Positions 1 to 64,000 of a DNA stretch of 64,000 nucleotides are shown piece after piece. The translations under genes were made by a program, and so were the position numbers. The stretch's first letter is position 1. Every line of letters begins with the position of its first letter. The notes beneath the pieces were generated by a model, which was not told where the DNA came from, made no database searches, and saw only the letters and a program-made list of their open reading frames with translations. Source of the DNA: Chelatococcus sambhunathii (GTDB lineage: Bacteria; Pseudomonadota; Alphaproteobacteria; Rhizobiales; Methylopilaceae); assembly GCA_031316315.1 (NCBI GenBank), contig JADBEO010000012.1, positions 41,474 to 105,473 on the forward strand, given 5' to 3'.

Positions 1-963
1 GGACAGGCGGCTCGTTCCTGCCTGCTCGTGAAGCTGCCCCCTCAACAGCGAGAAATCGCGACCTGCCTGGAGAAACTCTCGGAGAGCGAGGATCCGTCGG
101 CGTGCATGGACACGCTCTCGCCCGAGATCAAGAAGTTCCGGGCGGTCGCCGCCTGCCGCAAATTCACGGACAAGCTTGAGTTGGCCAAATGCGTGGCTCC
201 TCATGTCTCGACGGACGTCGCAAAGATCGCTGCCTGCGCCGGCGAGAAGGACAAGGTTGCGTTAGCCGCCTGCGTGCTAGGCGACAGCAAGGAGCTTCAA
301 GCGGCGCAAAGGATTCAGCGGTGCCTGGCTGGCGGTCGGACAGCAACCGCTATGCTGGTCAACTGCACTGACGGCGTCCTTGACGACAAATCCCGTACCG
401 CGATCGCCTGCGTGGCGGAAGCTGGAACGGATCGCGTGAAGCTTGCGAATTGCGCCGCCGGCGCTGTGCTTCCCAAAGACGCGGCGCGGGTGGTCTCCTG
501 TGCTGCGAACAGCACGGGTCCGACCTCTTTCGCGCTGTGCGCAGCCGGTCCTGCAATGAACGAAGAATGGCGGATAGCCGCTGAATGCGCGGTTCAGTCC
601 GGAGGAAATCCGGTTGGGTTTGCTGGATGCACGGCTGGCCGCCTTACCGTACGCGAGTTTACGAAATGCTTTACGGGCGAGATCGGAAAGGATTGCTTTG
701 GTCCAAACAATACTATTGTTAAGGGCTTGAATGATGCTTTCAACGACATCACCAAAGGTCCTGGAAGGAATAATGAAATCGTCAAACTGATCGGAGCGGT
801 GGAGAATATTACCGGCGGATCCAATTCGGTGATCAACAACCCGTCGCAGATTTGGGGCGGCGACAACTCGGTTTTCAATAACCCTGGCCAGATCTTCGGG
901 GGGTCCGGGTCAGTTTTCAATGATCCGGGTCAGGTGGTCGACCCGAGACGATGGCGGTGGTGA
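1..963 (+). CDS. Cysteine-repeat protein, 5' truncated
   Basis: The reading frame is open to the left edge of the window, so the N-terminus and any signal peptide are missing. The visible part carries about 17 cysteines that alternate at spacings of roughly 12-14 and 15-17 residues, giving a degenerate unit of about 30 residues with two Cys each (typical pieces: LANCAAG, RVVSC, RIAAEC). The C-terminus holds three tandem 14-residue units at bases 814-939, built on GG(S/D)xSVxNxPxQ, then an Arg/Trp-rich tail. Regular cysteines suggest a disulfide-bonded solenoid outside the cytoplasm, but that is inference. I recognise no named family. Coding is supported by the long open frame, GC-rich third positions and regular repeats. 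Confidence 0.8.
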   Translation, partial: GQAARSCLLVKLPPQQREIATCLEKLSESEDPSACMDTLSPEIKKFRAVAACRKFTDKLELAKCVAPHVSTDVAKIAACAGEKDKVALAACVLGDSKELQAAQRIQRCLAGGRTATAMLVNCTDGVLDDKSRTAIACVAEAGTDRVKLANCAAGAVLPKDAARVVSCAANSTGPTSFALCAAGPAMNEEWRIAAECAVQSGGNPVGFAGCTAGRLTVREFTKCFTGEIGKDCFGPNNTIVKGLNDAFNDITKGPGRNNEIVKLIGAVENITGGSNSVINNPSQIWGGDNSVFNNPGQIFGGSGSVFNDPGQVVDPRRWRW

Positions 964-1101
964 CCACCGGCGGCAACGGCCGGTAGCGCCTCAAAGCGGG
1001 AAATGACCACCTCGCAGCGGGCTGTGGCCCCGACGCGCTTGACCGGCGCTTCCGCCTCATGTCCCTTGCGCCGCTCCAGACGCGAGCGAGCGGAGGCCGG
1101 C

Positions 1102-1527
1102 GTGGCCGACTACGATCCCCAGAACGTCTTCGCCAAGATCCTTCGCGGCGAAATGCCGGCGCAGAAGATCTACGAGGACGAGGCCGCCATCGCGATCATG
1201 GACGTGATGCCGCAGGCCGACGGCCACGTGCTCGTCATCCCCAAGGCCCCGTCCCGCAACTTGCTCGACATGGACGCCGAGGTGCTCGGACCGCTGTTCG
1301 CGGCCGTCCAGACCGTCGCGCGCGCGGTCAAGAAGGCGCTCGGCGCGGAGGGAATCACGATCACCCAGTTCAACGAGGCCCCCGCGGGCCAGAGCGTTTT
1401 CCACGCCCACGTCCACATCCTGCCGCGCTGGACCGATGTGCCGCTGCGGCCGCATACGAGCAAGATGGAGAAGCCCGAAGTGCTCGCGGCGCATGCGGAC
1501 AAGATCAAGGCCGCTCTGCGCGGCTAA
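1102..1527 (+). CDS. HIT family protein (HinT-like)
   Basis: Small histidine-triad nucleotide-binding hydrolase, 141 aa, expected to act in the cytoplasm on nucleoside phosphoramidates or related nucleotides. The triad is seen as HAHVH followed by ILPRW near the C-terminus, and the N-terminal half has the usual NVFAKILRGE and GHVLVIPK segments. The GTG start at 1102 is preferred because GGAGG lies five bases upstream and the product then begins right at the conserved domain with normal family length. The open frame reaches back to 1003 but that extension has no family counterpart. It stands alone on the plus strand, convergent with azlD, whose stop is one base away. Confidence 0.9.
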   Translation: MADYDPQNVFAKILRGEMPAQKIYEDEAAIAIMDVMPQADGHVLVIPKAPSRNLLDMDAEVLGPLFAAVQTVARAVKKALGAEGITITQFNEAPAGQSVFHAHVHILPRWTDVPLRPHTSKMEKPEVLAAHADKIKAALRG

Positions 1528-1528
1528 A

Positions 1529-1870
1529 TCAGTAGCCGAACGCGGCGACGCCGCAGACCAGCGTCGCGGCGCCGGCGCCGACTCCCAGCGCGAGCGAGCG
1601 GCGGCCAGCCGCATAGGCGGCAAGCCCGATCGCGACGGCGGCGAGCCTCAGCCACAGCGGAACCTGGGCGAGACCGCCGCTCGGCGCGACCACGAACTTG
1701 GCGACGAGACCCGCGACGAGCGCGGTCGCGACCAGCCGGATCCAGACGAACAGCGGACTGGCTTCGTCGATGCGGTCGGAGGCGACGACGCCCAGCCAGC
1801 GCCAAAGGTCGTTCGCGAGGAAGGCGAGCACCACGGCGACCAGCAGCAAAGCTGTATCGGATCCGGTCAC
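1529..1870 (-). CDS. azlD: AzlD family branched-chain amino acid export subunit
   Basis: Small hydrophobic protein of 113 aa with about four membrane segments, matching the AzlD family. AzlD works with AzlC as a two-component exporter of branched-chain amino acids or analogues in the inner membrane. The gene follows azlC with a four-base overlap at 1867-1870, so the two are translationally coupled. The call rests on size, the membrane pattern with the conserved N-terminal stretch around LANDLWRWLGV, and the azlC neighbour. The substrate cannot be read from sequence. Confidence 0.85.
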   Translation of the reverse strand: MTGSDTALLLVAVVLAFLANDLWRWLGVVASDRIDEASPLFVWIRLVATALVAGLVAKFVVAPSGGLAQVPLWLRLAAVAIGLAAYAAGRRSLALGVGAGAATLVCGVAAFGY

Positions 1871-2655
1871 GAGCCTGCTTGTTCTGTTCTAAACCGTTCC
1901 GCGAAGAAAGCGGCGGTTCCGCCGATCAGGCCGGTCGCGATCAGATCGAACTCCTGCGTCAGAAGGCCGGCGAGCGGACCAATGACGAGGCCGAGGCCGA
2001 TCGCAAGCTTTTCGGCGAAGCCGTCGGCGCCGCGCTCGAGCGACATCAGAAAGTACATCGGCGTGAGGCCAAGCAGCCCGACGGCGAGCGCCCGCGGAAG
2101 CAGACCCGCGGCGGCGTGGCCCGTCGCGGTCGAGACGACGCTACCCACGACAAGGCCGGCGGCGAGGCCGAAGAAGAACGGCATGCGCTCGGCTCGCGGG
2201 AGCGCCGACGCCAGGCGAAGCCCCTCGAACCACGCCGTCACCGCCACGAAGTGGGCGGCCAGAATGCGTGTCCAAAAGCGGGTCCGTTCCGATCGCAGCA
2301 CGGGCATGATGGCGACCACCATCGGCAGCAGGCGGACGCCGGAGATCGAAACGGCGAAGGTCGCGCCGGCGAGGCCCGCCCCGCTCGCCAGCGCCCCCGC
2401 CAGAACGAGCTGACCGGGCGCTGCCCAGATCAGAGCCGTGGAGAAGGCGGCGAGCCAGAGCGGCCAGCCGAAGTCGTGCGTCATCGCCCCAAAGCCGATG
2501 AAGCTGCCCCAGAGCACGAAGCCGGGCGTCGAGATGGAGGCGCGCAGGCCCTGCAGGAAAGCGTCGCGCGGCGGTTTCGCCGGCCCGCCATCGACCGCGA
2601 CCGGCTCGGGCTCCGCTTCGGATCGCCGAAGCGGAGCCGAAGGCTCAGCCGTCAC
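1867..2655 (-). CDS. azlC: AzlC family branched-chain amino acid exporter
   Basis: Predicted inner-membrane protein of 262 aa with multiple hydrophobic helices and the AzlC pattern (GFVLWGSFIGFG near the start, then a helix-rich body with RLLPMVVAIMP). It is the large subunit of the AzlCD amino-acid exporter. The GTG start at 2655 overlaps the end of clpA by 11 bases, so azlC-azlD are probably read from the clpS-clpA transcript. The first 30 residues are polar and poorly conserved, so the true start could lie slightly inside. Confidence 0.85.
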   Translation of the reverse strand: MTAEPSAPLRRSEAEPEPVAVDGGPAKPPRDAFLQGLRASISTPGFVLWGSFIGFGAMTHDFGWPLWLAAFSTALIWAAPGQLVLAGALASGAGLAGATFAVSISGVRLLPMVVAIMPVLRSERTRFWTRILAAHFVAVTAWFEGLRLASALPRAERMPFFFGLAAGLVVGSVVSTATGHAAAGLLPRALAVGLLGLTPMYFLMSLERGADGFAEKLAIGLGLVIGPLAGLLTQEFDLIATGLIGGTAAFFAERFRTEQAGS

Positions 2656-5065
2656 TGCGAACGAGCGGCGGGGTCTTCACCGTTTTGCGCGGCGCGCAAG
2701 GCTTGCGTCGAGCGACCGGCTTCTTGCCGCCCTCGCCGGCCGTCCGCTCGATTTTCTCCGGCTTCGGCGTGACCGGACCTTCCGGGAACTCGAAGCCGAG
2801 CCCGCCTGCCCCGTCCTTCGCCTTCGGATCGACCACGACGCGCACGGCGCCGCCGCCCTTGAGCCTGCCGAACAGCACCTCCTCGGCGAGCGGCGTCTTG
2901 ATCGTCTCCTGGATGAGCCGGGCGAGCGGCCGCGCGCCCATCATCGGATCGTAGCCACGCTCGGCCAGCCAGTCGCGCGCCTCGTCCGACAGCTCGATCG
3001 TGACGTTGCGGTCGGCCAGCTGCGCCTCGAGCTGAAGCACGAACTTCTCGACCACCTGCCGCACCACCTCGATCGGAAGGTTTCCGAAGGCGATGGTCGC
3101 GTCGAGACGGTTGCGGAACTCCGGCGCGAACAGACGGTTGATCGCGTCGGTGTCCTCGCCGGTGCGCTTGCCGCGGCCGAAGCCGATCGGCTCCTTGGCG
3201 AGGTCCGAGGCGCCGGCGTTGGTGGTCATGATCAGGATGACGTTGCGGAAGTCGACCTGCTTGCCGTTGTGGTCGGTCAGCTTGCCGTGGTCCATGACCT
3301 GCAGGAGGATGTTGAACAGGTCCGGATGCGCCTTCTCGATCTCGTCGAGCAGCAGGACGCAATGCGGATTCTGGTCGATGCCGTCCGTCAGCAGGCCCCC
3401 CTGGTCGAAGCCGACATAGCCGGGAGGCGCGCCGATCAGACGGCTGACCGTGTGGCGCTCCATGTATTCGGACATGTCGAAACGCAGCAGCTTCACGCCG
3501 AGCAGCGAAGAAAGCTGCTTTGCGACCTCGGTCTTGCCGACGCCGGTGGGGCCCGAGAACAAGTAGCAGCCGATCGGCTTCTCCGGATCACGGAGCCCGG
3601 CGCGGGCGAGCTTGATGGTCGAAGACAGCGCCTCGATCGCCGCCTCCTGGCCGTAGACGACCCGCTTCAGATTGTCGGTCAGCGAGCGCAATACCTCGGC
3701 GTCGTCCTTCGACACCGACTTCGGCGGAATGCGGGCCATGGTGGCGATCGTGACCTCGATCTCCTTCACGCCGAGCGTCTTGCGACGCTTGCCCTCGGGC
3801 AGCAGCATCTGGGAGGCGCCGGTCTCGTCGATCACGTCGATCGCCTTGTCCGGCAGCTTCCGGTCGCTGATGTAGCGATGCGACAGCTCGACAGCCGCCT
3901 TCACCGCCTCGTTGGTGAAGCGCACGCCATGGAAGCTCTCGTAATAGGGCTTCAGCCCCTTCATGATTTCGATCGCGTCCTCGACCGAAGGCTCCGCCAC
4001 GTCGATCTTCTGGAAGCGCCGGACCAGCGCCCGGTCCTTCTCGAAGTGCTGGCGGTATTCCTTGTAGGTCGTCGAGCCGATGCAGCGCAGCGAGCCCGAG
4101 GCGAGCGCCGGCTTCAGCAGGTTGGAGGCGTCCATCGCGCCGCCGGAGGTCGCGCCGGCGCCGATGACGGTGTGGATCTCGTCGATGAACAGGATCGCGC
4201 CGGGCGTCGCCTCGAGCTCCTTGACGACCTGCTTCAGCCGCTCCTCGAAGTCGCCGCGATAGCGCGTGCCGGCAAGCAGCGAGCCCATGTCGAGCGAGAA
4301 CACGGTCGCGTCGAGCAGCACCTCCGGCACCTCGTCGCGCACGATGCGCAATGCGAGGCCCTCCGCGATCGCCGTCTTGCCGACCCCGGGGTCGCCCACG
4401 AACAGCGGGTTGTTCTTGGTGCGGCGGCACAGGATCTGGATCGTCCGGGTGATCTCCGCGTCGCGGCCGATCAGCGGATCGATCTTGCCGTCCCTCGCCT
4501 TCTTGTTGAGGTTGACGCAGTAGGCGTCCAGCGCGTCGGCCTTTTTCTTCCCGCCTGGAGCTTCTTCGGTGGTCGTCCCGGCGTCGTCGTCGGCGCCGCG
4601 CGGGGCGCGCGTCTCGCTGAGGCCCGGACGCTTGGCGATGCCGTGGCTGATGTAGTTGACCGCGTCGTAACGCGTCATGTCCTGCTCCTGCAGGAAGAAC
4701 GCGGCGTGGCTCTCGCGCTCGGCGAAGATCGCGACGAGCACGTTGGCGCCGGTCACCTCCTCGCGGCCGGACGAGGTCACGTGGATCACCGCGCGCTGGA
4801 TGACGCGCTGGAAGCCGGCGGTCGGCTTGGAGTCCTCTGACGTGTCGCCGACGAGGTTCTCGAGTTCGGAGTCGACGTATTCGGCGAGGTTGCGCCTCAG
4901 GATCTCGAGATCGACGTTGCACGCCCGCATGACGGCGGCGGCGTCCTGATCGTCGACCAGCGAGAGCAGCAGGTGCTCGAGCGTCGCATATTCGTGGCGG
5001 CGCTCGTTGGCGAAGGCGAGCGCACGGTGGAGCGATTGCTCGAGACTGCGAGAAAATGACGGCAA
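2645..5065 (-). CDS. clpA: ATP-dependent Clp protease ATP-binding subunit ClpA
   Basis: Hsp100 unfoldase of 806 aa that feeds substrates into ClpP. It has an N-terminal double Clp repeat (about 1-145), a first AAA+ module with Walker A GDPGVGKT (224-231) and Walker B ILFIDE, and a second module with GPTGVGKT (505-512) and [12 protein letters not shown], followed by the D2-small domain. There is no ClpB-type middle coiled coil, which separates it from ClpB/ClpC. A TTG start at 5065 is chosen: GAGG precedes it and the product starts at the usual [13 protein letters not shown]. It lies nine bases after clpS, the usual alphaproteobacterial arrangement, with azlCD coupled behind it. The C-terminal 40 residues are Lys/Arg-rich and look lineage-specific. 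Confidence 0.97.
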
Positions 5066-5074
5066 CTCGTTACC

Positions 5075-5431
5075 TCACTTCTTCTCCATGACGCATTGCA
5101 GCGGGTGCTGATGCTTGCGCGCGAAGTCCATCACCTGGGTGACCTTGGTCTCCGCGACTTCATAGGTATAGACGCCGCACTCGCCCGCGCCGTGATTGTG
5201 CACGTGGAGCATGATGCGCGTCGCCGCTTCGCGGTCCTTGGAGAAGAACTGCTCCAGGACGTGAACGACGAACTCCATCGGGGTGTAGTCGTCGTTGAGA
5301 ATGAGCACGCGATAGAGGCTCGGCCGCTTCACCTTCGGGCGGGTCTTCGTGACGACGGCCGTCCCGGGCCCTGCGTCCTCGACGCGGCGTGAACCAAACA
5401 CCGGAAGGCGCGAACGATCCGCCGCCATCAT
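5075..5431 (-). CDS. clpS: ATP-dependent Clp protease adaptor ClpS
   Basis: N-recognin adaptor that binds ClpA and delivers N-end-rule substrates. The core domain shows [17 protein letters not shown], the EQFF segment, the HNHG substrate-pocket region and the C-terminal [10 protein letters not shown]. The start is uncertain: ATG at 5431 or 5428 gives 118 or 117 aa, close to family length. An ATG at 5512 has a better ribosome site (GGGAG) and would add a polar 27-residue extension. It is directly upstream of clpA, nine bases away. Confidence 0.93.
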
Positions 5432-5800
5432 GGGCCGGGACGCCGCTGCATCAGGCCGGCCCGCGCAGCGGCGAGGCCGCCAATGGGCTGAATGACCACG
5501 TCCGTCGTTCATGGCTCCCGATCGAGGCTCCGTCGCTTCCGCCCTCGCCGCACCGCCGCCTCGTCGCCTGAACACCTCGGCGCCGGAGCAAATCGGCAGG
5601 ACGAATGTTAGCATGGATGGCCCGCCGCGCCAGACCGCAGGCCGCTGTTCCGCTCATCAGCTATGATCGAATCCGCGGAAAAAAAGACCGCACGCCAATC
5701 GGCTAGTCGGCAGCGGCGGAAAGCAGGAGGCCAGAACGAAAAAGCCCGGCGCTAGGCCGGGCTCATCGATCTCGGATCGCCGACGGACGTCGGCGAGGCG
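5432..5800. other. Intergenic region between clpS and the phasin gene
   Basis: This 369-base stretch holds the clpS upstream region (which would be coding if the 5512 start is used) and, at its left-hand end relative to the phasin gene, the intrinsic terminator of that gene at 5743-5763. The segment 5660-5700 contains a short A-rich tract that could belong to a clpS promoter, but I cannot assign -35/-10 boxes with confidence. Confidence 0.5.
5736..5763 (-). terminator. Rho-independent terminator of the phasin gene
   Basis: Perfect 8-bp stem AGCCCGGC/GCCGGGCT (5743-5750 and 5756-5763) with a five-base loop, followed on the minus strand by TTTTTCGTTC. It sits 38 bases past the stop of the minus-strand phasin gene. 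Confidence 0.88.
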
Positions 5801-6136
5801 TCACTTGACCTTGGAAAGCGCGGTCTCGACCGGCTTGTAGGTCTCCTTGGCGAGGTCGGCGTAGAGTTCGCCGATCTTCGTCATACGCGCGAGATAGGTC
5901 TCATAGCTCGACTTGACGTAGGCCGACTGGACCTCGATGGCCTTGTCGATGGTCTTCGCGCCGAGCAGCTTCTCGACCAGCGCCGAGCTGTCCTCGAAGG
6001 ACTTCTTCGAGTAGTCGGCAACTTCCACGGCGATCGCCTGGAAGCCCTTGCTCACTGCGCCGAAGCTCTTGAGCGCCTGGTCGACGCCCTCGCGGCCAAA
6101 CTTCTGAAAATCGTCGAACGACGGGGTCGTGGTCAT
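5801..6136 (-). CDS. Phasin family protein
   Basis: Phasin of 111 aa, a small helical protein that coats polyhydroxyalkanoate granules. The phasin pattern is clear: FDDFQKFGREGVDQALKS at the start, a central amphipathic helix (YSKKSFEDSSALVEKLLGAK), then the SAYVKSSYETYLA motif and the end PVETALSK. ATG at 6136 is preferred over 6142 because AAGGG is six bases upstream of it but abuts the other. The gene is monocistronic with its own terminator, and the upstream region carries two TTGC-N3-GCAA-like palindromes. No other polyhydroxyalkanoate genes are in the window, so a general stress-related phasin is also possible. Confidence 0.92.
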   Translation of the reverse strand: MTTTPSFDDFQKFGREGVDQALKSFGAVSKGFQAIAVEVADYSKKSFEDSSALVEKLLGAKTIDKAIEVQSAYVKSSYETYLARMTKIGELYADLAKETYKPVETALSKVK

Positions 6137-6435
6137 ATGCATCCCTTCCGGTGCGATTCATGGATCGACCGGAGCGCCGCTACTCCAGACCTGCCACGGC
6201 GTACGGTCGCGCCGGGAGGCGTCTTCGTGTCCCGACGCGGCGATTTATATGCACTGCAACATAACTGTCAACCTCGTGCATTGCGTCGCAAAAACCGCGA
6301 CGCGCGCGTCGCGTCGGCTTAACCGGTCCGTAACCGCATCTCCCTACCGTCATTGACAGCGCCGTGAGGGACACAGGCTGGCGGCGCTCCATGAGTCGGC
6401 GCAGCGAGCGGCGCCATCGCAAGGCGGCGGGTGAA
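6137..6435. other. Divergent promoter region, phasin / carboxypeptidase
   Basis: About 300 bases separate two divergent genes. The middle (6240-6300) is AT-richer than its surroundings and contains the palindromes TGCACTGCA and TTGCGTCGCAA. A near-match to a CtrA box, TTAA-N7-GTAA, is at 6319-6333 on the carboxypeptidase side. If the carboxypeptidase starts at 6364 or 6391 instead of 6436, the right end of this stretch is coding. Confidence 0.55.
6250..6291. promoter_or_regulatory. Paired TTGC-N3-GCAA palindromes upstream of the phasin gene
   Basis: TGCACTGCA at 6250-6258 and the perfect palindrome TTGCGTCGCAA at 6281-6291 are about 32 bases apart, roughly three helical turns on the same face. 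Their position 114-155 bases upstream of the phasin start, and their TGC/GCA half-sites, fit an operator of a PhaR-type phasin regulator. That assignment is inference. Confidence 0.4.
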
Positions 6436-8079
6436 ATGTCGGGTAGCGTAAGGAAATTCGGCGGGAAGTTCGCTTGGACCGCCGCGATCGTGGGCGTAAC
6501 GTCGGGACTTCTGGCCGCGAGCATCGTTGACGCAGACGCGCGGTCCCGCAGGTCGCATCACAGGGCGATCAAGCCCACGCCCGCCGCGACCTTCACAGGC
6601 GCCTCGAACTACGCCGCCCTCGTGGTCGACGCCAAGACCGGACGGACGCTTTACGAGGCGAATCCCGACGCGCTCCGCTATCCGGCGTCGGTCACCAAGG
6701 TGATGACGCTCTACCTCGTTTTCGAGGATCTCGAGCGCGGCCGCATCCGGCTCGACACGCAGCTGACCATGTCGTCGCGCTGCGCCGCGATGGCGCCGTC
6801 CAAGCTCGGCATCCGGCCGGGCCAGACGATCGACGTCGAGGACGGCATCAGGGCGCTCGTGACGAAATCCGCCAACGACGTCGCCTGCGCCTTCGGCGAC
6901 AACCTCGAGGGCTCGGAGAGCGCCTTCGCCGACCGCATGACCCGCAAGGCGCGCGCCATCGGCATGAGCCGCTCGACCTTCCGCAACGCCTCGGGCCTGC
7001 CGAACCCCGAACACATCACGACCGCGCGCGACCTCGTCACGCTCGGACGCGCGATCCAGGACCGCTTCCCGCGCTATTACGGCTACTTCGGGACCCGCGT
7101 CTTCGCGTGGGGCCGCCAGCGGATCGGAAACCACAATCGGCTTCTCGGCCGTGTCGAGGGTGTGGACGGCATCAAGACCGGCTACACCAACGCATCCGGA
7201 TTCAACCTGCTGACCTCGGTCAAAAGCAATGGCCGCAGCATCGTCGCCGTCGTCATGGGCGGCCGCACCGGCGCCTCGCGCGACGCCCACATGCAGCAGC
7301 TGATCGCGCTGAATCTGCCCCGCGCGCAGCCGGGCTCCCGCACCGCGCCGCTTGTCGCCGACGCCAGCGAACGGGTGACCCCCGTCAACGCCCGGCCGGC
7401 GGTCATGTCCGGCGTGCCGATGCCGCTCGCCGCGCCGCGGGTGCCGACCACCGAACGTGTCGCCTCGCTCGACGCGGACGTGCCGCTCCCCCCGTCGGCT
7501 CCGAGCCGCGAGGCCTCCTCGCCGCGTGAGACGCAGCCGGCAAGGCCGATCTCCTCCGGCGCGACGCCGCGCGCATCCCAGCGCGTGGTCCCCGAGGACG
7601 AGGCGCCGGTCGAGGCCGCCGCAATCGCCCCGGCCGCCGAGCGCCGCCCCGTCGACGCGCCGAAGCCGATGCGCTGGATCGTCGGAACGGCGCCCGCGAC
7701 CACGGGCAGCGTATCCACAGGAGAGTCCGGCGTCGCGGAGCTTGCGGCCGCCGAGCCAACCGCGACCCAGGCTGAAAGGCCGGTCAAAGCGGCCATGACG
7801 CAGCCGGCCGTCGAGCGCGAGCCGACACCTCCGCGCAAGGGCTGGATGATCCAGATCGGCGCCACCACCGAGGCGTCCGCGGCCGAGGCGCTGCTGTCGA
7901 ACGCCCGGTCCAAGGGCGGCAAGGCGCTCGGCGCCGCCGAGCCCTACACCGAAATCTACACGAAGGGCGCGACGACCTATTACCGGGCGCGCTTCGCCGG
8001 CCTCAACGAAGAGTCGGCCGACGCCGCCTGCAAGGCGCTCAAGCGCAGCTCGGTGAGCTGCTTCGCGATCAAGAACTGA
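6436..8079 (+). CDS. D-alanyl-D-alanine carboxypeptidase with C-terminal SPOR domain
   Basis: Low-molecular-weight penicillin-binding protein (peptidase family S11), 547 aa from ATG 6436. It trims the terminal D-Ala of peptidoglycan stem peptides in the periplasm. A signal peptide (basic start, hydrophobic FAWTAAIVGVTSGLLAA, then ADA) is followed by the SxxK motif SVTK near residue 85, SxN as SAN, and KTG in GIKTGYTNASG. A long Ala/Pro/Glu-rich linker then leads to a SPOR domain in the last 75 residues (WMIQIGA...), which binds denuded glycan at division sites. The open frame begins at GTG 6364 and another ATG is at 6391; 6436 gives the most typical signal peptide, though its ribosome site is weak. 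Septal targeting is inferred from SPOR. Confidence 0.93.
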   Translation: MSGSVRKFGGKFAWTAAIVGVTSGLLAASIVDADARSRRSHHRAIKPTPAATFTGASNYAALVVDAKTGRTLYEANPDALRYPASVTKVMTLYLVFEDLERGRIRLDTQLTMSSRCAAMAPSKLGIRPGQTIDVEDGIRALVTKSANDVACAFGDNLEGSESAFADRMTRKARAIGMSRSTFRNASGLPNPEHITTARDLVTLGRAIQDRFPRYYGYFGTRVFAWGRQRIGNHNRLLGRVEGVDGIKTGYTNASGFNLLTSVKSNGRSIVAVVMGGRTGASRDAHMQQLIALNLPRAQPGSRTAPLVADASERVTPVNARPAVMSGVPMPLAAPRVPTTERVASLDADVPLPPSAPSREASSPRETQPARPISSGATPRASQRVVPEDEAPVEAAAIAPAAERRPVDAPKPMRWIVGTAPATTGSVSTGESGVAELAAAEPTATQAERPVKAAMTQPAVEREPTPPRKGWMIQIGATTEASAAEALLSNARSKGGKALGAAEPYTEIYTKGATTYYRARFAGLNEESADAACKALKRSSVSCFAIKN

Positions 8080-8093
8080 TGCGGGAGGGGGCC

Positions 8094-8609
8094 TCAGCCA
8101 TGGCGCCGCTTCGCGAGAAAGTCCTTGGCGGCGTTGGCGAGCGCAGCGAGGTCCGTCGAGCCCCCCTGGTCGGGATGGATTTTCTTCATCAGCGCCCGAT
8201 GCGCACGGCTGATTTCTTCCGTGGACGCCCCCGGCTGCACGCCAAGGATCTGATACGCCTGCTGTTCCGTCATTACGCCCGGATCGAGCCCGACCTCGCC
8301 GGACCGCGCGTTCGCGTCACGCTCGAAGTCCGGACGCCGACCGGACGGCCGGCGGCGACGGTGAGCTTCGGACGGAGCTGACCGCCGCTTCGGACGCGGC
8401 GCAGCGAACACGCCGAGCGCGCCGAGTCCCATGAGCGTCAGGCCGTAGAGCGGCTTGCCCAGAAGGGTGAGCATTAAACCGAACACCCAGACCGCGAGCG
8501 CCGCCAGCCGGATCTGGCGGCGCGCATGCGCCGGGTCCGATTCGACGAGGATCTGCCCGACGGCGAGGAAGGTCGCGACCGCCATCGCCCCGAACACGAT
8601 CCAGATCAT
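8094..8609 (-). CDS. Membrane-anchored DnaJ-domain protein
   Basis: 171-aa protein with two or three N-terminal membrane helices (about 1-20, 36-52, 56-70), a basic linker and a C-terminal J domain containing the HPD motif (KKIHPDQGGS). It should recruit and stimulate a DnaK-type Hsp70 at the inner membrane. The order membrane-then-J-domain recalls alphaproteobacterial relatives of mitochondrial Tim14/Pam18. ATG 8609 is chosen because GGGGAGAGGC precedes it and the hydrophobic helix begins at once; the upstream open frame to 8756 has no family support. It is convergent with the carboxypeptidase and divergent from panC. No partner Hsp70 gene is nearby. Confidence 0.9.
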   Translation of the reverse strand: MIWIVFGAMAVATFLAVGQILVESDPAHARRQIRLAALAVWVFGLMLTLLGKPLYGLTLMGLGALGVFAAPRPKRRSAPSEAHRRRRPSGRRPDFERDANARSGEVGLDPGVMTEQQAYQILGVQPGASTEEISRAHRALMKKIHPDQGGSTDLAALANAAKDFLAKRRHG

Positions 8610-8730
8610 GCCTCTCCCCGGCGCCTCCGCGCCCTGTGCGCGCCCTTTCGAACGTCGCGTGGCGTCGCGCCTGCTTGCCTGATAATCGGCTGCCGCGAAA
8701 CGATTGTCGACGAAGGGCCGCCGCGCAACC

Positions 8731-9597
8731 ATGCCTGCTCCCGCTGTCGTGACCACAGTTGAAGCCCTGCGCGCTGTCGTCGACGGCTGGCGGCGTGATG
8801 GAGAGCGCGTCGCGCTCGTGCCGACGATGGGCGCGCTCCACGCCGGCCATCTCGCGCTGGTCGCGGAAGCGCGGCGCGCCGCGACGCGGACAGTCGTTTC
8901 GATCTTCGTGAACCCGACGCAGTTCGCCCCGCACGAGGATCTCGCGACCTATCCGCGGAACCTCGAGAGCGACCTTGCGGCGTTGGCGCCGACGGGCGCC
9001 GATCTCGTCTTCGCGCCTGACGTCGGCGAGATGTATCCCGAGGGCGCCTCGACGGTGGTGACCGTCGGCGGACCGTCCGAAGGGCTGGAGAGCGTCGCGC
9101 GGCCTCATTTCTTCGCGGGCGTCGCGACGGTCGTCGCGAAACTCCTGATCCAATGCGCGGCCGACGTCGCCGTGTTTGGCGAGAAGGACTTCCAGCAACT
9201 CGCCGTGGTTCGGCGAATGGCGCGCGACCTCTCGATCCCGACAACCATCCTGGGCGTTCCGACGATCCGCGAGCCGAGCGGTCTCGCGATGTCGTCGCGC
9301 AACGCCTATCTGTCGGACGAAGAGCGGGCGCGCGCCGCCGGTCTCCATGCGGCGCTCGCGAGGGCCGCCGAGGCGATCGGATCCGGCCAAGCCCCCGCGG
9401 ACGCTTTGACGCGGGCGACCGCCCAGATCGAAGCGTCGGGTTTTACATTGGACTACGTGGAACTGCGTGACGCCGAGACGCTCCAGGCGTTCGAGCCACG
9501 CTCCGGGCGGCCGGGGAGGCTGCTGGCGGCGGCGCGGATCGCCGGAGTGCGGTTGATCGACAACGTTCCGGTCACGATCTCGCCGGATCACGCGTGA
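8731..9597 (+). CDS. panC: Pantothenate synthetase
   Basis: Condenses pantoate with beta-alanine at the cost of ATP to AMP, the last step of pantothenate synthesis for coenzyme A. The 288-aa product has the family signatures: PTMGALHAGHLALV with the HxGH motif, VVSIFVNPTQF, GEKDFQQL, and SSRNAYLS for the KMSKS-like ATP loop. Length is normal. ATG 8731 starts at the conserved region; the frame runs open to 8704 without further homology. panB is not adjacent here. It is divergent from the J-domain gene. Confidence 0.95.
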   Translation: MPAPAVVTTVEALRAVVDGWRRDGERVALVPTMGALHAGHLALVAEARRAATRTVVSIFVNPTQFAPHEDLATYPRNLESDLAALAPTGADLVFAPDVGEMYPEGASTVVTVGGPSEGLESVARPHFFAGVATVVAKLLIQCAADVAVFGEKDFQQLAVVRRMARDLSIPTTILGVPTIREPSGLAMSSRNAYLSDEERARAAGLHAALARAAEAIGSGQAPADALTRATAQIEASGFTLDYVELRDAETLQAFEPRSGRPGRLLAAARIAGVRLIDNVPVTISPDHA

Positions 9598-9680
9598 AGA
9601 CGGGCCTTTTGTATTAAGATGTGAAACAATTGGTGAGTTCGGCGCGTTCGCCGAGCGACCGCACAGGAACTGGAACTGCC

Positions 9681-10217
9681 ATGGCGACCGCCGCCGTCCG
9701 TTTTTCCCCGCTCTCCGCCCCGGCCCGGACCAAGGCCTCGCCCCGGGCGCGCAAGTCGATGGTGATCGGCGCGCGCGAGGCGATGAAGCTTTCCCGGGCC
9801 AAGCAGGCCGTGTTCATCGATCTCCGAAACTGGGAGATTGTTGACCAGACCGGCTGGATCGAAGGCTCGTTCCACTGCCCGCCCGGCGAGTTTTCGAACA
9901 TCGTCTCCCCGACGAGCGCGCTGCACGCGCGTCTGTTCGAGCCAGGCAAGACCTTCATTTTCTACGGCGGCCCGGACTGCGCGCCGCTGGCTTCGGCCAA
10001 GCGCGCGAAGGAACTCGGGCTGGAGAAGGCGCTGGCGTTACGTGGCGGCCTGAAGGCTTGGCGTGCCGCTGGCGGGCGGATTTCCGGCCATCCGAACAGC
10101 CCGTTCCCTGTGCTTCGCGCCTCGTTTGGGATCGCGAGCCACTTCGCTCGGCGGCGCTTGCTCGCCTGGTGGCGCGGAGAGCGCGCCCGGAGCCGCGGGA
10201 AGCTCGAGCGCGCCTGA
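9681..10217 (+). CDS. Rhodanese-like domain protein lacking the catalytic cysteine
   Basis: 178-aa protein with a single rhodanese fold: VFIDLRNWEIVDQTGWIEGSFHCPPGEF, then FIFYGGPDCAP, and GLKAWRAAGG near the end. Where the downstream paralog has FYCASGWRS, this one has FYGGPDCAP, so glycine replaces the sulfur-carrying cysteine and the active loop is altered. It is probably not a sulfurtransferase; a binding or regulatory role is inference. A nearby shifted cysteine could be reactive, which cannot be excluded. ATG 9681 has AGGAACTGGAA upstream. It is 23 bases before an intact rhodanese gene and likely in the same operon, probably a duplication. Confidence 0.82.
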   Translation: MATAAVRFSPLSAPARTKASPRARKSMVIGAREAMKLSRAKQAVFIDLRNWEIVDQTGWIEGSFHCPPGEFSNIVSPTSALHARLFEPGKTFIFYGGPDCAPLASAKRAKELGLEKALALRGGLKAWRAAGGRISGHPNSPFPVLRASFGIASHFARRRLLAWWRGERARSRGKLERA

Positions 10218-10240
10218 TCGACCGGGGAAGCCTCGACGCC

Positions 10241-10648
10241 ATGGGCCAGACCATCGTTGTCGGCTACCGCAAGCTGCTCGACGACGCGGACGCGCGGGTC
10301 GCAAGCGTCGATGCGGCCAAGGCCGTTTCAATGATCGGCGAGGACGACGTCGTTTTCGTCGATCTCCGGGACCCACGCGAGCTTGAGCGCGACGGCAAGA
10401 TTCCGGGCGCGTTCCACTGTCCGCGCGGCATGCTCGAGTTCTGGATCGATCCAGACAGCCCCTATCACAAGCCGACCTTCGCGGCGGACAAGCGCTTCGT
10501 CTTCTACTGCGCGAGCGGCTGGCGCTCCGCATTGGCGGCCGACACGGCGCAGACCATGGGGCTGAAGCCGGTCGCGCATCTCGCGGGCGGCTTCAAGGCG
10601 TGGAAGGACGCTGGCGGTCCCGTCGAGGCCGTAGATCGTAAGGCGTGA
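10241..10648 (+). CDS. Rhodanese-like sulfurtransferase
   Basis: 135-aa single-domain rhodanese with VVFVDLRDPRELERDGKIPGAFHCPRG, the active loop YCASGWRS (Cys followed by the Arg/Ser of the CxxxxR loop) and HLAGGFKAWKDAGG at the end. It should carry a cysteine persulfide and transfer sulfane sulfur in the cytoplasm; the acceptor is unknown. ATG 10241 has GGGGAAG about ten bases upstream. The insertion EFWIDPDSPYHKP before the active loop is a feature of a subgroup common in Rhizobiales. It follows the degenerate paralog. Confidence 0.9.
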   Translation: MGQTIVVGYRKLLDDADARVASVDAAKAVSMIGEDDVVFVDLRDPRELERDGKIPGAFHCPRGMLEFWIDPDSPYHKPTFAADKRFVFYCASGWRSALAADTAQTMGLKPVAHLAGGFKAWKDAGGPVEAVDRKA

Positions 10649-10697
10649 AGCGGCCGATCAACGACCGTCGCTGCGCTCCGCGCGCAAAAGCGAGAAA

Positions 10698-12374
10698 TTA
10701 CTCGCCGTCCTGCGTCAGCGCATGTCCGTCGAGTTCGTAGACGCGCGGCGTGTACATCCACAACCGCCCGTCCGTCCGCGTAAACACGCGGGTCTTGGAG
10801 GATCCGACGACGATCATCGTCCGCATGTCCACCACAGCTGGATCGAGTTCGCCCAGGGTGATCACCGAGACGCTCTCACCGCTCCGCCCGACGCTGCGGG
10901 CGAGCGCGACCGGCGTTCCGGGCGCGCGGTGGCGGCGGATGATCTCCACGGCGTCGACGAGCTGCTTGCGCCGGCGCAGCGACGCCGGATTGTAGAGGGC
11001 GAGCGCGAAGTCGGCTCCTGCGGCGGCGTCGAGGCGCACCGCGATCGTCTCCCACGGCTTGAGAAGGTCCGACAGCGAGATCACCGCGAAGTCGTGCCCG
11101 AGCGGCGCGCCGAGGCGCGACGCCACGGCCTGCATCGCGGAAATGCCGGGCGTCACCTCGATGGCGACGCTCGGCCAGCGCGCAGGCTCCGCGGCCGCCG
11201 CCTCCATCACCGCAGCCGCCATGCCGAAGACGCCGCTGTCGCCCGACGAGACGACCGCGACCTCCCTGCCCTGCGCTGCGAGGGCGAGCGCGGCGCGCGC
11301 GCGCTCGATCTCGACCCGGTTGTCGGAGCCGTGCCGGCGCTGGCCCGGACGCTCCGGCGTCATGGCGAGATAGCCTTCATAGCCGACGAGGTCGTCCGCG
11401 CGGTCGAGCGCCGCCGCGGCCTCCGGCGCGAGCCAACCCTTGGCGCCCGGCCCGAGGCCGACGACCGTCACCCGTCCCGGCGCGCGGCCGAAATCGCCGG
11501 CGAAGACCGGCGACGCGAACCGGCGCAGCCTGAAACCGGCTTCCTGGAGGATCTCTTCGCCATCCGCGATCTTGTGGTCGAGCAGCCGCAGCGGCAGGGC
11601 GCGCTCGGCGAGCATCGCGCGGAAGCGATGATCGACCGGCGCGCCCTCGGGCGCGGTCGCGAAGGCGAGCGATTGCGGCACGATGCCGAGCTTTTCGAGC
11701 GCGTCGTCCAGCCGCTCGATCGTTTGGGGATCCGCGCGATCGAACTCGGCGACGATGATCTTCGGATGGTAGAGCAGGCCGCCGGCGGGCGGCTCCCCTG
11801 CCATTTCCGAGACCCGCAGCACGACCGCGCCATCCTCGGCGAGCGGTAGATCGCTGGAAGCGAGCCAGGGCGCGTCGCCTTCGATCCGCGCCGAGGCGCC
11901 GGCGAGCAGGTCGGACGTCGCCGTCTTGGCGGATTCGGGATTTGCGAGCGCGTATCCGGGCGGCGGCGACTCCAGCACCAGTCCGAAACGGCGCGCGCCA
12001 GCCCCCGTGATCGCCGCCGTCGCGTTTAGCGCCGCGGCCAGGCGGCGAGCGAGCGCGTCGCCTCCCGTCAGGCCACCGAGCAGCGGCACGACGATCTCGC
12101 CGTCGTCGGACAAAGCGAGGACCGGCGGTTCGGCGCGCTTGTCCTTCAGGAGCGGGGCGAGCAGCCGGATCAGGATGCCGGCGGCGCAGATTCCCAGGAT
12201 CGGCCGACCCGCGCGGAACAGATCCGCCGTCTGAGCGGCCGCGTCCCCGAAGGTCTGATCGAGATTTTCAGCGCGGCCTTCGAGGCCGAAGGTCTCGCCG
12301 TCGATCAGGGCCGCGACGCGTGTCGCGAGCTCCGCGCCGGCGGCGTTGAAGGCGAGGATGGCGGGTCGCGTCAC
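10698..12374 (-). CDS. cobJ: CbiG-CobJ fusion: precorrin-3B C17-methyltransferase with N-terminal CbiG-like domain
   Basis: 558-aa fusion. Residues about 301-558 are a SAM-dependent tetrapyrrole methylase: VTVVGLGPGAKGWLAPEA at the start, SSGDSGVFGMA, VEVTPGISAMQA-like text and ALYNPAS, typical of CobJ, which methylates C17 and contracts the ring. Residues 1-300 match the CbiG family (GICAAGILIRLLAPLL, SDDGEIVVPLLGGLTGG, then the CobE/CbiG C-terminal-like part), whose anaerobic members open the delta-lactone. The fusion is known in several Rhizobiales with the oxygen-dependent pathway. GTG 12374 overlaps the cobI stop as GTGA. It is the last gene of the cobGHIJ operon. Confidence 0.93.
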   Translation of the reverse strand: MTRPAILAFNAAGAELATRVAALIDGETFGLEGRAENLDQTFGDAAAQTADLFRAGRPILGICAAGILIRLLAPLLKDKRAEPPVLALSDDGEIVVPLLGGLTGGDALARRLAAALNATAAITGAGARRFGLVLESPPPGYALANPESAKTATSDLLAGASARIEGDAPWLASSDLPLAEDGAVVLRVSEMAGEPPAGGLLYHPKIIVAEFDRADPQTIERLDDALEKLGIVPQSLAFATAPEGAPVDHRFRAMLAERALPLRLLDHKIADGEEILQEAGFRLRRFASPVFAGDFGRAPGRVTVVGLGPGAKGWLAPEAAAALDRADDLVGYEGYLAMTPERPGQRRHGSDNRVEIERARAALALAAQGREVAVVSSGDSGVFGMAAAVMEAAAAEPARWPSVAIEVTPGISAMQAVASRLGAPLGHDFAVISLSDLLKPWETIAVRLDAAAGADFALALYNPASLRRRKQLVDAVEIIRRHRAPGTPVALARSVGRSGESVSVITLGELDPAVVDMRTMIVVGSSKTRVFTRTDGRLWMYTPRVYELDGHALTQDGE

Positions 12375-13096
12375 GGCCGCTCGGGCCCCGGCACGACGAT
12401 GATCGAGAAGTACGGCACCGTCGCCGCGTCGACTTCCGCGGCCGGCATCACGCGCTCCCCGGACTGGCTCGCGCGCTCGACATAGAAGGCGCGCTCCAGC
12501 GCCCCGGCTTCCGCGAGCGCGTCCCGCACCCTGGCGAAGGTGCGGCCGAGCTTCATGACCACCGCCGCGTCGGCCGCGCGGATGCGGCGCACGAGTTCTT
12601 CCGGCGCGAGGGTTCCCGGGATCACCGTCACGGTGTCCTTGCGCAGGCACAGCGGCACGCCGAGCGCCACCGGTCCGGCCATTACGGACGAGACGCCGGG
12701 CGTCACGGTCGTCTCGTAGCGGTCCTTCAGACGGTCATGCCAGTAGATGAAGGAGCCGTAGAAAAAGGGGTCTCCTTCGCAGAGCACGCAGACGTTCTTG
12801 CCGGCGTCGAGCTTCGCGGCGATCTCGGCGGCGCTGCGATCGTAGAAGTCGCGCATCACCTGCGGATAGCTCGGCAGGTCCGCCGCCGGGCTCGCCGTCA
12901 CCGGATAGACCAGCGGAAGCAGCTCCTGATCGTCGCGGATGTGCGGCCGCGCTGCAGCGAGCGCGACGCCGTTGCCCGCCTTCGCAGCCGGATAGGCGAC
13001 GACGTCGGCCTCCCCGATCAGCCGAACCGCCTTCAGCGTAAGGAGCTCCGGATCGCCCGGTCCGACGCCGACCCCGGAGAAGCGCCCCGCCGTCAT
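12371..13096 (-). CDS. cobI: Precorrin-2 C20-methyltransferase
   Basis: SAM-dependent methylase of 241 aa that adds the C20 methyl group to precorrin-2. The fold shows [20 protein letters not shown] at the N-terminus, [18 protein letters not shown] for the GDP-type loop, [19 protein letters not shown] and VVMKLGR, all typical of CobI/CbiL. ATG 13096 overlaps the cobH stop by four bases and the cobI stop overlaps the cobJ start, so cobH-I-J are translationally coupled. Confidence 0.95.
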
Positions 13097-13722
13097 TCGC
13101 GCTCGCTTGCGGCGGCGTTGATCGCCGCCACCGCCATGGCGCTGCCGCCGCGCCGGCCGAGCAGGGTGAGGAACGGGACGCCGCGCGGGTCGCGCGCGAG
13201 CTCTTCCTTGGACTCCGCCGCGCCGATGAAGCCGACCGGCAGGCCGAAGATCGCGGCCGGCTTCGGCCACCCCGCGTCCAGCCGCTCCAGCAGATGGAAC
13301 AGGGTCGTCGGCGCGTTTCCAATGGCGACCACCGCTCCCTCGAGCCTGTCGCGCCAGAGCTCGACGGCCGCCGCCGAGCGCGTCGTGCCGAGGCGCTCCG
13401 CAAGACCGGCGGTCTCCGGCGCGTCGAGCGTGCAGAGAATCTCGTTGCCGGCGGGCAGGCGCGAGCGTGTGACGCCCGAGGCGACCATCTTGGCGTCGCA
13501 CAGAATCGGCGCGCCGGCCCTGAGAGCGGCGTTCGCGGACGCGACGACATCCGGCGAAAACCGGACCTCGGCGGCGAGGTCGGTCATCCCGCAGGCATGG
13601 ATCATCCGGACGACCACCCGGGCCACGTCGTCCGGCAGGTCGTCGAGGGCCGCCTCCGCGCGGATCGTCGCGAATGATCTGCGATAGATCTCCGCGCCGT
13701 CCTTCACATAGTCCATCAGCAT
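13093..13722 (-). CDS. cobH: Precorrin-8X methylmutase
   Basis: Moves the C11 methyl group to C12 to give hydrogenobyrinic acid. The 209-aa product has the family features: [32 protein letters not shown] with the catalytic His, [27 protein letters not shown] and [17 protein letters not shown] 13722 is chosen over 13716 because AAGGA is placed five bases upstream. It is 76 bases after cobG and overlaps cobI. Confidence 0.96.
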
Positions 13723-13798
13723 TCGGGTTCCTTGAAACGCGTCAGCCTTGTGACGGGGCGGCAGGCCGCGCGCAAGACGTTCTTTCGGGAACCGCGCT

Positions 13799-15034
13799 TC
13801 AGTCGGCGAGCTGGGCCAGCACAGCCGCCGGGCCAGCGCTTTCGAGCCTGTCGAGCGCTGGCCCCGGCCGGCGCGGCGCGCCGCCGGCGTGAACGGTCCA
13901 GCCGGACCGCTCCGACGCGCCAAGAAGCAGCAGGTCCGCAGGCGCCGATCCGGCGCAGCCCTTGGGACAGGCGGACAAATGCACGCGCCTTCGCCCCTCC
14001 GGCAGCCGGCCGGGCTCCGCCGCGGCGAGCGCGAGAAGCGCCGCGCCAAGCGCCCTGGCGGGCTCCCGGGCCCTCTCGCAGGCCGGCGCGCCGGAGCAGG
14101 CGACGACCGAGAGCCGGTCGGCGACCGCGACCGGAACAAAGCCGGCGGCCTCGCTTGCGGCAAGGACGCGCGCCGCGCGCTCCGGCCGCACGCGGGGCAG
14201 AACTACGGCGGACCACGGCGCAAGGATCATGCGGCCCCGCCCCTCGGTTTCGGCGACGTCCGCCAGAAAGCGCAGCATTCCGGCGTCAAGCCTGCCGACC
14301 GGCGCGGGGATTGAGATCGCGACGGCCCCGCCGCTCGGGAACATGGCGCCGTGACGCGGCCGCAGAGGCGCGGCGGCGGCGCCCGCCGCTCCGGCCGGAC
14401 CCCGCTCGGATCCCAGCGCGGCGCGCATCGCCGTCTCAGGAATTCCGGTCGCCCGTGCGTCGGGACCGACATCGGCGGCGCAGGCCGCTACAGCGAGCGC
14501 GGCGGAGAGCGCATCTTCCTCGCTCAGGGCCAACGAAGCGAGGCCGGCCGCCGAGACCACGATCCCCTGCCCTGTCGCCAGCAACGTGACGTCGGACGGA
14601 GTGGCGGCGACGCCGCTTTCGCCGCCGCCGTCCAGAACGAAGCAGAACTTCGGCGACAGGCGCCCGATCCACGCGGCGCCGATCAAGGCTTCGTCGAGCG
14701 CTTGGGCGAGCGGCCGAAGATCTCGCGCCTCGCGCGGGTCCAGCCCCGAGAACGGATCGAGCAGGATGTTTCGGCGCCGGTCGGCCTCTCCGTGGAAGGC
14801 GAAGGCGGCAGCCGACAACTGCTCGGCGAGATCCCCACCTGCGTCGCGGGAAAGACCCCGAATCTGGAGGTTCGCCCTATTCGTCAGGTCTACGAGGCCG
14901 GAGCCAAGCGCCTCGGCGGCGTCTGCGACGGCCCGCGCCTGCGCCGCCGACAGCAGCCCGCCGGGCACGCGCAGCCGCGCGAGGCCGCCGTCGGCCATCT
15001 GCGCGAGGTGAAGCAAGCCTGGGCAATCCGCCAT
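13799..15034 (-). CDS. cobG: Precorrin-3B synthase CobG
   Basis: 411-aa protein of the sulfite/nitrite reductase-like fold. CobG uses O2 to form the gamma-lactone of precorrin-3B, which marks the aerobic cobalamin route. The N-terminal half has [13 protein letters not shown]; the C-terminal half has the 4Fe-4S ligands as C-x5-C (CSGAPAC) and C-x3-C (CPKGC). ATG 15034 gives the usual start MADCPGLLH; the frame is open to 15091. It heads cobG-H-I-J on the minus strand. I looked for a B12 box in the 150 bases upstream and saw none, so riboswitch control is not supported here. Confidence 0.92.
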
Positions 15035-15099
15035 GCGCCTGTCGTCGCGCCTCGCGCACAAAAGCGCAAGGCGCTGGACGCTGCGCTGCAAAATCGGGC

Positions 15100-15125
15100 G
15101 GAACCCCGAGCGGCGCCATTACGTT
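15100..15125 (+). promoter_or_regulatory. Sigma-EcfG-type promoter (GGAAC-N17-CGTT)
   Basis: GGAAC at 15100-15104 and CGTT at 15122-15125 are separated by 17 bases, an exact match to the alphaproteobacterial general-stress sigma factor consensus. It lies 57 bases upstream of the membrane protein at 15182, and overlaps the 5' side of divergent cobG. Confidence 0.75.
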
Positions 15126-15181
15126 GTACGGCGGAATGCGGGGATTTATCTCCAGCCAATCACTCACGCGAGGAGTTCATC

Positions 15182-15631
15182 ATGGCGCAGAGCAGAGCGA
15201 GCGAGATCGCCGGCACGGCGCAGAGCAGAGCGAGCGGAGCAGCCCGCGCGGCGCAAAACACGGCGAGCGGAGTGGCCGGCGACGCGGCTTCGCAGATGAG
15301 CGAACTCAGGTCGACAATCGCAGATCTCAGCGAGCAGGTCGCCAGCATCACCGCGACGCGCACGCGCGACGCCCGACGGCAGGCGCGCGCGGCCGCCCGG
15401 TCGATCCGCGCAAGCGGCGGCCAGCTTTACAGCGACGGCGCCGAGGCGCTTAGCGCAGCTGGAGACGCAGCGCTTTATTACGGCCGCCGCGCCGGCTACC
15501 TCGCGAAGCGGAATCCCGGGCTTTCGGCGCTTGGCGTCCTGGTCGGCGTCGGCATCGTCGCCGCGATCGTCTATGCGGCGAGCCGCGAGGAAGAGCCGCG
15601 CTGGTACGAGCGCCCGCGCAGCTGGTTCTGA
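15182..15631 (+). CDS. DUF883/ElaB-like membrane-anchored stress protein
   Basis: 149-aa protein with an Ala/Ser/Arg-rich N-terminus carrying short repeats (AQSRASEIAG, AQSRASGAAR, AQNTASGVAG), a coiled-coil-like helix (about 40-70), and one C-terminal membrane helix (LSALGVLVGVGIVAAIVYAA). This is the layout of ElaB/YqjD/DUF883 proteins, which tether to the inner membrane in stress and, in some, bind ribosomes; that function is not shown here. GAGGAG precedes ATG 15182. The exact EcfG-type promoter at 15100 fits general-stress control. A bidirectional terminator follows. Confidence 0.85.
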   Translation: MAQSRASEIAGTAQSRASGAARAAQNTASGVAGDAASQMSELRSTIADLSEQVASITATRTRDARRQARAAARSIRASGGQLYSDGAEALSAAGDAALYYGRRAGYLAKRNPGLSALGVLVGVGIVAAIVYAASREEEPRWYERPRSWF

Positions 15632-15650
15632 CGGCCGCAGGGTTCAAAGC

Positions 15651-15683
15651 AAAAAAGGCGGCGCCTCGCAGCGCCGCCTTTTT
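15651..15683. terminator. Bidirectional intrinsic terminator
   Basis: Stem GGCGGCGC/GCGCCGCC with a CTCGCA loop, flanked by six A on the left and five T on the right, so it can end transcripts from both the DUF883-like gene (plus) and the tricarboxylate-binding protein gene (minus). Confidence 0.92.
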
Positions 15684-15700
15684 CTTTGGACCTCGACGGA

Positions 15701-16669
15701 TCAGTCGACCTGGGCCCCGGACTCCTTCACGATCGGAGTCCACTTGTCGATCTCCTTCTTCGTGAAGTCAGCGAGCTCTTCCGGGCTCGAGCCGACGACG
15801 ACCGCGGTCGCGTCCGCAAGCTTCTGCTTCACGCCCGGATCCTTGAGCGCCTCGACGCCGGCCGCGTGCAGACGGTCGACGATCTCCTTCGGCGTGCCGG
15901 CAGGCCCGTACAGCGCGTTCCAGGAATAGGTCTCGTAACCCTTCAGCGTCTCGTTGATCGCCGGCACGTCGGGCAGGTTCGGCACGCGCTCGGCGGTCGT
16001 CACGCCGAGCGCACGCAGGCGGCCGGCCTTGATGTGCTCGATCGAGGACGGAAGGTTGTCGAACTGGATCGGCACCTGCCCTGCGATCACGTCGACCAGC
16101 GCAGGGCCCGATCCCTTGTACGGGATGTGGACGAGGTCGACGCCCGCGAGCTTCTTGAACAACTCGCCGGAGAGATGCAGCGGCGAGCCGTTGCCGGAGG
16201 AAGCGTAGGAGTACTTGCCGGGGTCCTTCTTCGCTATATCGATCAGCTCCTGCACCGATTTGGCGGGGAAGTTCGGATTGACGGTGAGGACGTTCGGCAG
16301 GTTCACGAGCAGCGAGATCGGCGTGAAGTCCTTGATCGGATCGTAGGAGATCTTCTTGTAGAGCGCGGGGTTCAGCGCCTGCGTCGCGACAGTCGCGTAG
16401 AGGATCGTGTAGCCGTCGGGCGTGGCCTTCGCCACGACGCCGGCGCCGAGACTGCCGCCGGCGCCGCCGCGGTTCTCGACGACCACCTGCTGGCCGAGGA
16501 TGTCGGACATCTTCTGCGCGATGATCCGGGCGCAGAGATCCGTCGAGCCGCCGGGCGCGAATGGCACGATCAGGGTGACTGGCCGTTCGGGATAGGCCGC
16601 CGAGGCGGGGCTCGCCACAGCGGCGAGCGCGAGCGCCGCGAAGCCGGCGCGCAGAAGTTTCTTGAGCAT
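15701..16669 (-). CDS. Tripartite tricarboxylate transporter substrate-binding protein (Bug family)
   Basis: Periplasmic binding protein of about 322 aa with a signal peptide (MLKKLLRAGFAALALAA, cleavage near ASA-AYP) and the Bug pattern: YPERPVTLIVPFAPGGSTD, VVENRGGAGG, HIPYKGSGPALVDVIAGQV and LGVTTAER. Relatives bind carboxylates such as citrate or aromatic acids for the TctAB permease. No tctA or tctB gene is in the window, so this is a solitary binding protein as often seen. ATG 16669 is preferred since GTGAGG is about nine bases upstream; an ATG at 16678 abuts that site. Confidence 0.92.
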   Translation of the reverse strand: MLKKLLRAGFAALALAAVASPASAAYPERPVTLIVPFAPGGSTDLCARIIAQKMSDILGQQVVVENRGGAGGSLGAGVVAKATPDGYTILYATVATQALNPALYKKISYDPIKDFTPISLLVNLPNVLTVNPNFPAKSVQELIDIAKKDPGKYSYASSGNGSPLHLSGELFKKLAGVDLVHIPYKGSGPALVDVIAGQVPIQFDNLPSSIEHIKAGRLRALGVTTAERVPNLPDVPAINETLKGYETYSWNALYGPAGTPKEIVDRLHAAGVEALKDPGVKQKLADATAVVVGSSPEELADFTKKEIDKWTPIVKESGAQVD

Positions 16670-16816
16670 CGAGAGCATCCTCACCGTCTCGGTCGCCCTT
16701 CGCCGGGCGATCTCCTCGTCCGGCGCGATTGGAGGCCGGTCCTAGACATTGGCATGCCGGAAGCGGAGCGTCGACAGGCGCTCAAGCGGCGCCGGACCGG
16801 TTCGGCGCCGAAAGCC

Positions 16817-18142
16817 CTATCGCCCGATCAACTTCACGTCGTCAGCGGTCGGGAAACATGTCGGGGCGCGGCCGTTCTGCGTCTCCCATCTCCCGACCGC
16901 GACGCGCGTTCGGAAGCCCACGAGCCCGTCAGCCGTTCCGACGTCGTGCCCCTGGCGTTCGAGCCGCTTCTGCATCAGCGCGATCTCGGAGCGCGCCACG
17001 CCCTTCGGCGTGGTCCACTTGCCTTGGATGGGGCCGCCGCCCTTGAAGCGATCTGCGAGATGGCCAACGAACAGCGCGTAAAGGTCGGACTCGTTGTACT
17101 CCTTGATGGCGTAGAAGTTCGGCGTCACCAGAAAGGTCGGGCCGGTTCGCCCCGCCGGCGCCATCAGGTTGACGTCGCCGCCCGGCAGCGCCCCCGTCCT
17201 GCCGGCGACGCCCAGCTTCCTCCACTCGGCGACCGGCTTGGCCTGATCGGGGCCCTCCAGCGTGCAGGGCGCGTCCTTCGGAAGGTCGACCTCGATTCCC
17301 CATGAGCGGCCCGGCTGCCAGCCGTGGCGCTTCAGATAGTTCGCGATGGAGCCGAGCACGTCGGGAACCGAGGTCCAGATGTCCCGCTTGCCGTCGCCGT
17401 CCATGTCGACGGCGTTTTCGAGATACTTGGACGGCAGGAACTGCGGCTGACCCATGGCGCCGGCCCAGGAGCTCTTCATCTCGGCGAGGGAGACGTGATC
17501 GCCCTGCAGCACCTTCAACGCGGCGATCAACTCCGTGAAGAAGCGTTCCTTCCGCGCGCCGATGAAGGCTTCGGTCGCGAGCGCGCGCACCGCCACGTTG
17601 CCGATCTTGGCCTTGCCGAAGCGGGATTCGCGCCCCCAGATCGCGACGACGATCTCGCGCGGCACGCCGAACCGCTTCTCCACCGCGTCGAGCGTCGCGG
17701 CATGCTTCTTGAGCTCTGCCTGACCCTCGGCCGCCAGCGCGACGAAATTCGCCTCAGCGACATAGCGGCCGGGATCGGCGAACTCGGCCTGTCGCTGCGG
17801 ACCCTCCAGCTTTGGCGCGCCGGGCGGCGCAAGGTCCGGAAGGGTCCAGTCGATGGCGATGTCCTTCGTTGCTGCGTCGAAGGTCGCCTCTGAAACACCT
17901 TCCTTGAGCGCGGCGGGCTTCACGACATCCTGGAGCCACGAGCGGAAATCGGATTCCACCTTGGGCTTGTCGACTGCGGCGCGCGCGGAACCGGTCCCGA
18001 CGAACAGGCCGACCGCGAGAATCGCGGCGGCCGCGTCTGCGCCGATCGAGCGCGCCTTATTGAAGATAATCCGGCGCCGACGCCCTTTTCCGCAACACGC
18101 GCGGTAAAATCGAAAAACCAGCGTCATCGAATCGGGAACCAA
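16817..18142 (-). CDS. Lytic murein transglycosylase, MltB-type, with peptidoglycan-binding domain
   Basis: 441-aa exported protein. After a basic N-terminus and hydrophobic segment (about 30-52), the SLT_2/MltB domain holds the catalytic glutamate in IWGRESRFGK, plus SSWAGAMGQPQFLPSKY and the Asp-rich DMDGDGKRDIW. The last 60 residues form a peptidoglycan-binding domain (IALMQKRLERQGHDVGTADG). It should cleave glycan strands to 1,6-anhydro products in the periplasm. TTG 18142 is chosen because AGGAG lies six bases upstream; an ATG at 18127 lacks such a site. A perfect CtrA-type box lies 61 bases upstream between this gene and the divergent small gene. Confidence 0.92.
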   Translation of the reverse strand: MVPDSMTLVFRFYRACCGKGRRRRIIFNKARSIGADAAAAILAVGLFVGTGSARAAVDKPKVESDFRSWLQDVVKPAALKEGVSEATFDAATKDIAIDWTLPDLAPPGAPKLEGPQRQAEFADPGRYVAEANFVALAAEGQAELKKHAATLDAVEKRFGVPREIVVAIWGRESRFGKAKIGNVAVRALATEAFIGARKERFFTELIAALKVLQGDHVSLAEMKSSWAGAMGQPQFLPSKYLENAVDMDGDGKRDIWTSVPDVLGSIANYLKRHGWQPGRSWGIEVDLPKDAPCTLEGPDQAKPVAEWRKLGVAGRTGALPGGDVNLMAPAGRTGPTFLVTPNFYAIKEYNESDLYALFVGHLADRFKGGGPIQGKWTTPKGVARSEIALMQKRLERQGHDVGTADGLVGFRTRVAVGRWETQNGRAPTCFPTADDVKLIGR

Positions 18143-18202
18143 TCGTCGCTCCTGAAGTTTCTGTCCCGCTCCGATCGCGGTCGGGAGCGATCGAGCCTGT
18201 CG

Positions 18203-18217
18203 TTAACCAACGGTTAA
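18203..18217. promoter_or_regulatory. CtrA-type box TTAA-N7-TTAA
   Basis: TTAACC-AAC-GGTTAA is a perfect 15-base palindrome that satisfies the CtrA consensus TTAA-N7-TTAA, including the TTAACC half-site. It is in the intergenic region between the lytic transglycosylase (start 18142, minus) and the small gene at 18268 (plus). Binding by CtrA is inference. Confidence 0.6.
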
Positions 18218-18267
18218 GGCGTCAGGCACACGCTTTGTTAAAGGAATGCTTGGTGAGGAATCCTGCA

Positions 18268-18480
18268 ATGGCCGTCGCCGCAGCGATCGTACAGCAGCCA
18301 GCGCCGAAGACGCTCGGCGTCCTCGCCTCGCAGCAGGACCGCAAGGTCTCGGAGATGCGGGCGCTGCTCGCGCGCCTCTCGCCTCAGAGCGCATCCGAAT
18401 CGCTGCGTCTCCTCAGAAACGCATTTCCGGACGCCCCGCTCAGTCTGCGCGTCGCCGCCGTCGGCCTCAGCGCGCGCTGA
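18268..18480 (+). CDS. Small conserved-type hypothetical protein
   Basis: 70-aa product that I do not recognise. It begins MAVAAAIVQQPAPKTLG, has a helical middle (SQQDRKVSEMRALLARLS) and ends PLSLRVAAVGLSAR; no signal peptide and no cysteines. AGGA lies eight bases before ATG 18268 and third-position GC is very high throughout, so it is probably real. The overlapping frame starting at 18246 gives an Arg-rich, low-complexity product and looks like a shadow. It is convergent with pssA, eight bases apart, and downstream of a CtrA-type box. Confidence 0.68.
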   Translation: MAVAAAIVQQPAPKTLGVLASQQDRKVSEMRALLARLSPQSASESLRLLRNAFPDAPLSLRVAAVGLSAR

Positions 18481-18487
18481 CTTCGAC

Positions 18488-19324
18488 TTAGGACGCGTTC
18501 GTCGACTCCTGCGGCGAGGCCAGCGCCCTGTCGCGCAGCTTCAGCTTGCGATGGTGCGCCAAAGCGAGCGGCAGCAGGCCCAAATAGACCAGCACGACCG
18601 CCGTCAGCACGAACCAGGGATAGCTGATCAGCAGCGCGACGAAGATCGCCGCCAGGATCAGCACGGGCGCCACATAGGCGCGCTTCACGCGCGCGCCGAG
18701 TTGCTTGCCCGACCATGTCGGAAGCGGGCTCACCATCATCAGCGCGACGAAGATTTCGTAGGCGAGCACGACCGGCATTCCGATCGGCGTGCGCGGTATG
18801 CCGAGGAATTCGAGGTAGATCGGCAGCAGCGAGCCGATCGCGCCGGCGGGAGCCGGGACGCCGGTGAAGAACGCCCCCGCCCAGGCAGGCTTGTTGGGAT
18901 CGTCGAGCGCGACGTTGAAGCGCGCGAGGCGCAAGGCGGCGGCGATGGCGAGCACGAGCGCGCCGAGCCAGCCGACATGGCCGAGGCCGTTCAGCCCCCA
19001 GATGTAGAGGATGAGCGCCGGCGCGACGCCGAAATTGACGAAGTCGGTTAGGCTGTCGAGCTCCGCGCCGAAACGCGAGGTGCCCTTCAGCAGCCGCGCG
19101 AGACGCCCGTCAATTCCGTCGAGCGCCGCGGCCAGCACGACGAGATAGACCGCGATCTCGAGCCGCCCCTCGATAGCCATGCGCACGCCCGTCAGGCCCG
19201 CGCAAAGGGCGAGCAGCGTGACGAGATTCGGCAGCAGGGTGCGCAGTGGAACACGGCGCAGCTTGACGCGCTTCTGCAGCGCCTGTCCGGCGTCGGCGTC
19301 GCGTTCCAGCAGGGGGTCGCTCAC
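18488..19324 (-). CDS. pssA: CDP-diacylglycerol--serine O-phosphatidyltransferase
   Basis: Makes phosphatidylserine from CDP-diacylglycerol and serine in the inner membrane. The 278-aa product has about eight hydrophobic segments and the CDP-alcohol phosphatidyltransferase motif seen as DGRLARLLKG, then GAELDSLTD (DGxxAR-x8-GxxxDxxxD). This is the type II membrane enzyme of alphaproteobacteria. GTG 19324 is chosen from the strong AAGGAGG seven bases upstream. It follows psd by 14 bases, so psd-pssA are one operon making phosphatidylethanolamine via phosphatidylserine. Confidence 0.95.
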   Translation of the reverse strand: MSDPLLERDADAGQALQKRVKLRRVPLRTLLPNLVTLLALCAGLTGVRMAIEGRLEIAVYLVVLAAALDGIDGRLARLLKGTSRFGAELDSLTDFVNFGVAPALILYIWGLNGLGHVGWLGALVLAIAAALRLARFNVALDDPNKPAWAGAFFTGVPAPAGAIGSLLPIYLEFLGIPRTPIGMPVVLAYEIFVALMMVSPLPTWSGKQLGARVKRAYVAPVLILAAIFVALLISYPWFVLTAVVLVYLGLLPLALAHHRKLKLRDRALASPQESTNAS

Positions 19325-19338
19325 GTGGCCCTCCTTCT

Positions 19339-20046
19339 TCAGTCCTTCCGGAACGCGCGGATATCGTCCCTGCGCGCCAGATCCGCGATGACGGTTTCGC
19401 CAGCAACCGCGCGCTGGCCGACGCCGACCAGCGGCTCGGTTCCGGCCGGCAGGTAATGGTCCACGCGGCTGCCGAAGCGGATCATGCCGAAGCGCTGGCC
19501 GGCCGCCAGCGTCTCCTGCTCGCGCGTGAAGCAGACGATGCGGCGCGCGACCAGGCCCGCGATCTGCACCGCGCCGACCTTGCCATACGCCGACTCGATG
19601 ACGATGCCGTTGCGCTCGTTGTCCTCGCTCGCCTTGTCGAGGTCGGCGTTCAGGAACTTGCCCGCCGTGTAAGCGATGCGCGCGACGCGCCCGCCGATCG
19701 GCGCGCGGTTCACATGGACGTCGAACACGTTCATGAACACCGCGACGCGCGGCAGCGGCTCTGCGCCGAGACCCAGTTCTGGCGGCGGAACCGCCGCCTT
19801 GACGTCGCACACGACGCCGTCCGCTCCGCTGACCACCAGCCCCTCGCGCATCGGCGTGACGCGCACGGGGTCGCGGAAAAACAGCGCGCACCAGACGGTG
19901 AGCCCTGTTCCGATCCAGCCGAGAGGCTGCCAGATCAGGAACAGGATGAAGGCGACGACCGCAAAAGCGGCGATGAAGATCCGCCCTTCCGGATGGATCG
20001 GGACAATCGCGCTGCGGATGGATTTCGTGACGTCGTCGAGGGCCAT
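19339..20046 (-). CDS. psd: Phosphatidylserine decarboxylase proenzyme
   Basis: 235-aa pyruvoyl-dependent enzyme that converts phosphatidylserine to phosphatidylethanolamine. The short alphaproteobacterial form has an N-terminal membrane hairpin (about 22-55), [27 protein letters not shown] with the conserved His, and the self-cleavage site FGSRVD, where Ser193 would become the pyruvoyl group. ATG 20046 starts [12 protein letters not shown]. It is the first gene of psd-pssA. Confidence 0.96.
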
Positions 20047-20115
20047 GGGCCGGCTCTTTACGCGATGCCGAAGAGGAAGGCATCCCCCACAAGGTGTGAT
20101 GCCGAGGGCATGCGC

Positions 20116-22071
20116 CTATTCCGCAGCGTCGCGCGGCCCGTCGCCCTCCGCCAGGCGGTCCTCCTCGAGCAGCAGGTCGTCATGGCCGTCGTCATCCTCG
20201 ACCCGCGCGAGCGTCTCGCGCGCCTCGTCCGCCTCGCGCTGGCGGTTCCAGAGGGCCGCGTAGAGCCCGCCTTGAGCGAGGAGCTCTTGATGGGAGCCGC
20301 GCTCGGCGATCCGGCCGGCCTCCAGTACGAGGATCTCGTCGGCCGCGACGATGGTTGAGAGGCGATGCGCGATGACGATGGTGGTGCGGCCGGACGCGAC
20401 GCGGTCGAGCGCGTCCTGGATGTCCTTCTCCGTCGCCGAATCGAGCGCCGAGGTCGCCTCGTCGAGGATCAGCAGCGGCGGCCCTTTGAGGATCGTGCGG
20501 GCGATCGCGACACGCTGCTTCTCGCCGCCGGACAGCTTCAATCCGCGTTCGCCGACCTCGGTGTCGTAGCCCTTCGGCATCTGGCGGATGAAACCGTCGA
20601 TCTGGGCGAGGCGCGCCGCCTGCTCGACCTCATCGTCCGTCGCATCCCAGCGGCCATAGCGGATGTTGTAGCGGACGGTGTCGTTGAACAGGACGGTGTC
20701 CTGCGGGACCATGCCGATCGCCTCGCGCAAGGAGTCCTGCGTCACGTCGCGGATGTCCTGCCCGTCGATCGTGATGCGGCCGGACTGGATGTCGTAGAAC
20801 CGGAACAGCAGCCGCGAGACGGTGGACTTGCCGGCGCCCGACGGCCCGACGATCGCGACCGTGCGGCCAGCCGGGACCTCGAAGCTGACGTCTTTCAGGA
20901 TCGGTCGGTCGGGATCGTAAGCGAAGGAGACGTTCTCGAAGCGGACGGTCCCACCCTCGACTGCGAGCGGTTTCGCGTCCGGCCTGTCCTCGATCTCCGG
21001 ATCCTGCGCCAGCAGCCGGAACATCGCCTCGAGATCCGCGACCGCCTGTTTGATCTCGCGGTAGACGAAACCCATGAAGTTCAACGGCACGTAGAGCTGG
21101 ATCATCATGGCGTTGATCAGCACGAAATCGCCGATCGTGTTTCGCCCCGCCTCGACGTCGCGCACCACCATGACCATGCAGACCGTGAGGCCGGCCGTGA
21201 AGATCGCGGCCTGCCCGAAGTTCAGCCAGGCGAGCGAGGTGTAGGTGCGGACCGCAGCCTTTTCATAGCCCGCCATCGAGCGGTCGTAGCGCTCGGCCTC
21301 GCGCGCCTCGTTGCCGAAATACTTGACCGTCTCATAGTTGAGCAGGCTGTCGATCGCCTTGGAGCTGGCGTCCGTGTCGTTCTCGTTCAGCGCGCGGCGG
21401 TGCGCGATGCGCCGTTCCGTCGCCGCGTACGTGAAGGCGAGATAGACGACGACCATGGCCGACACGACGGCCGAGTAGCGCCAATCGAACTGCCAGGCCA
21501 GCACGCCGAGCACCAGCACGAATTCGAGGATCGTGGGGGCGACCGTGAGCAGCGCGGTCCGCGTCAGCGTCTCGATGGCGAGCCGCCCCCGGTCGACCAC
21601 CCGGCTTACCGCGCCGGTGCGCCGTCCAAGATGGAAGCGCAGGCTGAGGCGATGCATGTGCCGGAAGACGCGCAAGGAGAGCCGCCGCACGGCATGCATG
21701 ACGACGGGCGCGGTGATGCCGTCCCGCGCCTGCGCGAAGCCGACCATCAGGACGCGCCCGAGCCCATAGGCCAGCACCATGGCGATGGGCGCGCCGAGGG
21801 CGAGCGCGCGCCACGTCTCGGCGGACGGCGCCGGGCCGCCCTTAGCTGCGAGCGTCAGCGCATCGGTCGCGAACTTGAAGCCATAAGGCACAAGCACGGT
21901 GACGAGCTTGGTCGCGACCAGCAGGACGATCGCGATGGCGATCCGTCTCTTCAGGTCGGGCCGCTCCCCCGGCCACATGAAGGGCTGGAGCCGCCGCATC
22001 GTATGAAAGAAGGCGAGCCCGCCCGCCGAGGCCGGCTCGGCGCCGCCGCCGTCGCGGCGCCGCCTCACCAT
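20116..22071 (-). CDS. Atm1-type ABC transporter, fused permease and ATPase
   Basis: 651-aa half-transporter. Residues about 40-350 form the six-helix exporter domain; the C-terminal ATPase has Walker A GPSGAGKST, Q-loop, signature LSGGEKQRVAIARTI, Walker B LLILDEATSALD and the switch His in IVIAHRLST. The region ATERRIAHRRALNENDTDASSKAIDSL with NYETVKYFGNE is typical of the Atm1/HMT1 group that exports glutathione-bound sulfur or metal conjugates. The last 40 residues are acidic (LLLEEDRLAEGDGP). ATG 22071 starts with a basic stretch; an internal ATG at residue 25 is possible. It stands between psd and the LysM gene on the same strand. Confidence 0.92.
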   Translation of the reverse strand: MVRRRRDGGGAEPASAGGLAFFHTMRRLQPFMWPGERPDLKRRIAIAIVLLVATKLVTVLVPYGFKFATDALTLAAKGGPAPSAETWRALALGAPIAMVLAYGLGRVLMVGFAQARDGITAPVVMHAVRRLSLRVFRHMHRLSLRFHLGRRTGAVSRVVDRGRLAIETLTRTALLTVAPTILEFVLVLGVLAWQFDWRYSAVVSAMVVVYLAFTYAATERRIAHRRALNENDTDASSKAIDSLLNYETVKYFGNEAREAERYDRSMAGYEKAAVRTYTSLAWLNFGQAAIFTAGLTVCMVMVVRDVEAGRNTIGDFVLINAMMIQLYVPLNFMGFVYREIKQAVADLEAMFRLLAQDPEIEDRPDAKPLAVEGGTVRFENVSFAYDPDRPILKDVSFEVPAGRTVAIVGPSGAGKSTVSRLLFRFYDIQSGRITIDGQDIRDVTQDSLREAIGMVPQDTVLFNDTVRYNIRYGRWDATDDEVEQAARLAQIDGFIRQMPKGYDTEVGERGLKLSGGEKQRVAIARTILKGPPLLILDEATSALDSATEKDIQDALDRVASGRTTIVIAHRLSTIVAADEILVLEAGRIAERGSHQELLAQGGLYAALWNRQREADEARETLARVEDDDGHDDLLLEEDRLAEGDGPRDAAE

Positions 22072-22191
22072 GCGGCGCGTCTCCGCGCGCGATCGTCTCG
22101 CGACAGGCGGCGAGAATATGTCCGGAGAGTGATCGGCATGCGCCTCAGCACTTAGGCGTCCGTCGCTCTCTGGACAAGCGACGGCGCCGCT

Positions 22192-23781
22192 TCAGCGTCG
22201 CGCCGCCTTGTCGGGATCCTCCGGCAGCACAAGAACCTGACCAGGATAGATCAGGTTCGGATCGCGGATCTGCTTGTCGTTCGCTGTGAAGATCACCGTG
22301 TACCGCATTCCGCTGCCATAGGTTTTGCGCGAGATGCGCCACAGGCTGTCGCCGCGCCTGACGTTCGCCGTGTCGATCGAGGCGATCACCGGATTGGCGG
22401 CGTCCGGCGCGGGCGGTGACGGCGTCCGCTCCGCCGCCGACGCCTCGTCGGGCTTGGGTGCCTCGTCGGGCTTGGGCGCCTCGACGCTCGGCTGCGTCGG
22501 CGCCGGGGGCGCTTCGGGTTCGGCCCGCTTGGCCTGCTCCCGCTGAGGGCTTTCCCGCTGAGGGCTTTCCTGCGGAGCGGGCGTCGGCGCCTGCGCGGGC
22601 GAAGCGAACTGCTCCGACGCCTGTGGCGCGGTCTTCGGCGCTGCCGCCTGCGGCTGGGTCGAGCTCGGCGCAGGCCCGGGGGCTTCGGCCGGCGGCGCTA
22701 CGGCCGGCGGCTGAGGCTTGACAACGGGCGACGACGGCGGCCTGAGCGCCGCCTGCGGGGCCTCGGCGACCTCGCCCTCATAGGAGAACCGCGCCTCGGC
22801 GCGCGCGATCACCTTGCCGGCCGCGCCCTCGACATGATCGACGCGCGCGACGTAGTCGCCGGGCGTCAGTCCGCGCTCGACGCGAACGGACCAGCGCTCG
22901 TCGCGACCGGCGACCGGCTGCGCGATCAGCGCGTTGTTGAGGTAGACGCGCAGCTTCGCGCCGGCAGGCGCGGCGCCCTGAACGAACAGCCGTCCCTTCT
23001 CGGCGTCCACGGCGCCGATCGAGACGGCGGCGGCCTTCGGCGCCGGCGTCTTCGGGCCGGCCTCGGGCTGGAGCGCGGCGACAGCCGGCGGCGCGGCCGC
23101 GGGCGGCTGGCCCGGCTGCTGCAGCACCTTCGACGGCGCGTTCGGCTCGTTCAGCACCACGACGACGTCGCCCTTCGGCGTCTGCGGCACCGAAACGGTG
23201 ACGGACTGCTCGGACGTCGCGGTCTTGCCGTCCGGCGTCGTGACCTTGAGGCCGAGCTGGTAGTCGCCGGGGGCAAGGGGCGGCGGCGTCATGGCCCAGG
23301 CGCCGGTCTCGTCCGCCGTCGCCTTGTCCTGCGTCTTGCCGTTCGCCGTGAGCTCCACGGTGCACCGCGCCGCGCAGCGGCCCGCGACGACCGCCTCGCC
23401 GCTCGGCTCGACCCGGATGACGTCAAAGGCGCCCTTGACGACGTCAGCGGGCGAAGGCGATTTCGGATTGTCGGCGGCGCGCCCGGCTTCCGACGGCGGC
23501 GTCAGCGCGGCCACGCCGTCCTCGGGCGCCTTCGGACGCGAGGTCGTCGGAGGCGCCTTCGCCTCCGCAGGACGCGGAGATACGGGTCCAGGCGCAGGGG
23601 CAGGCGTCAGGTCCGGCTTCTTCGCGTCGGCGTTTGGCGATGGCGCGCCGCGCTCAGGCCCGCCGACGATGGCTTCCTTGACCGCCGGAGACGGCCACCA
23701 GCCTTCACGCCAGCCGAAATAGCCGAGCGCCACGGCGGCCACGAGACCGATCACAAATCCCTGCCTGACCGCGGGGTCCAT
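22192..23781 (-). CDS. LysM domain protein with Ig-like segments
   Basis: 529-aa protein with an N-terminal membrane anchor (QGFVIGLVAAVALGYFGW), a Pro/Ala-rich stretch, two Ig-like or adhesion-type domains in the middle (ADVVKGAFDVIRVEPSGEAVVAG and ISIGAVDAEKGRLFVQG-like), a long Pro/Ala/Glu linker with EAPKPDEAPKPDE repeats, and a C-terminal LysM module (RRGDSLWRISRKTYGSG to IYPGQVLVLPED). This matches the large periplasmic LysM proteins of Rhizobiales, anchored in the inner membrane and binding peptidoglycan. Its exact role is unknown. ATG 23781 puts the anchor near the start; a GTG at 23802 is an alternative. Confidence 0.87.
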   Translation of the reverse strand: MDPAVRQGFVIGLVAAVALGYFGWREGWWPSPAVKEAIVGGPERGAPSPNADAKKPDLTPAPAPGPVSPRPAEAKAPPTTSRPKAPEDGVAALTPPSEAGRAADNPKSPSPADVVKGAFDVIRVEPSGEAVVAGRCAARCTVELTANGKTQDKATADETGAWAMTPPPLAPGDYQLGLKVTTPDGKTATSEQSVTVSVPQTPKGDVVVVLNEPNAPSKVLQQPGQPPAAAPPAVAALQPEAGPKTPAPKAAAVSIGAVDAEKGRLFVQGAAPAGAKLRVYLNNALIAQPVAGRDERWSVRVERGLTPGDYVARVDHVEGAAGKVIARAEARFSYEGEVAEAPQAALRPPSSPVVKPQPPAVAPPAEAPGPAPSSTQPQAAAPKTAPQASEQFASPAQAPTPAPQESPQRESPQREQAKRAEPEAPPAPTQPSVEAPKPDEAPKPDEASAAERTPSPPAPDAANPVIASIDTANVRRGDSLWRISRKTYGSGMRYTVIFTANDKQIRDPNLIYPGQVLVLPEDPDKAARR

Positions 23782-23942
23782 CGCGCCTGCACATCCTTCC
23801 ACGACCCGCCGGCGGGCCGTCGCGGCTTCGTCAAACCCAAGTCCTACAAGGAGTTTGACGAGGATGCATCTTGTCCGATCGGCGAGCGCCCACGCATGGC
23901 CGAGCGCTTGACCGTCCCGACAGCGCGGGGCTCACTGCCTGG

Positions 23943-24551
23943 ATGAACCGAATCCGCACCGTTTGCGTCTTTTGCGGCTCCAGCTCCGGAGCGAAACCCG
24001 AACACATGGAGGACGCCACGTCGCTCGGCCGCGCGCTCGCCGAAGCCGGCGTCGGTCTCGTCTATGGCGGCGGCAATATCGGCCTCATGGGCGCCGTGGC
24101 GCGCGCGACGCTGACCGCCGGCGGCCACGTCACAGGCGTCATCCCGCGCTTCCTGGTCGAACGGGAGGTCATGCTGGCCGACGTCCACGAACTGGTCGTC
24201 ACCGAGGACATGCACGAACGGAAACGTGTGATGTTCGACCGGTCCGACGCCTTCGTCGCCCTGCCGGGCGGCATCGGCACGCTGGAAGAGCTCGTCGAGC
24301 AGATGACCTGGGCGCAGCTCGGGCGGCACGAAAAGCCGATTCTGGTGGCGAATTTGCACGACTTCTGGACGCCGCTGCTGACGCTGCTCGAGCACATGTC
24401 GTCGGAAGGCTTCCTGCGGCCGGGCCTCGAGGCGCCGCACGTGGTCGCGACACGGGTCGAGGACATCCTGCCGACGCTTGAAGCGGCCCTGCCCTTCGTC
24501 CAGGACCTGGCCGACGACGCCGAACCGGTCGCGCCGGTGGAGCAGCTTTGA
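23943..24551 (+). CDS. LOG family protein (nucleoside monophosphate phosphoribohydrolase)
   Basis: 202-aa lysine-decarboxylase-like (LOG) protein. It shows VCVFCGSSSG at the N-terminus, LVYGGGNIGLMGAVA, and the diagnostic PGGIGTLEEL with MHERKR before it. Family members hydrolyse nucleoside 5'-monophosphates such as AMP or cytokinin ribotides to free base and ribose 5-phosphate; older annotations as lysine decarboxylase are wrong. ATG 23943 starts at the conserved domain; its ribosome site is weak. It is divergent from the LysM gene and is followed by a large hairpin. Confidence 0.93.
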   Translation: MNRIRTVCVFCGSSSGAKPEHMEDATSLGRALAEAGVGLVYGGGNIGLMGAVARATLTAGGHVTGVIPRFLVEREVMLADVHELVVTEDMHERKRVMFDRSDAFVALPGGIGTLEELVEQMTWAQLGRHEKPILVANLHDFWTPLLTLLEHMSSEGFLRPGLEAPHVVATRVEDILPTLEAALPFVQDLADDAEPVAPVEQL

Positions 24552-24560
24552 GGCGTGCTG

Positions 24561-24622
24561 GGGTTGAGCTCGCTTACCACCTCATGGCCGGCGAAGCCGG
24601 CCATGAGGCGGTGCCTCAACCC
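24561..24622. repeat. Nested palindromic element
   Basis: A perfect 13-bp stem with GAA loop (24580-24592 and 24596-24608, arms CCTCATGGCCGGC) sits inside an outer 8-bp pair GGGTTGAG (24561-24568) and CTCAACCC (24615-24622). It starts ten bases after the LOG stop. There is no T-run, so it may be a dispersed intergenic palindrome that also helps end transcription. Confidence 0.6.
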
Positions 24623-24662
24623 GCAGTCATTCCGCCTACATCCTAATGAGGCACCTGCCTCC

Positions 24663-25019
24663 TCACCTGATTTCCTGGAGACCGAGCAACTCGATTCGGA
24701 CTCCCAACAAATCGGAAGCCACTCCCAGTTCCGCCGCGATATCCTCGCGAAAGCGGTCTCGGAGGTTCTGGATCACGTCTGCGCGCGGAACGCTCGAGGC
24801 GCGTGTCGCAGATGAGCTCACCGCGGCGGGCACGGTCAGCGCCTCGGAGGTCGTTTGGAGCGCTGCCGCGATACGCTCGAGCGTAGCTGGAGACGGGCGG
24901 CTGCGCGCCCTTTCATACGCGTTATATTGCGTAACGTTCATCCCCGCCTCGAAAGCGACTTGCTCCTGCGTCTTGCCCATCGCCGCTCGCGCGGCTTTTA
25001 AGCGTTCACTGATATCCAT
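24663..25019 (-). CDS. XRE-family helix-turn-helix regulator
   Basis: 118-aa DNA-binding protein. An HTH_3 domain fills residues about 5-60: RLKAARAAMGKTQEQVAFEAGMNVTQYNAYERARSRPSPATLERIAAAL. The C-terminal half (ADVIQNLRDRFREDIAAELG) resembles no family I can name. ATG 25019 is chosen for GGAGG five bases upstream, rather than ATG 25031. The region upstream is strikingly AT-rich and holds a TTGACG -35-like hexamer and two near-identical nonamers CATGAACTT and CATGAAGTT 15 bases apart, as expected for self-repression. The target genes are unknown. Confidence 0.85.
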   Translation of the reverse strand: MDISERLKAARAAMGKTQEQVAFEAGMNVTQYNAYERARSRPSPATLERIAAALQTTSEALTVPAAVSSSATRASSVPRADVIQNLRDRFREDIAAELGVASDLLGVRIELLGLQEIR

Positions 25020-25041
25020 GTGAGCCTCCATAGATCGATAA

Positions 25042-25079
25042 CATGAACTTGTGTATCATGAAGTTTTATAAAACGTCAA
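25042..25079 (-). promoter_or_regulatory. AT-rich promoter with direct repeats upstream of the XRE gene
   Basis: On the minus strand TTGACG (25079-25074) and a weak TACACA (25055-25050) are 18 bases apart. Two nonamers, CATGAACTT (25042-25050) and CATGAAGTT (25057-25065), overlap the spacer and -10 box and could be the operator of the adjacent regulator. Confidence 0.4.
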
Positions 25080-25093
25080 TGAGATTTTAAAAA

Positions 25094-25945
25094 CTAGAAC
25101 GGCGACTCCCTTCGGTTCGCCCGCCACAGCCGCAAGAGCAGTCGCCAGCGAGAAAAATTCGGCGCGATTGCGAGCGGCACCGCAGCGTACTCAAACCGGT
25201 CAAGCACCGGCGTTACCATGGCCAGAGGCAGGACCGCCGCCTCCGCGGCCCTATCGAGCGTTACGAGTGCGGCCCTTGCCTGGGAGAGCCGCCGCCGCGC
25301 GTGCGCCACAAGTTCGAAGACGACTTCTCTGACGCGGGCCTCCGTACCCGATATCAGCTGCTCACGTGTGACGGCATGCTTCGCCATCAGGTCCGTCGGC
25401 AGCAGGATCTGCCCGCGCGCCACGTGCCTTGGCAGCAGGCGGAGCATCCGGACGATCCCGTCCGCGACGCCGCCATAACCGGCGACGTCGGCGCCGCCCG
25501 GGTCTCGCCCTCCGGCCGCGATCAGGCTCGCCAGCCGGATGACGGCGGAGGCCGTCGCCCCGAGCCGGGCTTCGAGATCCGTCAGGGTCGGAACGGGGTC
25601 GTCGTAGAGATCGTCGAGCCGCGCGTCGATCAGACCGAGCAGCGCCTCGGTGGGCAGCCGCCCGTACTCCGCTGCGGCGTGCAGCGCGCGCGCGACGGGA
25701 TGCGAGACGACGTCCGCGCGCTCGGGATTCTCCAGCGCGTCCCGCCACCACTGCAGGCGCAGCTCCCCGGGCAAAGGCTCGCTGACGATGTCGCGGACGC
25801 GCGCAAGCTCGGCGTCGAAGGCGTAAAGCGCCAGAAGATGCGGCCGGGCCTCGGCGGGGGCGAACAGCGCGGCGGCGTAGCGGGCGAAATCGGCCTCGCG
25901 CACGATCGTGGCGACCGGGTCGATGTCCGCTCGAGTCGCGCTCAC
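25094..25945 (-). CDS. Squalene/phytoene synthase family protein (NDUFAF6-like)
   Basis: 283-aa protein with the isoprenoid synthase class I head-to-head fold: ALYAFDAELARVRDIVSEPLPGELRLQWWRDAL and a second Asp-rich site DDLYDD, with further helices. The first metal site is degenerate (DAELARVRD rather than a full DxxxD pair), as in NDUFAF6, the mitochondrial complex I assembly factor. Alphaproteobacterial copies commonly follow an Mth938-domain gene, as here (eight bases after it). A role in complex I assembly is inferred from that family resemblance; true prenyl synthase activity is less likely but not excluded. ATG 25945 has normal family length. Confidence 0.85.
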   Translation of the reverse strand: MSATRADIDPVATIVREADFARYAAALFAPAEARPHLLALYAFDAELARVRDIVSEPLPGELRLQWWRDALENPERADVVSHPVARALHAAAEYGRLPTEALLGLIDARLDDLYDDPVPTLTDLEARLGATASAVIRLASLIAAGGRDPGGADVAGYGGVADGIVRMLRLLPRHVARGQILLPTDLMAKHAVTREQLISGTEARVREVVFELVAHARRRLSQARAALVTLDRAAEAAVLPLAMVTPVLDRFEYAAVPLAIAPNFSRWRLLLRLWRANRRESPF

Positions 25946-25952
25946 CCCGGCC

Positions 25953-26333
25953 TCACTCGACCGCGATCAGGGCGGCGGCGACCCGCCTGCGCTCGCCGAC
26001 CAGCACGTTCCAGGTGCGCGCCGCCGCGCCCGTCGACATCGGCTCGGCCACGACGCCTCGCTCGCGCAGCGCGGCGCGAATGTCGGGCCTGAGCTGGGCG
26101 ATGTCCTTGCCGGTGCCGACCAGCAGCGTGTCGATCTCCTCGGCTTCGGCGAGCACCGCCGCAAAGGCGGCGACGTCGAGTTCGTCGACGCTGGAATAGG
26201 GCCAGGCGCGCATGCCGGATGGGAGTCCGAGAAGCGAGCCTTTGTGGCCAAGGTCGGCGAAGCGGAAACCGCCGCCGCCATAGGCGTCGATCAGTTGCCG
26301 GCCGGGAAGATGGCGGTCATCCGCCTGGTCCAT
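25953..26333 (-). CDS. Mth938-like domain protein (NDUFAF3 homolog)
   Basis: 126-aa protein of the DUF498/Mth938 family, bacterial relatives of mitochondrial NDUFAF3. Features: IDAYGGGGFRFADLGHKGSLLGLPSG, IDTLLVGTGKDIAQLRPDIRAALRERGV, and TGAAARTWNVLVGERRRVAAALIAV. It is eight bases upstream of the NDUFAF6-like gene and co-transcribed with it. secDF, often next to this gene in the order, is not here. A function in complex I assembly is inferred from the mitochondrial homologs, not shown. Confidence 0.88.
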   Translation of the reverse strand: MDQADDRHLPGRQLIDAYGGGGFRFADLGHKGSLLGLPSGMRAWPYSSVDELDVAAFAAVLAEAEEIDTLLVGTGKDIAQLRPDIRAALRERGVVAEPMSTGAAARTWNVLVGERRRVAAALIAVE

Positions 26334-26434
26334 CGGGCGCGCGTCCTCGCGAGGCTGGGTCGGCGCGCCCTAACCGGAACCGGGGCGCGACGGGGGCTAA
26401 ATGCGTCTCCGTCGCGCCAAGGTCAAAGGCTGGC

Positions 26435-27574
26435 TCACTCGTCGGTGAGCGGTCCGAGCGCCAGAGGCTCGATCTTGAACCAGCTCGCGAGCTGCTGGTA
26501 GGTGAGGCCGACCGGCTTCAGGTCGTAGACCACCTCGGAGCGCGTCGGGCCGACGCATTCGTCCTCGCCCTTCTCGCCCTTCTGCTTCTTACAATAGTCC
26601 TCGCTGTCCTTGTAATAGACCTTGCCGTAGAGGCCGGGCTTGGTCTGGTCGGACGAGGAGAAGAACGCGTCGGCGTCCTGCGTCTGATTGTTGGAGAAGA
26701 AGGACTGATCGTTGGCGGCCGTCTGCTCGTTCCAGCGCAGGTTGTAGTCGTAATAGCCGGTGTATTCCCGCTTCTTGCCCGCCGGATCCGTGAAGCTGCC
26801 CTCCTCTTCGACGAAGCGGATCGAACCCGAGATCTTGTCGGAATAGGGCCGGTCGCCGATCGTGTAGGAAACGTTGAGGCCGTTGGCGTCGGTCAGCCAG
26901 TTGCCGAGCTCGTAGTCGTAATCGAGATTGCCGGAGACCTTGGCCGGCACGAGGAACGAGAACGGCCCGGCGGCGAGGGTTACGTTCTCGAAGCCGAGCG
27001 GGTCCGGGTTCTTCACCGCGATCGAGACCGTCTTGCCCTCGACCACGCGCGAATAGATCTTGGTCGCCTCGGACTTGGCGTCGCGCAGCCGCGAGGCGAC
27101 GTCCCACCACTTCAACACCTTGCGGCCCTGCAGCACGCCGCCGAACTTGGACGACGATTGCTGGCCCTTGACGACGTCGATGCGCAGGTTGCCGTCGCCC
27201 GGCAGGTAGCGGCCGCGACGGTCGATCGGCAGGTCGCCGCGCAGGATCGCCACGTCGCGCGCGATTTGCCCCGGGTTCTGCGGATTGAAGACGTCGTAGC
27301 GCAGGCTGTAGGTCATGCGCTCGCCGGGCTGCCGCTGCACCGAGCCGCGCATGATGAACAGGTCGCCGACCTTGAGCTCTTGGAGATCGTAGGTGTCGAT
27401 GCCGCTGGTCGACCGCTCGGAGCGTGAGGCGTAGTCGATCGTCATCTGCCCCGTCACGCGCGCCTTGTCGGCCGGAACCTCCATGGACGCCCGGTTCTGC
27501 GCCAATGCGCCCGTCGAGACGGTAGCGGTCAAAGCCAGCGCCAGCGAGGCGCTGCGAATGGAAATACGCGTCAT
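26435..27574 (-). CDS. Exported protein of unknown function
   Basis: 379-aa product with a clear signal peptide (MTRISIRSASLALALTATVSTGALAQ, cut after the second A of ALA). The mature part is rich in beta-strand-type sequence and aromatic residues (YDYELGNWLTDANGLNVSYTIGDRPYSDKISGSIRFVEEEGS, given here in parts of the protein) and contains two late cysteines in EDYCKKQKGEKG and DECVGP. The pattern suggests a periplasmic or surface beta-rich protein, but I recognise no family. GGGAG lies about nine bases before ATG 27574. It is a single gene, divergent from metC. Confidence 0.8.
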   Translation of the reverse strand: MTRISIRSASLALALTATVSTGALAQNRASMEVPADKARVTGQMTIDYASRSERSTSGIDTYDLQELKVGDLFIMRGSVQRQPGERMTYSLRYDVFNPQNPGQIARDVAILRGDLPIDRRGRYLPGDGNLRIDVVKGQQSSSKFGGVLQGRKVLKWWDVASRLRDAKSEATKIYSRVVEGKTVSIAVKNPDPLGFENVTLAAGPFSFLVPAKVSGNLDYDYELGNWLTDANGLNVSYTIGDRPYSDKISGSIRFVEEEGSFTDPAGKKREYTGYYDYNLRWNEQTAANDQSFFSNNQTQDADAFFSSSDQTKPGLYGKVYYKDSEDYCKKQKGEKGEDECVGPTRSEVVYDLKPVGLTYQQLASWFKIEPLALGPLTDE

Positions 27575-27761
27575 CCGGAATACTCCCCCCGTTTCTTCCT
27601 GGGCCGGGACGCTAGTCACGGCCGCGCCAAAGCTCAAGCGCGTCCCGCGCCTTGCGCTTAAGCCTTCGTATGGAATTAGCCGCGGTCGCAAGCGGTTGAC
27701 GCTTTTGCGCCGAGCCCGCATGAACCGGTCAAGGACGTCCTCCAGACGAAAGACGTAGCCC

Positions 27762-28943
27762 ATGGCCAGCGGCGAGAACGACCGCTCATTCGGTCCGCTC
27801 ACGGAGCTCGTGACGGCGGGGCGCGACCCCGACGACAGCTACGGCTTCGTCAATCCGCCCGTGGTGCGCGGCTCGACGGTCGTGTGGCCGACCGTGGCCG
27901 ACATGAAGGCGCTGCGCGGCCGCTACACCTACGGCCGCCGCGGCAGCCCGACCTCGGACGCGCTATGCGACGCCCTCATGCGGCTCGAAGGATCCGACCA
28001 TGTGTCGCTCGTGCCTTCGGGGCTGAACGCGGTCGCGCTCGGCCTCCTGGCGACGCTGTCGGCGGGCGATCATCTCCTGATGGTCGACACGGTCTACGAA
28101 CCGACGCGCAAGCTCTGCGACGGCCTCCTCAAGCGACTGGGCATCGACACCGACTATTACGACCCCCTGATCGGGTCCGAGATTTCGGGCCACATGCGGC
28201 CGAACACCAAAGCGGTGTTCGTCGAAAGCCCCGGCTCGCTCACCTTCGAGGTTCAGGACGTGCCGGCGATCGCAGGCGCCGCTCACGCCCGCGGGGCCGC
28301 CGTCGTCATGGACAACACCTGGGCGACGCCGCTGTTCTTCCGCGCGCACGACTTCGGCGTCGACGTCTCGGTCTCCGCCGGCACCAAATATCTCGGCGGC
28401 CATGCCGACGTGCTGATCGGCTGGGTTTCGGCGACCGGCCAATACGCTTCCGCCGTCAAGCAGGCGCACGGCGCCCTCGGTCTCTGCGTCGGTCCCGACG
28501 ACATGTTCCTCGGGCTGCGAGGCCTGCGGACGCTCGGCGTCCGCCTCGCCCACCACCAGGCCTCGGCGCTGCGCGTCGCGCGCTGGCTCGAGTCGAGGCC
28601 GGAGGTCGAGCGCGTCATGCACCCGGCGCTCGAGAACGATCCCGGCCATGCTCTCTGGAAGCGCGATTTTTCCGGCGCCTGCGGCCTGTTCGCGCTGGAG
28701 CTCGCGCCGGGCTCCGACGAAGCCGTCGCGGAGTTCCTCGACGGGCTCGAACTGTTCGGGCTGGGCTACTCCTGGGGCGGCTACGAGAGCCTGGCCATCC
28801 CCTATGACGCGCGCGCCGTTCGCACCGCGACCCGCTGGGCGCCGACCGGCCCGACGATCCGGCTGCATATCGGCCTCGAGGACGTCGAGGACCTGATCGC
28901 CGACCTCGACGCCGGGCTGGCCCGATACGCCGCGGCCAGCTGA
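27762..28943 (+). CDS. metC: Cystathionine beta-lyase
   Basis: 393-aa PLP enzyme of the Cys/Met metabolism family that splits cystathionine to homocysteine, pyruvate and ammonia. It shows YGRRGSPTSDALCDALMRLEG, VVMDNTWATPLFF with the PLP-contacting Asp, and the Schiff-base lysine in SAGTKYLGGHADVLIGW. The absence of the gamma-lyase-type substrate pocket cannot be judged by eye, so the exact reaction is by family similarity. ATG 27762; no strong ribosome site. It is convergent with pqqA, with the pqqA terminator between. Confidence 0.9.
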   Translation: MASGENDRSFGPLTELVTAGRDPDDSYGFVNPPVVRGSTVVWPTVADMKALRGRYTYGRRGSPTSDALCDALMRLEGSDHVSLVPSGLNAVALGLLATLSAGDHLLMVDTVYEPTRKLCDGLLKRLGIDTDYYDPLIGSEISGHMRPNTKAVFVESPGSLTFEVQDVPAIAGAAHARGAAVVMDNTWATPLFFRAHDFGVDVSVSAGTKYLGGHADVLIGWVSATGQYASAVKQAHGALGLCVGPDDMFLGLRGLRTLGVRLAHHQASALRVARWLESRPEVERVMHPALENDPGHALWKRDFSGACGLFALELAPGSDEAVAEFLDGLELFGLGYSWGGYESLAIPYDARAVRTATRWAPTGPTIRLHIGLEDVEDLIADLDAGLARYAAAS

Positions 28944-28960
28944 GCACTGCTCACGCGGAC

Positions 28961-28994
28961 AAAGAAAAACCCCGTGCGGGGGAGCCGCACGGGG
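28961..28994 (-). terminator. Intrinsic terminator of pqqA
   Basis: Perfect 10-bp stem CCCCGTGCGG/CCGCACGGGG (28970-28979 and 28985-28994), loop of five, followed on the minus strand by TTTTTCTTT. It lies 33 bases after the pqqA stop. Confidence 0.92.
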
Positions 28995-29027
28995 TTCGAA
29001 ACTTGCGTGAAAGATGAGCTTAAAAGC

Positions 29028-29108
29028 TCAGAGCTCAGCCGGGCTGTACGAGGTGACCTCGAGGCCGACCGGGGTCTCGGAAACGATCGGGGCGGTCCAC
29101 AGAGCCAT
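29028..29108 (-). CDS. pqqA: PQQ precursor peptide PqqA
   Basis: 26-residue ribosomal precursor of the redox cofactor pyrroloquinoline quinone. It reads MALWTAPIVSETPVG then LEVTSYSPAEL; the crosslinked pair is Glu17 and Tyr21 in the invariant E-V-T-S-Y motif, and WTAPIVSE matches methylotroph PqqA leaders. PqqE and PqqD act on it with other Pqq enzymes to form PQQ, used by methanol dehydrogenases. AGGAGG lies seven bases before ATG 29108 and a strong terminator follows, so it is a free-standing small transcript. No pqqB, C, D or E gene is in the window. It is too short for ordinary gene calling. Confidence 0.95.
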   Translation of the reverse strand: MALWTAPIVSETPVGLEVTSYSPAEL

Positions 29109-29232
29109 TTGATCCTCCTGAAGAATCTGTCTCGCGGTAGGTCGCCACCGCGGGGCGTCGGATCGCTGTCCGCGTCCTGTGAGAGTGAAGATAGGGGCCC
29201 CCGCCGGGGAAAGCTAATTAATGTTCTGTCAT

Positions 29233-29251
29233 GTTTGGCCGCCCGCCAAAC
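29233..29251. promoter_or_regulatory. Inverted repeat upstream of pqqA
   Basis: GTTTGGC-CGCCC-GCCAAAC is a perfect 7-bp inverted repeat between the L,D-transpeptidase stop and pqqA, 125 bases upstream of the pqqA start. It could be an operator or a weak terminator for the transpeptidase; no T-run follows on the minus strand. Confidence 0.35.
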
Positions 29252-29287
29252 GCCTCAAACTATTAGAGAACGCTCAGCACGCCGCCC

Positions 29288-30370
29288 TCACCTGAACTCG
29301 ACCATCGTGCGCTTCGGCTGGATCATCGAAGCCAGTTCGGCGGCGTCCCAGTTGGTCAGGCGCACGCAGCCGTGGCTGTTGGTCTTGCTGATGTCGTTCG
29401 GCTCCGGCGTGCCGTGGATGCCGTAGGTGGGCTTCGCCAGATCGATCCACATGCTGCCGACCGGCCCGTTGGGGCCGGGCTTCAGGAGCAGCTTTCGCGT
29501 GTTGCGGCCCTGCTGGAAGTTCTTCTTCGGATCGTATTTGTAATAGGGGTTGGGGAAGGCGCCATTGACCTTCATCGTCCCCTCGGGCGACGGCGTGTCG
29601 CTCGACCCGACGGTCGCGGGCGCCACGAAGACAAGCTTTCCGGCGTCGTCGAAGGCGCGCAGGTCGCCCTTCTTCTTCTCCACGACGATCTTCGCGACCT
29701 TGGCCGTCGGCGCCGCGCCGACGTCGGCGACCAGGATCGTCTCGCCCGCCGACTTGAAGCTGACCTTCGGGTTCAGCGCGCGCAGCAGGCGCTCGTCCAT
29801 GTGGAAGCGTTCGGCCAGCATCTCAGCCGGGCCGCGGAACCCGATCCACTTCAGCCTGGCCAGCTTGGCGTAGTCCTTCGGGACCGTCTCGACGTACTTG
29901 CCGTCGATATCGGCCTGGGTGATCTCGTATGTCTTGGTCGCCTTGCCCTGATCCGCCGACAGCGCCTTCCAGACGTCGGCGTCTATCTCGCCGTCGACCG
30001 GCAATCCCCGCGCTTCCTCGAACGCCTGGACGGCCTTCGTCAGGTTGTCGCCAAGCCGTCCGTCGATCACGCCGGGCGAGACATGCGCCCGGTCCAGCAG
30101 GACCTGGACGTGGACCAGGAACGGGTCCGGCTCCGGTCGCTTCGGCTCGGCAGGCGGCGGCGCGGATCGCTTGCGTCCGGTCGGCTTGGACTTCGCCTCC
30201 TGCGCCGCGGTCCATGAGTCGACGCGCGAGCGCCATCCATCGAAATCGGCGGCGTCGATGCTCTGCTCCGTAAGCTCCCGCAACGGAAACTCAACAGGCT
30301 TGGCGACCGCCGCTTCGGCGAACAGGGCCGCGAACGCGACGCAGACGAAACCGAAACGCACCAACGGCAT
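29288..30370 (-). CDS. L,D-transpeptidase with peptidoglycan-binding domain
   Basis: 360-aa exported YkuD-type enzyme that forms 3-3 peptidoglycan crosslinks or attaches proteins to the wall. After a signal peptide (FGFVCVAFAALFAEAAVA) comes a PG_binding_1 domain (VQVLLDRAHVSPGVIDGRLGDN) and the YkuD domain with the catalytic signature GIHGTPEPNDISKTNSHGCVRL, where His and the Cys of HGCVR are active. An intervening region (NPKVSFKSAGETILVAD) resembles a LysM-like fold. ATG 30370 gives the signal peptide at once. Its promoter region faces the oxygenase gene. Confidence 0.95.
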   Translation of the reverse strand: MPLVRFGFVCVAFAALFAEAAVAKPVEFPLRELTEQSIDAADFDGWRSRVDSWTAAQEAKSKPTGRKRSAPPPAEPKRPEPDPFLVHVQVLLDRAHVSPGVIDGRLGDNLTKAVQAFEEARGLPVDGEIDADVWKALSADQGKATKTYEITQADIDGKYVETVPKDYAKLARLKWIGFRGPAEMLAERFHMDERLLRALNPKVSFKSAGETILVADVGAAPTAKVAKIVVEKKKGDLRAFDDAGKLVFVAPATVGSSDTPSPEGTMKVNGAFPNPYYKYDPKKNFQQGRNTRKLLLKPGPNGPVGSMWIDLAKPTYGIHGTPEPNDISKTNSHGCVRLTNWDAAELASMIQPKRTMVEFR

Positions 30371-30574
30371 CCAAACGCACCTCTCACCGCGCCCTCGCGG
30401 GCCGACGACACGGCCGCCTGAGACAACGCGAGGCGCTTCGAATTCGATCCATTTTCAGACGTGGGCAGAAACCACGATCTGCGTCGGATGAAACCGCCCA
30501 GGGGCGCCGTACGCGATCGAGAATGGTATCTGAGCGCCGCTGTGGCGCCGGCCCGACCCCGAAGGCGCGACATC

Positions 30575-31510
30575 ATGCTGGACGTACCGACTGCACTCGC
30601 GCGGCCGACCCCGCGATCGAAGTCGCAATCGCTGTCCGTGCTGCAACGCGCCACGAAGGCCGACGTCCGACTGGACCCCTATCCCCACATCGTCCTTCCC
30701 AACGCGCTTCCCGAGGACCTCTACGAGGAACTCGCCGCGACCTTTCCGGATCCCCAGACGCTGACGGGCGTCGGGAGCCAGAACAACAAGCGCTGGAATT
30801 ATCTCGCCTGGCGCGTCCGCCGAAACAGCGCGATCCCGAAGCTGTGGCGGGACTTCATCGCCTATCACGCGTCGCAGGCCTTCTACGACGAGATCGCCGC
30901 CCTGTTCGCCGAGGCGGTGTGCGCGACCTACCCGGATCGCTTCCCCGACGAGGCCAGCGTCAAGGCGTTGAGGGCGGGGCTGCGGGAGTACGACACGTTC
31001 GCCCGGGCGGACATCCTGATGGACGCGATGTTCAGCGGGAACACGCCGGTCACGACCGCGACCTCGGTGCGCACGACCCATGTCGATCGCGGGGACAAGC
31101 TGTTCTCCGGCCTGTTCTACATGCGGCCGGACGACTACGACGCGATCGGCGGCGATCTGACCATCTCGCGCTTCCGCGCCCATGCGGACGATCCGCTGGC
31201 GCGTCTCGCCTTGTTCGACGGCCCCTATGTCGACGATTCACACGTCGAACACGTTCACACAGTGCGCTACGACAAGAACCTGCTGGTCCTGTTCATCAAT
31301 TCGCTCGACGCGATCCACGGCGTCACGGTGCGCGAGCCGAGCGACCAGACCCGGCTCTTCATCAACCTCGTCGGCGAGATCGAGACGCCGCTCTATCTGG
31401 TCGACAAGAAGACCGGCCCGGCCAGGCTCGTCCCGCCCGGATACAGGGTGGGCGCGCGCAACAGGGCGAAGCGCTGGTTCACCGCCGCCAAGCACAGGCT
31501 GCGCGGCTGA
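30575..31510 (+). CDS. 2OG-Fe(II) oxygenase family protein
   Basis: 311-aa soluble protein of the prolyl-hydroxylase-like dioxygenase fold. The metal site is seen as H-x-D in TTHVDRGDKLFSGLFYMR, and a distal His followed by a 2-oxoglutarate-binding Arg in LDAIHGVTVREPSDQTRLFINLVGE. The N-terminal part PYPHIVLPNALPEDLYEEL is typical of this group. The substrate is unknown; relatives often sit in sugar or capsule loci. GAAGG precedes ATG 30575; the frame is open back to 30461. It is convergent with the anti-sigma gene. Confidence 0.85.
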   Translation: MLDVPTALARPTPRSKSQSLSVLQRATKADVRLDPYPHIVLPNALPEDLYEELAATFPDPQTLTGVGSQNNKRWNYLAWRVRRNSAIPKLWRDFIAYHASQAFYDEIAALFAEAVCATYPDRFPDEASVKALRAGLREYDTFARADILMDAMFSGNTPVTTATSVRTTHVDRGDKLFSGLFYMRPDDYDAIGGDLTISRFRAHADDPLARLALFDGPYVDDSHVEHVHTVRYDKNLLVLFINSLDAIHGVTVREPSDQTRLFINLVGEIETPLYLVDKKTGPARLVPPGYRVGARNRAKRWFTAAKHRLRG

Positions 31511-31525
31511 ACGCGCAGCGCAGCT

Positions 31526-32317
31526 TCATTCGTCGACGAGTTGACCGTTGCCAAGCGTGCCCGCGAAGCGCTCCGCGCGGGTCTTGAGGCGGCCGACCTC
31601 GACATTGCCGACCAGCACATACGCGACCTCGCCGACCTGCCAGTAGGCGGCCGCCGTGGTCCGGTCGATCTGCTGGCCGACTGCGGACTTGAAAGCGAAC
31701 TGCCCCGGCCGCACGGCGAACAGCGACAGCAGCCCGAACTCGGTCGAGTTGATCGCCATCTGGACGCTCGGTCCGAAGTCGGACGGGAACACCTGGACGT
31801 CCGCGACCTTCCAGTCGGCGGGCAGCTCCGGCATGACGATGGCCGTCGCGGCGCGGATCTCGTCGCGATCGTAGTCCGGCGTCTCGATCTGGCTCTTCAT
31901 CTCGGCGCGCAGCTGGGCGGTGCGCTGGGACATCACCGCCTCGCTGACATAGGCCGGCGGCTGCGTCGAGGCGGAGACGCGGCCGATGAGGAACGAGCCG
32001 AGGCCGGAATTGGCCGCCCAACCGAACCCGATAAGCAGCAGGATGACGGCGGCCCTGCGCGCGAAGACCAGCCTCCGACGCCAAAGAATGCCGCTTTCGA
32101 GCCGGCGCGCGAGGCGCTCGGTCTCCGGCCTGAGCGGCGCGGGCTCGCCGACCATGCGGCGCATCTCGTTGCGGAGCTTCAGATCCGCCATGACGCGGCT
32201 CGCGAGCTCGGGATGCGCGGCGAGCCAAGCCTCGACCTCGATCCGCCGCTCCGCCGACAGCTCGCCGTCGACATAGGCGTCGAGTTCGCTTGCGAGGATC
32301 GGATCATCCGAGCTCAT
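31526..32317 (-). CDS. Membrane anti-sigma factor
   Basis: 263-aa partner of the ECF sigma factor just upstream. The N-terminal 60 residues resemble anti-sigma domains (LASELDAYVDGELSAERRIEVEAWLAAHPELA), followed by one membrane helix (RRAAVILLLIGFGWAANSGLG, about 88-108) and a periplasmic domain (EIRAATAIVMPELPADWKVADVQVFPSDFGP). No zinc-type HxxxCxxC motif is visible. Its start overlaps the sigma gene end by 14 bases, so the two are coupled. The periplasmic part probably senses the signal, which is unknown. Confidence 0.9.
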   Translation of the reverse strand: MSSDDPILASELDAYVDGELSAERRIEVEAWLAAHPELASRVMADLKLRNEMRRMVGEPAPLRPETERLARRLESGILWRRRLVFARRAAVILLLIGFGWAANSGLGSFLIGRVSASTQPPAYVSEAVMSQRTAQLRAEMKSQIETPDYDRDEIRAATAIVMPELPADWKVADVQVFPSDFGPSVQMAINSTEFGLLSLFAVRPGQFAFKSAVGQQIDRTTAAAYWQVGEVAYVLVGNVEVGRLKTRAERFAGTLGNGQLVDE

Positions 32318-32852
32318 CGGAACCTCCCACGAGCCTGAGCCGCCCCAGTCGCGCCGACTCGCCGCCTTCGATGCGCCGCAGCGTCTCGCGCGCCCGCCCG
32401 ATGCGCGACATGAGCGTCCCGAGCGGCACGTCGAGCACGGCCGAGGCGTCCGCGTAGGACAGCCCCTCGATCGCGACCAGATGGAGCGCCGCGCGCTGAT
32501 CCTCCGGCAGGCGCTTCACGGCCTCGAGCACGCCGGTAAGCTGCGCGGCGTGCTCCTGGGACGGGCCGACCTCGAATTCGGCGAGGCTGGCCGCCTCCTC
32601 CGCGCGCCGGCGGTCTGCGGTGACGCTTCTCAACTTGTCGACATAGGCGTTGTGCAGGATGGCCAGCAGCCACGAGCGCAGCTCACGACCCGTGTCGTAC
32701 TGGGAGCGCTTGGCGTAGGCCCGTACCAGAGCGTCCTGCACCAGATCCTCGGCGTCATGCTCGTTCCGCGTCAGGGTCAGCGCGTAGCGGCGAAGCGTCC
32801 GAAGCTGGCCGATCACGTCGAACTGCGGGTCTTCGCGTCTCTTTCCGAACAT
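32304..32852 (-). CDS. ECF-family RNA polymerase sigma factor
   Basis: 181-aa group 4 sigma factor. Region 2 is IGQLRTLRRYALTLTRNEHDAEDLVQDALVRAYAKRSQY with the DAEDLVQ core; region 4 is RLPEDQRAALHLVAIEGLSYADASAVLDVPLGTLMSRIGRARETLRR. ATG 32852 gives typical ECF length; the frame runs open to 32942. The order sigma-then-membrane-anti-sigma shows it is not EcfG itself, which is usually with nepR and phyR. I see no GGAAC-type site upstream, so its promoter is unassigned. Confidence 0.93.
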   Translation of the reverse strand: MFGKRREDPQFDVIGQLRTLRRYALTLTRNEHDAEDLVQDALVRAYAKRSQYDTGRELRSWLLAILHNAYVDKLRSVTADRRRAEEAASLAEFEVGPSQEHAAQLTGVLEAVKRLPEDQRAALHLVAIEGLSYADASAVLDVPLGTLMSRIGRARETLRRIEGGESARLGRLRLVGGSDELG

Positions 32853-32979
32853 ACGGAGCGCCCCCCGCCTCTCATCCGGCTCTCGATTCAGAACGAAGCG
32901 CCAGAACGGCGCCGATGGCAAGGGACGGGGGAGCGTCACCAATCGCGCATGGCGTGAGCGCAGCAGGCCAACGAGCCGT

Positions 32980-33056
32980 TGGCGACCCCGGCTGGATTCG
33001 AACCAGCGACATTCAGCTTAGAAGGCTGACGCTCTATCCAACTGAGCTACGGGGCC
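32980..33056 (-). tRNA. tRNA-Arg (anticodon TCT)
   Basis: Full cloverleaf on the minus strand: acceptor GGCCCCG pairs with CGGGGTC, the D arm has AGCTCAGTTGGATAGAGC, the anticodon arm CAGCC-TTCTAAG-type loop carries TCT, and the T arm GGTTCGAATCC is present. Discriminator G and an encoded CCA end at 32980. Confidence 0.95.
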
Positions 33057-33076
33057 GTGAGCGGACGCTCGGGGAC

Positions 33077-33382
33077 TCAATGCGTCCAGGGTTCGAGGAT
33101 GCTCGTGCGGAAGTTGTCCGCATAGGCGGCGGTCTTCGGGGTCTTCGTCTTCGGCTCCACGACGTGGTAGGCGAGGCCTTCGCGCGCGGCGTAGGCGATC
33201 GCCTCTTCCTTGGTCGAGAAATAGAGACGGACCTGCTGGCGGGTGTCGGCCGACGACGTCCAGCCCATCAGCGGCTCGACCCGCCGCGCCTCGACGGGCT
33301 CGTGCTCGAGCACCCAGCGCTTCGTTCTGGCGGTTCCCGACTGCATCGCGTTACGGGCTGGCTTGAAGATGCGCGCTGTCAT
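33077..33382 (-). CDS. NADH dehydrogenase accessory subunit, NDUFS4 family
   Basis: 101-aa ETC complex I subunit (homolog of mitochondrial NDUFS4), a peripheral subunit of alphaproteobacterial complex I. Features: RIFKPARNAMQSGTARTKRWVLEHEP, PLMGWTSSADTRQQVRLYFSTKEEAIAYA and the C-terminal PKTAAYADNFR. ATG 33382 has GAAGG upstream and family-typical length. It lies between two tRNA genes, away from nuo genes, as is common in this order. Confidence 0.95.
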   Translation of the reverse strand: MTARIFKPARNAMQSGTARTKRWVLEHEPVEARRVEPLMGWTSSADTRQQVRLYFSTKEEAIAYAAREGLAYHVVEPKTKTPKTAAYADNFRTSILEPWTH

Positions 33383-33427
33383 GAACGGACGCTTCCTTCG
33401 GACGGACCTTTGTCCCCTGCCCGGCGG

Positions 33428-33504
33428 TGGTCGGGGCGACACGATTCGAACATGCGACCCCCTGCTCCCAAAGCAGGCGCTCTACCAGGCTGAGCTACGC
33501 CCCG
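33428..33504 (-). tRNA. tRNA-Pro (anticodon TGG)
   Basis: Cloverleaf on the minus strand with acceptor CGGGGCG/CGCCCCG, D arm TAGCTCAGCCTGGTAGAGC, anticodon arm CCTGC-TTTGGGA-GCAGG with TGG, T arm GTTCGAATC, discriminator A and encoded CCA. Confidence 0.96.
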
Positions 33505-33605
33505 ACGCCATCGGACGCTCGGTTTCTAGCTTGCGAAGCCGGTCGGCGCCAACCGGCAAATGGAGCGGCGCGCGCAGAAGCATCAAGACATCCGCCTCTT
33601 CCCCT

Positions 33606-33797
33606 TCAATGCGCGTCCCGACGTTTCGGAAGCATCGGTCGGTCTCGGCCGGGCTTCGGCGCCGGGCGGCAGACGCGGACCGGCGGACAGGGCGCGCGCA
33701 CGCACTTGACCTGCTCCTCGACGCAGACTTCCGTCGCCGGGCCATCGGCCGGCGCAGAGGCCGTCAGCAGCAAGGCGGCCAGCGACAGGGACAGCAT
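33606..33797 (-). CDS. Small exported cysteine-containing protein
   Basis: 63-aa product with a short signal peptide (MLSLSLAALLLTASAPADG) and a mature part with four cysteines in CVEEQVKCVRAPCPPVRVC, then a basic tail. GGAGGG lies four bases before ATG 33797. A GGAAC-N16-AGTT sequence is about 28 bases upstream. Function unknown; the cysteines suggest a disulfide-bonded periplasmic protein. It is monocistronic and unrelated to the tRNA genes beside it. Confidence 0.65.
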   Translation of the reverse strand: MLSLSLAALLLTASAPADGPATEVCVEEQVKCVRAPCPPVRVCRPAPKPGRDRPMLPKRRDAH

Positions 33798-33824
33798 CGA
33801 GCCCTCCCGAAAAACACTCGCTGA

Positions 33825-33849
33825 AACTATCCCGTGAACAGGCCGTTCC
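33825..33849 (-). promoter_or_regulatory. Possible sigma-EcfG promoter (GGAAC-N16-AGTT)
   Basis: On the minus strand GGAAC (33849-33845) is followed after 16 bases by AGTT (33828-33825), three of four matches to CGTT. It is correctly placed for the small exported protein at 33797. Confidence 0.4.
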
Positions 33850-33922
33850 GGCAAGCGCGCCGCTCTCGCGCGATCTGACGCCGCCGGCTATCGTCACGTA
33901 GAGGAATGAGTTGGAGCCGCAG

Positions 33923-34216
33923 ATGTCGAGACGCCCGAGCGATCCGAGAGCCGCCGCCGAAGCGGCCTTCAAACCCGCCCGTCCGGCCGCGCCTCCTCCT
34001 CCCCGCGCCACCGCCGTGCCTGGCGCGCGCGAGCAGGTGACGCTGCGGATCGATTCCGACGTGCTCGAGATCTTCCAGGAGGACGGCGCCGGCTGGCAGG
34101 ACCGGATCAACGCCGCGTTGCGCGAGTCCGTCCGGGCGAAGCTGGCCGCGCGATCCGGCCAGGGCTCGATCCCCGTCGACCAGTTGAACGGCGAGAACGA
34201 CGACGGCGCCGGTTGA
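33923..34216 (+). CDS. BrnA-type antitoxin-family protein without BrnT
   Basis: 97-aa protein whose C-terminal half matches the BrnA antitoxin fold: EQVTLRIDSDVLEIFQEDGAGWQDRINAALRESVR, a ribbon-helix-helix-like DNA-binding unit. The N-terminus is a Pro/Ala-rich linker (FKPARPAAPPPPRATAVPG). GGAG is seven bases before ATG 33923. A BrnT toxin gene would normally precede it; there is none here, so it may be a free regulator. Ten bases downstream lies an 83-aa unknown gene that appears co-translated. Confidence 0.82.
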   Translation: MSRRPSDPRAAAEAAFKPARPAAPPPPRATAVPGAREQVTLRIDSDVLEIFQEDGAGWQDRINAALRESVRAKLAARSGQGSIPVDQLNGENDDGAG

Positions 34217-34226
34217 GGAGTTCAGG

Positions 34227-34478
34227 ATGACCAACGACAACGCGGCCCACGCCGGCCAGAAGACCCCGGCGGGATGGCGGCTCACCCTGCCGCTCGCAAA
34301 TCTGAGAGGCGAGGAGCGCGCCAAGTCCGGGTCCTGGGCGGCCGCGATCCCGGATCGATCCGCCGCCCGCAAGGCGATCCCGTATGGCGCTTCGGTCCCG
34401 AGCGCGCCGCTTCAGCCGCTTTCGGCGGAAGACCTCGAGCGGCTCGGCGTGCCGCCCGGCGGCGTCAAGCAAATCTGA
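34227..34478 (+). CDS. Small hypothetical protein next to BrnA-like gene
   Basis: 83-aa soluble protein, no signal peptide, no cysteines. It reads as WRLTLPLANLRGEERAKSGSWAAAIPDRSAARKAIPYG and ends in a Pro/Leu-rich tail with SAEDLERLGVPPGGVKQI. I do not recognise it. GAGGAG eight bases before ATG 34227 and the ten-base gap from the BrnA-like gene support real translation in a two-gene operon. It does not resemble BrnT. Confidence 0.72.
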   Translation: MTNDNAAHAGQKTPAGWRLTLPLANLRGEERAKSGSWAAAIPDRSAARKAIPYGASVPSAPLQPLSAEDLERLGVPPGGVKQI

Positions 34479-34485
34479 GAGGGAC

Positions 34486-34938
34486 TTACGCGCCGACGCG
34501 CGGGTGGACCACCCTGTCGCCGGGCTTCAGCCCGATCCGCTGCGCCGCGCCCGCCACGAGTTCGACGACGTAGCGCGCCGGCCCCTGGGACGGGATGATC
34601 CGGGTCGAGAGCGGCTCGGTGCGTTCGGCGATGCGGGTGACGCGGCCGTCGCCGCCGACGAACACCATGTCGAGCGAGATGTAGGTGTTCTGCATCCACA
34701 TGGAGACTTCCTGCGGATGGCCGAAATCGAACAGCATGCCGTGATCGTCGGGCATGCTGCGACGGTACATCAGGCCGACCTCGCGCTGTTGGGGGGTGTC
34801 GGCGGTCTCGATCTGGAAACTGCGCGGACCGCCCGAGGTCTCGAAGACGAGCTTCGACAACTCGGCGCCCGCGACCGTGTGCGCGAAAAGCCCAACCAAG
34901 GCGAGCACGATGAGGCTTGGCAATCGGATGAGACGCAT
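34486..34938 (-). CDS. DUF192 domain exported protein
   Basis: 150-aa protein with signal peptide (IVLALVGLFAHTVAG) and a DUF192 domain: ETADTPQQREVGLMYRRSMPDDHGMLFDFG, MWMQNTYISLDMVFVGGDGRVTRIAERTEP and VELVAGAAQRIGLKPGD. The family is periplasmic or extracytoplasmic and uncharacterised. It follows the double cold-shock gene by 27 bases on the same strand and probably shares its transcript. Confidence 0.93.
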   Translation of the reverse strand: MRLIRLPSLIVLALVGLFAHTVAGAELSKLVFETSGGPRSFQIETADTPQQREVGLMYRRSMPDDHGMLFDFGHPQEVSMWMQNTYISLDMVFVGGDGRVTRIAERTEPLSTRIIPSQGPARYVVELVAGAAQRIGLKPGDRVVHPRVGA

Positions 34939-34965
34939 GGCCGGGACGCTAGCAGTCTGTCGGCG

Positions 34966-35559
34966 TCAATGCGAGGACGGCGCGCCGCCCGGGCCCTCGG
35001 CGCCCTCGGGGCGCACTTCCGCGGCCATCATGCCCTTCGGCCCCGGCCCGAAGCGGGCGAAGACCTTCTGTCCCGGCCTCAGCTCCATAATGCCGTAGCG
35101 CCTCAGCGTCTCCATGTGGACGAAGATGTCCGGAGAGCCGTCATTGCGCGTCAGGAAGCCGAAACCGCGCAGGCGGTTGAACCACTTGACCTCGACGAGT
35201 TCGAGCTTGCTCGTCGGCGTGACGGTGACGTGGGTGCGCGCCGGCGGCAATTCCCCCGGATGCTTGGCTACGCTCTCGTCAAGAGAGATGACCCGAAAGG
35301 CCTGGGCGCCCTTGGGCCGCCGCTGCACCTCGCAGACCACCCGAGCGCCCTCCGCGGCGGTCTGGAAGCCGTCGCGCCGCATGCAGGTGACGTGGAGGAG
35401 AACATCGGGTCCGCCGTCGTCGGGCACGATGAAGCCGTAGCCCTTCGCGACGTCGAACCACTTGATCGAGCCCGAAATCTCGTAGAGATCCCCCGGACTG
35501 CCGTCGGCCGTCACGGCCAAGCGCTCGTCCGCCGCGAATTTCGCCCGCTCTTCACTCAT
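34966..35559 (-). CDS. Cold-shock protein with two CSD domains
   Basis: 197-aa protein with two cold-shock domains. The first is [35 protein letters not shown]; the second [34 protein letters not shown]. Each carries the RNP1-like GYGFI/GFGFL and RNP2-like VLLHV/IFVHM motifs for single-stranded nucleic acid binding. Tandem CSD proteins are typical of Rhizobiales. The second domain drops the fully basic surface less than the first. ATG 35559. It is followed by the DUF192 gene. Confidence 0.95.
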
Positions 35560-35701
35560 ACGAACCGCCTGCCCGGATACACCACCAGCGGCGAGCCGAC
35601 CTGCGACTCGTTATCCCCAAACGATAGCATCCAGGCCGCTGGGGGGAAGAGAAAAATGGCTCAAAAATGGCGCCTTCGTCGCGATTAGGGCGAAGAGGCG
35701 G

Positions 35702-36463
35702 TTAAGGCGCACCTGCATACGGCGCGAAAAGCGCGACCAGATCCGAGCGCAGCACGAGATCGGCATAGGGGTCAAAATCGGTCGGCTCCCGATTCGCGAT
35801 GACGAGGGCGGCTCCCGCCCTCTTGGCCGTGATCGGCAGCGCGGCGGCGGGATAGACGACCAGCGACGAGCCGAGCGCGAGGAAGAGATCGGCCTCCTCC
35901 GCCGCCGCATGAGCGCGCTCCATCGCGTCGACGGGCATGGCCTGCCCGAAGGAGATCGTGGCCGACTTCACGAAGCCGCCGCAGGCGCGGCAGTCGGGCG
36001 GATCGCCGGTCGCCTCGAAGACCCGCCGCACCTCGTCGAGTTCGTGACGCCGGCCGCAGTCGAGGCATGCGGCGTAGGTGCCATTGCCATGGAGCTCGAT
36101 CAGTTTGTCATCAGGGACGCCCGAGGCGCCATGCAGCCCGTCGATGTTCTGCGTGACGACGACGGCGGCCGTTCCCGTCTCCACCAAGCGGGCGACCGCC
36201 CGATGCGCGGCGTTCGGCTTCGCGCCGCGCGTGGCGTCGTCGATCGCGAACTTGCGCCGCCACGCCTCGCGCCGCATCTCGGCGGAGGACAGGAACTGCT
36301 GGAAGTCGATCGGCCGGTTCTTCGCCCAGATCCCTCCAGGGCTGCGGAAGTCCGGAATGCCGGAGCCGGTCGAGATCCCGGCGCCGGTGAACACGACGGC
36401 CGAGCGCGCCTCGGCGATCAGTTTCCTGAGCGCCTCGATCTTGCGTTCGTCGTCCCGCTCCAT
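35702..36463 (-). CDS. NAD-dependent protein deacylase, SIR2 family
   Basis: 253-aa sirtuin that removes acyl groups from lysines using NAD. Motifs: [22 protein letters not shown] (NAD site), [12 protein letters not shown] with the catalytic His in ELHGNG, and zinc ligands CLDC and CRAC. The residues that give desuccinylase preference in CobB are not evident, so deacetylase is more likely. ATG 36463 has GGGGAAG upstream; GTG 36475 is possible. It is divergent from gloA. Confidence 0.95.
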
Positions 36464-36497
36464 AGCTTCCCCCACTCAGAGACCGCCGGAGGCGCCG

Positions 36498-36917
36498 ATG
36501 AAGTATCTTCACACAATGGTCCGCGTGAGCGACGTCGACGCGTCGCTCGACTTCTATTGCGACAAGCTCGGGCTCGAGGAGGTCCGGCGCATGGAGAACG
36601 AACAGGGCCGCTTCACCCTGATCTTCCTCGCGCCTCCCGGCCAGCGCGACGCCCAGGTCGAGCTGACCTACAACTGGGACCCGGAAGCTTACGGGGAAGG
36701 CCGCAACTTCGGCCACCTCGCCTATGAGGTCGACGACATTTACGGCCTCTGCGACCGCCTCATGAAGGCGGGCGTGACCATCAACCGCCCGCCGCGCGAC
36801 GGACGCATGGCCTTCATCCGCTCGCCCGACAACATCTCGATCGAGCTGCTGCAGAAGGGCGGCGCCAAGGAGCCGGCCGAGCCGTGGAAGTCGATGCCGA
36901 ACACTGGCAAATGGTGA
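36498..36917 (+). CDS. gloA: Lactoylglutathione lyase (glyoxalase I)
   Basis: 139-aa metalloenzyme that converts the hemithioacetal of methylglyoxal and glutathione to lactoylglutathione. It begins [26 protein letters not shown], holds [26 protein letters not shown] and the [13 protein letters not shown] ligand region, typical of GloA. GGAGG is seven bases upstream of ATG 36498. It is divergent from the sirtuin gene and convergent with the VOC protein gene. Confidence 0.96.
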
Positions 36918-36944
36918 GAGGCGCCCGCCCTTCCGGGCTCGGGC

Positions 36945-37382
36945 TCAGTAGGTTCGCCACACCTTCGGCGTGACGAACTCCAGGAGGTTGCCGTCCGGGT
37001 CGCGGAAGTAGAGGCTTCTTCCGCCAAGCGGCCACGCCATGCGGCCCTCGACCGCGACGCCGAATTCTTCCAGCCGGCGCTCCCAGGCGCCGAGCGCGTC
37101 GTCCGTGATCGCGAAGGCCATGTGCAGCGGCCCATGGCCGTCATGGGCGGGAATGACGCCGCCGGGCAGCTTCTGCTCATGCGCAGAGCCGCCCCGCTTA
37201 AACAGCAGCAGGACGCTGCGCCCCGACACGTCCAGCGCGACCAGCGTCGGGCTTTCGATCAGATGAGGAAATCTGAACAGGCGGTCGTAGAAGGCGAGCG
37301 CCCGCTCGAAGTCGTCGACATAGAGCGCGGTCTCGAGGACCGCCTCGACAGCAGGAGGGGCGTGAGGATCCTGCGTCACCAC
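36945..37382 (-). CDS. VOC family protein (glyoxalase/fosfomycin resistance-like)
   Basis: 145-aa vicinal-oxygen-chelate fold protein: LETALYVDDFERALAFYDRLFRF, HMAFAITDDALGAWERRLEEFGV and SLYFRDPDGNLLEFVTP carry the metal-ligand positions. Its substrate is unknown. GTG 37382 overlaps the sufT-like stop as GTGA, with another in-frame GTG at 37379, so it is translationally coupled to the Fe-S genes; why is unclear. Confidence 0.92.
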   Translation of the reverse strand: MVTQDPHAPPAVEAVLETALYVDDFERALAFYDRLFRFPHLIESPTLVALDVSGRSVLLLFKRGGSAHEQKLPGGVIPAHDGHGPLHMAFAITDDALGAWERRLEEFGVAVEGRMAWPLGGRSLYFRDPDGNLLEFVTPKVWRTY

Positions 37383-37741
37383 ATATCGAGGGCGACGCGC
37401 GCCTCGTCGGACATGCGGCTCTGATCCCAGGGCGGGTCGAACACCATGTTGACCTTGACCGCGTTGACGCCCGGCGCCGCGCCGACGGCGTTCTCGACCC
37501 AGCCCGGCATCTCGCCCGCGACCGGGCAGCCGGGCGCGGTCAGCGTCATGTCGATCGTCACGTCGCGGTCGTCCGAGATGTCGATCCGGTAGACCAGGCC
37601 GAGCTCGTAGATGTCGACCGGGATTTCCGGGTCGTACACGGTCTTCAGCGCCGCGATGATGTCGTCGGTCAGCCGGTCGAGCTCCTCCGGCGGGATCGCG
37701 GAAGCTTCGGCGGGCTTTTCGGCCGTCGCGGCGTCGCTCAT
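37376..37741 (-). CDS. SufT-like MIP18/DUF59 Fe-S assembly protein
   Basis: 121-aa protein of the MIP18 (DUF59) family: DDIIAALKTVYDPEIPVDIYELGLVYRIDIS, TLTAPGCPVAGEMPGWVENAV and KVNMVFDPPWDQSRMSDEAR. The conserved Cys and the DPEIPV motif are in place. In SUF loci this member supports Fe-S cluster maturation. It is 12 bases after sufS and overlaps the VOC gene. sufB, C and D are not in the window. Confidence 0.94.
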   Translation of the reverse strand: MSDAATAEKPAEASAIPPEELDRLTDDIIAALKTVYDPEIPVDIYELGLVYRIDISDDRDVTIDMTLTAPGCPVAGEMPGWVENAVGAAPGVNAVKVNMVFDPPWDQSRMSDEARVALDMW

Positions 37742-37753
37742 CTCAAGCCTTTC

Positions 37754-39007
37754 TCACGCAAACAGCTGGCGCGCCTTGTCCAGGGCTTCGGCCAAACGAT
37801 CGACCTCATCGGTCGTGTTGTAAAGCGCGAAGGACGCCCGGCAGGTGGACGTCACCCCGAGCCGCTTCAGGAGCGGCTGGGCGCAATGGGTGCCGGCGCG
37901 CACCGCGACGCCGGAGCGGTCGAGCACCGTCGCGACGTCGTGAGCATGGGCGCCTTCGAGGTTGAAGGCGACGATCGCGCCCTTGCCCGGCGCGCGCCCA
38001 AAGATCTTCAGCGAGTTGACCGTTTCGAGCCGCTCATGGGCGTAGTCCGCGAGCCGCGCCTCATGCGCCGCGATGGCGTCGAGGCCGACCGCGCGCATGT
38101 AGTCGAGCGCGGCGCCGAGGCCGATCGCCTGCACGATCGGCGGCGTGCCGGCCTCGAAGCGGTGGGGCGGATCGCCGTAGGTGACGTTCTCTTCGGTGAC
38201 GTCGCGGATCATCTCGCCGCCGCCGTTGAACGGCGGCAGGGCCTCCAGCCGCTCTCGCTTGCCGTAGAGCACGCCGATCCCGGTCGGGCCGTACACCTTG
38301 TGCCCGGTGAAGACGTAGAAGTCGCAGTCGATGTCGCGCACGTCCGGCGCGAGATGGACCGCGCCCTGGCTGCCGTCGACCAGCACCGGCACGCCGCGCT
38401 CGTGCGCGAGGCGGCAGACCTCCTTCACCGGCACGACGGTCCCGAGCACGTTCGACATGTGCGTGACGGCGACGAACTTGGTGCGGTCGCTCAGCGCAGC
38501 GGCGAAGGCGTCGAGGTCGAAGGAGCCGTCCTCGCGCACCTGCACCCACTTCAGCACCGCCCCGCGCCGCTCGCGCAGGAAGTGCCAGGGCACCACATTG
38601 GAATGGTGCTCCATGATGGTGAGGACGATTTCGTCGCCCTCGCGGATCCCGTTCAGGCCGACGCCGTTGGCGACGAGGTTGATCGACTCCGTCGCCGAGC
38701 GCGTGAAGACGATCTCGTCGGTCGAGGCCGCATTGAGGAAGCGGCGAACGCTCTCCCGCCCCGCCTCGAAACCTTCGGTCGCGGCATTGGCGAGGTAGTG
38801 CAAGCCGCGATGGACGTTGGAATATTCGCTCTCATAGGCGCGCCGCATCCGGTCGAGCACCTGAACCGGCTTCTGCGCCGAGGCGCCGTTGTCGAGATAG
38901 ACCAGCGGCCTGCCGTGGATGATCAGCGACAGCGCCGGAAAATCGGCGCGCAGGCGCTCGACGTCATAGGCGGCCGCTTCGGGCGCGAGAGGTTCGGCGA
39001 GGGACAT
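37754..39007 (-). CDS. sufS: Cysteine desulfurase SufS
   Basis: 417-aa PLP enzyme that takes sulfur from cysteine for Fe-S clusters. It shows VYLDNGASAQKPVQVLDRM, LTIMEHHSNVVPWHF, SQGAVHLAPDVRDIDCDF, the PLP lysine in FTGHKVYGPTG, and the catalytic Cys in GVTSTCRASFALYNT (type II desulfurase). ATG 39007. It precedes sufT-like by 12 bases. Upstream lies a palindromic repeat rather than sufBCD, so the SUF genes are split in this genome or continue elsewhere. Confidence 0.97.
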   Translation of the reverse strand: MSLAEPLAPEAAAYDVERLRADFPALSLIIHGRPLVYLDNGASAQKPVQVLDRMRRAYESEYSNVHRGLHYLANAATEGFEAGRESVRRFLNAASTDEIVFTRSATESINLVANGVGLNGIREGDEIVLTIMEHHSNVVPWHFLRERRGAVLKWVQVREDGSFDLDAFAAALSDRTKFVAVTHMSNVLGTVVPVKEVCRLAHERGVPVLVDGSQGAVHLAPDVRDIDCDFYVFTGHKVYGPTGIGVLYGKRERLEALPPFNGGGEMIRDVTEENVTYGDPPHRFEAGTPPIVQAIGLGAALDYMRAVGLDAIAAHEARLADYAHERLETVNSLKIFGRAPGKGAIVAFNLEGAHAHDVATVLDRSGVAVRAGTHCAQPLLKRLGVTSTCRASFALYNTTDEVDRLAEALDKARQLFA

Positions 39008-39064
39008 GGCACTGATCTAACCGCTTGCGGCCGGAACACAAGGTTGGAGGGTCTGGGACGGGCG

Positions 39065-39190
39065 GACTGCGTCCTTCGAGACGCCCGCCTGCGGCGGGCT
39101 CCTCAGGATGAGGACCGTGAGTGATCGCCATCTTTCCCCGCTCCTCATGCTGAGGAGCGGCCGTCAGGCCGCGTCTCGAAGCACGCAGTC
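39065..39190. repeat. Composite palindromic intergenic repeat
   Basis: Outer arms GACTGCGTCCTTCGAGACGC (39065-39084) and GCGTCTCGAAGCACGCAGTC (39171-39190) are complementary with one mismatch. Inside are four smaller hairpins, including TCCTCA-GGA-TGAGGA, CTCCTCA-TGC-TGAGGAG and GCCCGCC-TGC-GGCGGGC. The sequence type (cttcgagac with cctcaggatgagg) resembles a widespread Rhizobiales repeat. It ends ten bases after the lipA stop and may end lipA transcription. Confidence 0.75.
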
Positions 39191-39199
39191 CGCCTCGTC

Positions 39200-40177
39200 T
39201 TATTCCGCCGCGATCGCCGAGACCGGCTTCGCTTTCGCCTCGCGCGCAGCCTTGAGCTTCGCGAAATCGTCGCCGGCGTGGTGCGAGGAGCGCGTCAGCG
39301 GGCTGGCGGAGACCATGAGAAAACCCTTGGCGTAGGCCATGGTCTCGAAGGACTTGAACTCGGCCGGCGGCACGAAGCGCAGCACCGCGTGGTGCTTTCT
39401 GGTCGGCTGCAGGTACTGGCCGATGGTCAGGAAGTCGACGTCCGCCGAACGCAGGTCGTCCATCAGCTGCAGCACCTCGTTCCGCTCCTCCCCGAGGCCG
39501 ACCATGATGCCGGACTTGGTGAACAGCGTCGGGTCGAGCTCCTTCACCCGCTGGAGCAGCCGCAGCGAGTGGAAGTAGCGGGCGCCGGGGCGGACCGTGA
39601 GATAGAGCGACGGCACGCATTCGAGATTGTGGTTGAAGACGTCCGGCCGCGCCTCGACCACCACCTCGAGCGCGCCGTCCTTGCGCAGGAAGTCTGGCGT
39701 CAGGATCTCGATCGTGGTGTCCGGGCTCGCCGCGCGGATCGCGCGGATGACGTCGGCGAAGTGTTTCGCGCCGCCATCCGCGAGGTCGTCGCGGTCGACC
39801 GAGGTGATCACGACATGGTTGAGGCCGAGCTTCGCCACCGCGTCCGCGACACGGCCGGGCTCGCCGGCGTCGACGGCCTCGGGCAGACCGGTCTTCACGT
39901 TGCAGAAGGCGCAGGCCCGCGTGCAGGTGTCGCCGAGGATCATGAAGGTCGCGTGCTTCTTCGACCAGCACTCCCCGATGTTCGGGCAGCCCGCCTCCTC
40001 GCAGACCGTCACCAGCTTGTTGGAGCGGACGATCTCGTTGGTCTCGCGCCACACGGGCGAACCCGGCGCGCGGACGCGGATCCAGTCGGGCTTGCGCAGC
40101 ACGTCGGTATCGGCGCGGCGCGCTTTTTCGGGGTGCCGGGGCCGAGGCGTTTCAAGGTGATCGAGGACGGTGACCAT
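39200..40177 (-). CDS. lipA: Lipoyl synthase
   Basis: 325-aa radical SAM enzyme that inserts two sulfurs into octanoyl groups on lipoyl domains. The auxiliary cluster ligands are in [12 protein letters not shown], the radical SAM cluster in [11 protein letters not shown], and the C-terminal [10 protein letters not shown] supplies the serine ligand. ATG 40177; the frame extends to a TTG at 40195. Lipoylated targets, the pdh complex, are encoded just upstream on the same strand, but a strong terminator at 40204 separates them. Confidence 0.97.
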
Positions 40178-40203
40178 ATCGGGTGAAGCGTCCAAACAAA
40201 TGA

Positions 40204-40233
40204 GGGAGAGCCGGCGGCGACGCCGGCTCTCCC
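40204..40233 (-). terminator. Intrinsic terminator downstream of the GlsB gene
   Basis: Perfect 13-bp stem GGGAGAGCCGGCG/CGCCGGCTCTCCC with GCGA loop, followed on the minus strand by TCATTTGTTTGG. It is 84 bases past the GlsB stop and just before lipA. Confidence 0.8.
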
Positions 40234-40317
40234 GTCAATTTAGACCAGCGGCGCCGCGCCGTCGATGCGCGGAGCCCACCGCAAGGCGGCCCCGCGCGAG
40301 GCGCAGGGCTTTCCGCG

Positions 40318-40581
40318 TCAGACCGCCGAAGGCCGTCCCCGGATCATCCGGTAGACGCCGATCAGCAGGCAGGCGCCGATCACCGCGATCACCGACTGCC
40401 AGATCCAGCCGCCCGGCGGAATGATGCCGATCATCTTGAGAATGGCGTTGAGCACGAGCGCGCCCACGATGCCGAGGATGATGTTCATGATCACCCCCAT
40501 GTCGGACTTCATGATCTGTTCGGCGATCCACCCGGCGATACCGCCGAGGATGATCGCCATGAGCCAACCGACGCCTTCCAT
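40318..40581 (-). CDS. GlsB/YeaQ/YmgE family stress membrane protein
   Basis: 87-aa protein with three hydrophobic helices: WLMAIILGGIAGWIAEQIM, GVIMNIILGIVGALVLNAIL and WQSVIAVIGACLLIGVYRM. The family (transglycosylase-associated/GlsB) is a small membrane stress protein of unknown detail. AGGAG is eight bases before ATG 40581. A GGAAC-N16-GGTT sequence upstream suggests EcfG control. Homologs lie between lpdA and lipA in related genomes. Confidence 0.9.
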   Translation of the reverse strand: MEGVGWLMAIILGGIAGWIAEQIMKSDMGVIMNIILGIVGALVLNAILKMIGIIPPGGWIWQSVIAVIGACLLIGVYRMIRGRPSAV

Positions 40582-40615
40582 GCCACGCACTCCTCGTTTG
40601 TCCCGTCGCCAGAAA

Positions 40616-40640
40616 AACCCGCGCAGGCGGCGCTGGTTCC
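40616..40640 (-). promoter_or_regulatory. Sigma-EcfG-type promoter upstream of GlsB gene
   Basis: On the minus strand GGAAC (40640-40636), a 16-base spacer and GGTT (40619-40616) match GGAAC-N16-CGTT in all but one base. The likely start of transcription is about 25-30 bases before the GlsB start. Confidence 0.65.
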
Positions 40641-40664
40641 GTTGAGGAACATATGGCGCGGCTT

Positions 40665-42104
40665 TCAGGTGTGAATGACCCGCCCGTAAGCGTCGAGCAC
40701 GCTTTCATGCATCATTTCGGAGAGGGTGGGATGCGGGAAGACGGCGTGCATCAGCTCTTCTTCGGTCGTCTCGAGGTTCATCGCGATGACGAAGCCCTGG
40801 ATCAACTCGGTGACCTCCGCGCCGACCATGTGCGCGCCGATCAGCTCGCCGGTCTCGGCGTCGAAGATCGTCTTGACGAGACCCTCCGGCTCGCCGAGCG
40901 CGATCGCCTTGCCGTTGCCGTTGAAGGGGAAACGACCGACCTTGACCTTGCGGCCCTGCTCCTTGGCCTTCTTCTCCGTCAGGCCGACCGAGGCGATCTG
41001 AGGCTGACAGTAGGTGCAGCCGGGGATCTTGGCCTTGTCCATCGGATGGACCTTCAGACCCTTGATGCCCTCGACGCAGATCACGCCTTCGTGCTCAGCC
41101 TTGTGCGCCAGCATCGGGGGGCCGGCGACGTCGCCGATGGCGTAGATCCCCTTTACGTTGGTGCGCCCGAGCCCGTCGGTGACCACGCAGCCGCGGTCGG
41201 TCTTCACGCCGAGCGCCTCGAGGCCGAGGTCCTCGATATTCCCCACGACACCGACGGCGGAGATCACGCGGTCGACCTTGAGCGTCTCGGTCTTGCCGTC
41301 CGACGTCTCGATCGTGGCCGTGACGTCGTCCGATCCCTTGTCGAGCTTCGTGACTTTGGCGCTCGTCAGAATGCGGATGCCCTGCTTCTCGAAGCGTTTC
41401 CTCGCATGCGCCGCGATCTCCTCGTCCTCGACGGGCAGGATCTGCGGCAGGACCTCGACGACCGTCACCTCGGCGCCCATCGTCTTGTAGAAGCTCGCGA
41501 ACTCGATACCGATCGCGCCCGAGCCGACGACCAGCAGCGACTTCGGCATCTTCTCCGGGACCATGGCCTCGAAATAGGTCCAGACCAGCTTCTTGTCGCC
41601 TTCCAGCCCCGGCAGGACGCGCGGGCGCGCGCCGGTCGCGACGATGATGTTCTTCGCCTGGTAGGTCCCCTCCCCGAGCGCACCCTTAGGCGCGGGCGCC
41701 GGCGGCCCCTGGACGGATTTCTTCGGCGCGACGACCTTCACCTCTCCCGGCTTCGTTATGGTCGCCTCGCCCCAGATGACGTCGACCTTGTTCTTCTTCA
41801 TGAGGAAGCCGACGCCGCCGTTGAGCTGGGCGGACACGCCGCGCGAGCGCTTCACCACCGCCGCGACGTCCGCCGAGACGTTCGACGCCTTGAGCCCATA
41901 GGCCTCGGGGTGCTGCATGTAGTGAAACACCTCGGCCGAGCGGAGCAGCGCCTTGGTCGGGATGCAGCCCCAGTTGAGGCAGATGCCGCCCAGGTGCTCA
42001 CGCTCGACCACCGCGGTCCTGAAGCCGAGCTGGGCCGAGCGGATCGCCGTGACGTAGCCGCCGGGGCCTCCGCCGATGATGAGGACGTCGTAAGCGTCGG
42101 CCAT
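40665..42104 (-). CDS. lpdA: Dihydrolipoyl dehydrogenase (E3)
   Basis: 479-aa FAD enzyme that reoxidises dihydrolipoyl groups of the 2-oxoacid dehydrogenase complexes with NAD. Seen: FAD-binding GGGPGGYVTAIRSAQLG, the redox pair in GGICLNWGCIPTK, the NAD-binding VVGSGAIGIEFASFY, YAIGDVAGPPMLAHKA, and the dimer interface HPTLSE. ATG 42104. A cluster with a loop insert of Pro/Lys residues (KKSVQGPPAPAPKGALGEG) near residue 130 is typical of the pdh-linked alphaproteobacterial form. It follows pdhC with two small genes between. Confidence 0.97.
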   Translation of the reverse strand: MADAYDVLIIGGGPGGYVTAIRSAQLGFRTAVVEREHLGGICLNWGCIPTKALLRSAEVFHYMQHPEAYGLKASNVSADVAAVVKRSRGVSAQLNGGVGFLMKKNKVDVIWGEATITKPGEVKVVAPKKSVQGPPAPAPKGALGEGTYQAKNIIVATGARPRVLPGLEGDKKLVWTYFEAMVPEKMPKSLLVVGSGAIGIEFASFYKTMGAEVTVVEVLPQILPVEDEEIAAHARKRFEKQGIRILTSAKVTKLDKGSDDVTATIETSDGKTETLKVDRVISAVGVVGNIEDLGLEALGVKTDRGCVVTDGLGRTNVKGIYAIGDVAGPPMLAHKAEHEGVICVEGIKGLKVHPMDKAKIPGCTYCQPQIASVGLTEKKAKEQGRKVKVGRFPFNGNGKAIALGEPEGLVKTIFDAETGELIGAHMVGAEVTELIQGFVIAMNLETTEEELMHAVFPHPTLSEMMHESVLDAYGRVIHT

Positions 42105-42202
42105 GATGCGCTCCTTCGAGAGGTCTTGTTATCCGCGCCGCCCGCGAGCCGGCGCATCGGTGGACATGGTCAGGTTGGGACGGCTGGCCACTCGCCTGTC
42201 CT

Positions 42203-42580
42203 TCAGGCGTATTGCGCGACGCCGTCGCCGAAGGACCAGTTCTCCTTCTTCACCTCGACGAGATTGACGAAGACGTTGCGCCGCTCGACGCCGGCCGCCT
42301 CGAACCGGTCGGCGATCGACTTGTATAGCGCCTTCTTCAGTTCGACCGAGCGGCCCTCGTTCGCGGTGATCTGGACGATGACGAGGCCGTCGTCATGCTC
42401 GACGCCCAAGTAGCTTCGGGCGTAGACGAAGTCGGCTTTCTCGTGCTCGTGGACGACGATGAACTTGTCGTCCGCGGGCACGTTGAACGCCTCGCGCAGC
42501 GCCTCGTAGACGCCCTGGCAGAGCGCGAGCTTGCGGGCCTCGTTGTGGCCCTTCAGAAGCGAGATGCGGACGAGGGGCAT
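42203..42580 (-). CDS. Tautomerase family protein
   Basis: 125-aa member of the 4-oxalocrotonate tautomerase fold with the catalytic Pro directly after the initiator Met (MPLVRISLLKGHNE). Two beta-alpha-beta halves are visible: LALCQGVYEALREAFNVPAD and VIVQITANEGRSVELKKALYKSIADRF. The substrate is unknown; length is about twice the 4-OT monomer, as in the long subfamily. It sits between lpdA and the deoxyribosyltransferase gene. Confidence 0.92.
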   Translation of the reverse strand: MPLVRISLLKGHNEARKLALCQGVYEALREAFNVPADDKFIVVHEHEKADFVYARSYLGVEHDDGLVIVQITANEGRSVELKKALYKSIADRFEAAGVERRNVFVNLVEVKKENWSFGDGVAQYA

Positions 42581-42592
42581 GCGGTCTCCTTT

Positions 42593-43174
42593 TCAGGCCG
42601 ACGCCAAGCGCGGCCGTCCCTCGCGGCGCTCGGCGAGCGCGCGGACGCAGGTTTCGAACAGAGCGAGGTCCGCGAGGTCCCTCGCCTCGCCTCCCTCCGG
42701 CTTGAGGAACAAACTGCCGGAATCGGCGATCGCCTCCTCGATCATGAGGTTGTCGGCGAGGCCGAAGTTCTCGATGGACATGCCGTCGGGGTGAAAAACC
42801 CGCCCGTCCGCGAGCGTCTGCAGGTCGTCGACGCCCTCGACCGTGCGGTCAAAAAGCGGACGCGGGTCGTTCGAGTAGCAGAGCGTCGGCTTGCCGAGGC
42901 CGAAGGCGAAGCCGACCTCCCACACGGTTCCGGCGTCTGCGCCGATCCCGCGGAACGGCGAGAGATTGGCGATGACGGCGTCGGCGCGCCGGATCGCGTC
43001 GACGTTGGCCGCGAATATCGCGCGGGTCAGCCGGTCCGGCGCCACGCCCTCCATCGACTGGTCGAGCGGATAGAGGCCCTCCAGTCCATGGCGGCGGCAG
43101 ACATCCTTCTTCGCCGCGCCGACAGCGACGGCGTCCGCGAGAAAGACCTCCGGCCCTGCGAGATAGACTCTCAT
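42593..43174 (-). CDS. Nucleoside 2-deoxyribosyltransferase family protein
   Basis: 193-aa protein: MRVYLAGPEVFLADAVAVG, VIANLSPFRGIGADAGTVWEVGFAFGLGKPTLCYSN. The DxGTxxExG motif provides the catalytic Glu of the family, which exchanges bases on deoxyribonucleosides. Whether this one is a transferase or a hydrolase cannot be said. It is 12 bases upstream of the tautomerase and just after pdhC, separated by a long hairpin. Confidence 0.9.
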   Translation of the reverse strand: MRVYLAGPEVFLADAVAVGAAKKDVCRRHGLEGLYPLDQSMEGVAPDRLTRAIFAANVDAIRRADAVIANLSPFRGIGADAGTVWEVGFAFGLGKPTLCYSNDPRPLFDRTVEGVDDLQTLADGRVFHPDGMSIENFGLADNLMIEEAIADSGSLFLKPEGGEARDLADLALFETCVRALAERREGRPRLASA

Positions 43175-43191
43175 GGAACCCGCCGGTTCAG

Positions 43192-43224
43192 GCGCCCGGC
43201 CACGTCTCGAACGCGGCCGGGCGC
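43192..43224. terminator. Hairpin after pdhC
   Basis: Perfect 10-bp arms GCGCCCGGCC and GGCCGGGCGC with a 13-base loop lie directly behind the pdhC stop. No T-run follows, so it may only weaken read-through or stabilise the 3' end. Confidence 0.45.
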
Positions 43225-43226
43225 GC

Positions 43227-44621
43227 TCAGACCAGCATCCCCATCGGCTTCTCGACCAGCCGCTTGACGGCCGAGAGCAGCGTCGCGCCGAGCGCGCCGT
43301 CGACCGCGCGGTGATCGCAGGACATCGTCAGGCTCATGACCGTCGCGATCTTGATCTCGTCGCCCTTCACCACCGCGCGCTTCTCGCCGCCGCCGACCGC
43401 GAGGATCGTCGAGTGGGGCGGATTGATTACCGCGGTAAAGTCCTTCATCCCAAACATGCCGAGGTTTGAGACCGCGGTCGTCCCGCCCTGGTACTCCTCC
43501 GGCTTCAGCTTCCGCTCCTTGGCGCGGATGGCGTAGTCCCTCATCTCCTTGGCGATGGTCGAGAGCGTCTTCGTCTCGACGGCGCGGATGATCGGGGTGA
43601 TCAGGCCGTTGTTCGGGAGAGCGACGGCGACGCCGACGTCCGCGTGCTTGTGGCGGAGCATCGCGCCCTCGGTCCAGGTCACGTTGGCGTCAGGCACCTG
43701 CGCCAGCGCGACGCCGAGCGCCTTGATGACCATGTCGTTGACCGAGACCTTGAAGGCCGGCTTGCCGTCCTTTTCCGGCGCGGAGGCGTTGATCTGCTCG
43801 CGCAGCGACAGCAGCGCGTCGATCTCGCAATCGACCGTCAGATAGAATTGCGGCACGGTCTGCCGCGCCTCGGTGAGGCGGCGCGCGATCGTCTTGCGCA
43901 TGCCGTCGTGCGGGACTTCCTCGAAGGAGCCCTCGGGGAAGAGCTTCTTGATCGCCTCGTCCGACGCGCCAGCTGGCGCAGGGGCCTTGGCGGCCGGGGC
44001 GGCTTCCGGCGCCTTGGCCGAGGCCGCCGGCTTGGCGCCGCCCGAAGCCTTGGCCTCCTCCACGTCCGCCTTGATCACGCGGCCATGCGGGCCCGAGCCG
44101 GCGATCGAGCCGATGTCGACGCCGGCCTCCTTGGCGAGCCGCCGGGCGAGCGGCGAGGCGAAGACGCGCTCGCCCTTGTCGTGCCCGTTCGGGGCTGGCG
44201 CAGCCGTTTCCGGCTTGGCCTTCTGGGACTTTGGGGGCTCGTCATGCTTGGCTTCGCTCGGGCGCGCGGCGGACGCATCCTGCTTCGGCGCTTCGGCCTT
44301 CGCCTCGATTTCGGCTGATGTCGGGGGGGGCGATTTGGCGGCAGGCTTCGGCGCGGCGTCCAGCGCGCTCGCGTCCTCGCCCTCTTCCAGCAGGATGGCG
44401 ATCAATTCGTTGACCGGAACGTCGGTCGCGCCCTCAGCGACCACGATCTTGCCGACCGTGCCCTCGTCGACGGCCTCGACCTCCATGGTCGCCTTGTCGG
44501 TCTCGATCTCGGCGATGACGTCGCCGGATTTCACCGCGTCGCCTTCCTTGACGAGCCACTTGGCGAGATTGCCCTTCTCCATGGTCGGAGAAAGCGCGGG
44601 CATCAGGATGTTGGTGGGCAT
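43227..44621 (-). CDS. pdhC: Pyruvate dehydrogenase E2, dihydrolipoamide acetyltransferase
   Basis: 464-aa core of the pyruvate dehydrogenase complex. One lipoyl domain (1-80, with the [13 protein letters not shown] lipoyl lysine), a Pro/Ala linker, a peripheral subunit-binding domain (FASPLARRLAKEAGVDIG) and the acetyltransferase domain ending with SCDHRAVDGALGA (catalytic His). It moves acetyl to CoA. ATG 44621 lies three bases after the Uma2 stop. Order in the operon: pdhA, pdhB, DUF5076, Uma2, pdhC. Confidence 0.97.
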   Translation of the reverse strand: MPTNILMPALSPTMEKGNLAKWLVKEGDAVKSGDVIAEIETDKATMEVEAVDEGTVGKIVVAEGATDVPVNELIAILLEEGEDASALDAAPKPAAKSPPPTSAEIEAKAEAPKQDASAARPSEAKHDEPPKSQKAKPETAAPAPNGHDKGERVFASPLARRLAKEAGVDIGSIAGSGPHGRVIKADVEEAKASGGAKPAASAKAPEAAPAAKAPAPAGASDEAIKKLFPEGSFEEVPHDGMRKTIARRLTEARQTVPQFYLTVDCEIDALLSLREQINASAPEKDGKPAFKVSVNDMVIKALGVALAQVPDANVTWTEGAMLRHKHADVGVAVALPNNGLITPIIRAVETKTLSTIAKEMRDYAIRAKERKLKPEEYQGGTTAVSNLGMFGMKDFTAVINPPHSTILAVGGGEKRAVVKGDEIKIATVMSLTMSCDHRAVDGALGATLLSAVKRLVEKPMGMLV

Positions 44622-44624
44622 CTC

Positions 44625-45224
44625 TCAGGCCTCTTCGGAAGGCTTCTGTGGGGCAGGTTCATCGAAGGGAAACAACACGTCGAGCGGAAAGCCCACGGCG
44701 TCGAAGGGTTCGACGCGGACCTCGTCACCGGGCTGGAAGGTCGCCTTCAGCATCCAGCTACCGGCGGCGAGAGCGAAACATTCGAGCTGCCGCTCAGCTG
44801 GGTCGAGCAGCCATAGGAACGCGACGCCGGCCTCGGCGTAGATACGCCGCTTGGGACCCCGATCGAGCCGAGCGGTCGCGGGCGACAGGATCTCGCAGAC
44901 CCAGTCCGGCGGCGTCTCGATGTAGGCGGTCTCGGGCTCGGTCGGCAGCCGCTCGCGACGCCATCCGGCCAGATCGGGCACGACGACGTCCGGGCCGAGA
45001 TGCAGTTCCGGCTCAGGGATGAAAATCCAGCCGCCCGGTCCGCCGCGGCCGCGCCGATAGGGCCCAGTCAGCTCATAGCTCAGCTCAATGGCGGCGCCGC
45101 CGTGCCTTGGCCTTGGCCGCGGATGCGTCTCCAGCCGGCCGTCGACGATCTCCGCCACCAGATGCGACGGGACCGCCTCGAGATCAGCGTAGGTCGCGCG
45201 TTTCAGGGCGGGATCGGCGTTCAA
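44625..45224 (-). CDS. Uma2 family (DUF820) PD-(D/E)XK-type protein
   Basis: 199-aa protein: KRATYADLEAVPSHLVAEIVDGRLETHPRP, then LHLGPDVVVPDLAGWRRERLP and TPPDWVCEILSPATARLDRGPKRRIYAEAGV, the Uma2 nuclease-fold pattern with PD...ExL. These genes are common, often multi-copy, in cyanobacteria and some proteobacteria and are linked to mobile or toxin-like functions; no activity is shown. It is inside the pdh operon, nine bases behind DUF5076 and three before pdhC, an unusual spot that suggests insertion. Confidence 0.87.
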   Translation of the reverse strand: MNADPALKRATYADLEAVPSHLVAEIVDGRLETHPRPRPRHGGAAIELSYELTGPYRRGRGGPGGWIFIPEPELHLGPDVVVPDLAGWRRERLPTEPETAYIETPPDWVCEILSPATARLDRGPKRRIYAEAGVAFLWLLDPAERQLECFALAAGSWMLKATFQPGDEVRVEPFDAVGFPLDVLFPFDEPAPQKPSEEA

Positions 45225-45233
45225 CGGCGCGTC

Positions 45234-45532
45234 CTATTGGATGGCGCTGGTGGTTCCGACGTCGGCGCCGTCATCCCACTCTGCGTCCAGCGTGAACTTG
45301 ATCTTGGCGAGCGCCTCTTCCTGGGTCGAGACGCCTTCTGTCTCGTAGATGCGGGAGACGTGCCGCGCGAGATCGGTCAGCAGTACGCCCCAGACCGCGG
45401 GGTCGTCGAATGCGCGCTGCAGCGAGACGTGCAGCCCGTTGTCGACGATCCAGGCGCGCAGGATCTCCGTCGCCTCCGCGGACTCATGCGCCGCGAAGGG
45501 GATGGCGAGTTCCTTCTTCGACGGACCGGACA

Positions 45533-45533
<1 letters not shown>
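45234..45533 (-). CDS. DUF5076 domain protein
   Basis: 99-aa soluble protein: SKKELAIPFAAHESAEATEILRAWIVDNGLHVSLQRAFDDPAVWGVLLTDLARHVSRIYE. It matches DUF5076, found next to pdhB in Rhizobiales; function unknown. ATG 45533 overlaps the pdhB stop in TGATG, so translation is coupled. The frame could also start at TTG 45536. Confidence 0.87.
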
Positions 45534-46975
<1,442 letters not shown>

Positions 46976-47051
46976 GGTGGACGTTCCCTTGTCCTGACGT
47001 CTTCTTGGTAGCCCCGACCTTCCCGGGCGGGGCGGACATGAGGCGCTGTCG

Positions 47052-48131
47052 TCAGCGCAGTATGTCGGTCCAGAGCTCGGACGGATCGGGCTCGGGGTCG
47101 TTGGTCGCGAACTCTGCGGCCGCGTTGACGATATCGCGGACCTCCTTGTCGACGCCCTTCAGGTCGTCTTCGCTCGCCATCTTGCCGTCGACGATGCGCC
47201 TGCGGACCATCTCGATCGGGTCGTGGGTCTCGCGCATCTTCTGGACCTCCTCCTTCGACCGGTATTTCGCCGGATCGGACATGGAGTGGCCGCGATAGCG
47301 GTAGGTGATCATCTCGAGGATGTACGGGCCTTTCCCGTCGCGGGCGTGCTTGACGGCGCGGTCGCCGGCCGCCTTCACGGCGCGCACGTCCATGCCGTCG
47401 ACCTGCTCGCCCGGGATCTCGAAGCTCGCGCCTCGCTGGCTGAGGTTCGTGGTCGAGGAGGCCCGCTCGACCGAGGTGCCCATGCCGTATTTGTTGTTCT
47501 CGATGACGTAGACGATCGGCAGCTTCCAGAGCTTCGCCATGTTGAAGCTCTCGTAGACCTGGCCCTGGTTGGACGCGCCGTCGCCGAAATAGGCGAGCGC
47601 GACCTTGCCGTTCTTCCGATACCTGTTGGCGAAGGCGAGGCCCGTGCCGAGGGATACCTGCGCGCCGACGATGCCGTGGCCGCCGTAGAACTGCTTCTCG
47701 ACGCTGAACATGTGCATCGAGCCGCCCTTACCCTTGGAATAGCCGCCGCGCCGGCCGGTGAGCTCGGCCATGACGCCCTTCGGGTCCATCTCGCAGGCGA
47801 GCATGTGGCCGTGATCGCGGTAGCCGGTGATGACCTGGTCGCCCTGCTCAAGAGCCATCTGCATTCCGGTGACGACGGCTTCCTGGCCGATGTAGAGATG
47901 GCAGAAGCCGCCGATCAGGCCCATGCCGTAGAGCTGGCCGGCCTTTTCCTCGAAGCGGCGGATCAGGAGCATGTCGCGATAGGCGCGAAGCTCCTCGTCC
48001 TTGCTGAATTCGAGCGGGCCGTTCGAGACCGAACTCTTGGCGCTCGCGCCGGACGCGCTCCTGGCGCTTGGCTTGGGAGCCGATTTACCGGCGGTTTTGC
48101 GCGGCGCTGCCTTGGCGGCTGTAGCGGCCAT
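47052..48131 (-). CDS. pdhA: Pyruvate dehydrogenase E1 alpha subunit
   Basis: 359-aa TPP-binding subunit: [20 protein letters not shown], the TPP motif [20 protein letters not shown] ... ENN, and [19 protein letters not shown] with the regulatory-loop Ser/Tyr region. The Ala/Lys-rich N-terminus of 40 residues is variable. ATG 48131. It leads the pdh operon; the 150-base gap upstream should contain its promoter, but I cannot assign boxes. Confidence 0.97.
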
Positions 48132-48285
48132 GTCGTCCCCTGGCTCGTTTCCTGGTCTTCTTATTCGAGAAAGCTAACGCGCTGCCCGACCGAAATCGAG
48201 CGTGCCGCCGTCTCAGAAGACTCTTGTGAAGCAGGGTTAGACCAAAGTCTGAGGCGCGTCATCCTTCTCGACGCGCATGGCGGGT

Positions 48286-48597
48286 CTACTCGCGCTGCAG
48301 GACACGCTCGTTCGGGCTGATCCAGCCGAGGTCGGAACGCGCCTGCTCGTCAAGCAGGTCGGGATCGATGCGCTCGGTCGAGAGCAGGTCGATGCGATGC
48401 TCGACCGCCGCGCGCTCGACCTTCACGGCGTCGAGCCGGGCCTGCAGCTGCGCGATCTCCGCCTCCATCGCGCGGCTGGCGACGAGACCATGATCGCCGA
48501 CATAGGCCTGCTGGCTGAAATAGGTCACCGCGCCGGCCGCCACGAGCCAGAGCGCGACCTGGGCGACGACGATGCGCCATTTGGTGCGGACGATCAT
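48286..48597 (-). CDS. Septum formation initiator family protein (FtsB/DivIC-like)
   Basis: 103-aa bitopic protein: one N-terminal helix (VVAQVALWLVAAGAVTYFSQQAY), then a coiled coil (LVASRAMEAEIAQLQARLDAVKVERAAVEHRIDLL) and the short ERIDPDLLDEQARSDLG tail. It is the divisome FtsB/DivIC family that pairs with FtsL. The gene lies directly upstream of pdhA in related genomes too. ATG 48597. Confidence 0.92.
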   Translation of the reverse strand: MIVRTKWRIVVAQVALWLVAAGAVTYFSQQAYVGDHGLVASRAMEAEIAQLQARLDAVKVERAAVEHRIDLLSTERIDPDLLDEQARSDLGWISPNERVLQRE

Positions 48598-48633
48598 GAC
48601 GCGAACATCGCAGCGACATGGTTTCCAAAGCGT

Positions 48634-50460
48634 TTAGCCCGCCTTCTTCCGCGCCGCCGAGGTGATGCGAACGATGGCGTCCCTCAATCCGGCGCCGGAC
48701 AGCGCCGAGGGCTCGCGCTGCGAAGCCTCGGCGCCTCTCAGCGTCTCGTCCTGTTCTCCCTCGTCCTCGATCCGCAGGCCGGCGCGCACGACCTTGCCGT
48801 CGTCCACGGCGCGCGCGATCAGCGTCGCCGCGCCGAAGTCGAGCGTGTCGCCGACCGTGGGCTCGTTCTCGAAGCGCGCGGCGAACACCCCGGCGACCGT
48901 CAGCTCCGCCTCGTCCGGCGGGACGACAAGCCCGTACATGCCGACCAGCACCGACAACGCGGTCTCGCCGCGCAACGGGAACTCGCCGAGCGAGGGCCGC
49001 GCTCCCTCGGTCGAGGCGAAGAGCCCGTCCAGTTCCGCGACGCGCTCGGGAGCCGCGAGGAAGTAGCCATAGTCGCCGGGCTTCAATGCGCCGGCCTGCC
49101 TCGGGTCGAGAATCGCCGACTCCCGCACGACGAAAACCGGCTTCGCCCATTTGGGCACGGAGTCGCGGAACAGGATCGGGCAGTGCGGGGTGACCTGATA
49201 GCCGACCATTTCCTGCGCGAGCTGGCCCGGCAGGTCGATCTCGACGCGCTGCACGCTGCGGACGGTCTTGCGCACCGCGAGACCGAGGCGCTTGGCGAGG
49301 GGCGTCAGCGTCCAGCCCTGGACGATCAGCGACACGATCACGACCACGAAGGCGACGTTGAAGATGACATCGGCGTTCGGCGCCTTCGCGAGCGTCGGTA
49401 TGGCCGCGAGGAAGATGGAGACCGCGCCGCGCAGCCCGACCCAACCGACGAAGCCGATCTCCTTCCTCGAGAAGCCGAACGGCGCGAGGCAGAGAGCGAC
49501 GGCCAGAGGTCGCGCGACGAAGATCAGCCCGACCGCGATGGCGAGAGCGGGGAGCAGCGTCCGGACCATCTCGCTCGGCGTCACCAGCAGGCCGAGCACG
49601 AGGAACATCACGATCTGGCAGAGCCAGGTCACCGTGTCGTGGAAGGCGATGATGCTCGGCAGCGCGCGGACCTGCCGGTTCCCGACGACGATGCCGGCGA
49701 GATAGACGGCGAGGAAGCCGGAGCCGTGCAGGACCGCAGCCAGCGCGAAGAGCGCGACCACTCCGGTCACCACGAACAGCGGGTGGAGGCCCGAAGGCAG
49801 ATCGACCCTGTTCAGCACGAAGGCGAGCGCGAACCCGCCCGCCACGCCTGCGGCGGCGCCGATCACCGCCTCCTGCAGGAAGTGGCTGATGATGTCCGCC
49901 GCCGTGTGGCCGCTCGCGGCGGTGGCGAGGCCTACGAGCAGCACCGTCAGGAACACCGCTACGGGATCGTTCGTGCTGGACTCGATCTCCAGCGTCGCGC
50001 CGACGCGGCGCTGCAGCTGCAGGCCGCTGGCGCGGATCAGGAAAAACACGGCCGCCGCATCGGTGGAGGCGATCGTCGCGCCGATCAGCAGCCCCTGCAG
50101 CCAGCTGAGATTCAGGACGATGGCCGCGAAGCAGCCGATGAGGCCCGCCGTGATCACGACGCCGGCCGTGGCGAGCGACACCGCAGGCCACAGCGCGCCA
50201 GCCATGTGGGAGACGCGCGTGCGCAACCCGCCGTCGAACAGGATGATCGCGAGGGCGATCGAGCCGACCATGTAGGTGAGCCGATAATCCTCGAAGCTGA
50301 CGCCGCCGGGGCCGTCGACGCCCGTCAGCATGCCGATCAGCAGGAAGACGAGCAGCAGCGGAGCGCCGAAGCGGGATGCCACGAGAGACGACAGGATACC
50401 GACGAGCAGCAACGCAGCGCCGAAAAGAACGACGGCGTTGACGACCGCGATGCTGTCCAT
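48634..50460 (-). CDS. Potassium/proton antiporter, CPA1/NhaP2-type
   Basis: 608-aa membrane protein. The transporter part (about 1-390) has twelve or so helices, with the ion-binding region ATIASTDAAAVFFLIRASG and STNDPVAVFLTVLL, and the VGLRGAVSIFLAAIP motif. A cytoplasmic C-terminal portion (TrkA-C-like, KAVFVVRES-type text, then a further domain) follows, as in NhaP2/CvrA used in K+ and volume control. The cation specificity is by family. ATG 50460 is preferred; a TTG at 50481 lies in frame. Confidence 0.92.
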   Translation of the reverse strand: MDSIAVVNAVVLFGAALLLVGILSSLVASRFGAPLLLVFLLIGMLTGVDGPGGVSFEDYRLTYMVGSIALAIILFDGGLRTRVSHMAGALWPAVSLATAGVVITAGLIGCFAAIVLNLSWLQGLLIGATIASTDAAAVFFLIRASGLQLQRRVGATLEIESSTNDPVAVFLTVLLVGLATAASGHTAADIISHFLQEAVIGAAAGVAGGFALAFVLNRVDLPSGLHPLFVVTGVVALFALAAVLHGSGFLAVYLAGIVVGNRQVRALPSIIAFHDTVTWLCQIVMFLVLGLLVTPSEMVRTLLPALAIAVGLIFVARPLAVALCLAPFGFSRKEIGFVGWVGLRGAVSIFLAAIPTLAKAPNADVIFNVAFVVVIVSLIVQGWTLTPLAKRLGLAVRKTVRSVQRVEIDLPGQLAQEMVGYQVTPHCPILFRDSVPKWAKPVFVVRESAILDPRQAGALKPGDYGYFLAAPERVAELDGLFASTEGARPSLGEFPLRGETALSVLVGMYGLVVPPDEAELTVAGVFAARFENEPTVGDTLDFGAATLIARAVDDGKVVRAGLRIEDEGEQDETLRGAEASQREPSALSGAGLRDAIVRITSAARKKAG

Positions 50461-50625
50461 GCCCACCCGCTTGCCGAGCAAGGCGGCCGGATCGCGCCCG
50501 GCCGTGCGGGCCGAGCGTGTTCCGAGCGCCGAAGCCTCAGAGAGAAGCAGCGAGTGTCGGCGAGGATTGGCGCCACATCAAGGCGAGTCGGCGCAATCGG
50601 AACGTAAGAGCGCTAGCGGCGGACG

Positions 50626-51012
50626 TTACAAGCTCTTGTCGATCAGCGCCGCGATGGCGCTCTCCGATGTATCGCCAGTCGAGCGGGCGACCTCCTTGCC
50701 TTTCGCGAAAACGAGGATGGTGGACCTCTCGGGCGCCGAGAGTTCGCGCATCACGGGCTTTTCCGAGTCGTAGTCCACGGAAAAGGCCGTGACCGCGGCG
50801 TATTTCGGCTGGGCGAGGAGCCGGTCGAGGATCGGCTTCTGAGCGCGGCAGGTCGGACACCACGTCGCGTCGATATGGACAAGCACCGGACCGCCTTTCT
50901 CCAGCGCGGCCGCGAAATTCACCGAGGCGAAGCGCATGACGCCCGCGGCGTGCGCGGCCAGAGGAGCCGCGAGACAAGCGGCGGCGATCAGAACGAAGCG
51001 TCGCGAGGGCAT
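50626..51012 (-). CDS. Thioredoxin-fold exported protein
   Basis: 128-aa protein with signal peptide (FVLIAAACLAAPLAAHAAG) and a thioredoxin domain with active site ATWCPTCRAQ. It reads PVLVHIDATWCPTC and ends VARSTGDTSESAIAALIDKSL. It should act in periplasmic thiol exchange or redox protein maturation. AGGAG is nine bases before ATG 51012. Client unknown. Confidence 0.92.
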   Translation of the reverse strand: MPSRRFVLIAAACLAAPLAAHAAGVMRFASVNFAAALEKGGPVLVHIDATWCPTCRAQKPILDRLLAQPKYAAVTAFSVDYDSEKPVMRELSAPERSTILVFAKGKEVARSTGDTSESAIAALIDKSL

Positions 51013-51078
51013 GACAACCTCCGGATCCAGTCCGACGGCCCCCTTACGCAGTTCACCGCCGAAGGGATTACGCTTTGG

Positions 51079-51127
51079 AGGAACGGCCGCACGGAGGAGG
51101 AGGTTGCGGTGACGCGCGGCCGTTCCT
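51079..51127. terminator. Long hairpin after the small exported gene
   Basis: Arms AGGAACGGCCGC (51079-51090) and GCGGCCGTTCCT (51116-51127) are perfectly complementary over 12 bp with a 25-base loop. It lies seven bases past the stop of the minus-strand gene at 51134. No T-run follows on that strand. Confidence 0.4.
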
Positions 51128-51133
51128 TTGGGC

Positions 51134-51463
51134 TTATTGAGTCTTAGTCTTGCCCTTCTCGCCGGCGGCGCCGTCCGCATAGGCGAGCGCGCCGTCCTTG
51201 ACCGTAAGCTTGTCGCCGGTCTTGGCGGACACGCCGTAGCTGTTGAGGCCGATGGCGCGGACCTCGCAGCCTTCGGGGCAATCCAGCTTTGCGGACTTGC
51301 CAGGCTCGACGGTGACCTTGGGTTCGGTCGCGCCGAGATCGGCCACGACTTCGAGCGCCTTGTCCGTAGGGTTCTGTACGGTCACCGCGAGCGCGGGACC
51401 GGCCGCCAGGGCCATCGCGGCGAACCCAAGCGCAGCTGTTTTGACGGTGGTCGGCATATGCAT
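51134..51463 (-). CDS. Small exported protein
   Basis: 109-aa product: signal peptide (MHMPTTVKTAALGFAAMALAAGPALAV) and a mature domain VQNPTDKALEVVADLGATEPKVTVEPGKSAKLDCPEGCEVRAIGLNSYG with one close cysteine pair CPEGC, then a Lys-rich tail. It may bind a metal through the pair, which is inference. GAGGGAC precedes ATG 51463. I recognise no family. Confidence 0.72.
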   Translation of the reverse strand: MHMPTTVKTAALGFAAMALAAGPALAVTVQNPTDKALEVVADLGATEPKVTVEPGKSAKLDCPEGCEVRAIGLNSYGVSAKTGDKLTVKDGALAYADGAAGEKGKTKTQ

Positions 51464-51819
51464 CGTCGTCCCTCTCATCGTTTGTTCGCAGTCTTCGACA
51501 TGAACGCGATCAGTCGCGAGCAACGATTTATGCTTACGCCCCGCCGATTCCATAACATCAACACCCATGTGAAAATCGATTATCTATTACTGACGTACGC
51601 GTGAGTTTAACTTGATAAGAATAGCGTAAGATCGTCGTCGCGGGCATCGTTCGGACGGGTCTGACAGACGGCTGGAACACTGTTGCGCGTCGCCAACCCA
51701 AAGCAGGGCGGGACTATTCTCCTGCTGTCCGGGAATTGGCTTATCACTCGCGAACAGGCGGCCTCACGCGCGACTCGCGCTAGAACGCCGGTCGCACCTC
51801 TGGGCTGGAACCTCTGCGC
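51464..51819. other. Intergenic region upstream of the helicase
   Basis: This 356-base stretch contains an AT-rich portion (51530-51640) with several TTAT/TAAC runs and a possible promoter for the minus-strand exported protein. No tRNA, small gene or clear repeat was seen. The right end leads to the helicase start without a strong ribosome site in view. Confidence 0.5.
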
Positions 51820-52911
51820 ATGCGCTGGTCGCCTCAACAGGACGCCGCTCTGAAGGCGGTCGCCGACTGGTTCCGGCGGCCGCAGGAGCAGGTGTTCCGG
51901 CTGTTCGGCTTCGCCGGCACCGGCAAGACCACCCTCGCCCGTCATCTCGCAGAGGACATCGATGGCGACGTCGCCTTCGGCGCCTATACCGGCAAGGCGG
52001 CGCTGGTGATGCGCGGCAAGGGCTGCACAGGCGCGACGACCATCCACGCGATGATCTACCGGCCCCGGGGGGGCGACGAGGAAGGCCCCTCCTTCGCCAT
52101 CAACCGGCAGGGAGCCGCGGCGGAGGCGGACCTCATCGTCATCGACGAATGCTCGATGGTCGACGAGGAGCTCGGGCGCGACCTGCTGTCCTTCGGCAAG
52201 AAGGTGCTGGTTCTCGGCGATCCGGCGCAGCTTCCGCCGGTCAAGGGCGGGGGCTTCTTCACCGACGCCGAGCCGGACGCGATGCTGACCGAGGTCCATC
52301 GCCAGGCCGCCGATGACCCCATCATCCGCATGTCTCTGGACGTGCGCGAGGGCCGGGAGCTCGCCCCCGGCGACTACGGCGAGAGCCGCATCGTCTCTCG
52401 ACGCCAGCTCGAGACGGACATGGTGACCGCGGCGGACCAGGTGCTGGTGGGGACCAACCGCACCCGCCGCCTCTACAACGGGCGGCTGCGGGAGCTGAAG
52501 GGCCTGCACGATCCGATGCCGGCCGTCGGCGACAAGCTCGTCTGCCTCAGGAACGACAAGACCAAGGGTCTGTTCAACGGCGGCACATGGATCGTGCAGC
52601 GTCTGAAGGGCGCAGATTCGGCGCGCGTGAAAATGGACGTGCTGCCGGACGAGGAGGGCGCGCGCCGCTCGGTCTCGGTCTCCGTCCTGCGCTCCTTCTT
52701 CGAGGGCGAGATCGAGCAGATCCCGTTCGCCCAGCGCCGTCGCTCCGACGAGTTCGACTACGGCTACGCGCTCACCGTCCACAAGGCTCAGGGCTCGCAG
52801 TGGGACGACGTCGTGCTGTTCGACGAAAGCTACGCCTTCCGCGAGCACCGCGAGCGCTGGCTTTATACGGGCCTCACGCGTGCGGCGAAGCGGATCACCG
52901 TGGTCCGGTGA
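51820..52911 (+). CDS. RecD/Dda-like ATP-dependent helicase
   Basis: 363-aa superfamily 1 helicase. Motif I is GFAGTGKTTLARHL, motif II DECSMVDEEL, with GDPAQLPPVKGGGFF, TEVHRQA and the C-terminal motif VI-like TVHKAQGSQWDDVVLFDE with YTGLTRAAKRITVV. It resembles the short RecD2/Dda-type AAA proteins found alone in many alphaproteobacteria, often annotated as exonuclease V alpha subunit-like. It lacks the N-terminal and SH3-type parts of RecD2. Cellular role is not clear. ATG 51820. Confidence 0.92.
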   Translation: MRWSPQQDAALKAVADWFRRPQEQVFRLFGFAGTGKTTLARHLAEDIDGDVAFGAYTGKAALVMRGKGCTGATTIHAMIYRPRGGDEEGPSFAINRQGAAAEADLIVIDECSMVDEELGRDLLSFGKKVLVLGDPAQLPPVKGGGFFTDAEPDAMLTEVHRQAADDPIIRMSLDVREGRELAPGDYGESRIVSRRQLETDMVTAADQVLVGTNRTRRLYNGRLRELKGLHDPMPAVGDKLVCLRNDKTKGLFNGGTWIVQRLKGADSARVKMDVLPDEEGARRSVSVSVLRSFFEGEIEQIPFAQRRRSDEFDYGYALTVHKAQGSQWDDVVLFDESYAFREHRERWLYTGLTRAAKRITVVR

Positions 52912-52938
52912 CCGCTCCGCGGCCCGGGACGCCTGCGG

Positions 52939-53895
52939 TCAGGTGATGATGCCCGCGAGATCGACCACCACATGGGCCGCGGCGGTCGGCTTGAGCTTGA
53001 TCCGCCGCGCCGCATCCGTGGCGACGATGACCTGACCCGCCGCCGGATTGCCGGTGAAGGACAGAGAGGGCGCCGGCGTCGTGTTATAGGCGCTGCAGAC
53101 CGCCAGCGTTCCCGACGCCGCCGCGTTGAGCACCTGGACGTTGAGCACGACGGCCGCGGTTCCCGGCGGAACGCGCCCGGCCGGCAGAACGACCGTGCGT
53201 TCCTGGTTCGCGGCCAACCTTCCGCCCGTCACACGCGAGTCGTAGACATTCGTCGGCACGGACAGCATGGAGGTCTCGCCGCCGCCGTTCGAGAAGCCGA
53301 ATCGCACCCCGTTGATCTGTACCGTGCCGTCCGTCGGCGTGTAGATCGACGCGCCCACTTTGCAGCCGAGCGGGAACGGCCCCCACTGACTCGACGACAG
53401 CTCGAGGAGCGTCGCGCTGATCGCGCCGCCGGGCGGGATGGACACCGTGCCGATGGTATCGAGCGTCGCGACGTCCGGGCGCCAGACGACGGCGTAACCT
53501 GTTGAGGGGTTCGCGCCGGAGTTGCGCACGTAAAACTCGACGTCCCTGAGAGCGGCTCCGGGCGATACGTGGCAGAAGGCGGCGATGTAGTCGGCCACCA
53601 GATTTGTGTACTGGCCCGCGCCGCCCCATTTGCGCCCCTTGGCCATGTCCGCCTCAGGCCAGAACTCGAAGCTGTTGCAGAACCGGTAGATCATGCCCGA
53701 CTTCGGAGCGCTGCCGATGCTCGTGGTGATCGGCGTCGCCGAGGGATCGACGCCGCCGAGGCGACCGCTCGACTGCGGGCCGCCTACGGCGCGGGCTTCG
53801 ACCTTGTCCCCTGCGACCGCCGTCCCGGCGAGTGCGCCGGCGCCGGCGAGGATCGCCCGGCGCCCGACCTTCAGCGTCCTGTCCGAACCATCCAT
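52939..53895 (-). CDS. Tat-exported protein with actinobacterial-type C-terminal domain
   Basis: 318-aa protein. GRRAILAGAGALAGTAVAG (residues 11-29) is a Tat-type signal with twin Arg. Residues about 60-205 hold an Ig-like beta-rich part (FYVRNSGANPSTGYAVVWRP, INGVRFGFSNGGG). Residues 212-318 match a module frequent in actinobacterial and myxobacterial secreted proteins: NVYDSR, GRLAANQERTVVLPAGRVPPGTAAVVLNVQVLNAAASGTL, then APSLSF and AHVVVDLAG. Function unknown; the module is uncommon in alphaproteobacteria. ATG 53895. It is convergent with the helicase. Confidence 0.83.
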   Translation of the reverse strand: MDGSDRTLKVGRRAILAGAGALAGTAVAGDKVEARAVGGPQSSGRLGGVDPSATPITTSIGSAPKSGMIYRFCNSFEFWPEADMAKGRKWGGAGQYTNLVADYIAAFCHVSPGAALRDVEFYVRNSGANPSTGYAVVWRPDVATLDTIGTVSIPPGGAISATLLELSSSQWGPFPLGCKVGASIYTPTDGTVQINGVRFGFSNGGGETSMLSVPTNVYDSRVTGGRLAANQERTVVLPAGRVPPGTAAVVLNVQVLNAAASGTLAVCSAYNTTPAPSLSFTGNPAAGQVIVATDAARRIKLKPTAAAHVVVDLAGIIT

Positions 53896-54120
53896 GTCTG
53901 CGCCTCCAGCGTCTTATTGTTGACGGACCTTCAGACTAGGCGCTTGGACTGCTTTTGGATGTACGGAAAATCACATAGTCCCGCGTGCTGGAGGCGGCAT
54001 AAAGAGCTCGCCGTCGGGTTGTTTGCGCATCGCCTTGCGCGCCTTATACTTCCGACAGACAGGCCGTCTGGTCACGGCCGCGCACGCGCCGCGAAGAGCG
54101 CGCTGTTCGGGAGAACGACA

Positions 54121-54993
54121 ATGGCTTCGCGCACAGTCAGGTTGATCCAAGCCGCCGCGCTCGCGGCCTCGCTCGGCGCGCTCGCGACGGCCCCGGCCGT
54201 CGCGCAGGACGCGGCCCAGCCGAACTCGGACAAAACCTTCGAGAGCTTCAAGTCCGACGCCTTCGGCGACAAGGCGATCCAGCCTGGCGCCGACTTCATC
54301 AAGATGGACGCGCCCTATCGCGCGGAGGACGCCGCGGTCGTTCCCATCGACGTCAGCGTGGCGCTGCCGCAGGGCGACGACCGCACGATCTCGAAGGTTA
54401 CGCTGATCGTCGACGAGAACCCCTCCCCGGTCGCCGCGACCTTCGCGCTCGGGCAGCCGCGCAAGGAGTTCGCGATCTCGACCCGGCTGCGCGTCAACGC
54501 CTATTCGACCGTGCGCGCGGTGGTAGAGACCAGCGACGGCAAGCTCGCGATGAACGGCAGGTTCGTAAAGGCGAGCGGCGGCTGCTCGGCGCCTGCTCTG
54601 AAGGATCAGGACGAAGCGATCAACCGGATCGGCCAGACGCGCTTCCGCAACGTCGCCGCGCAGGCCTCGGACACGCCGGCGCCCGAAGCGCAGGCGAGCA
54701 AGTTCGACCGCGCGCAGTTGATGATCCGGCACCCGAACTATTCGGGGCTGCAGATGGACCAGATCAAGCGCACCTATATCCCGGCGTGGTTCGTGAACCA
54801 CATCGAGGTGAAGCAGGGCGACGAGACGGTGTTCACCATGGACGGCGGCATCTCGCTCAGCGAGGACCCGATGATCCAGTTCAGCTACAACAAGAAGCCC
54901 GGCGCCAAGCTCGCCATGACCGGCACGGACACGCAGGGTAAGGCGTTTTCTGCCGATCTCCAGGAGAGCGCCGCCAAGGCCGACAACCTCTAA
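54121..54993 (+). CDS. Quinoprotein dehydrogenase-associated SoxYZ-like carrier protein
   Basis: 290-aa exported fusion of a SoxY-like and a SoxZ-like domain. Signal peptide AAALAASLGALATAPAVAQ, then SoxY-like text VPIDVSVALPQGDDRTISKVTLIVDENPSPVAATFAL and the carrier loop KASGGCSAPAL with Cys155, then SoxZ-like HPNYSGLQMDQIKRTYIPAWFVNHIEV and MDGGISLSEDPMIQFSY. In sulfur oxidation the SoxY cysteine holds sulfur intermediates; this family is found with PQQ-dependent alcohol dehydrogenases and its role is not established. ATG 54121 follows GGGAGAACGACA. A strong terminator follows. It faces the minus-strand exported genes and the two-component system. Confidence 0.92.
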   Translation: MASRTVRLIQAAALAASLGALATAPAVAQDAAQPNSDKTFESFKSDAFGDKAIQPGADFIKMDAPYRAEDAAVVPIDVSVALPQGDDRTISKVTLIVDENPSPVAATFALGQPRKEFAISTRLRVNAYSTVRAVVETSDGKLAMNGRFVKASGGCSAPALKDQDEAINRIGQTRFRNVAAQASDTPAPEAQASKFDRAQLMIRHPNYSGLQMDQIKRTYIPAWFVNHIEVKQGDETVFTMDGGISLSEDPMIQFSYNKKPGAKLAMTGTDTQGKAFSADLQESAAKADNL

Positions 54994-55017
54994 GGACGAT
55001 CGGCAGGCTCAAAAGAG

Positions 55018-55046
55018 AAAGGCCGGTCTCGCGACCGGCCTTTTTT
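55018..55046. terminator. Bidirectional terminator after the SoxYZ-like gene
   Basis: Stem AAAGGCCGGTC/GACCGGCCTTT with TCGC loop, T6 run to 55046 for the plus strand and an A-rich left flank that gives TTTCTCTTTT on the minus strand for the gene ending at 55071. Confidence 0.93.
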
Positions 55047-55070
55047 GCTGGGATCGCGCGGTTGCCGGCC

Positions 55071-55442
55071 TCAATAGAAGCACTTGATCTCGGCTTCGGC
55101 CTGGGCGCGGCGCAAGTTCGAAACCTTGTCCTTCAAATCGCCGCTGCTGCGGAACAGCTCGGACGACTGACCGGCGATCTTGTTCATGCGGAGAACCGTC
55201 TCGGCCTCCTCGTACTCGTTGTACGGAAGCAGCGTCGCGATGGTGTCGATGGAGCAGGAGCACTTCTCCAGCGACTCGCGGGTCTGGCCGTTCGCAGCCA
55301 TGCAGCCGAACACATAGTCGGCGCGTTCGGCCGTCGGATAGTCCGAGCCGATCGTCTGGGCGCGCGCAGGCGCCGCGGCGATCGCCGCCCCGAACGAGGC
55401 GGCGAGCGCGAGCGCGGTCCTGCTTCGCCGCGCAAACCTCAC
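55071..55442 (-). CDS. Small exported cysteine protein of the PQQ-linked cluster
   Basis: 123-aa product with signal peptide (ALALAASFGAAIAAAPARA). The mature part reads YVFGCMAANGQTRESLEKCSCSIDTIATLLPYNEYEEAETVLRMNKIAGQ and ends with a Cys-Phe-Tyr. Four cysteines, C, CSC and C-terminal C, are placed for disulfides or metal binding. The family is unnamed to me. GTG 55442 overlaps the upstream stop as GTGA. Neighbour of the SoxYZ-like gene, so a periplasmic redox role is likely but inferred. Confidence 0.82.
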   Translation of the reverse strand: MRFARRSRTALALAASFGAAIAAAPARAQTIGSDYPTAERADYVFGCMAANGQTRESLEKCSCSIDTIATLLPYNEYEEAETVLRMNKIAGQSSELFRSSGDLKDKVSNLRRAQAEAEIKCFY

Positions 55443-56119
55443 TTCGTGGCCTCCGCCTTGCTCTCGGAAGCGACCGTCAGCTCTTCGGTGAGCAGCGGCG
55501 CGCCGTCCGCCTTGGGCGTAACGGTCTTGAGCGCATAAAGGCCGCCCGGCACGGCGTCGCAAAAGATGAGTTCGTAGCTGCGCTCGGCGTATTGCCCGAG
55601 CTTGCCCTTGTTGGCCTCGTCGTTCTGGAACGGCTTGACCGTGACCTTCCACCCATCGACCGTCTTGCCGCCGAAATCGACCTTGGTCGGCTCGGCCGGG
55701 GTGTCCGCCGCGATCGCCTGGCGCAGGCGGTTGCGGAAATAGAACGGGCTGCCGCCGAGCGACTTGTTCATCTCCTTAACGTCCTGCTCGAGCACGGCGA
55801 CGATCACCGGGTTGCCGCTCTTCGACATGTTCGGGAGATTGATCGCCCGCGCGCCGCTGAACAGATCGACCGTCACCGAGTCTTCGGCGCCGCTCGGACC
55901 GACCTTTACGCTCACCACGTCCTCGAAGGAGGGATCGAGCTTAGGGTCCTCGGCCTTCCTGACGAACTTGTAGGTGATGACGCTGCCGTTCTCGAGCTTG
56001 GAGAAATGCGGCGCGTAGAACACGAGATCGACGGAGGCCGGCGCGGCGGCTGCCGCGGACGAGAATATAACGGCGGCGCAGAGAGCCACCGCGCTCCGGC
56101 GTGGAAGAATGAACGACAT
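55439..56119 (-). CDS. Exported protein of unknown function in the PQQ-linked cluster
   Basis: 226-aa protein: signal peptide (SAVALCAAVIFSSAAAAAPA), then LVFYAPHFSKLENGSVITYKFVRKAEDPKLDPSFEDVVSVKV, FRNRLRQAIAADTP and YELIFCDAVPGGLYALKTVTPKADG. Looks like a beta-rich periplasmic protein with one cysteine. I know no function. It is coupled by overlap to the 123-aa gene and lies behind the response regulator by 166 bases. ATG 56119. Confidence 0.85.
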   Translation of the reverse strand: MSFILPRRSAVALCAAVIFSSAAAAAPASVDLVFYAPHFSKLENGSVITYKFVRKAEDPKLDPSFEDVVSVKVGPSGAEDSVTVDLFSGARAINLPNMSKSGNPVIVAVLEQDVKEMNKSLGGSPFYFRNRLRQAIAADTPAEPTKVDFGGKTVDGWKVTVKPFQNDEANKGKLGQYAERSYELIFCDAVPGGLYALKTVTPKADGAPLLTEELTVASESKAEATK

Positions 56120-56285
56120 CTGGTACGCCTTCCCTCACGTTTCTCTGGCGCTTGCGTCGGATCGCGCAGGAAAGCGTCGCCGCGCAGGCCTTTGTCTTGT
56201 GCGCCCATTATGGACCGCCGGCCGGGCGCCGCAAAGACCGCCGGGCGCGGCGGCGGGCCGCAATCCGTCTATGTCCCGCGCGGTC

Positions 56286-56969
56286 TCAGGCGGGCTGGTA
56301 CATGAACCCCCTGCCCCGGACAGTCACGATCAGGCGTCCGCCGTCGGGCGTCGCCTCTCCGAGCTTGTGCCTGAGATAGCCGATATAGACGTCGACGACG
56401 TTCAGCGACGCGCCGCCATGCCCAGCCCAGAGCGCGGAGAAGATGTCGGCCCGGCTGAGCGGCTCGCCGGCGCGGCGCATTAGCAGCGCCAGCAGATCGA
56501 CCTCGCGCTCCGTCAGACGGGTGGTTCCGGTCTCCGTGGAGACCGTGCGGGTCTCGAGGTCCAGATCGAGCGGCGGGACGACGAGGTGGCGGGGGTCGCC
56601 CTCGCTGTTCTCCCGCTTGAGCTCCTGCACCCGGACGCGCGCCAGCAGCTCCTCGAAATTGAACGGCTTGACGATGTAATCGTCCGCGCCGGCCATCAGT
56701 CCTTCGGTGCGCTCCGCCACCGAAGACCGAGCCGAGAGCATGATGATCGGCGCGGTTTGCCCGGAGGCCCTCAGCGCCTTGCAGACCTCGATGCCGGAGC
56801 GTCCCGGCAGCATGACGTCGAGGATGATCGCGCAGATCGACCGCCCGGTCGCGACCGCGAGCGCCTGCTCGCCGTCCCCGACGAGCTCGACCTCGTAGTC
56901 CTCGGCGACAAAGCCGCGGCGCAGAACGGATCCGATGTCGGCGTCGTCTTCGACGATGAGGATTGTCAT
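56286..56969 (-). CDS. OmpR-family response regulator
   Basis: 227-aa regulator. Receiver: MTILIVEDDADIG with Asp51 in LDVMLPGRSG as phosphorylation site and KPFNFEELLARV; C-terminal winged helix: LTEREVDLLALLMRRAGEPLSRADIFSALWAGHGGASLNVVDVYIGYLRHKLGE. ATG 56969 overlaps the kinase stop as ATGA, so kinase and regulator are coupled. The target genes are probably the exported genes around it, but this is inference. No binding sites could be identified. Confidence 0.95.
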   Translation of the reverse strand: MTILIVEDDADIGSVLRRGFVAEDYEVELVGDGEQALAVATGRSICAIILDVMLPGRSGIEVCKALRASGQTAPIIMLSARSSVAERTEGLMAGADDYIVKPFNFEELLARVRVQELKRENSEGDPRHLVVPPLDLDLETRTVSTETGTTRLTEREVDLLALLMRRAGEPLSRADIFSALWAGHGGASLNVVDVYIGYLRHKLGEATPDGGRLIVTVRGRGFMYQPA

Positions 56970-58624
56970 TGGCCGGTTCCGGTGGCGAGGCGCGGGGTCA
57001 GCAGGGGCAGAGCGATGGTGACGGTGGTTCCGGACTTGACGCCTGGGGCGGCGACGCGGCTCGCGATCGAGATCGAGCCGCCGTGGCGCTCGACGATCCA
57101 TCGGGCGAGCGACAGGCCGATGCCGAAGCCGGACCCCTCCTTCTCGCTGACGCCGCGATAGAAGCGCTCGAACACATGCGGAAGGTCCACGGCCGGGATG
57201 CCCTCGCCCTGGTCCGCGACGGTGACGACCGCACGGCCCCGCCGATCGACCGCCAGATCGAGGCGGACTTCTCCGCCCGCGCTCGAATGGCGCACGGCGT
57301 TCGCGATCAGCCCCTCGATGACCTGGCGCAACCATTCATGATCGGCCTCGACCAGAATGTCCTCAGGCATGTCGCCCGCGACGAGCGTCAGGCCGCGCGA
57401 TCTCGCCGCCGCCAGAACGCCTTCGCAGGCCTCCTCGACAAGGCCTGCAAGGCCGATCGGCTCCAGCTCGAGATCGAGCTGCCCGCTCTCGGAGCGCGCG
57501 ACGCGGAGCAGATCCTCGACGCGGCGGTGGAGCCGCTTCGCCCGGGCGCGGATCGTCGCGAGAGCTCCGACAAGATCACCATGCTCCGGCTTGCCGCGCA
57601 GCGTGACGTCGACCTCGCCGAGGATGACGGTCAGCGGCGTCCTGAGCTCGTGGCTCACGTCCGTGAAGAAGCGGCGGCGCGCCCTGTCGATATCGGACAG
57701 GCGCTCGTTGGCGGCGCGAAGCTCGGCGGTCCTTGCGTCGACGATCTCCTGAAGGCTGGACTGCGCGGCGAGCAGACGGCGCTCGCGCCTGGCGAGGCTG
57801 ATGGCCATGCGGTTGAACCGCCTGGTCAACAGGCCCAACTCGTCATGCCCTCCCGCCGCGAGGCGAATATCCGTTCGTCCACGCGTAATATCCGCCGCCG
57901 CCCCCGCGACCTCGGACATCCGCTTCAGCAGCGGCATGGCGATCCAGCGATAAAGCAGAAACGCCAACATCGCCGCGGCCGCGATGGCGAGGGTCGCCAG
58001 CGGAGCGAACCGCGAGCGGAGCTTGGCCATCTCCGCCTCGGCCTCGCGGGCGGCGATGCGCTCCGCCCCGATCGCCTGTCCGAGCGCAGGTCCGAAGCTA
58101 CCGGCGAAGTAGTCGAGAGACGCCCGCACCTTGTCCTCGGCCTGCTGCTGCGCCGCTTCGCCGCCGTTGCGGCCGTTGCGGATGGCGAGCATCACCTCCC
58201 GGTCCAGCACCTCGAAATGCGCCTTCATGAAAGCGAGCGCTCGCCCGCGGGAGGATTCGATCGCCTGTCCCCGCGCCAGGTCCAGGCGCGCGACGTCCGC
58301 GGCGACGTCCTGGCGGAAGCGCTCCAGCGCTTCCTGAATGCCCTTGCGCGGCAGCGAGAGCCGGTCGGTCTGAAGTTCGTGCGACTCCGTGGTCTGAAGC
58401 GCGGCGAGGGCGTAGTCGCCGATGCGGCTCGACGCCGTCGAGAGATCTTCCAGACGGCGCTGGGCCGACGACAGCTCGGCGACGTTATGGTTGGTGACGG
58501 ACAGCGCCCAGGCGAAAACGAGGGCGGCGGCGACCGTCGTGACCACGACCGCGGCGACCAGCACCGCCAGTCTGATCCGCAGCGACCGCAACGGGTTGCG
58601 CAGCATGGCGCCTGCCCTCGTCAT
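56966..58624 (-). CDS. Sensor histidine kinase with HAMP domain
   Basis: 552-aa membrane kinase. Transmembrane helices near 20-42 and 207-227 flank a periplasmic sensor of about 160 residues (mostly helical, four-helix-bundle like). HAMP (IAMPLLKRMSEVAGAAADITRGR), then a coiled coil, the phosphoacceptor H325 in DVSHELRTPLTVILGE, and the ATPase with NAVRHSSAGGEVRL, DQGEGIP and GFGIGLSLARWIVERHGG. ATG 58624; M7 at 58606 is an alternative. It shares an operon with the response regulator. Confidence 0.94.
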   Translation of the reverse strand: MTRAGAMLRNPLRSLRIRLAVLVAAVVVTTVAAALVFAWALSVTNHNVAELSSAQRRLEDLSTASSRIGDYALAALQTTESHELQTDRLSLPRKGIQEALERFRQDVAADVARLDLARGQAIESSRGRALAFMKAHFEVLDREVMLAIRNGRNGGEAAQQQAEDKVRASLDYFAGSFGPALGQAIGAERIAAREAEAEMAKLRSRFAPLATLAIAAAAMLAFLLYRWIAMPLLKRMSEVAGAAADITRGRTDIRLAAGGHDELGLLTRRFNRMAISLARRERRLLAAQSSLQEIVDARTAELRAANERLSDIDRARRRFFTDVSHELRTPLTVILGEVDVTLRGKPEHGDLVGALATIRARAKRLHRRVEDLLRVARSESGQLDLELEPIGLAGLVEEACEGVLAAARSRGLTLVAGDMPEDILVEADHEWLRQVIEGLIANAVRHSSAGGEVRLDLAVDRRGRAVVTVADQGEGIPAVDLPHVFERFYRGVSEKEGSGFGIGLSLARWIVERHGGSISIASRVAAPGVKSGTTVTIALPLLTPRLATGTGQ

Positions 58625-58659
58625 CCCCGCGCCGTCTCACAGAGTCCGGCGGCGCGTCG

Positions 58660-58920
58660 TCACCGGCCGAGCGCCTTCTTGGCGTCGGCGACCGCGTCGA
58701 GGCACTCGTCATACTCCTTTTCGCCCTTCTCGCGCTTGGCGACCTTGAGGGCCTTCTTCAGCGCCTCGGCCGCGGCCTTGGGGTGTTCCTTCGCGACCTC
58801 GGCGGAGATCATCTCGATGCCGGCGTCGCAGTCGGCGGCGGCGTCGGCGAATGCGGGCGCCGAGACGGACAGCGCCGCGGCGATCGTCAATGCCCGGAAG
58901 GAGTGCTGGAGCGCGCTCAT
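58660..58920 (-). CDS. Small exported helical protein
   Basis: 86-aa product with signal peptide (FRALTIAAALSVSAPAFADA) and a charged helical mature part (ADCDAGIEMISAEVAKEHPKAAAEALKKALKVAKREKGEKEYDECLDAVADAKKAL) with two cysteines that could form one disulfide. Family unknown. Start overlaps the cupredoxin-like gene stop as ATGA, and the kinase gene follows 35 bases on, so all may be one operon. Confidence 0.82.
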   Translation of the reverse strand: MSALQHSFRALTIAAALSVSAPAFADAAADCDAGIEMISAEVAKEHPKAAAEALKKALKVAKREKGEKEYDECLDAVADAKKALGR

Positions 58921-59351
58921 TTTGCGGTGATGGTCCCGGCCATGCCACGGGACTCGAGCCCGTCGATCCACCATTTGAACGACCCCGGCCGAATCACGAC
59001 GAACTCGATGCGGATCGCACCCTCGTCGTCCCATTCGAGATGATGCGGTGAGCCCGGGCCGTGGATCTCCAAATGATTGATCACGATCTGGTTGATCCAG
59101 ATATTGCGGAAGAACTCCGGCGCGAAGAATTTGTATTCCTTGCCGCCCTTTGAGACGATGTCGAGCTGATAGGCCTTACCGGACTCTAGCTCGTAGTCCT
59201 TCTGGCTGACTGCGTAGTCGTCGCCATTGTCTCCGCCAAGCACGAGATCGGGCAGGGTCTGGCGGCCCTTGGCGAGATCGACCGCGCCTGCGGGCGTCGC
59301 GACAATACAAGCGACGGCGAGCGCCAGCGGCCGGGCCAAGCGTCGAAGCAT
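58917..59351 (-). CDS. Cupredoxin-like exported protein
   Basis: 144-aa protein with signal peptide (LALAVACIVATPAGA). The mature part resembles plastocyanin-type beta barrels: YELESGKAYQLDIVSKGGKEYKFFAPEFFRNIW, HLEIHGPGSPHHLEWDDEGAIRIEFVVIRPGSFKWWIDGLESRGMAGTITAK. The end GMAGTI copies the copper-site Met loop, but no Cys ligand is present; the His cluster HGPGSPHH may bind metal. Assignment is moderate. CAGGGAGATTGCAG precedes ATG 59351. It heads the minus-strand set with the two-component system. Confidence 0.78.
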   Translation of the reverse strand: MLRRLARPLALAVACIVATPAGAVDLAKGRQTLPDLVLGGDNGDDYAVSQKDYELESGKAYQLDIVSKGGKEYKFFAPEFFRNIWINQIVINHLEIHGPGSPHHLEWDDEGAIRIEFVVIRPGSFKWWIDGLESRGMAGTITAK

Positions 59352-59684
59352 CTGCAATCTCCCTGAAGCGTCGGCCCTTTGCGGGCCTTGTGTTTGGAAC
59401 GGATGCGAGCCGCCAGGGACCCGCGCGCGGGTCTGCGCGTCAACCCCGCCGAACGGACGAAGCCGGCGGCCGACGCGCGTCTCCCGGCGCGCGCCGCTGG
59501 TCTGCTCAGCGTGTCTGACGGTCCCGTCGTCGTCCGCCACGGACGCCGCCATGAATTCCGTTTCCGCATTTCGCCCTTCGGCACGTTCGATGGCGCCGAA
59601 GACTAAATCTACGATGCGGTTCCGTCTATATTATTGGGTATTTATTGTTTTCTTATAATCCCGCTCTCAGGCCTGCTTCCGCAA
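59352..59684. other. Intergenic region upstream of the cupredoxin-like gene
   Basis: This 333-base stretch changes from GC-rich (59400-59560) to AT-rich (59600-59690), where TATATTATTGGG and TTTATTGTTTTCTTATAA occur. It must hold the promoter of the cupredoxin-like operon and may contain the end of the minus-strand small gene transcript. No gene or repeat was recognised. Confidence 0.5.
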
Positions 59685-59900
59685 TTAATTGAAGTTGCGG
59701 GTGAGCCGTGAGGCGCCAGACCCGTCGCATTTCCAGCGAGAGACCTGATAGTCAGGGTGATCGCCGGTCCATTCCGCGATGATCGGCACCGCCCCCATCA
59801 TGCAGGCGCGGGAATCGGTCATTTCATATGAGACGAGCACACGCTCCTCGCGGCACGAGTTAGGCGAGGAGATAAGGCACACAAGCAGCACGAGATCCAT
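59685..59900 (-). CDS. Small conserved-type exported protein
   Basis: 71-aa product with a short hydrophobic start (MDLVLLVCLISSPNSC) and a domain CREERVLVSYEMTDSRACMMGAVPIIAEWTGDHPDYQVSRWKC. Three or four cysteines and the pattern C...A-C-M-M-G-A...W..D-H-P-x-Y...R-W-x-C are typical of a short family seen in Rhizobiales, of unknown function. AAGGAG is six bases before ATG 59900. Start and domain together support a real gene. Confidence 0.78.
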   Translation of the reverse strand: MDLVLLVCLISSPNSCREERVLVSYEMTDSRACMMGAVPIIAEWTGDHPDYQVSRWKCDGSGASRLTRNFN

Positions 59901-60296
59901 GATCGGCTCCTTGCCAAGAAACGCTCTTGGCGTCGACGGCGCGAGCGCGCCGTCGTCCGGCCCCGCGCCCCTGCGCAGGGCCGACTCAAAGCGTACGCCT
60001 CATTTTGTGCACCGCAACAGACAGGATGGTGCGTCGCATGAATCGCTGCGGAACCGTCGCAAATACGCCACTGTGACTCTCGTCGCGGGCATATGGTCGC
60101 CCTAAGAAGCGCTTGCGGTCCGCTCCGGGTCGCGAATAGTGTGCGCGCCGCATGTCCTTGCAATGCGCTATCCGGTCAACCGGTTCGGTTTCCCAGCCGA
60201 ACGCAGACGCAACGATAGAGTTTGGGCATCGGCCGGTCGGCGCAATTCCCCGCGCCTTCGGTTACACCACGGAACAACCTGGGAGGATGTCAGCTT
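59901..60296. other. Upstream region of fae
   Basis: Almost 400 bases without a gene. No promoter elements could be assigned with confidence. The last 60 bases carry GGGAGG, ten bases ahead of the fae ATG. The region is long enough for a regulated C1 promoter; candidate binding sites were not seen. Confidence 0.5.
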
Positions 60297-60809
60297 ATGG
60301 CGAAGATCACCAAGACCCTCATCGGCGAGTCGCTCGTCGGCGACGGCAACGAAGTCGCTCACATCGACCTCATCATCGGCCCGCGCGGCTCGACGGCTGA
60401 GTCCGCGTTCGTCAACGCTCTCACCAACAACAAGGACGGCTTCACCTCGCTGCTCGCGGTCGTGACCCCGAACCTGCTCGCGAAGCCGAACACCATCCTG
60501 TTCAACAAGGTCACCATCAAGGACGCCCGTCAGGCCGTCCAGATGTTCGGCCCGGCGCAGTACGGCGTCGCCAAGGCGGTCGTCGACAGCGTCGCCGACG
60601 GCACGATCCCCGAGGACGAAGCCGACGACCTGTTCATCTCGGTCGGCGTGTTCATTCACTGGGAAGCGGCCGACGACGCCAAGATCCAGCAGTACAACTA
60701 CGAGGCCACCAAGGAAGCCCTCAAGCGCGCCGTCAACGGCGAGCCGAAGGCCCGGGACGTGGTCGCGCAGTCCGGCACCGCGAAGCACCCCTTCGCCGCC
60801 AACGCCTAG
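60297..60809 (+). CDS. fae: Formaldehyde-activating enzyme
   Basis: 170-aa enzyme that condenses formaldehyde with tetrahydromethanopterin, the first step of formaldehyde oxidation in methylotrophs. The family text is clear: [16 protein letters not shown] with the catalytic His22, [39 protein letters not shown] and [37 protein letters not shown], then KHPFAANA at the end. GGGAGG is ten bases upstream of ATG 60297. It is monocistronic with a terminator. It is the strongest evidence that the organism uses C1 compounds. Confidence 0.98.
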
Positions 60810-60907
60810 AGCGGAAACCACCCTGGACAGAACGCCCCTGCAGCAAAGCCTCCAGGCCTGCTCCAGCGGTTGGCCGCCATCTTATTCGGTAAGTAAGACT
60901 GTCGGCG

Positions 60908-60938
60908 ACGGCCCGAAGCGCAAGCTTCGGGCCGTTTC
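60908..60938 (+). terminator. Intrinsic terminator of fae
   Basis: 12-bp stem ACGGCCCGAAGC/GCTTCGGGCCGT with GCAA loop, followed by TTTCC. It is 98 bases past the fae stop; the T-run is short. Confidence 0.75.
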
Positions 60939-60978
60939 CACTTCCAGGCCTTGAACGTCGGTCTCCGAGGCGCGGCCC

Positions 60979-61722
60979 TCAGGCCCGCGCGACGGCCAGC
61001 GCCGGACCCGCCGAGGTCAGCGAGCCGCGCACGCGTTCAACCTCGCCGGCGTTACGTCGCGCCTCCGGCGACAGCTCGATGCGGACGTCGTGTTCGATCC
61101 GCACGGGCGGGCCGCCGAGAACCACGACCCTGTCAGCGAGCCGAACCGCCTCCCGGCTGTCGTGGGTCACGAACAGGATTGTGGCGGGATGGCGCTGCAC
61201 CAGGTTCGCCAGCAGGTCGCGCAACCGGTCCGCCGTCTGCTCATCCAGCGATACGAACGGCTCGTCCATGAGGAGCAGATCGGGTTGCAGCGCGAAGGCG
61301 CGCGCCAGCGCGACCCGGCGCTGCATGCCGAGCGAGAGGCGCTCGGGATAGACGTCATGGGCGTCGGCGAGTCCCATCTCGGCGAGAACCGCCTTGGCGC
61401 GCTCGGCGCTCGCAGAACCCGGCTCCAGGGGAAGCGTCACGTTCTGAAGAACCGTCCGCCACGGGAGCAGGCGCGGGCTCTGAAACGCGTAGCCGATGCG
61501 CGGCGCCGCCTTGCTCTCGAACGTGACGCGTCCCTTGAAGTCGCGGTCGACGCCCGCGACGATGTTGAGCAGCGTCGTCTTGCCGAGGCCGGACGGTCCG
61601 AGCAGCGCGACGAAGCTCTTGTCCGCGACCTCGAGGCGGAAGTCGTGATAGAGGCCGCGCGCAGGGCCGCCGGCCACCGCCGGAAACACCTTTTCCGCGA
61701 TGTCGATGCGAACGGCCGTCAT
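60979..61722 (-). CDS. ABC transporter ATP-binding protein (taurine/nitrate type)
   Basis: 247-aa ATPase: Walker A GPSGLGKTT, YAFQSPRLLPWRTV, signature LSLGMQRRVALARAF, Walker B LLLMDEPFVSLDE and TILFVTHDSREAVRLADRV. It resembles SsuB/TauB, with the signature read LSLGM rather than LSGGM. ATG 61722 overlaps the permease stop as ATGA. The importer encoded by 60979-63539 probably takes up a small organic or inorganic compound; what it is cannot be told. Confidence 0.95.
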   Translation of the reverse strand: MTAVRIDIAEKVFPAVAGGPARGLYHDFRLEVADKSFVALLGPSGLGKTTLLNIVAGVDRDFKGRVTFESKAAPRIGYAFQSPRLLPWRTVLQNVTLPLEPGSASAERAKAVLAEMGLADAHDVYPERLSLGMQRRVALARAFALQPDLLLMDEPFVSLDEQTADRLRDLLANLVQRHPATILFVTHDSREAVRLADRVVVLGGPPVRIEHDVRIELSPEARRNAGEVERVRGSLTSAGPALAVARA

Positions 61723-62471
61723 CGCCGCCACCGATTGGCCGCCCGCTCCCAGGGCTGGATCAGGCCGAGCTCGATCGCCTGCACGATCAGGCCGAAAGCG
61801 AGCGCATAGGCGAGGATGGTCGCGACGTCCCAGAGCTGGAAGGCGGTCTGGAGTTCGAAGCCGACGCCGTTCGGCCGGCCGAGCAGTTCCACCACCAGCA
61901 CGATCTTCCACACGAGCGCCAAGCCGGACCGCGCGGCCGCCGCGAAATACGGCGCGAGCTGCGGCAGGATGACGTGGCGGAGCGTCTTCCACCGGCTGAA
62001 GCCGTAGATCCGCGCCATCTCCGCGAGGTCGCGGCTAAGCGCGGCGGCCCCTTCCCTGAGCGTGACGGCGACGTTCGGGATCTTGTTGATCGCGACGGCG
62101 GCGACAGCCGCGGATTCGACCAGCCCGAACCACACATAGCACAGCATGATAATGACGAGCGCCGGCAGGTTCAGGAACAGCACGATCCACGGACTGATCA
62201 GCCGGTCAGCCGTCGGCGACATGCCAAGGAAGATTCCGAGCGCTGAGCCGATGATCATGGCGAGCAGGAAGCTCGCCGCCACGCGCGCGAGCGTCACTGC
62301 GAGGTTGGAGAACAGCGCGCCGGCCTTGGCCGAGGCTATCAAGGCGTCGAGCACCAGCGGCGGCGTCGGCAGCAGCTTCGGATCACCGTAATAAAGCGCC
62401 GCCAGCCACCAGACAGCCACGAAGACGCCGAGCGAAAGCGCCCACCATGCCAGTCGCGAAACCGCCGTCAC
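61719..62471 (-). CDS. ABC transporter permease (taurine/nitrate type)
   Basis: 250-aa inner-membrane permease with about six helices and the BPD_transp_1 EAA-like loop (REGAAALSRDLAEMARIYGFSRWKTLRHVILPQL). Similar to SsuC/TauC. ATG 62471 lies 12 bases behind the binding-protein gene. Second gene of a three-gene importer operon. Confidence 0.95.
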   Translation of the reverse strand: MTAVSRLAWWALSLGVFVAVWWLAALYYGDPKLLPTPPLVLDALIASAKAGALFSNLAVTLARVAASFLLAMIIGSALGIFLGMSPTADRLISPWIVLFLNLPALVIIMLCYVWFGLVESAAVAAVAINKIPNVAVTLREGAAALSRDLAEMARIYGFSRWKTLRHVILPQLAPYFAAAARSGLALVWKIVLVVELLGRPNGVGFELQTAFQLWDVATILAYALAFGLIVQAIELGLIQPWERAANRWRR

Positions 62472-62483
62472 CGCGTGGACGCC

Positions 62484-63539
62484 TCAGACCTTCGAAGACC
62501 AGAACAGCCCAGGATCGAATCGCGGATTCGGACCGACGAACTCCTGGCCGCCGAGCTCAGACAGCAGCCCGTAGAGCTTCTGCGACGAGGCGAGATCGGC
62601 CTCGCCCCACGGATCCGGGATTCCGGCGCGAAAATAGTCCTTCAGACGCGCGAACTCCGCGTCGGACTGGACCTGCATAGACGGCCTCAGCCGCTGCCAC
62701 GCCTCGTCGGACTTTCTCAGCGTCTCGTTCGCAGCCTTGACGCCCGCGAAGAACGCGTCGAGCTGCGCGCCCTTCCTATCGGCCAGCTGGTCGCGCCAGA
62801 CGAAGCCCACGAGCGGCGGCGGCGGCTCGAGCCCGAGGCGCTTCATCACCTCCGAGACGTCGACGAGGCGCCGGTAGCCTTCCGCATCGAGACGCGCCGC
62901 GAAGTTCCAGAAGGTCAGCACGGCGTCGATGCGGCCGAGCCTCAGCTGCTCGTTCAGCAGAGGCGGCGCGCCGAACACCGGCTCCACCAAGGCTGCGATG
63001 TCGCCGTCGACCTCCTTGTGCGCGTAGGCGCGGAACAGGAGCCAGCTCTTGTCGATCGGCCCGCCGGCGACGCCGACCTTCTTGCCCTTGAGATCTGCGA
63101 GCTTCTCGATCTTCGAGTTCTTGCCGACCATGAGCGCGCCGAGCGCGGAGGAATAGGGCGCAAAGCGGAACGGCTCGCCCTCGATCCGGCGGCGCATCGC
63201 CCAGGGCCAGTCGCTGACGGCGAGATCGCACTGCCCGGCCTGGAGCGCGACCGTCAGGGCCTGCGTCGAGGCGAGCTCGAGGCGCTCGAACGGCGCCGCC
63301 TGCCCGGCCTTCTCGCTCTCGGCCTTGATGGTGTCGAGCAGCCAATTGACGGTGCCGAACTTCAGCGTCGAGATCTTCAGGGGCTCGGCTGCGCGGGAAA
63401 AGCCGGCCGACGCGCCGAACGCGATCGCCGCGCCGACGGCGAGGACGCCGCGCCGGCTGAAGGCGAGCGGCGACGAAACCGCATCCGAACCGGCTCTGGC
63501 ACCTTCGGCTCGCGGCGTCGTTCCGGACGACCAACGCAT
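62484..63539 (-). CDS. ABC transporter substrate-binding protein (taurine/nitrate type)
   Basis: 351-aa periplasmic binding protein: twin-Arg-containing leader (SRRGVLAVGAAIAFGASAGF), PLKISTLKFGTVNWLLDTIKAES, DLAVSDWPWAMRRR, LADLKGKKVGVAGGPIDKSWLLF, and FWNFAARLDAEGY. Resembles SsuA/TauA/NrtA-type proteins; the pocket residues do not identify the ligand. GGGAGA is before ATG 63539. First gene of the operon, next to fae and divergent from the truncated gene at the right edge, so a C1-related ligand is possible but unproven. Confidence 0.93.
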   Translation of the reverse strand: MRWSSGTTPRAEGARAGSDAVSSPLAFSRRGVLAVGAAIAFGASAGFSRAAEPLKISTLKFGTVNWLLDTIKAESEKAGQAAPFERLELASTQALTVALQAGQCDLAVSDWPWAMRRRIEGEPFRFAPYSSALGALMVGKNSKIEKLADLKGKKVGVAGGPIDKSWLLFRAYAHKEVDGDIAALVEPVFGAPPLLNEQLRLGRIDAVLTFWNFAARLDAEGYRRLVDVSEVMKRLGLEPPPPLVGFVWRDQLADRKGAQLDAFFAGVKAANETLRKSDEAWQRLRPSMQVQSDAEFARLKDYFRAGIPDPWGEADLASSQKLYGLLSELGGQEFVGPNPRFDPGLFWSSKV

Positions 63540-63841
63540 CCCTGTCTCCCTCGCGTCGCGTTCTTGTCTTTTTCGCTTACGCAGCGACCGCGATTTCGGT
63601 CCACCACGCACATTCGGGAACAATTTGCAATCGCTCACGCCACGCTCAAGCAATCATTACAACTTATTAATTTCTTATGCATTGCTTTCGGTCTTCAGCC
63701 GTCGTGAGTTGCGCGCCAGAATAGGCGGGAAGAAGTCCTTGGCCGAGCGGCGCTTCATGAGCAGATCGTCGGACTCGTCTCGCCCGCCGCCGCGCCTTAG
63801 ATAGCGCCGCCGAATCCAATGATCAGGGCCGCGTGACGACG
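63540..63841. other. Divergent region between the ABC operon and the right-edge gene
   Basis: About 300 bases. The middle (63620-63690) is AT-rich (ATTACAACTTATTAATTTCTTATGCA), and probably holds one or both promoters. An open minus-strand frame 63675-63893 has Arg-rich content and is not supported as a gene. Confidence 0.5.
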
Positions 63842-64000
63842 ATGCCATTCGATGTTCGGACGATAGGTCTGCGACACGGTCGATCGCAGGCAACGCTCCG
63901 CTCGATCGCCGCTGCGGCGGCCGCTCTCCTCTTCCTCTCGGCCCAGGCGCCGGCGCCTGAGAGCGCAGCGCCCTCCCCCGCGCCCGAAGCTCCGAAGACC
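63842..64000 (+). CDS. Exported protein, 3' truncated
   Basis: Only the first 53 codons are in the window. ATG 63842 (or GTG 63833 in frame) starts a basic stretch LRHGRSQATLRS, then a hydrophobic signal IAAAAAALLFLSAQAPA, then a Pro/Ala/Ser-rich linker APESAAPSPAPEAPKT running off the edge. It is an exported or anchored protein whose family cannot be known from this part. It is divergent from the importer operon. Confidence 0.72.
   Translation, partial: MPFDVRTIGLRHGRSQATLRSIAAAAAALLFLSAQAPAPESAAPSPAPEAPKT

Follow-up and report, generated by a model that had tools for sequence, protein, structure and literature searches.

We show here that the seven genes at positions 54121 to 59351 of the window (the whole stretch of 64,000 nucleotides that was analysed) are not chance neighbours and that most of them have published counterparts. 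The original prediction, which was made from the sequence alone, had held that five of the products have no known function, and this is now partly outdated: the kinase/regulator pair matches MxbDM, P2 and P3 match orf6 and orf7, and relatives of P6 and P7 stand at the lutD and lutC positions. The locus unites three sets that have been studied separately (lut, mxbDM and orf6/orf7), and its source is likely a relative of methanol-using bacteria. One plus-strand gene (P1) faces six minus-strand genes, namely P7, P6, a histidine kinase, a response regulator, P3 and P2, and all seven open reading frames of the prediction were recovered in place with their overlapping starts (ATGA at P7/P6 and kinase/regulator, GTGA at P3/P2). 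P1, P2, P3, P6 and P7 carry signal peptides as judged by eye. A terminator-like stem-loop with an 11-pair stem (55018 to 55043; a pattern match only) stands between P1 and P2, which are read towards each other. In all ten Methylopilaceae loci the order of Fae, P7, P6, kinase and regulator is unchanged, with P3-P2 coming next in nine and P1 in six; Fae, the formaldehyde-activating enzyme (60297 to 60809, plus strand; TIGR03126, 250.5 bits against a cut-off of 118.05), is a conserved divergent neighbour. In 8/8 Ancylobacter-type loci pqqBCDE sits within the cluster.

The kinase and regulator had been predicted as a HAMP kinase and a response regulator, and domain searches bear this out, with HAMP, HisKA and HATPase_c found in the first (56966 to 58606, minus strand) and Response_reg and Trans_reg_C in the second, an OmpR-type protein (56286 to 56969, minus strand). 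The window kinase and the Methylobacterium kinase at the pqq cluster are reciprocal best hits (336.4 bits, next 174); a strong kinase match was obtained in 10 of the 18 genomes searched, and in all ten the regulator and pqqB adjoin it. Neighbours and HAMP residues are also shared with MxbD of M. aquaticum. This orthologue reads VLLH at residues 205-208 and carries N254; the 22A suppressors 205LLLH and N254S map to these sites (PMC7356819). By these comparisons the two proteins are likely MxbD and MxbM (the latter by synteny), the published calcium/lanthanide switch of methanol oxidation. Control of mxa and xox expression by MxbDM in response to lanthanide has been published for AM1 and 22A, and two papers call the ligand of MxbD unknown.

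P3 (55439 to 56119, minus strand) and P2 (55071 to 55442, minus strand, GTG start) are, as matched by gene position in Methylobacterium-group relatives, likely counterparts of orf7 (META1p1747) and orf6 (META1p1746). Seven of eight Methylobacterium/Microvirga stretches show the series kinase-regulator-pqqBCDE-P3-P2, and in the other one the contig stops after pqqB. In Methylobacterium-group genomes P2 relatives come after P3, behind pqqE, and the P3-P2 relatives directly follow pqqE in 7 Methylobacterium-group stretches and 8 Ancylobacter-type loci. The window resembles the AM1 region mxbDM-pqqABC/DE-orf7-orf6 in that kinase, regulator, P3 and P2 have the order and strand seen in Methylobacterium-group genomes; however, it lacks pqqBCDE, and any other pqq gene, between regulator and P3, the genome's own pqqC lying on contigs C13 and C100, P7-P6 stand upstream of mxbD, and the SoxYZ-like gene is convergent, beside P2. 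The AM1 counterpart region comprises genes 1750-1746. Deletions of orf6 and orf7 impair methanol growth only with La3+, where the study gives 0.03 per hour for orf6 and 0.08 per hour after a 9 h lag for orf7, compared with 0.16 (PMC7391723). P3 and P2 lie side by side in 13/13 genomes of the class with P3, and the four Cys of P2 (47, 61, 63 and 121) are invariant in 21 aligned rows. The predicted model of P3 suggests a half-barrel, a candidate LolA/RseB-like fold; sequence searches of the PDB with P3 and P2 profiles returned nothing useful.

P7 (58917 to 59351, minus strand), an exported Cys-less protein, and P6 (58660 to 58920, minus strand), a small exported, helical and acidic protein with two Cys, are likely relatives of LutC and LutD, proteins of the lanthanide-uptake cluster. 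In 30/30 Methylobacterium-group loci (the LutB-LutE loci returned from 59 genomes searched) their relatives are the two genes between the LutB- and LutE-type genes, the P6 relative standing between P7 and the LutE-type gene (P6 family alignment, 39 rows), and this interval corresponds to the positions of lutC and lutD in M. extorquens AM1, whose lut cluster (lutABCDEFG) is homologous to the Ped cluster of Pseudomonas putida (pedA1A2BC). Unlike in lut and ped, the window pair is not encoded within the transporter cassette but leads the mxbDM genes. Since, in addition, no P7 was found in the genome's own Lut cassette on contig C27, we speak of relatives and not of lut-cluster parts. LutD binds lanthanides, binding being published for LutD only; in strain RH AL1 a gene called lutD is separate from lutAEF. 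The mxbD-linked P7 copies do not form one clade in a quick tree (90 sequences, midpoint root), which may mean that the placement arose twice, that it arose once and was reversed, or that the short alignment resolves the tree poorly. Second P7 copies in two loci (L015 and L023) had been considered as recent duplicates, a reading that was dropped because the tree places them far from the mxbD-linked copies.

P1 (54121 to 54993, plus strand) had been predicted as a SoxYZ-like carrier of the type associated with quinoprotein dehydrogenases, and it is the sole match to TIGR04557 in the genome, at 261.6 bits against a cut-off of 140. The Cys of its arm (GGCSAP motif) is kept in 49/49 aligned rows, which include a few of the same genes fetched twice. 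A SoxH-like gene over its own cut-off (TIGR04559, 366.9 bits) lies directly upstream of xoxF elsewhere in the genome. In having both, the genome resembles those in which TIGR04557 carriers accompany SoxH-like hydrolases (e.g. PP_2677/PP_2678), but here P1 is on a different contig from the hydrolase, beside P2-P3.

The wider association also points to PQQ-dependent C1 oxidation, to which the original prediction had tied a regulated periplasmic set: a pqq, xoxF or Ped/Lut gene is found in 71/79 P7 loci. Its grouping would have fallen if the genes did not occur with SoxYZ-like or PQQ dehydrogenase genes elsewhere, and it held, the SoxYZ-like carrier being present in 12 of the 13 genomes with P3. 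In a sample of the order, P7 is present in 21/26 genomes with MxbD (missing from five) and in 43/223 others, counts for which the Fisher tests ignore kinship, for which only five kinase candidates were scored per genome, and in which most P7 matches are weak (44/64 genomes under 130 bits); where P7 scores above 190 bits (20 genomes), MxbD is found in 18. It speaks against the sensing proposal made below that P7 and mxbD are no more than 500 bases apart in 9 of the 21 genomes with both, all nine from the genus of the window, itself included, and at least 7 kb apart or on separate contigs in the remaining 12.

Gene content, overlaps, conserved order and co-occurrence were observed directly, as were the reciprocal best hit, residue conservation and the predicted-model folds. 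Building on these, we propose, with about an even chance of being right, that the locus works as a single periplasmic unit: the LutC/LutD relatives would report lanthanide to the kinase while P3, P2 and the carrier would sustain XoxF, the lanthanide methanol dehydrogenase. P7 and P6 would bind or pass Ln3+ near the periplasmic domain of MxbD and so inform it of the lanthanide state; Ln3+ would alter the MxbDM signal, with mxa going down and xox up. The care of XoxF and PQQ in the periplasm, be it of folding, disulfides or thiols, might fall to P3 with its putative half-barrel, to the four-Cys P2 and to the SoxYZ-like arm, which would have SoxH-like and rhodanese-like proteins as partners. The coupling of lanthanide-uptake cluster proteins to mxbD names two candidates for the signal of MxbD, and P3 (orf7) and P7 (LutC) gain predicted folds. 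A narrower idea, which we regard as unlikely, is that LutC, LutD and MxbD make up a single lanthanide sensor, in which a cupredoxin deprived of its copper site and an acidic helical protein, both taken from the uptake system, pass the Ln3+ status to the kinase; the input that the lanthanide switch still lacks would then lie in this locus.

The same identities could also hold with P7-P6 as mere neighbours, acting in lanthanide handling or transport and co-transcribed with mxbDM for the sake of regulation, while MxbD senses something else, e.g. XoxF; we put this a little under an even chance. In published models the preferred signal to MxbD or MxcQ is XoxF itself, and in AM1 deletion of lutD gave no significant growth defect and deletion of lutC a small one. 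P7 remains within a Lut/Ped cassette in 55/79 loci, and 6/10 Methylopilaceae loci have the Lut cassette close by, some 5 kb off in one methylotrophy island, so that the move of P7-P6 may be passive. However, the ATGA-overlapping pair stands directly upstream of mxbD in 18/79 loci from two groups, Methylopilaceae with 10 and Ancylobacter-type genomes with 8, and where a Lut cassette is visible as well (14/18) it is without P7 in 12 of 14, three of these having gaps of 438 to 538 bases that could hide a decayed copy.

A doubtful alternative to the lanthanide-reporting unit is a thiol relay or PQQ protection, in which the SoxYZ-like, SoxH-like and rhodanese-like proteins with P2 and P3 would shield the vicinal disulfide of XoxF or PQQ from sulfur species and the kinase would be incidental. 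For PP_2666, PP_2677 and PP_2678 a review suggests roles in forming disulfides, stabilising the cofactor or protecting PQQ, and a PQQ dehydrogenase lies within 5 kb of P2 in 9 of 17 P2 genomes. Yet this does not account for P7-P6 lying together with mxbDM in one minus-strand set, and the P. putida homologues had minimal phenotypes, in tests that were rare-earth-deficient.

Quite improbable is the chain proposed in the original prediction, a regulated periplasmic electron- or sulfur-carrier system for PQQ-dependent C1 oxidation, even with the invariant arm Cys of P1, the SoxH-like and CXXCW genes near the genome's own xoxF and the strong PQQ linkage in its favour. P1 falls below the cut-offs of the true SoxY and SoxZ models (TIGR04488, 87.9 against 125 bits; TIGR04490, 57.8 against 76), and a true Sox thiosulfate system was rejected on these scores. 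The electron-carrier role is unsupported because none of the exported products has a CxxCH haem motif (by eye) and P7 has lost the copper Cys and one His. Its predicted model has a cupredoxin fold, but unlike cupredoxins such as AcoP and Cupredoxin_1 the mature part is without Cys in all 55 aligned relatives: position 129 is Ile or Val in 55/55 and position 132 is Leu in 54 and Met in one, columns that we take to be those of the copper ligands from the cupredoxin motif. Glu95, His97, Glu106 and Asp108 are invariant across the 55 sequences. A sequence search of the PDB with P7 gave weak matches only, mostly to copper nitrite reductase, and a literature search on cupredoxins with lanthanide and methanol dehydrogenase gave papers whose titles concern other subjects.

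That unrelated genes came together by chance is hardly credible, for although the SoxYZ-like gene is missing from 4/10 Methylopilaceae loci and P3-P2 from 1/10, the constant adjacency of P3 and P2, the gene order conserved in several families and the co-occurrence contradict it. Just outside the cluster lies a small conserved open reading frame (59685 to 59900, minus strand) that was absent from the list of the original prediction.

The seven-gene set that the original prediction placed at 54121-59351 is present as it stated: P1, the SoxYZ-like carrier, lies on the plus strand, and six minus-strand genes follow one another as P7 (cupredoxin-like exported protein), P6 (small helical exported protein), kinase, regulator, P3 and P2 (exported proteins). 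The overlapping starts also claimed there are borne out, ATGA joining P7/P6 and kinase/regulator and GTGA joining P3/P2; between these groups, P6 is 53 bases from the kinase and the regulator 166 bases from P3. A stem-loop (55018-55043) is found between P1 and P2. Pfam and NCBIfam gave no match over cut-off for P2, P3, P6 or P7. The nearest named relatives of P3 and P7 belong to Methylopila, Hansschlegelia and Chenggangzhangella, all Methylopilaceae in the NCBI placement, and the host is probably a member of this family as well.

The locus is genuine and well conserved. When named genomes were scanned with a P7 alignment, 116 places were confirmed, and the 80 best of these were taken as loci. 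The order Fae (formaldehyde-activating enzyme), P7, P6, kinase, regulator is retained in 10/10 Methylopilaceae loci (L002-L011), with P3-P2 next in nine and P1 in six. All seven genes are likewise present in eight Ancylobacter-type loci (L012, L013, L015, L017, L020, L021, L023 and L040; six Ancylobacter, one named Bosea sp. and one Xanthobacteraceae MAG), where pqqB, C, D and E sit between regulator and P3 in every case.

Published counterparts exist for most parts of the locus, and the kinase and regulator are, judged by gene order and reciprocal best hit, likely MxbDM, the lanthanide switch of methanol oxidation. Ten of 18 genomes reached through the P7 loci have a strong kinase match, which adjoins the regulator and pqqB in all ten. 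The order kinase-regulator-pqqB-C-D-E-P3-P2 runs through 7/8 Methylobacterium/Microvirga stretches, the eighth contig stopping after pqqB. In Methylorubrum extorquens AM1, mxbM and mxbD are genes 1752 and 1753. Genes 1750 to 1746 of that strain are given as pqqB, pqqCD, pqqE, orf7 and orf6 (PMC7391723). When the M. aquaticum DSM 16371 orthologue was searched against the window's genome (4.1 Mb, 100 contigs), the window kinase was best with 336.4 bits and the next match reached 174. With numbering from its Met, residues 205-208 of this orthologue read VLLH and residue 254 is Asn, in agreement with the sites of the strain 22A suppressors 205LLLH and N254S, which are described as lying at and within the HAMP domain (PMC7356819).

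What is new here is that relatives of lutC and lutD, the genes of P7 and P6, stand together with mxbDM. P7 lies in a PedA1A2BC-type lanthanide-uptake (Lut) cassette in 55 of 79 loci. In 18 others it sits directly upstream of the kinase, and the last six have it elsewhere; P6 follows it in 15, 18 and five of these, respectively. Among 249 genomes of the order, P7 occurs in 64, a strong MxbD match in 26 and both in 21 (Fisher 6e-10, kinship ignored), leaving five MxbD genomes without P7; five kinase candidates were scored per genome, and MxbD may have been missed in some. Most of the 64 P7 matches are weak; MxbD is present in 18 of the 20 above 190 bits. Of the 21 genomes with both, nine have P7 <500 bases from mxbD, and these nine, the window's own included, all belong to the genus of the window; P7 is 7 to 24 kb away in four, and far off or on another contig in eight. 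The Ancylobacter-type loci of the 79-locus survey form a second group with this link. A Lut cassette is visible beside the mxbD-linked P7 in 14 of 18 loci, 12 lacking a cassette P7, although gaps of 438 to 538 bases in three of these could conceal a decayed copy. The other two hold a divergent second P7 copy within the cassette (L015:2180-2563 and L023:1997-2368).

The ligand of MxbD is described as unidentified, with XoxF put forward as a candidate (PMC7356819, PMC5784242). The leading rival takes XoxF itself as the signal and P7-P6 as passive neighbours. From the neighbourhood and the published lanthanide binding of LutD we infer that P7 and P6, the LutC and LutD relatives, made together with the kinase here, might retain Ln3+ in the periplasm or pass it on, and thereby set the state of MxbD. 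P3, P2 and the SoxYZ-like relay could maintain XoxF assembly and keep its thiols and PQQ intact, as published La-only phenotypes and co-occurrence suggest. For proteins like the SoxYZ-like carrier and its partners, a 2026 review proposes a role in forming disulfides, stabilising the cofactor or protecting PQQ, and mentions minimal phenotypes in rare-earth-deficient tests (PMC12997753).

P1 exceeds the TIGR04557 cut-off as the sole match in its genome, and its arm Cys is found in 49/49 rows, a few being one gene fetched twice. On contig C27 of this genome xoxF has a SoxH-like hydrolase gene directly upstream (TIGR04559; 366.9 bits against a cut-off of 280); after xoxF come XoxJ, a CXXCW protein and, on the opposite strand, the Lut cassette, in which P7 was not found. 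The xoxF and xoxJ alignments are ~270 bases apart, and tblastn found no XoxG relative in this stretch. Contig C13 bears a second PQQ dehydrogenase, probably MxaF, beside a weak XoxJ/MxaJ-type gene. Two pqqC genes exceed the cut-off, at C13:51466-52164, on the contig of that dehydrogenase, and at C100:67300-68007.

Between P7 and Fae, a minus-strand ORF of 71 aa (59685-59900) shows several Cys by eye. It belongs to a cluster of 28 members from 28 sources, the window included, which lie near Fae, P7 or the SsuA-like transporter in the loci printed; the Ancylobacter relative had no NCBIfam match at E 1e-5. Beside Fae lies a minus-strand ABC importer set (60979-63653; ATPase, permease, SsuA-like binding protein); among the loci printed, related sets sit close to fae in Ancylobacter and to xoxF in rhizobia. 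An unnamed family, c26, occurs near xoxF or the SsuA-like transporter (L012:4870-5556, L166:8031-8423, L169:16322-16771, L170:9185-9622), its L012 member having no NCBIfam match at E 1e-5. Among the 120 P2 relatives listed, one source labels several 'lysyl-tRNA synthetase class II', apparently a misnomer for an exported protein of 120 residues.
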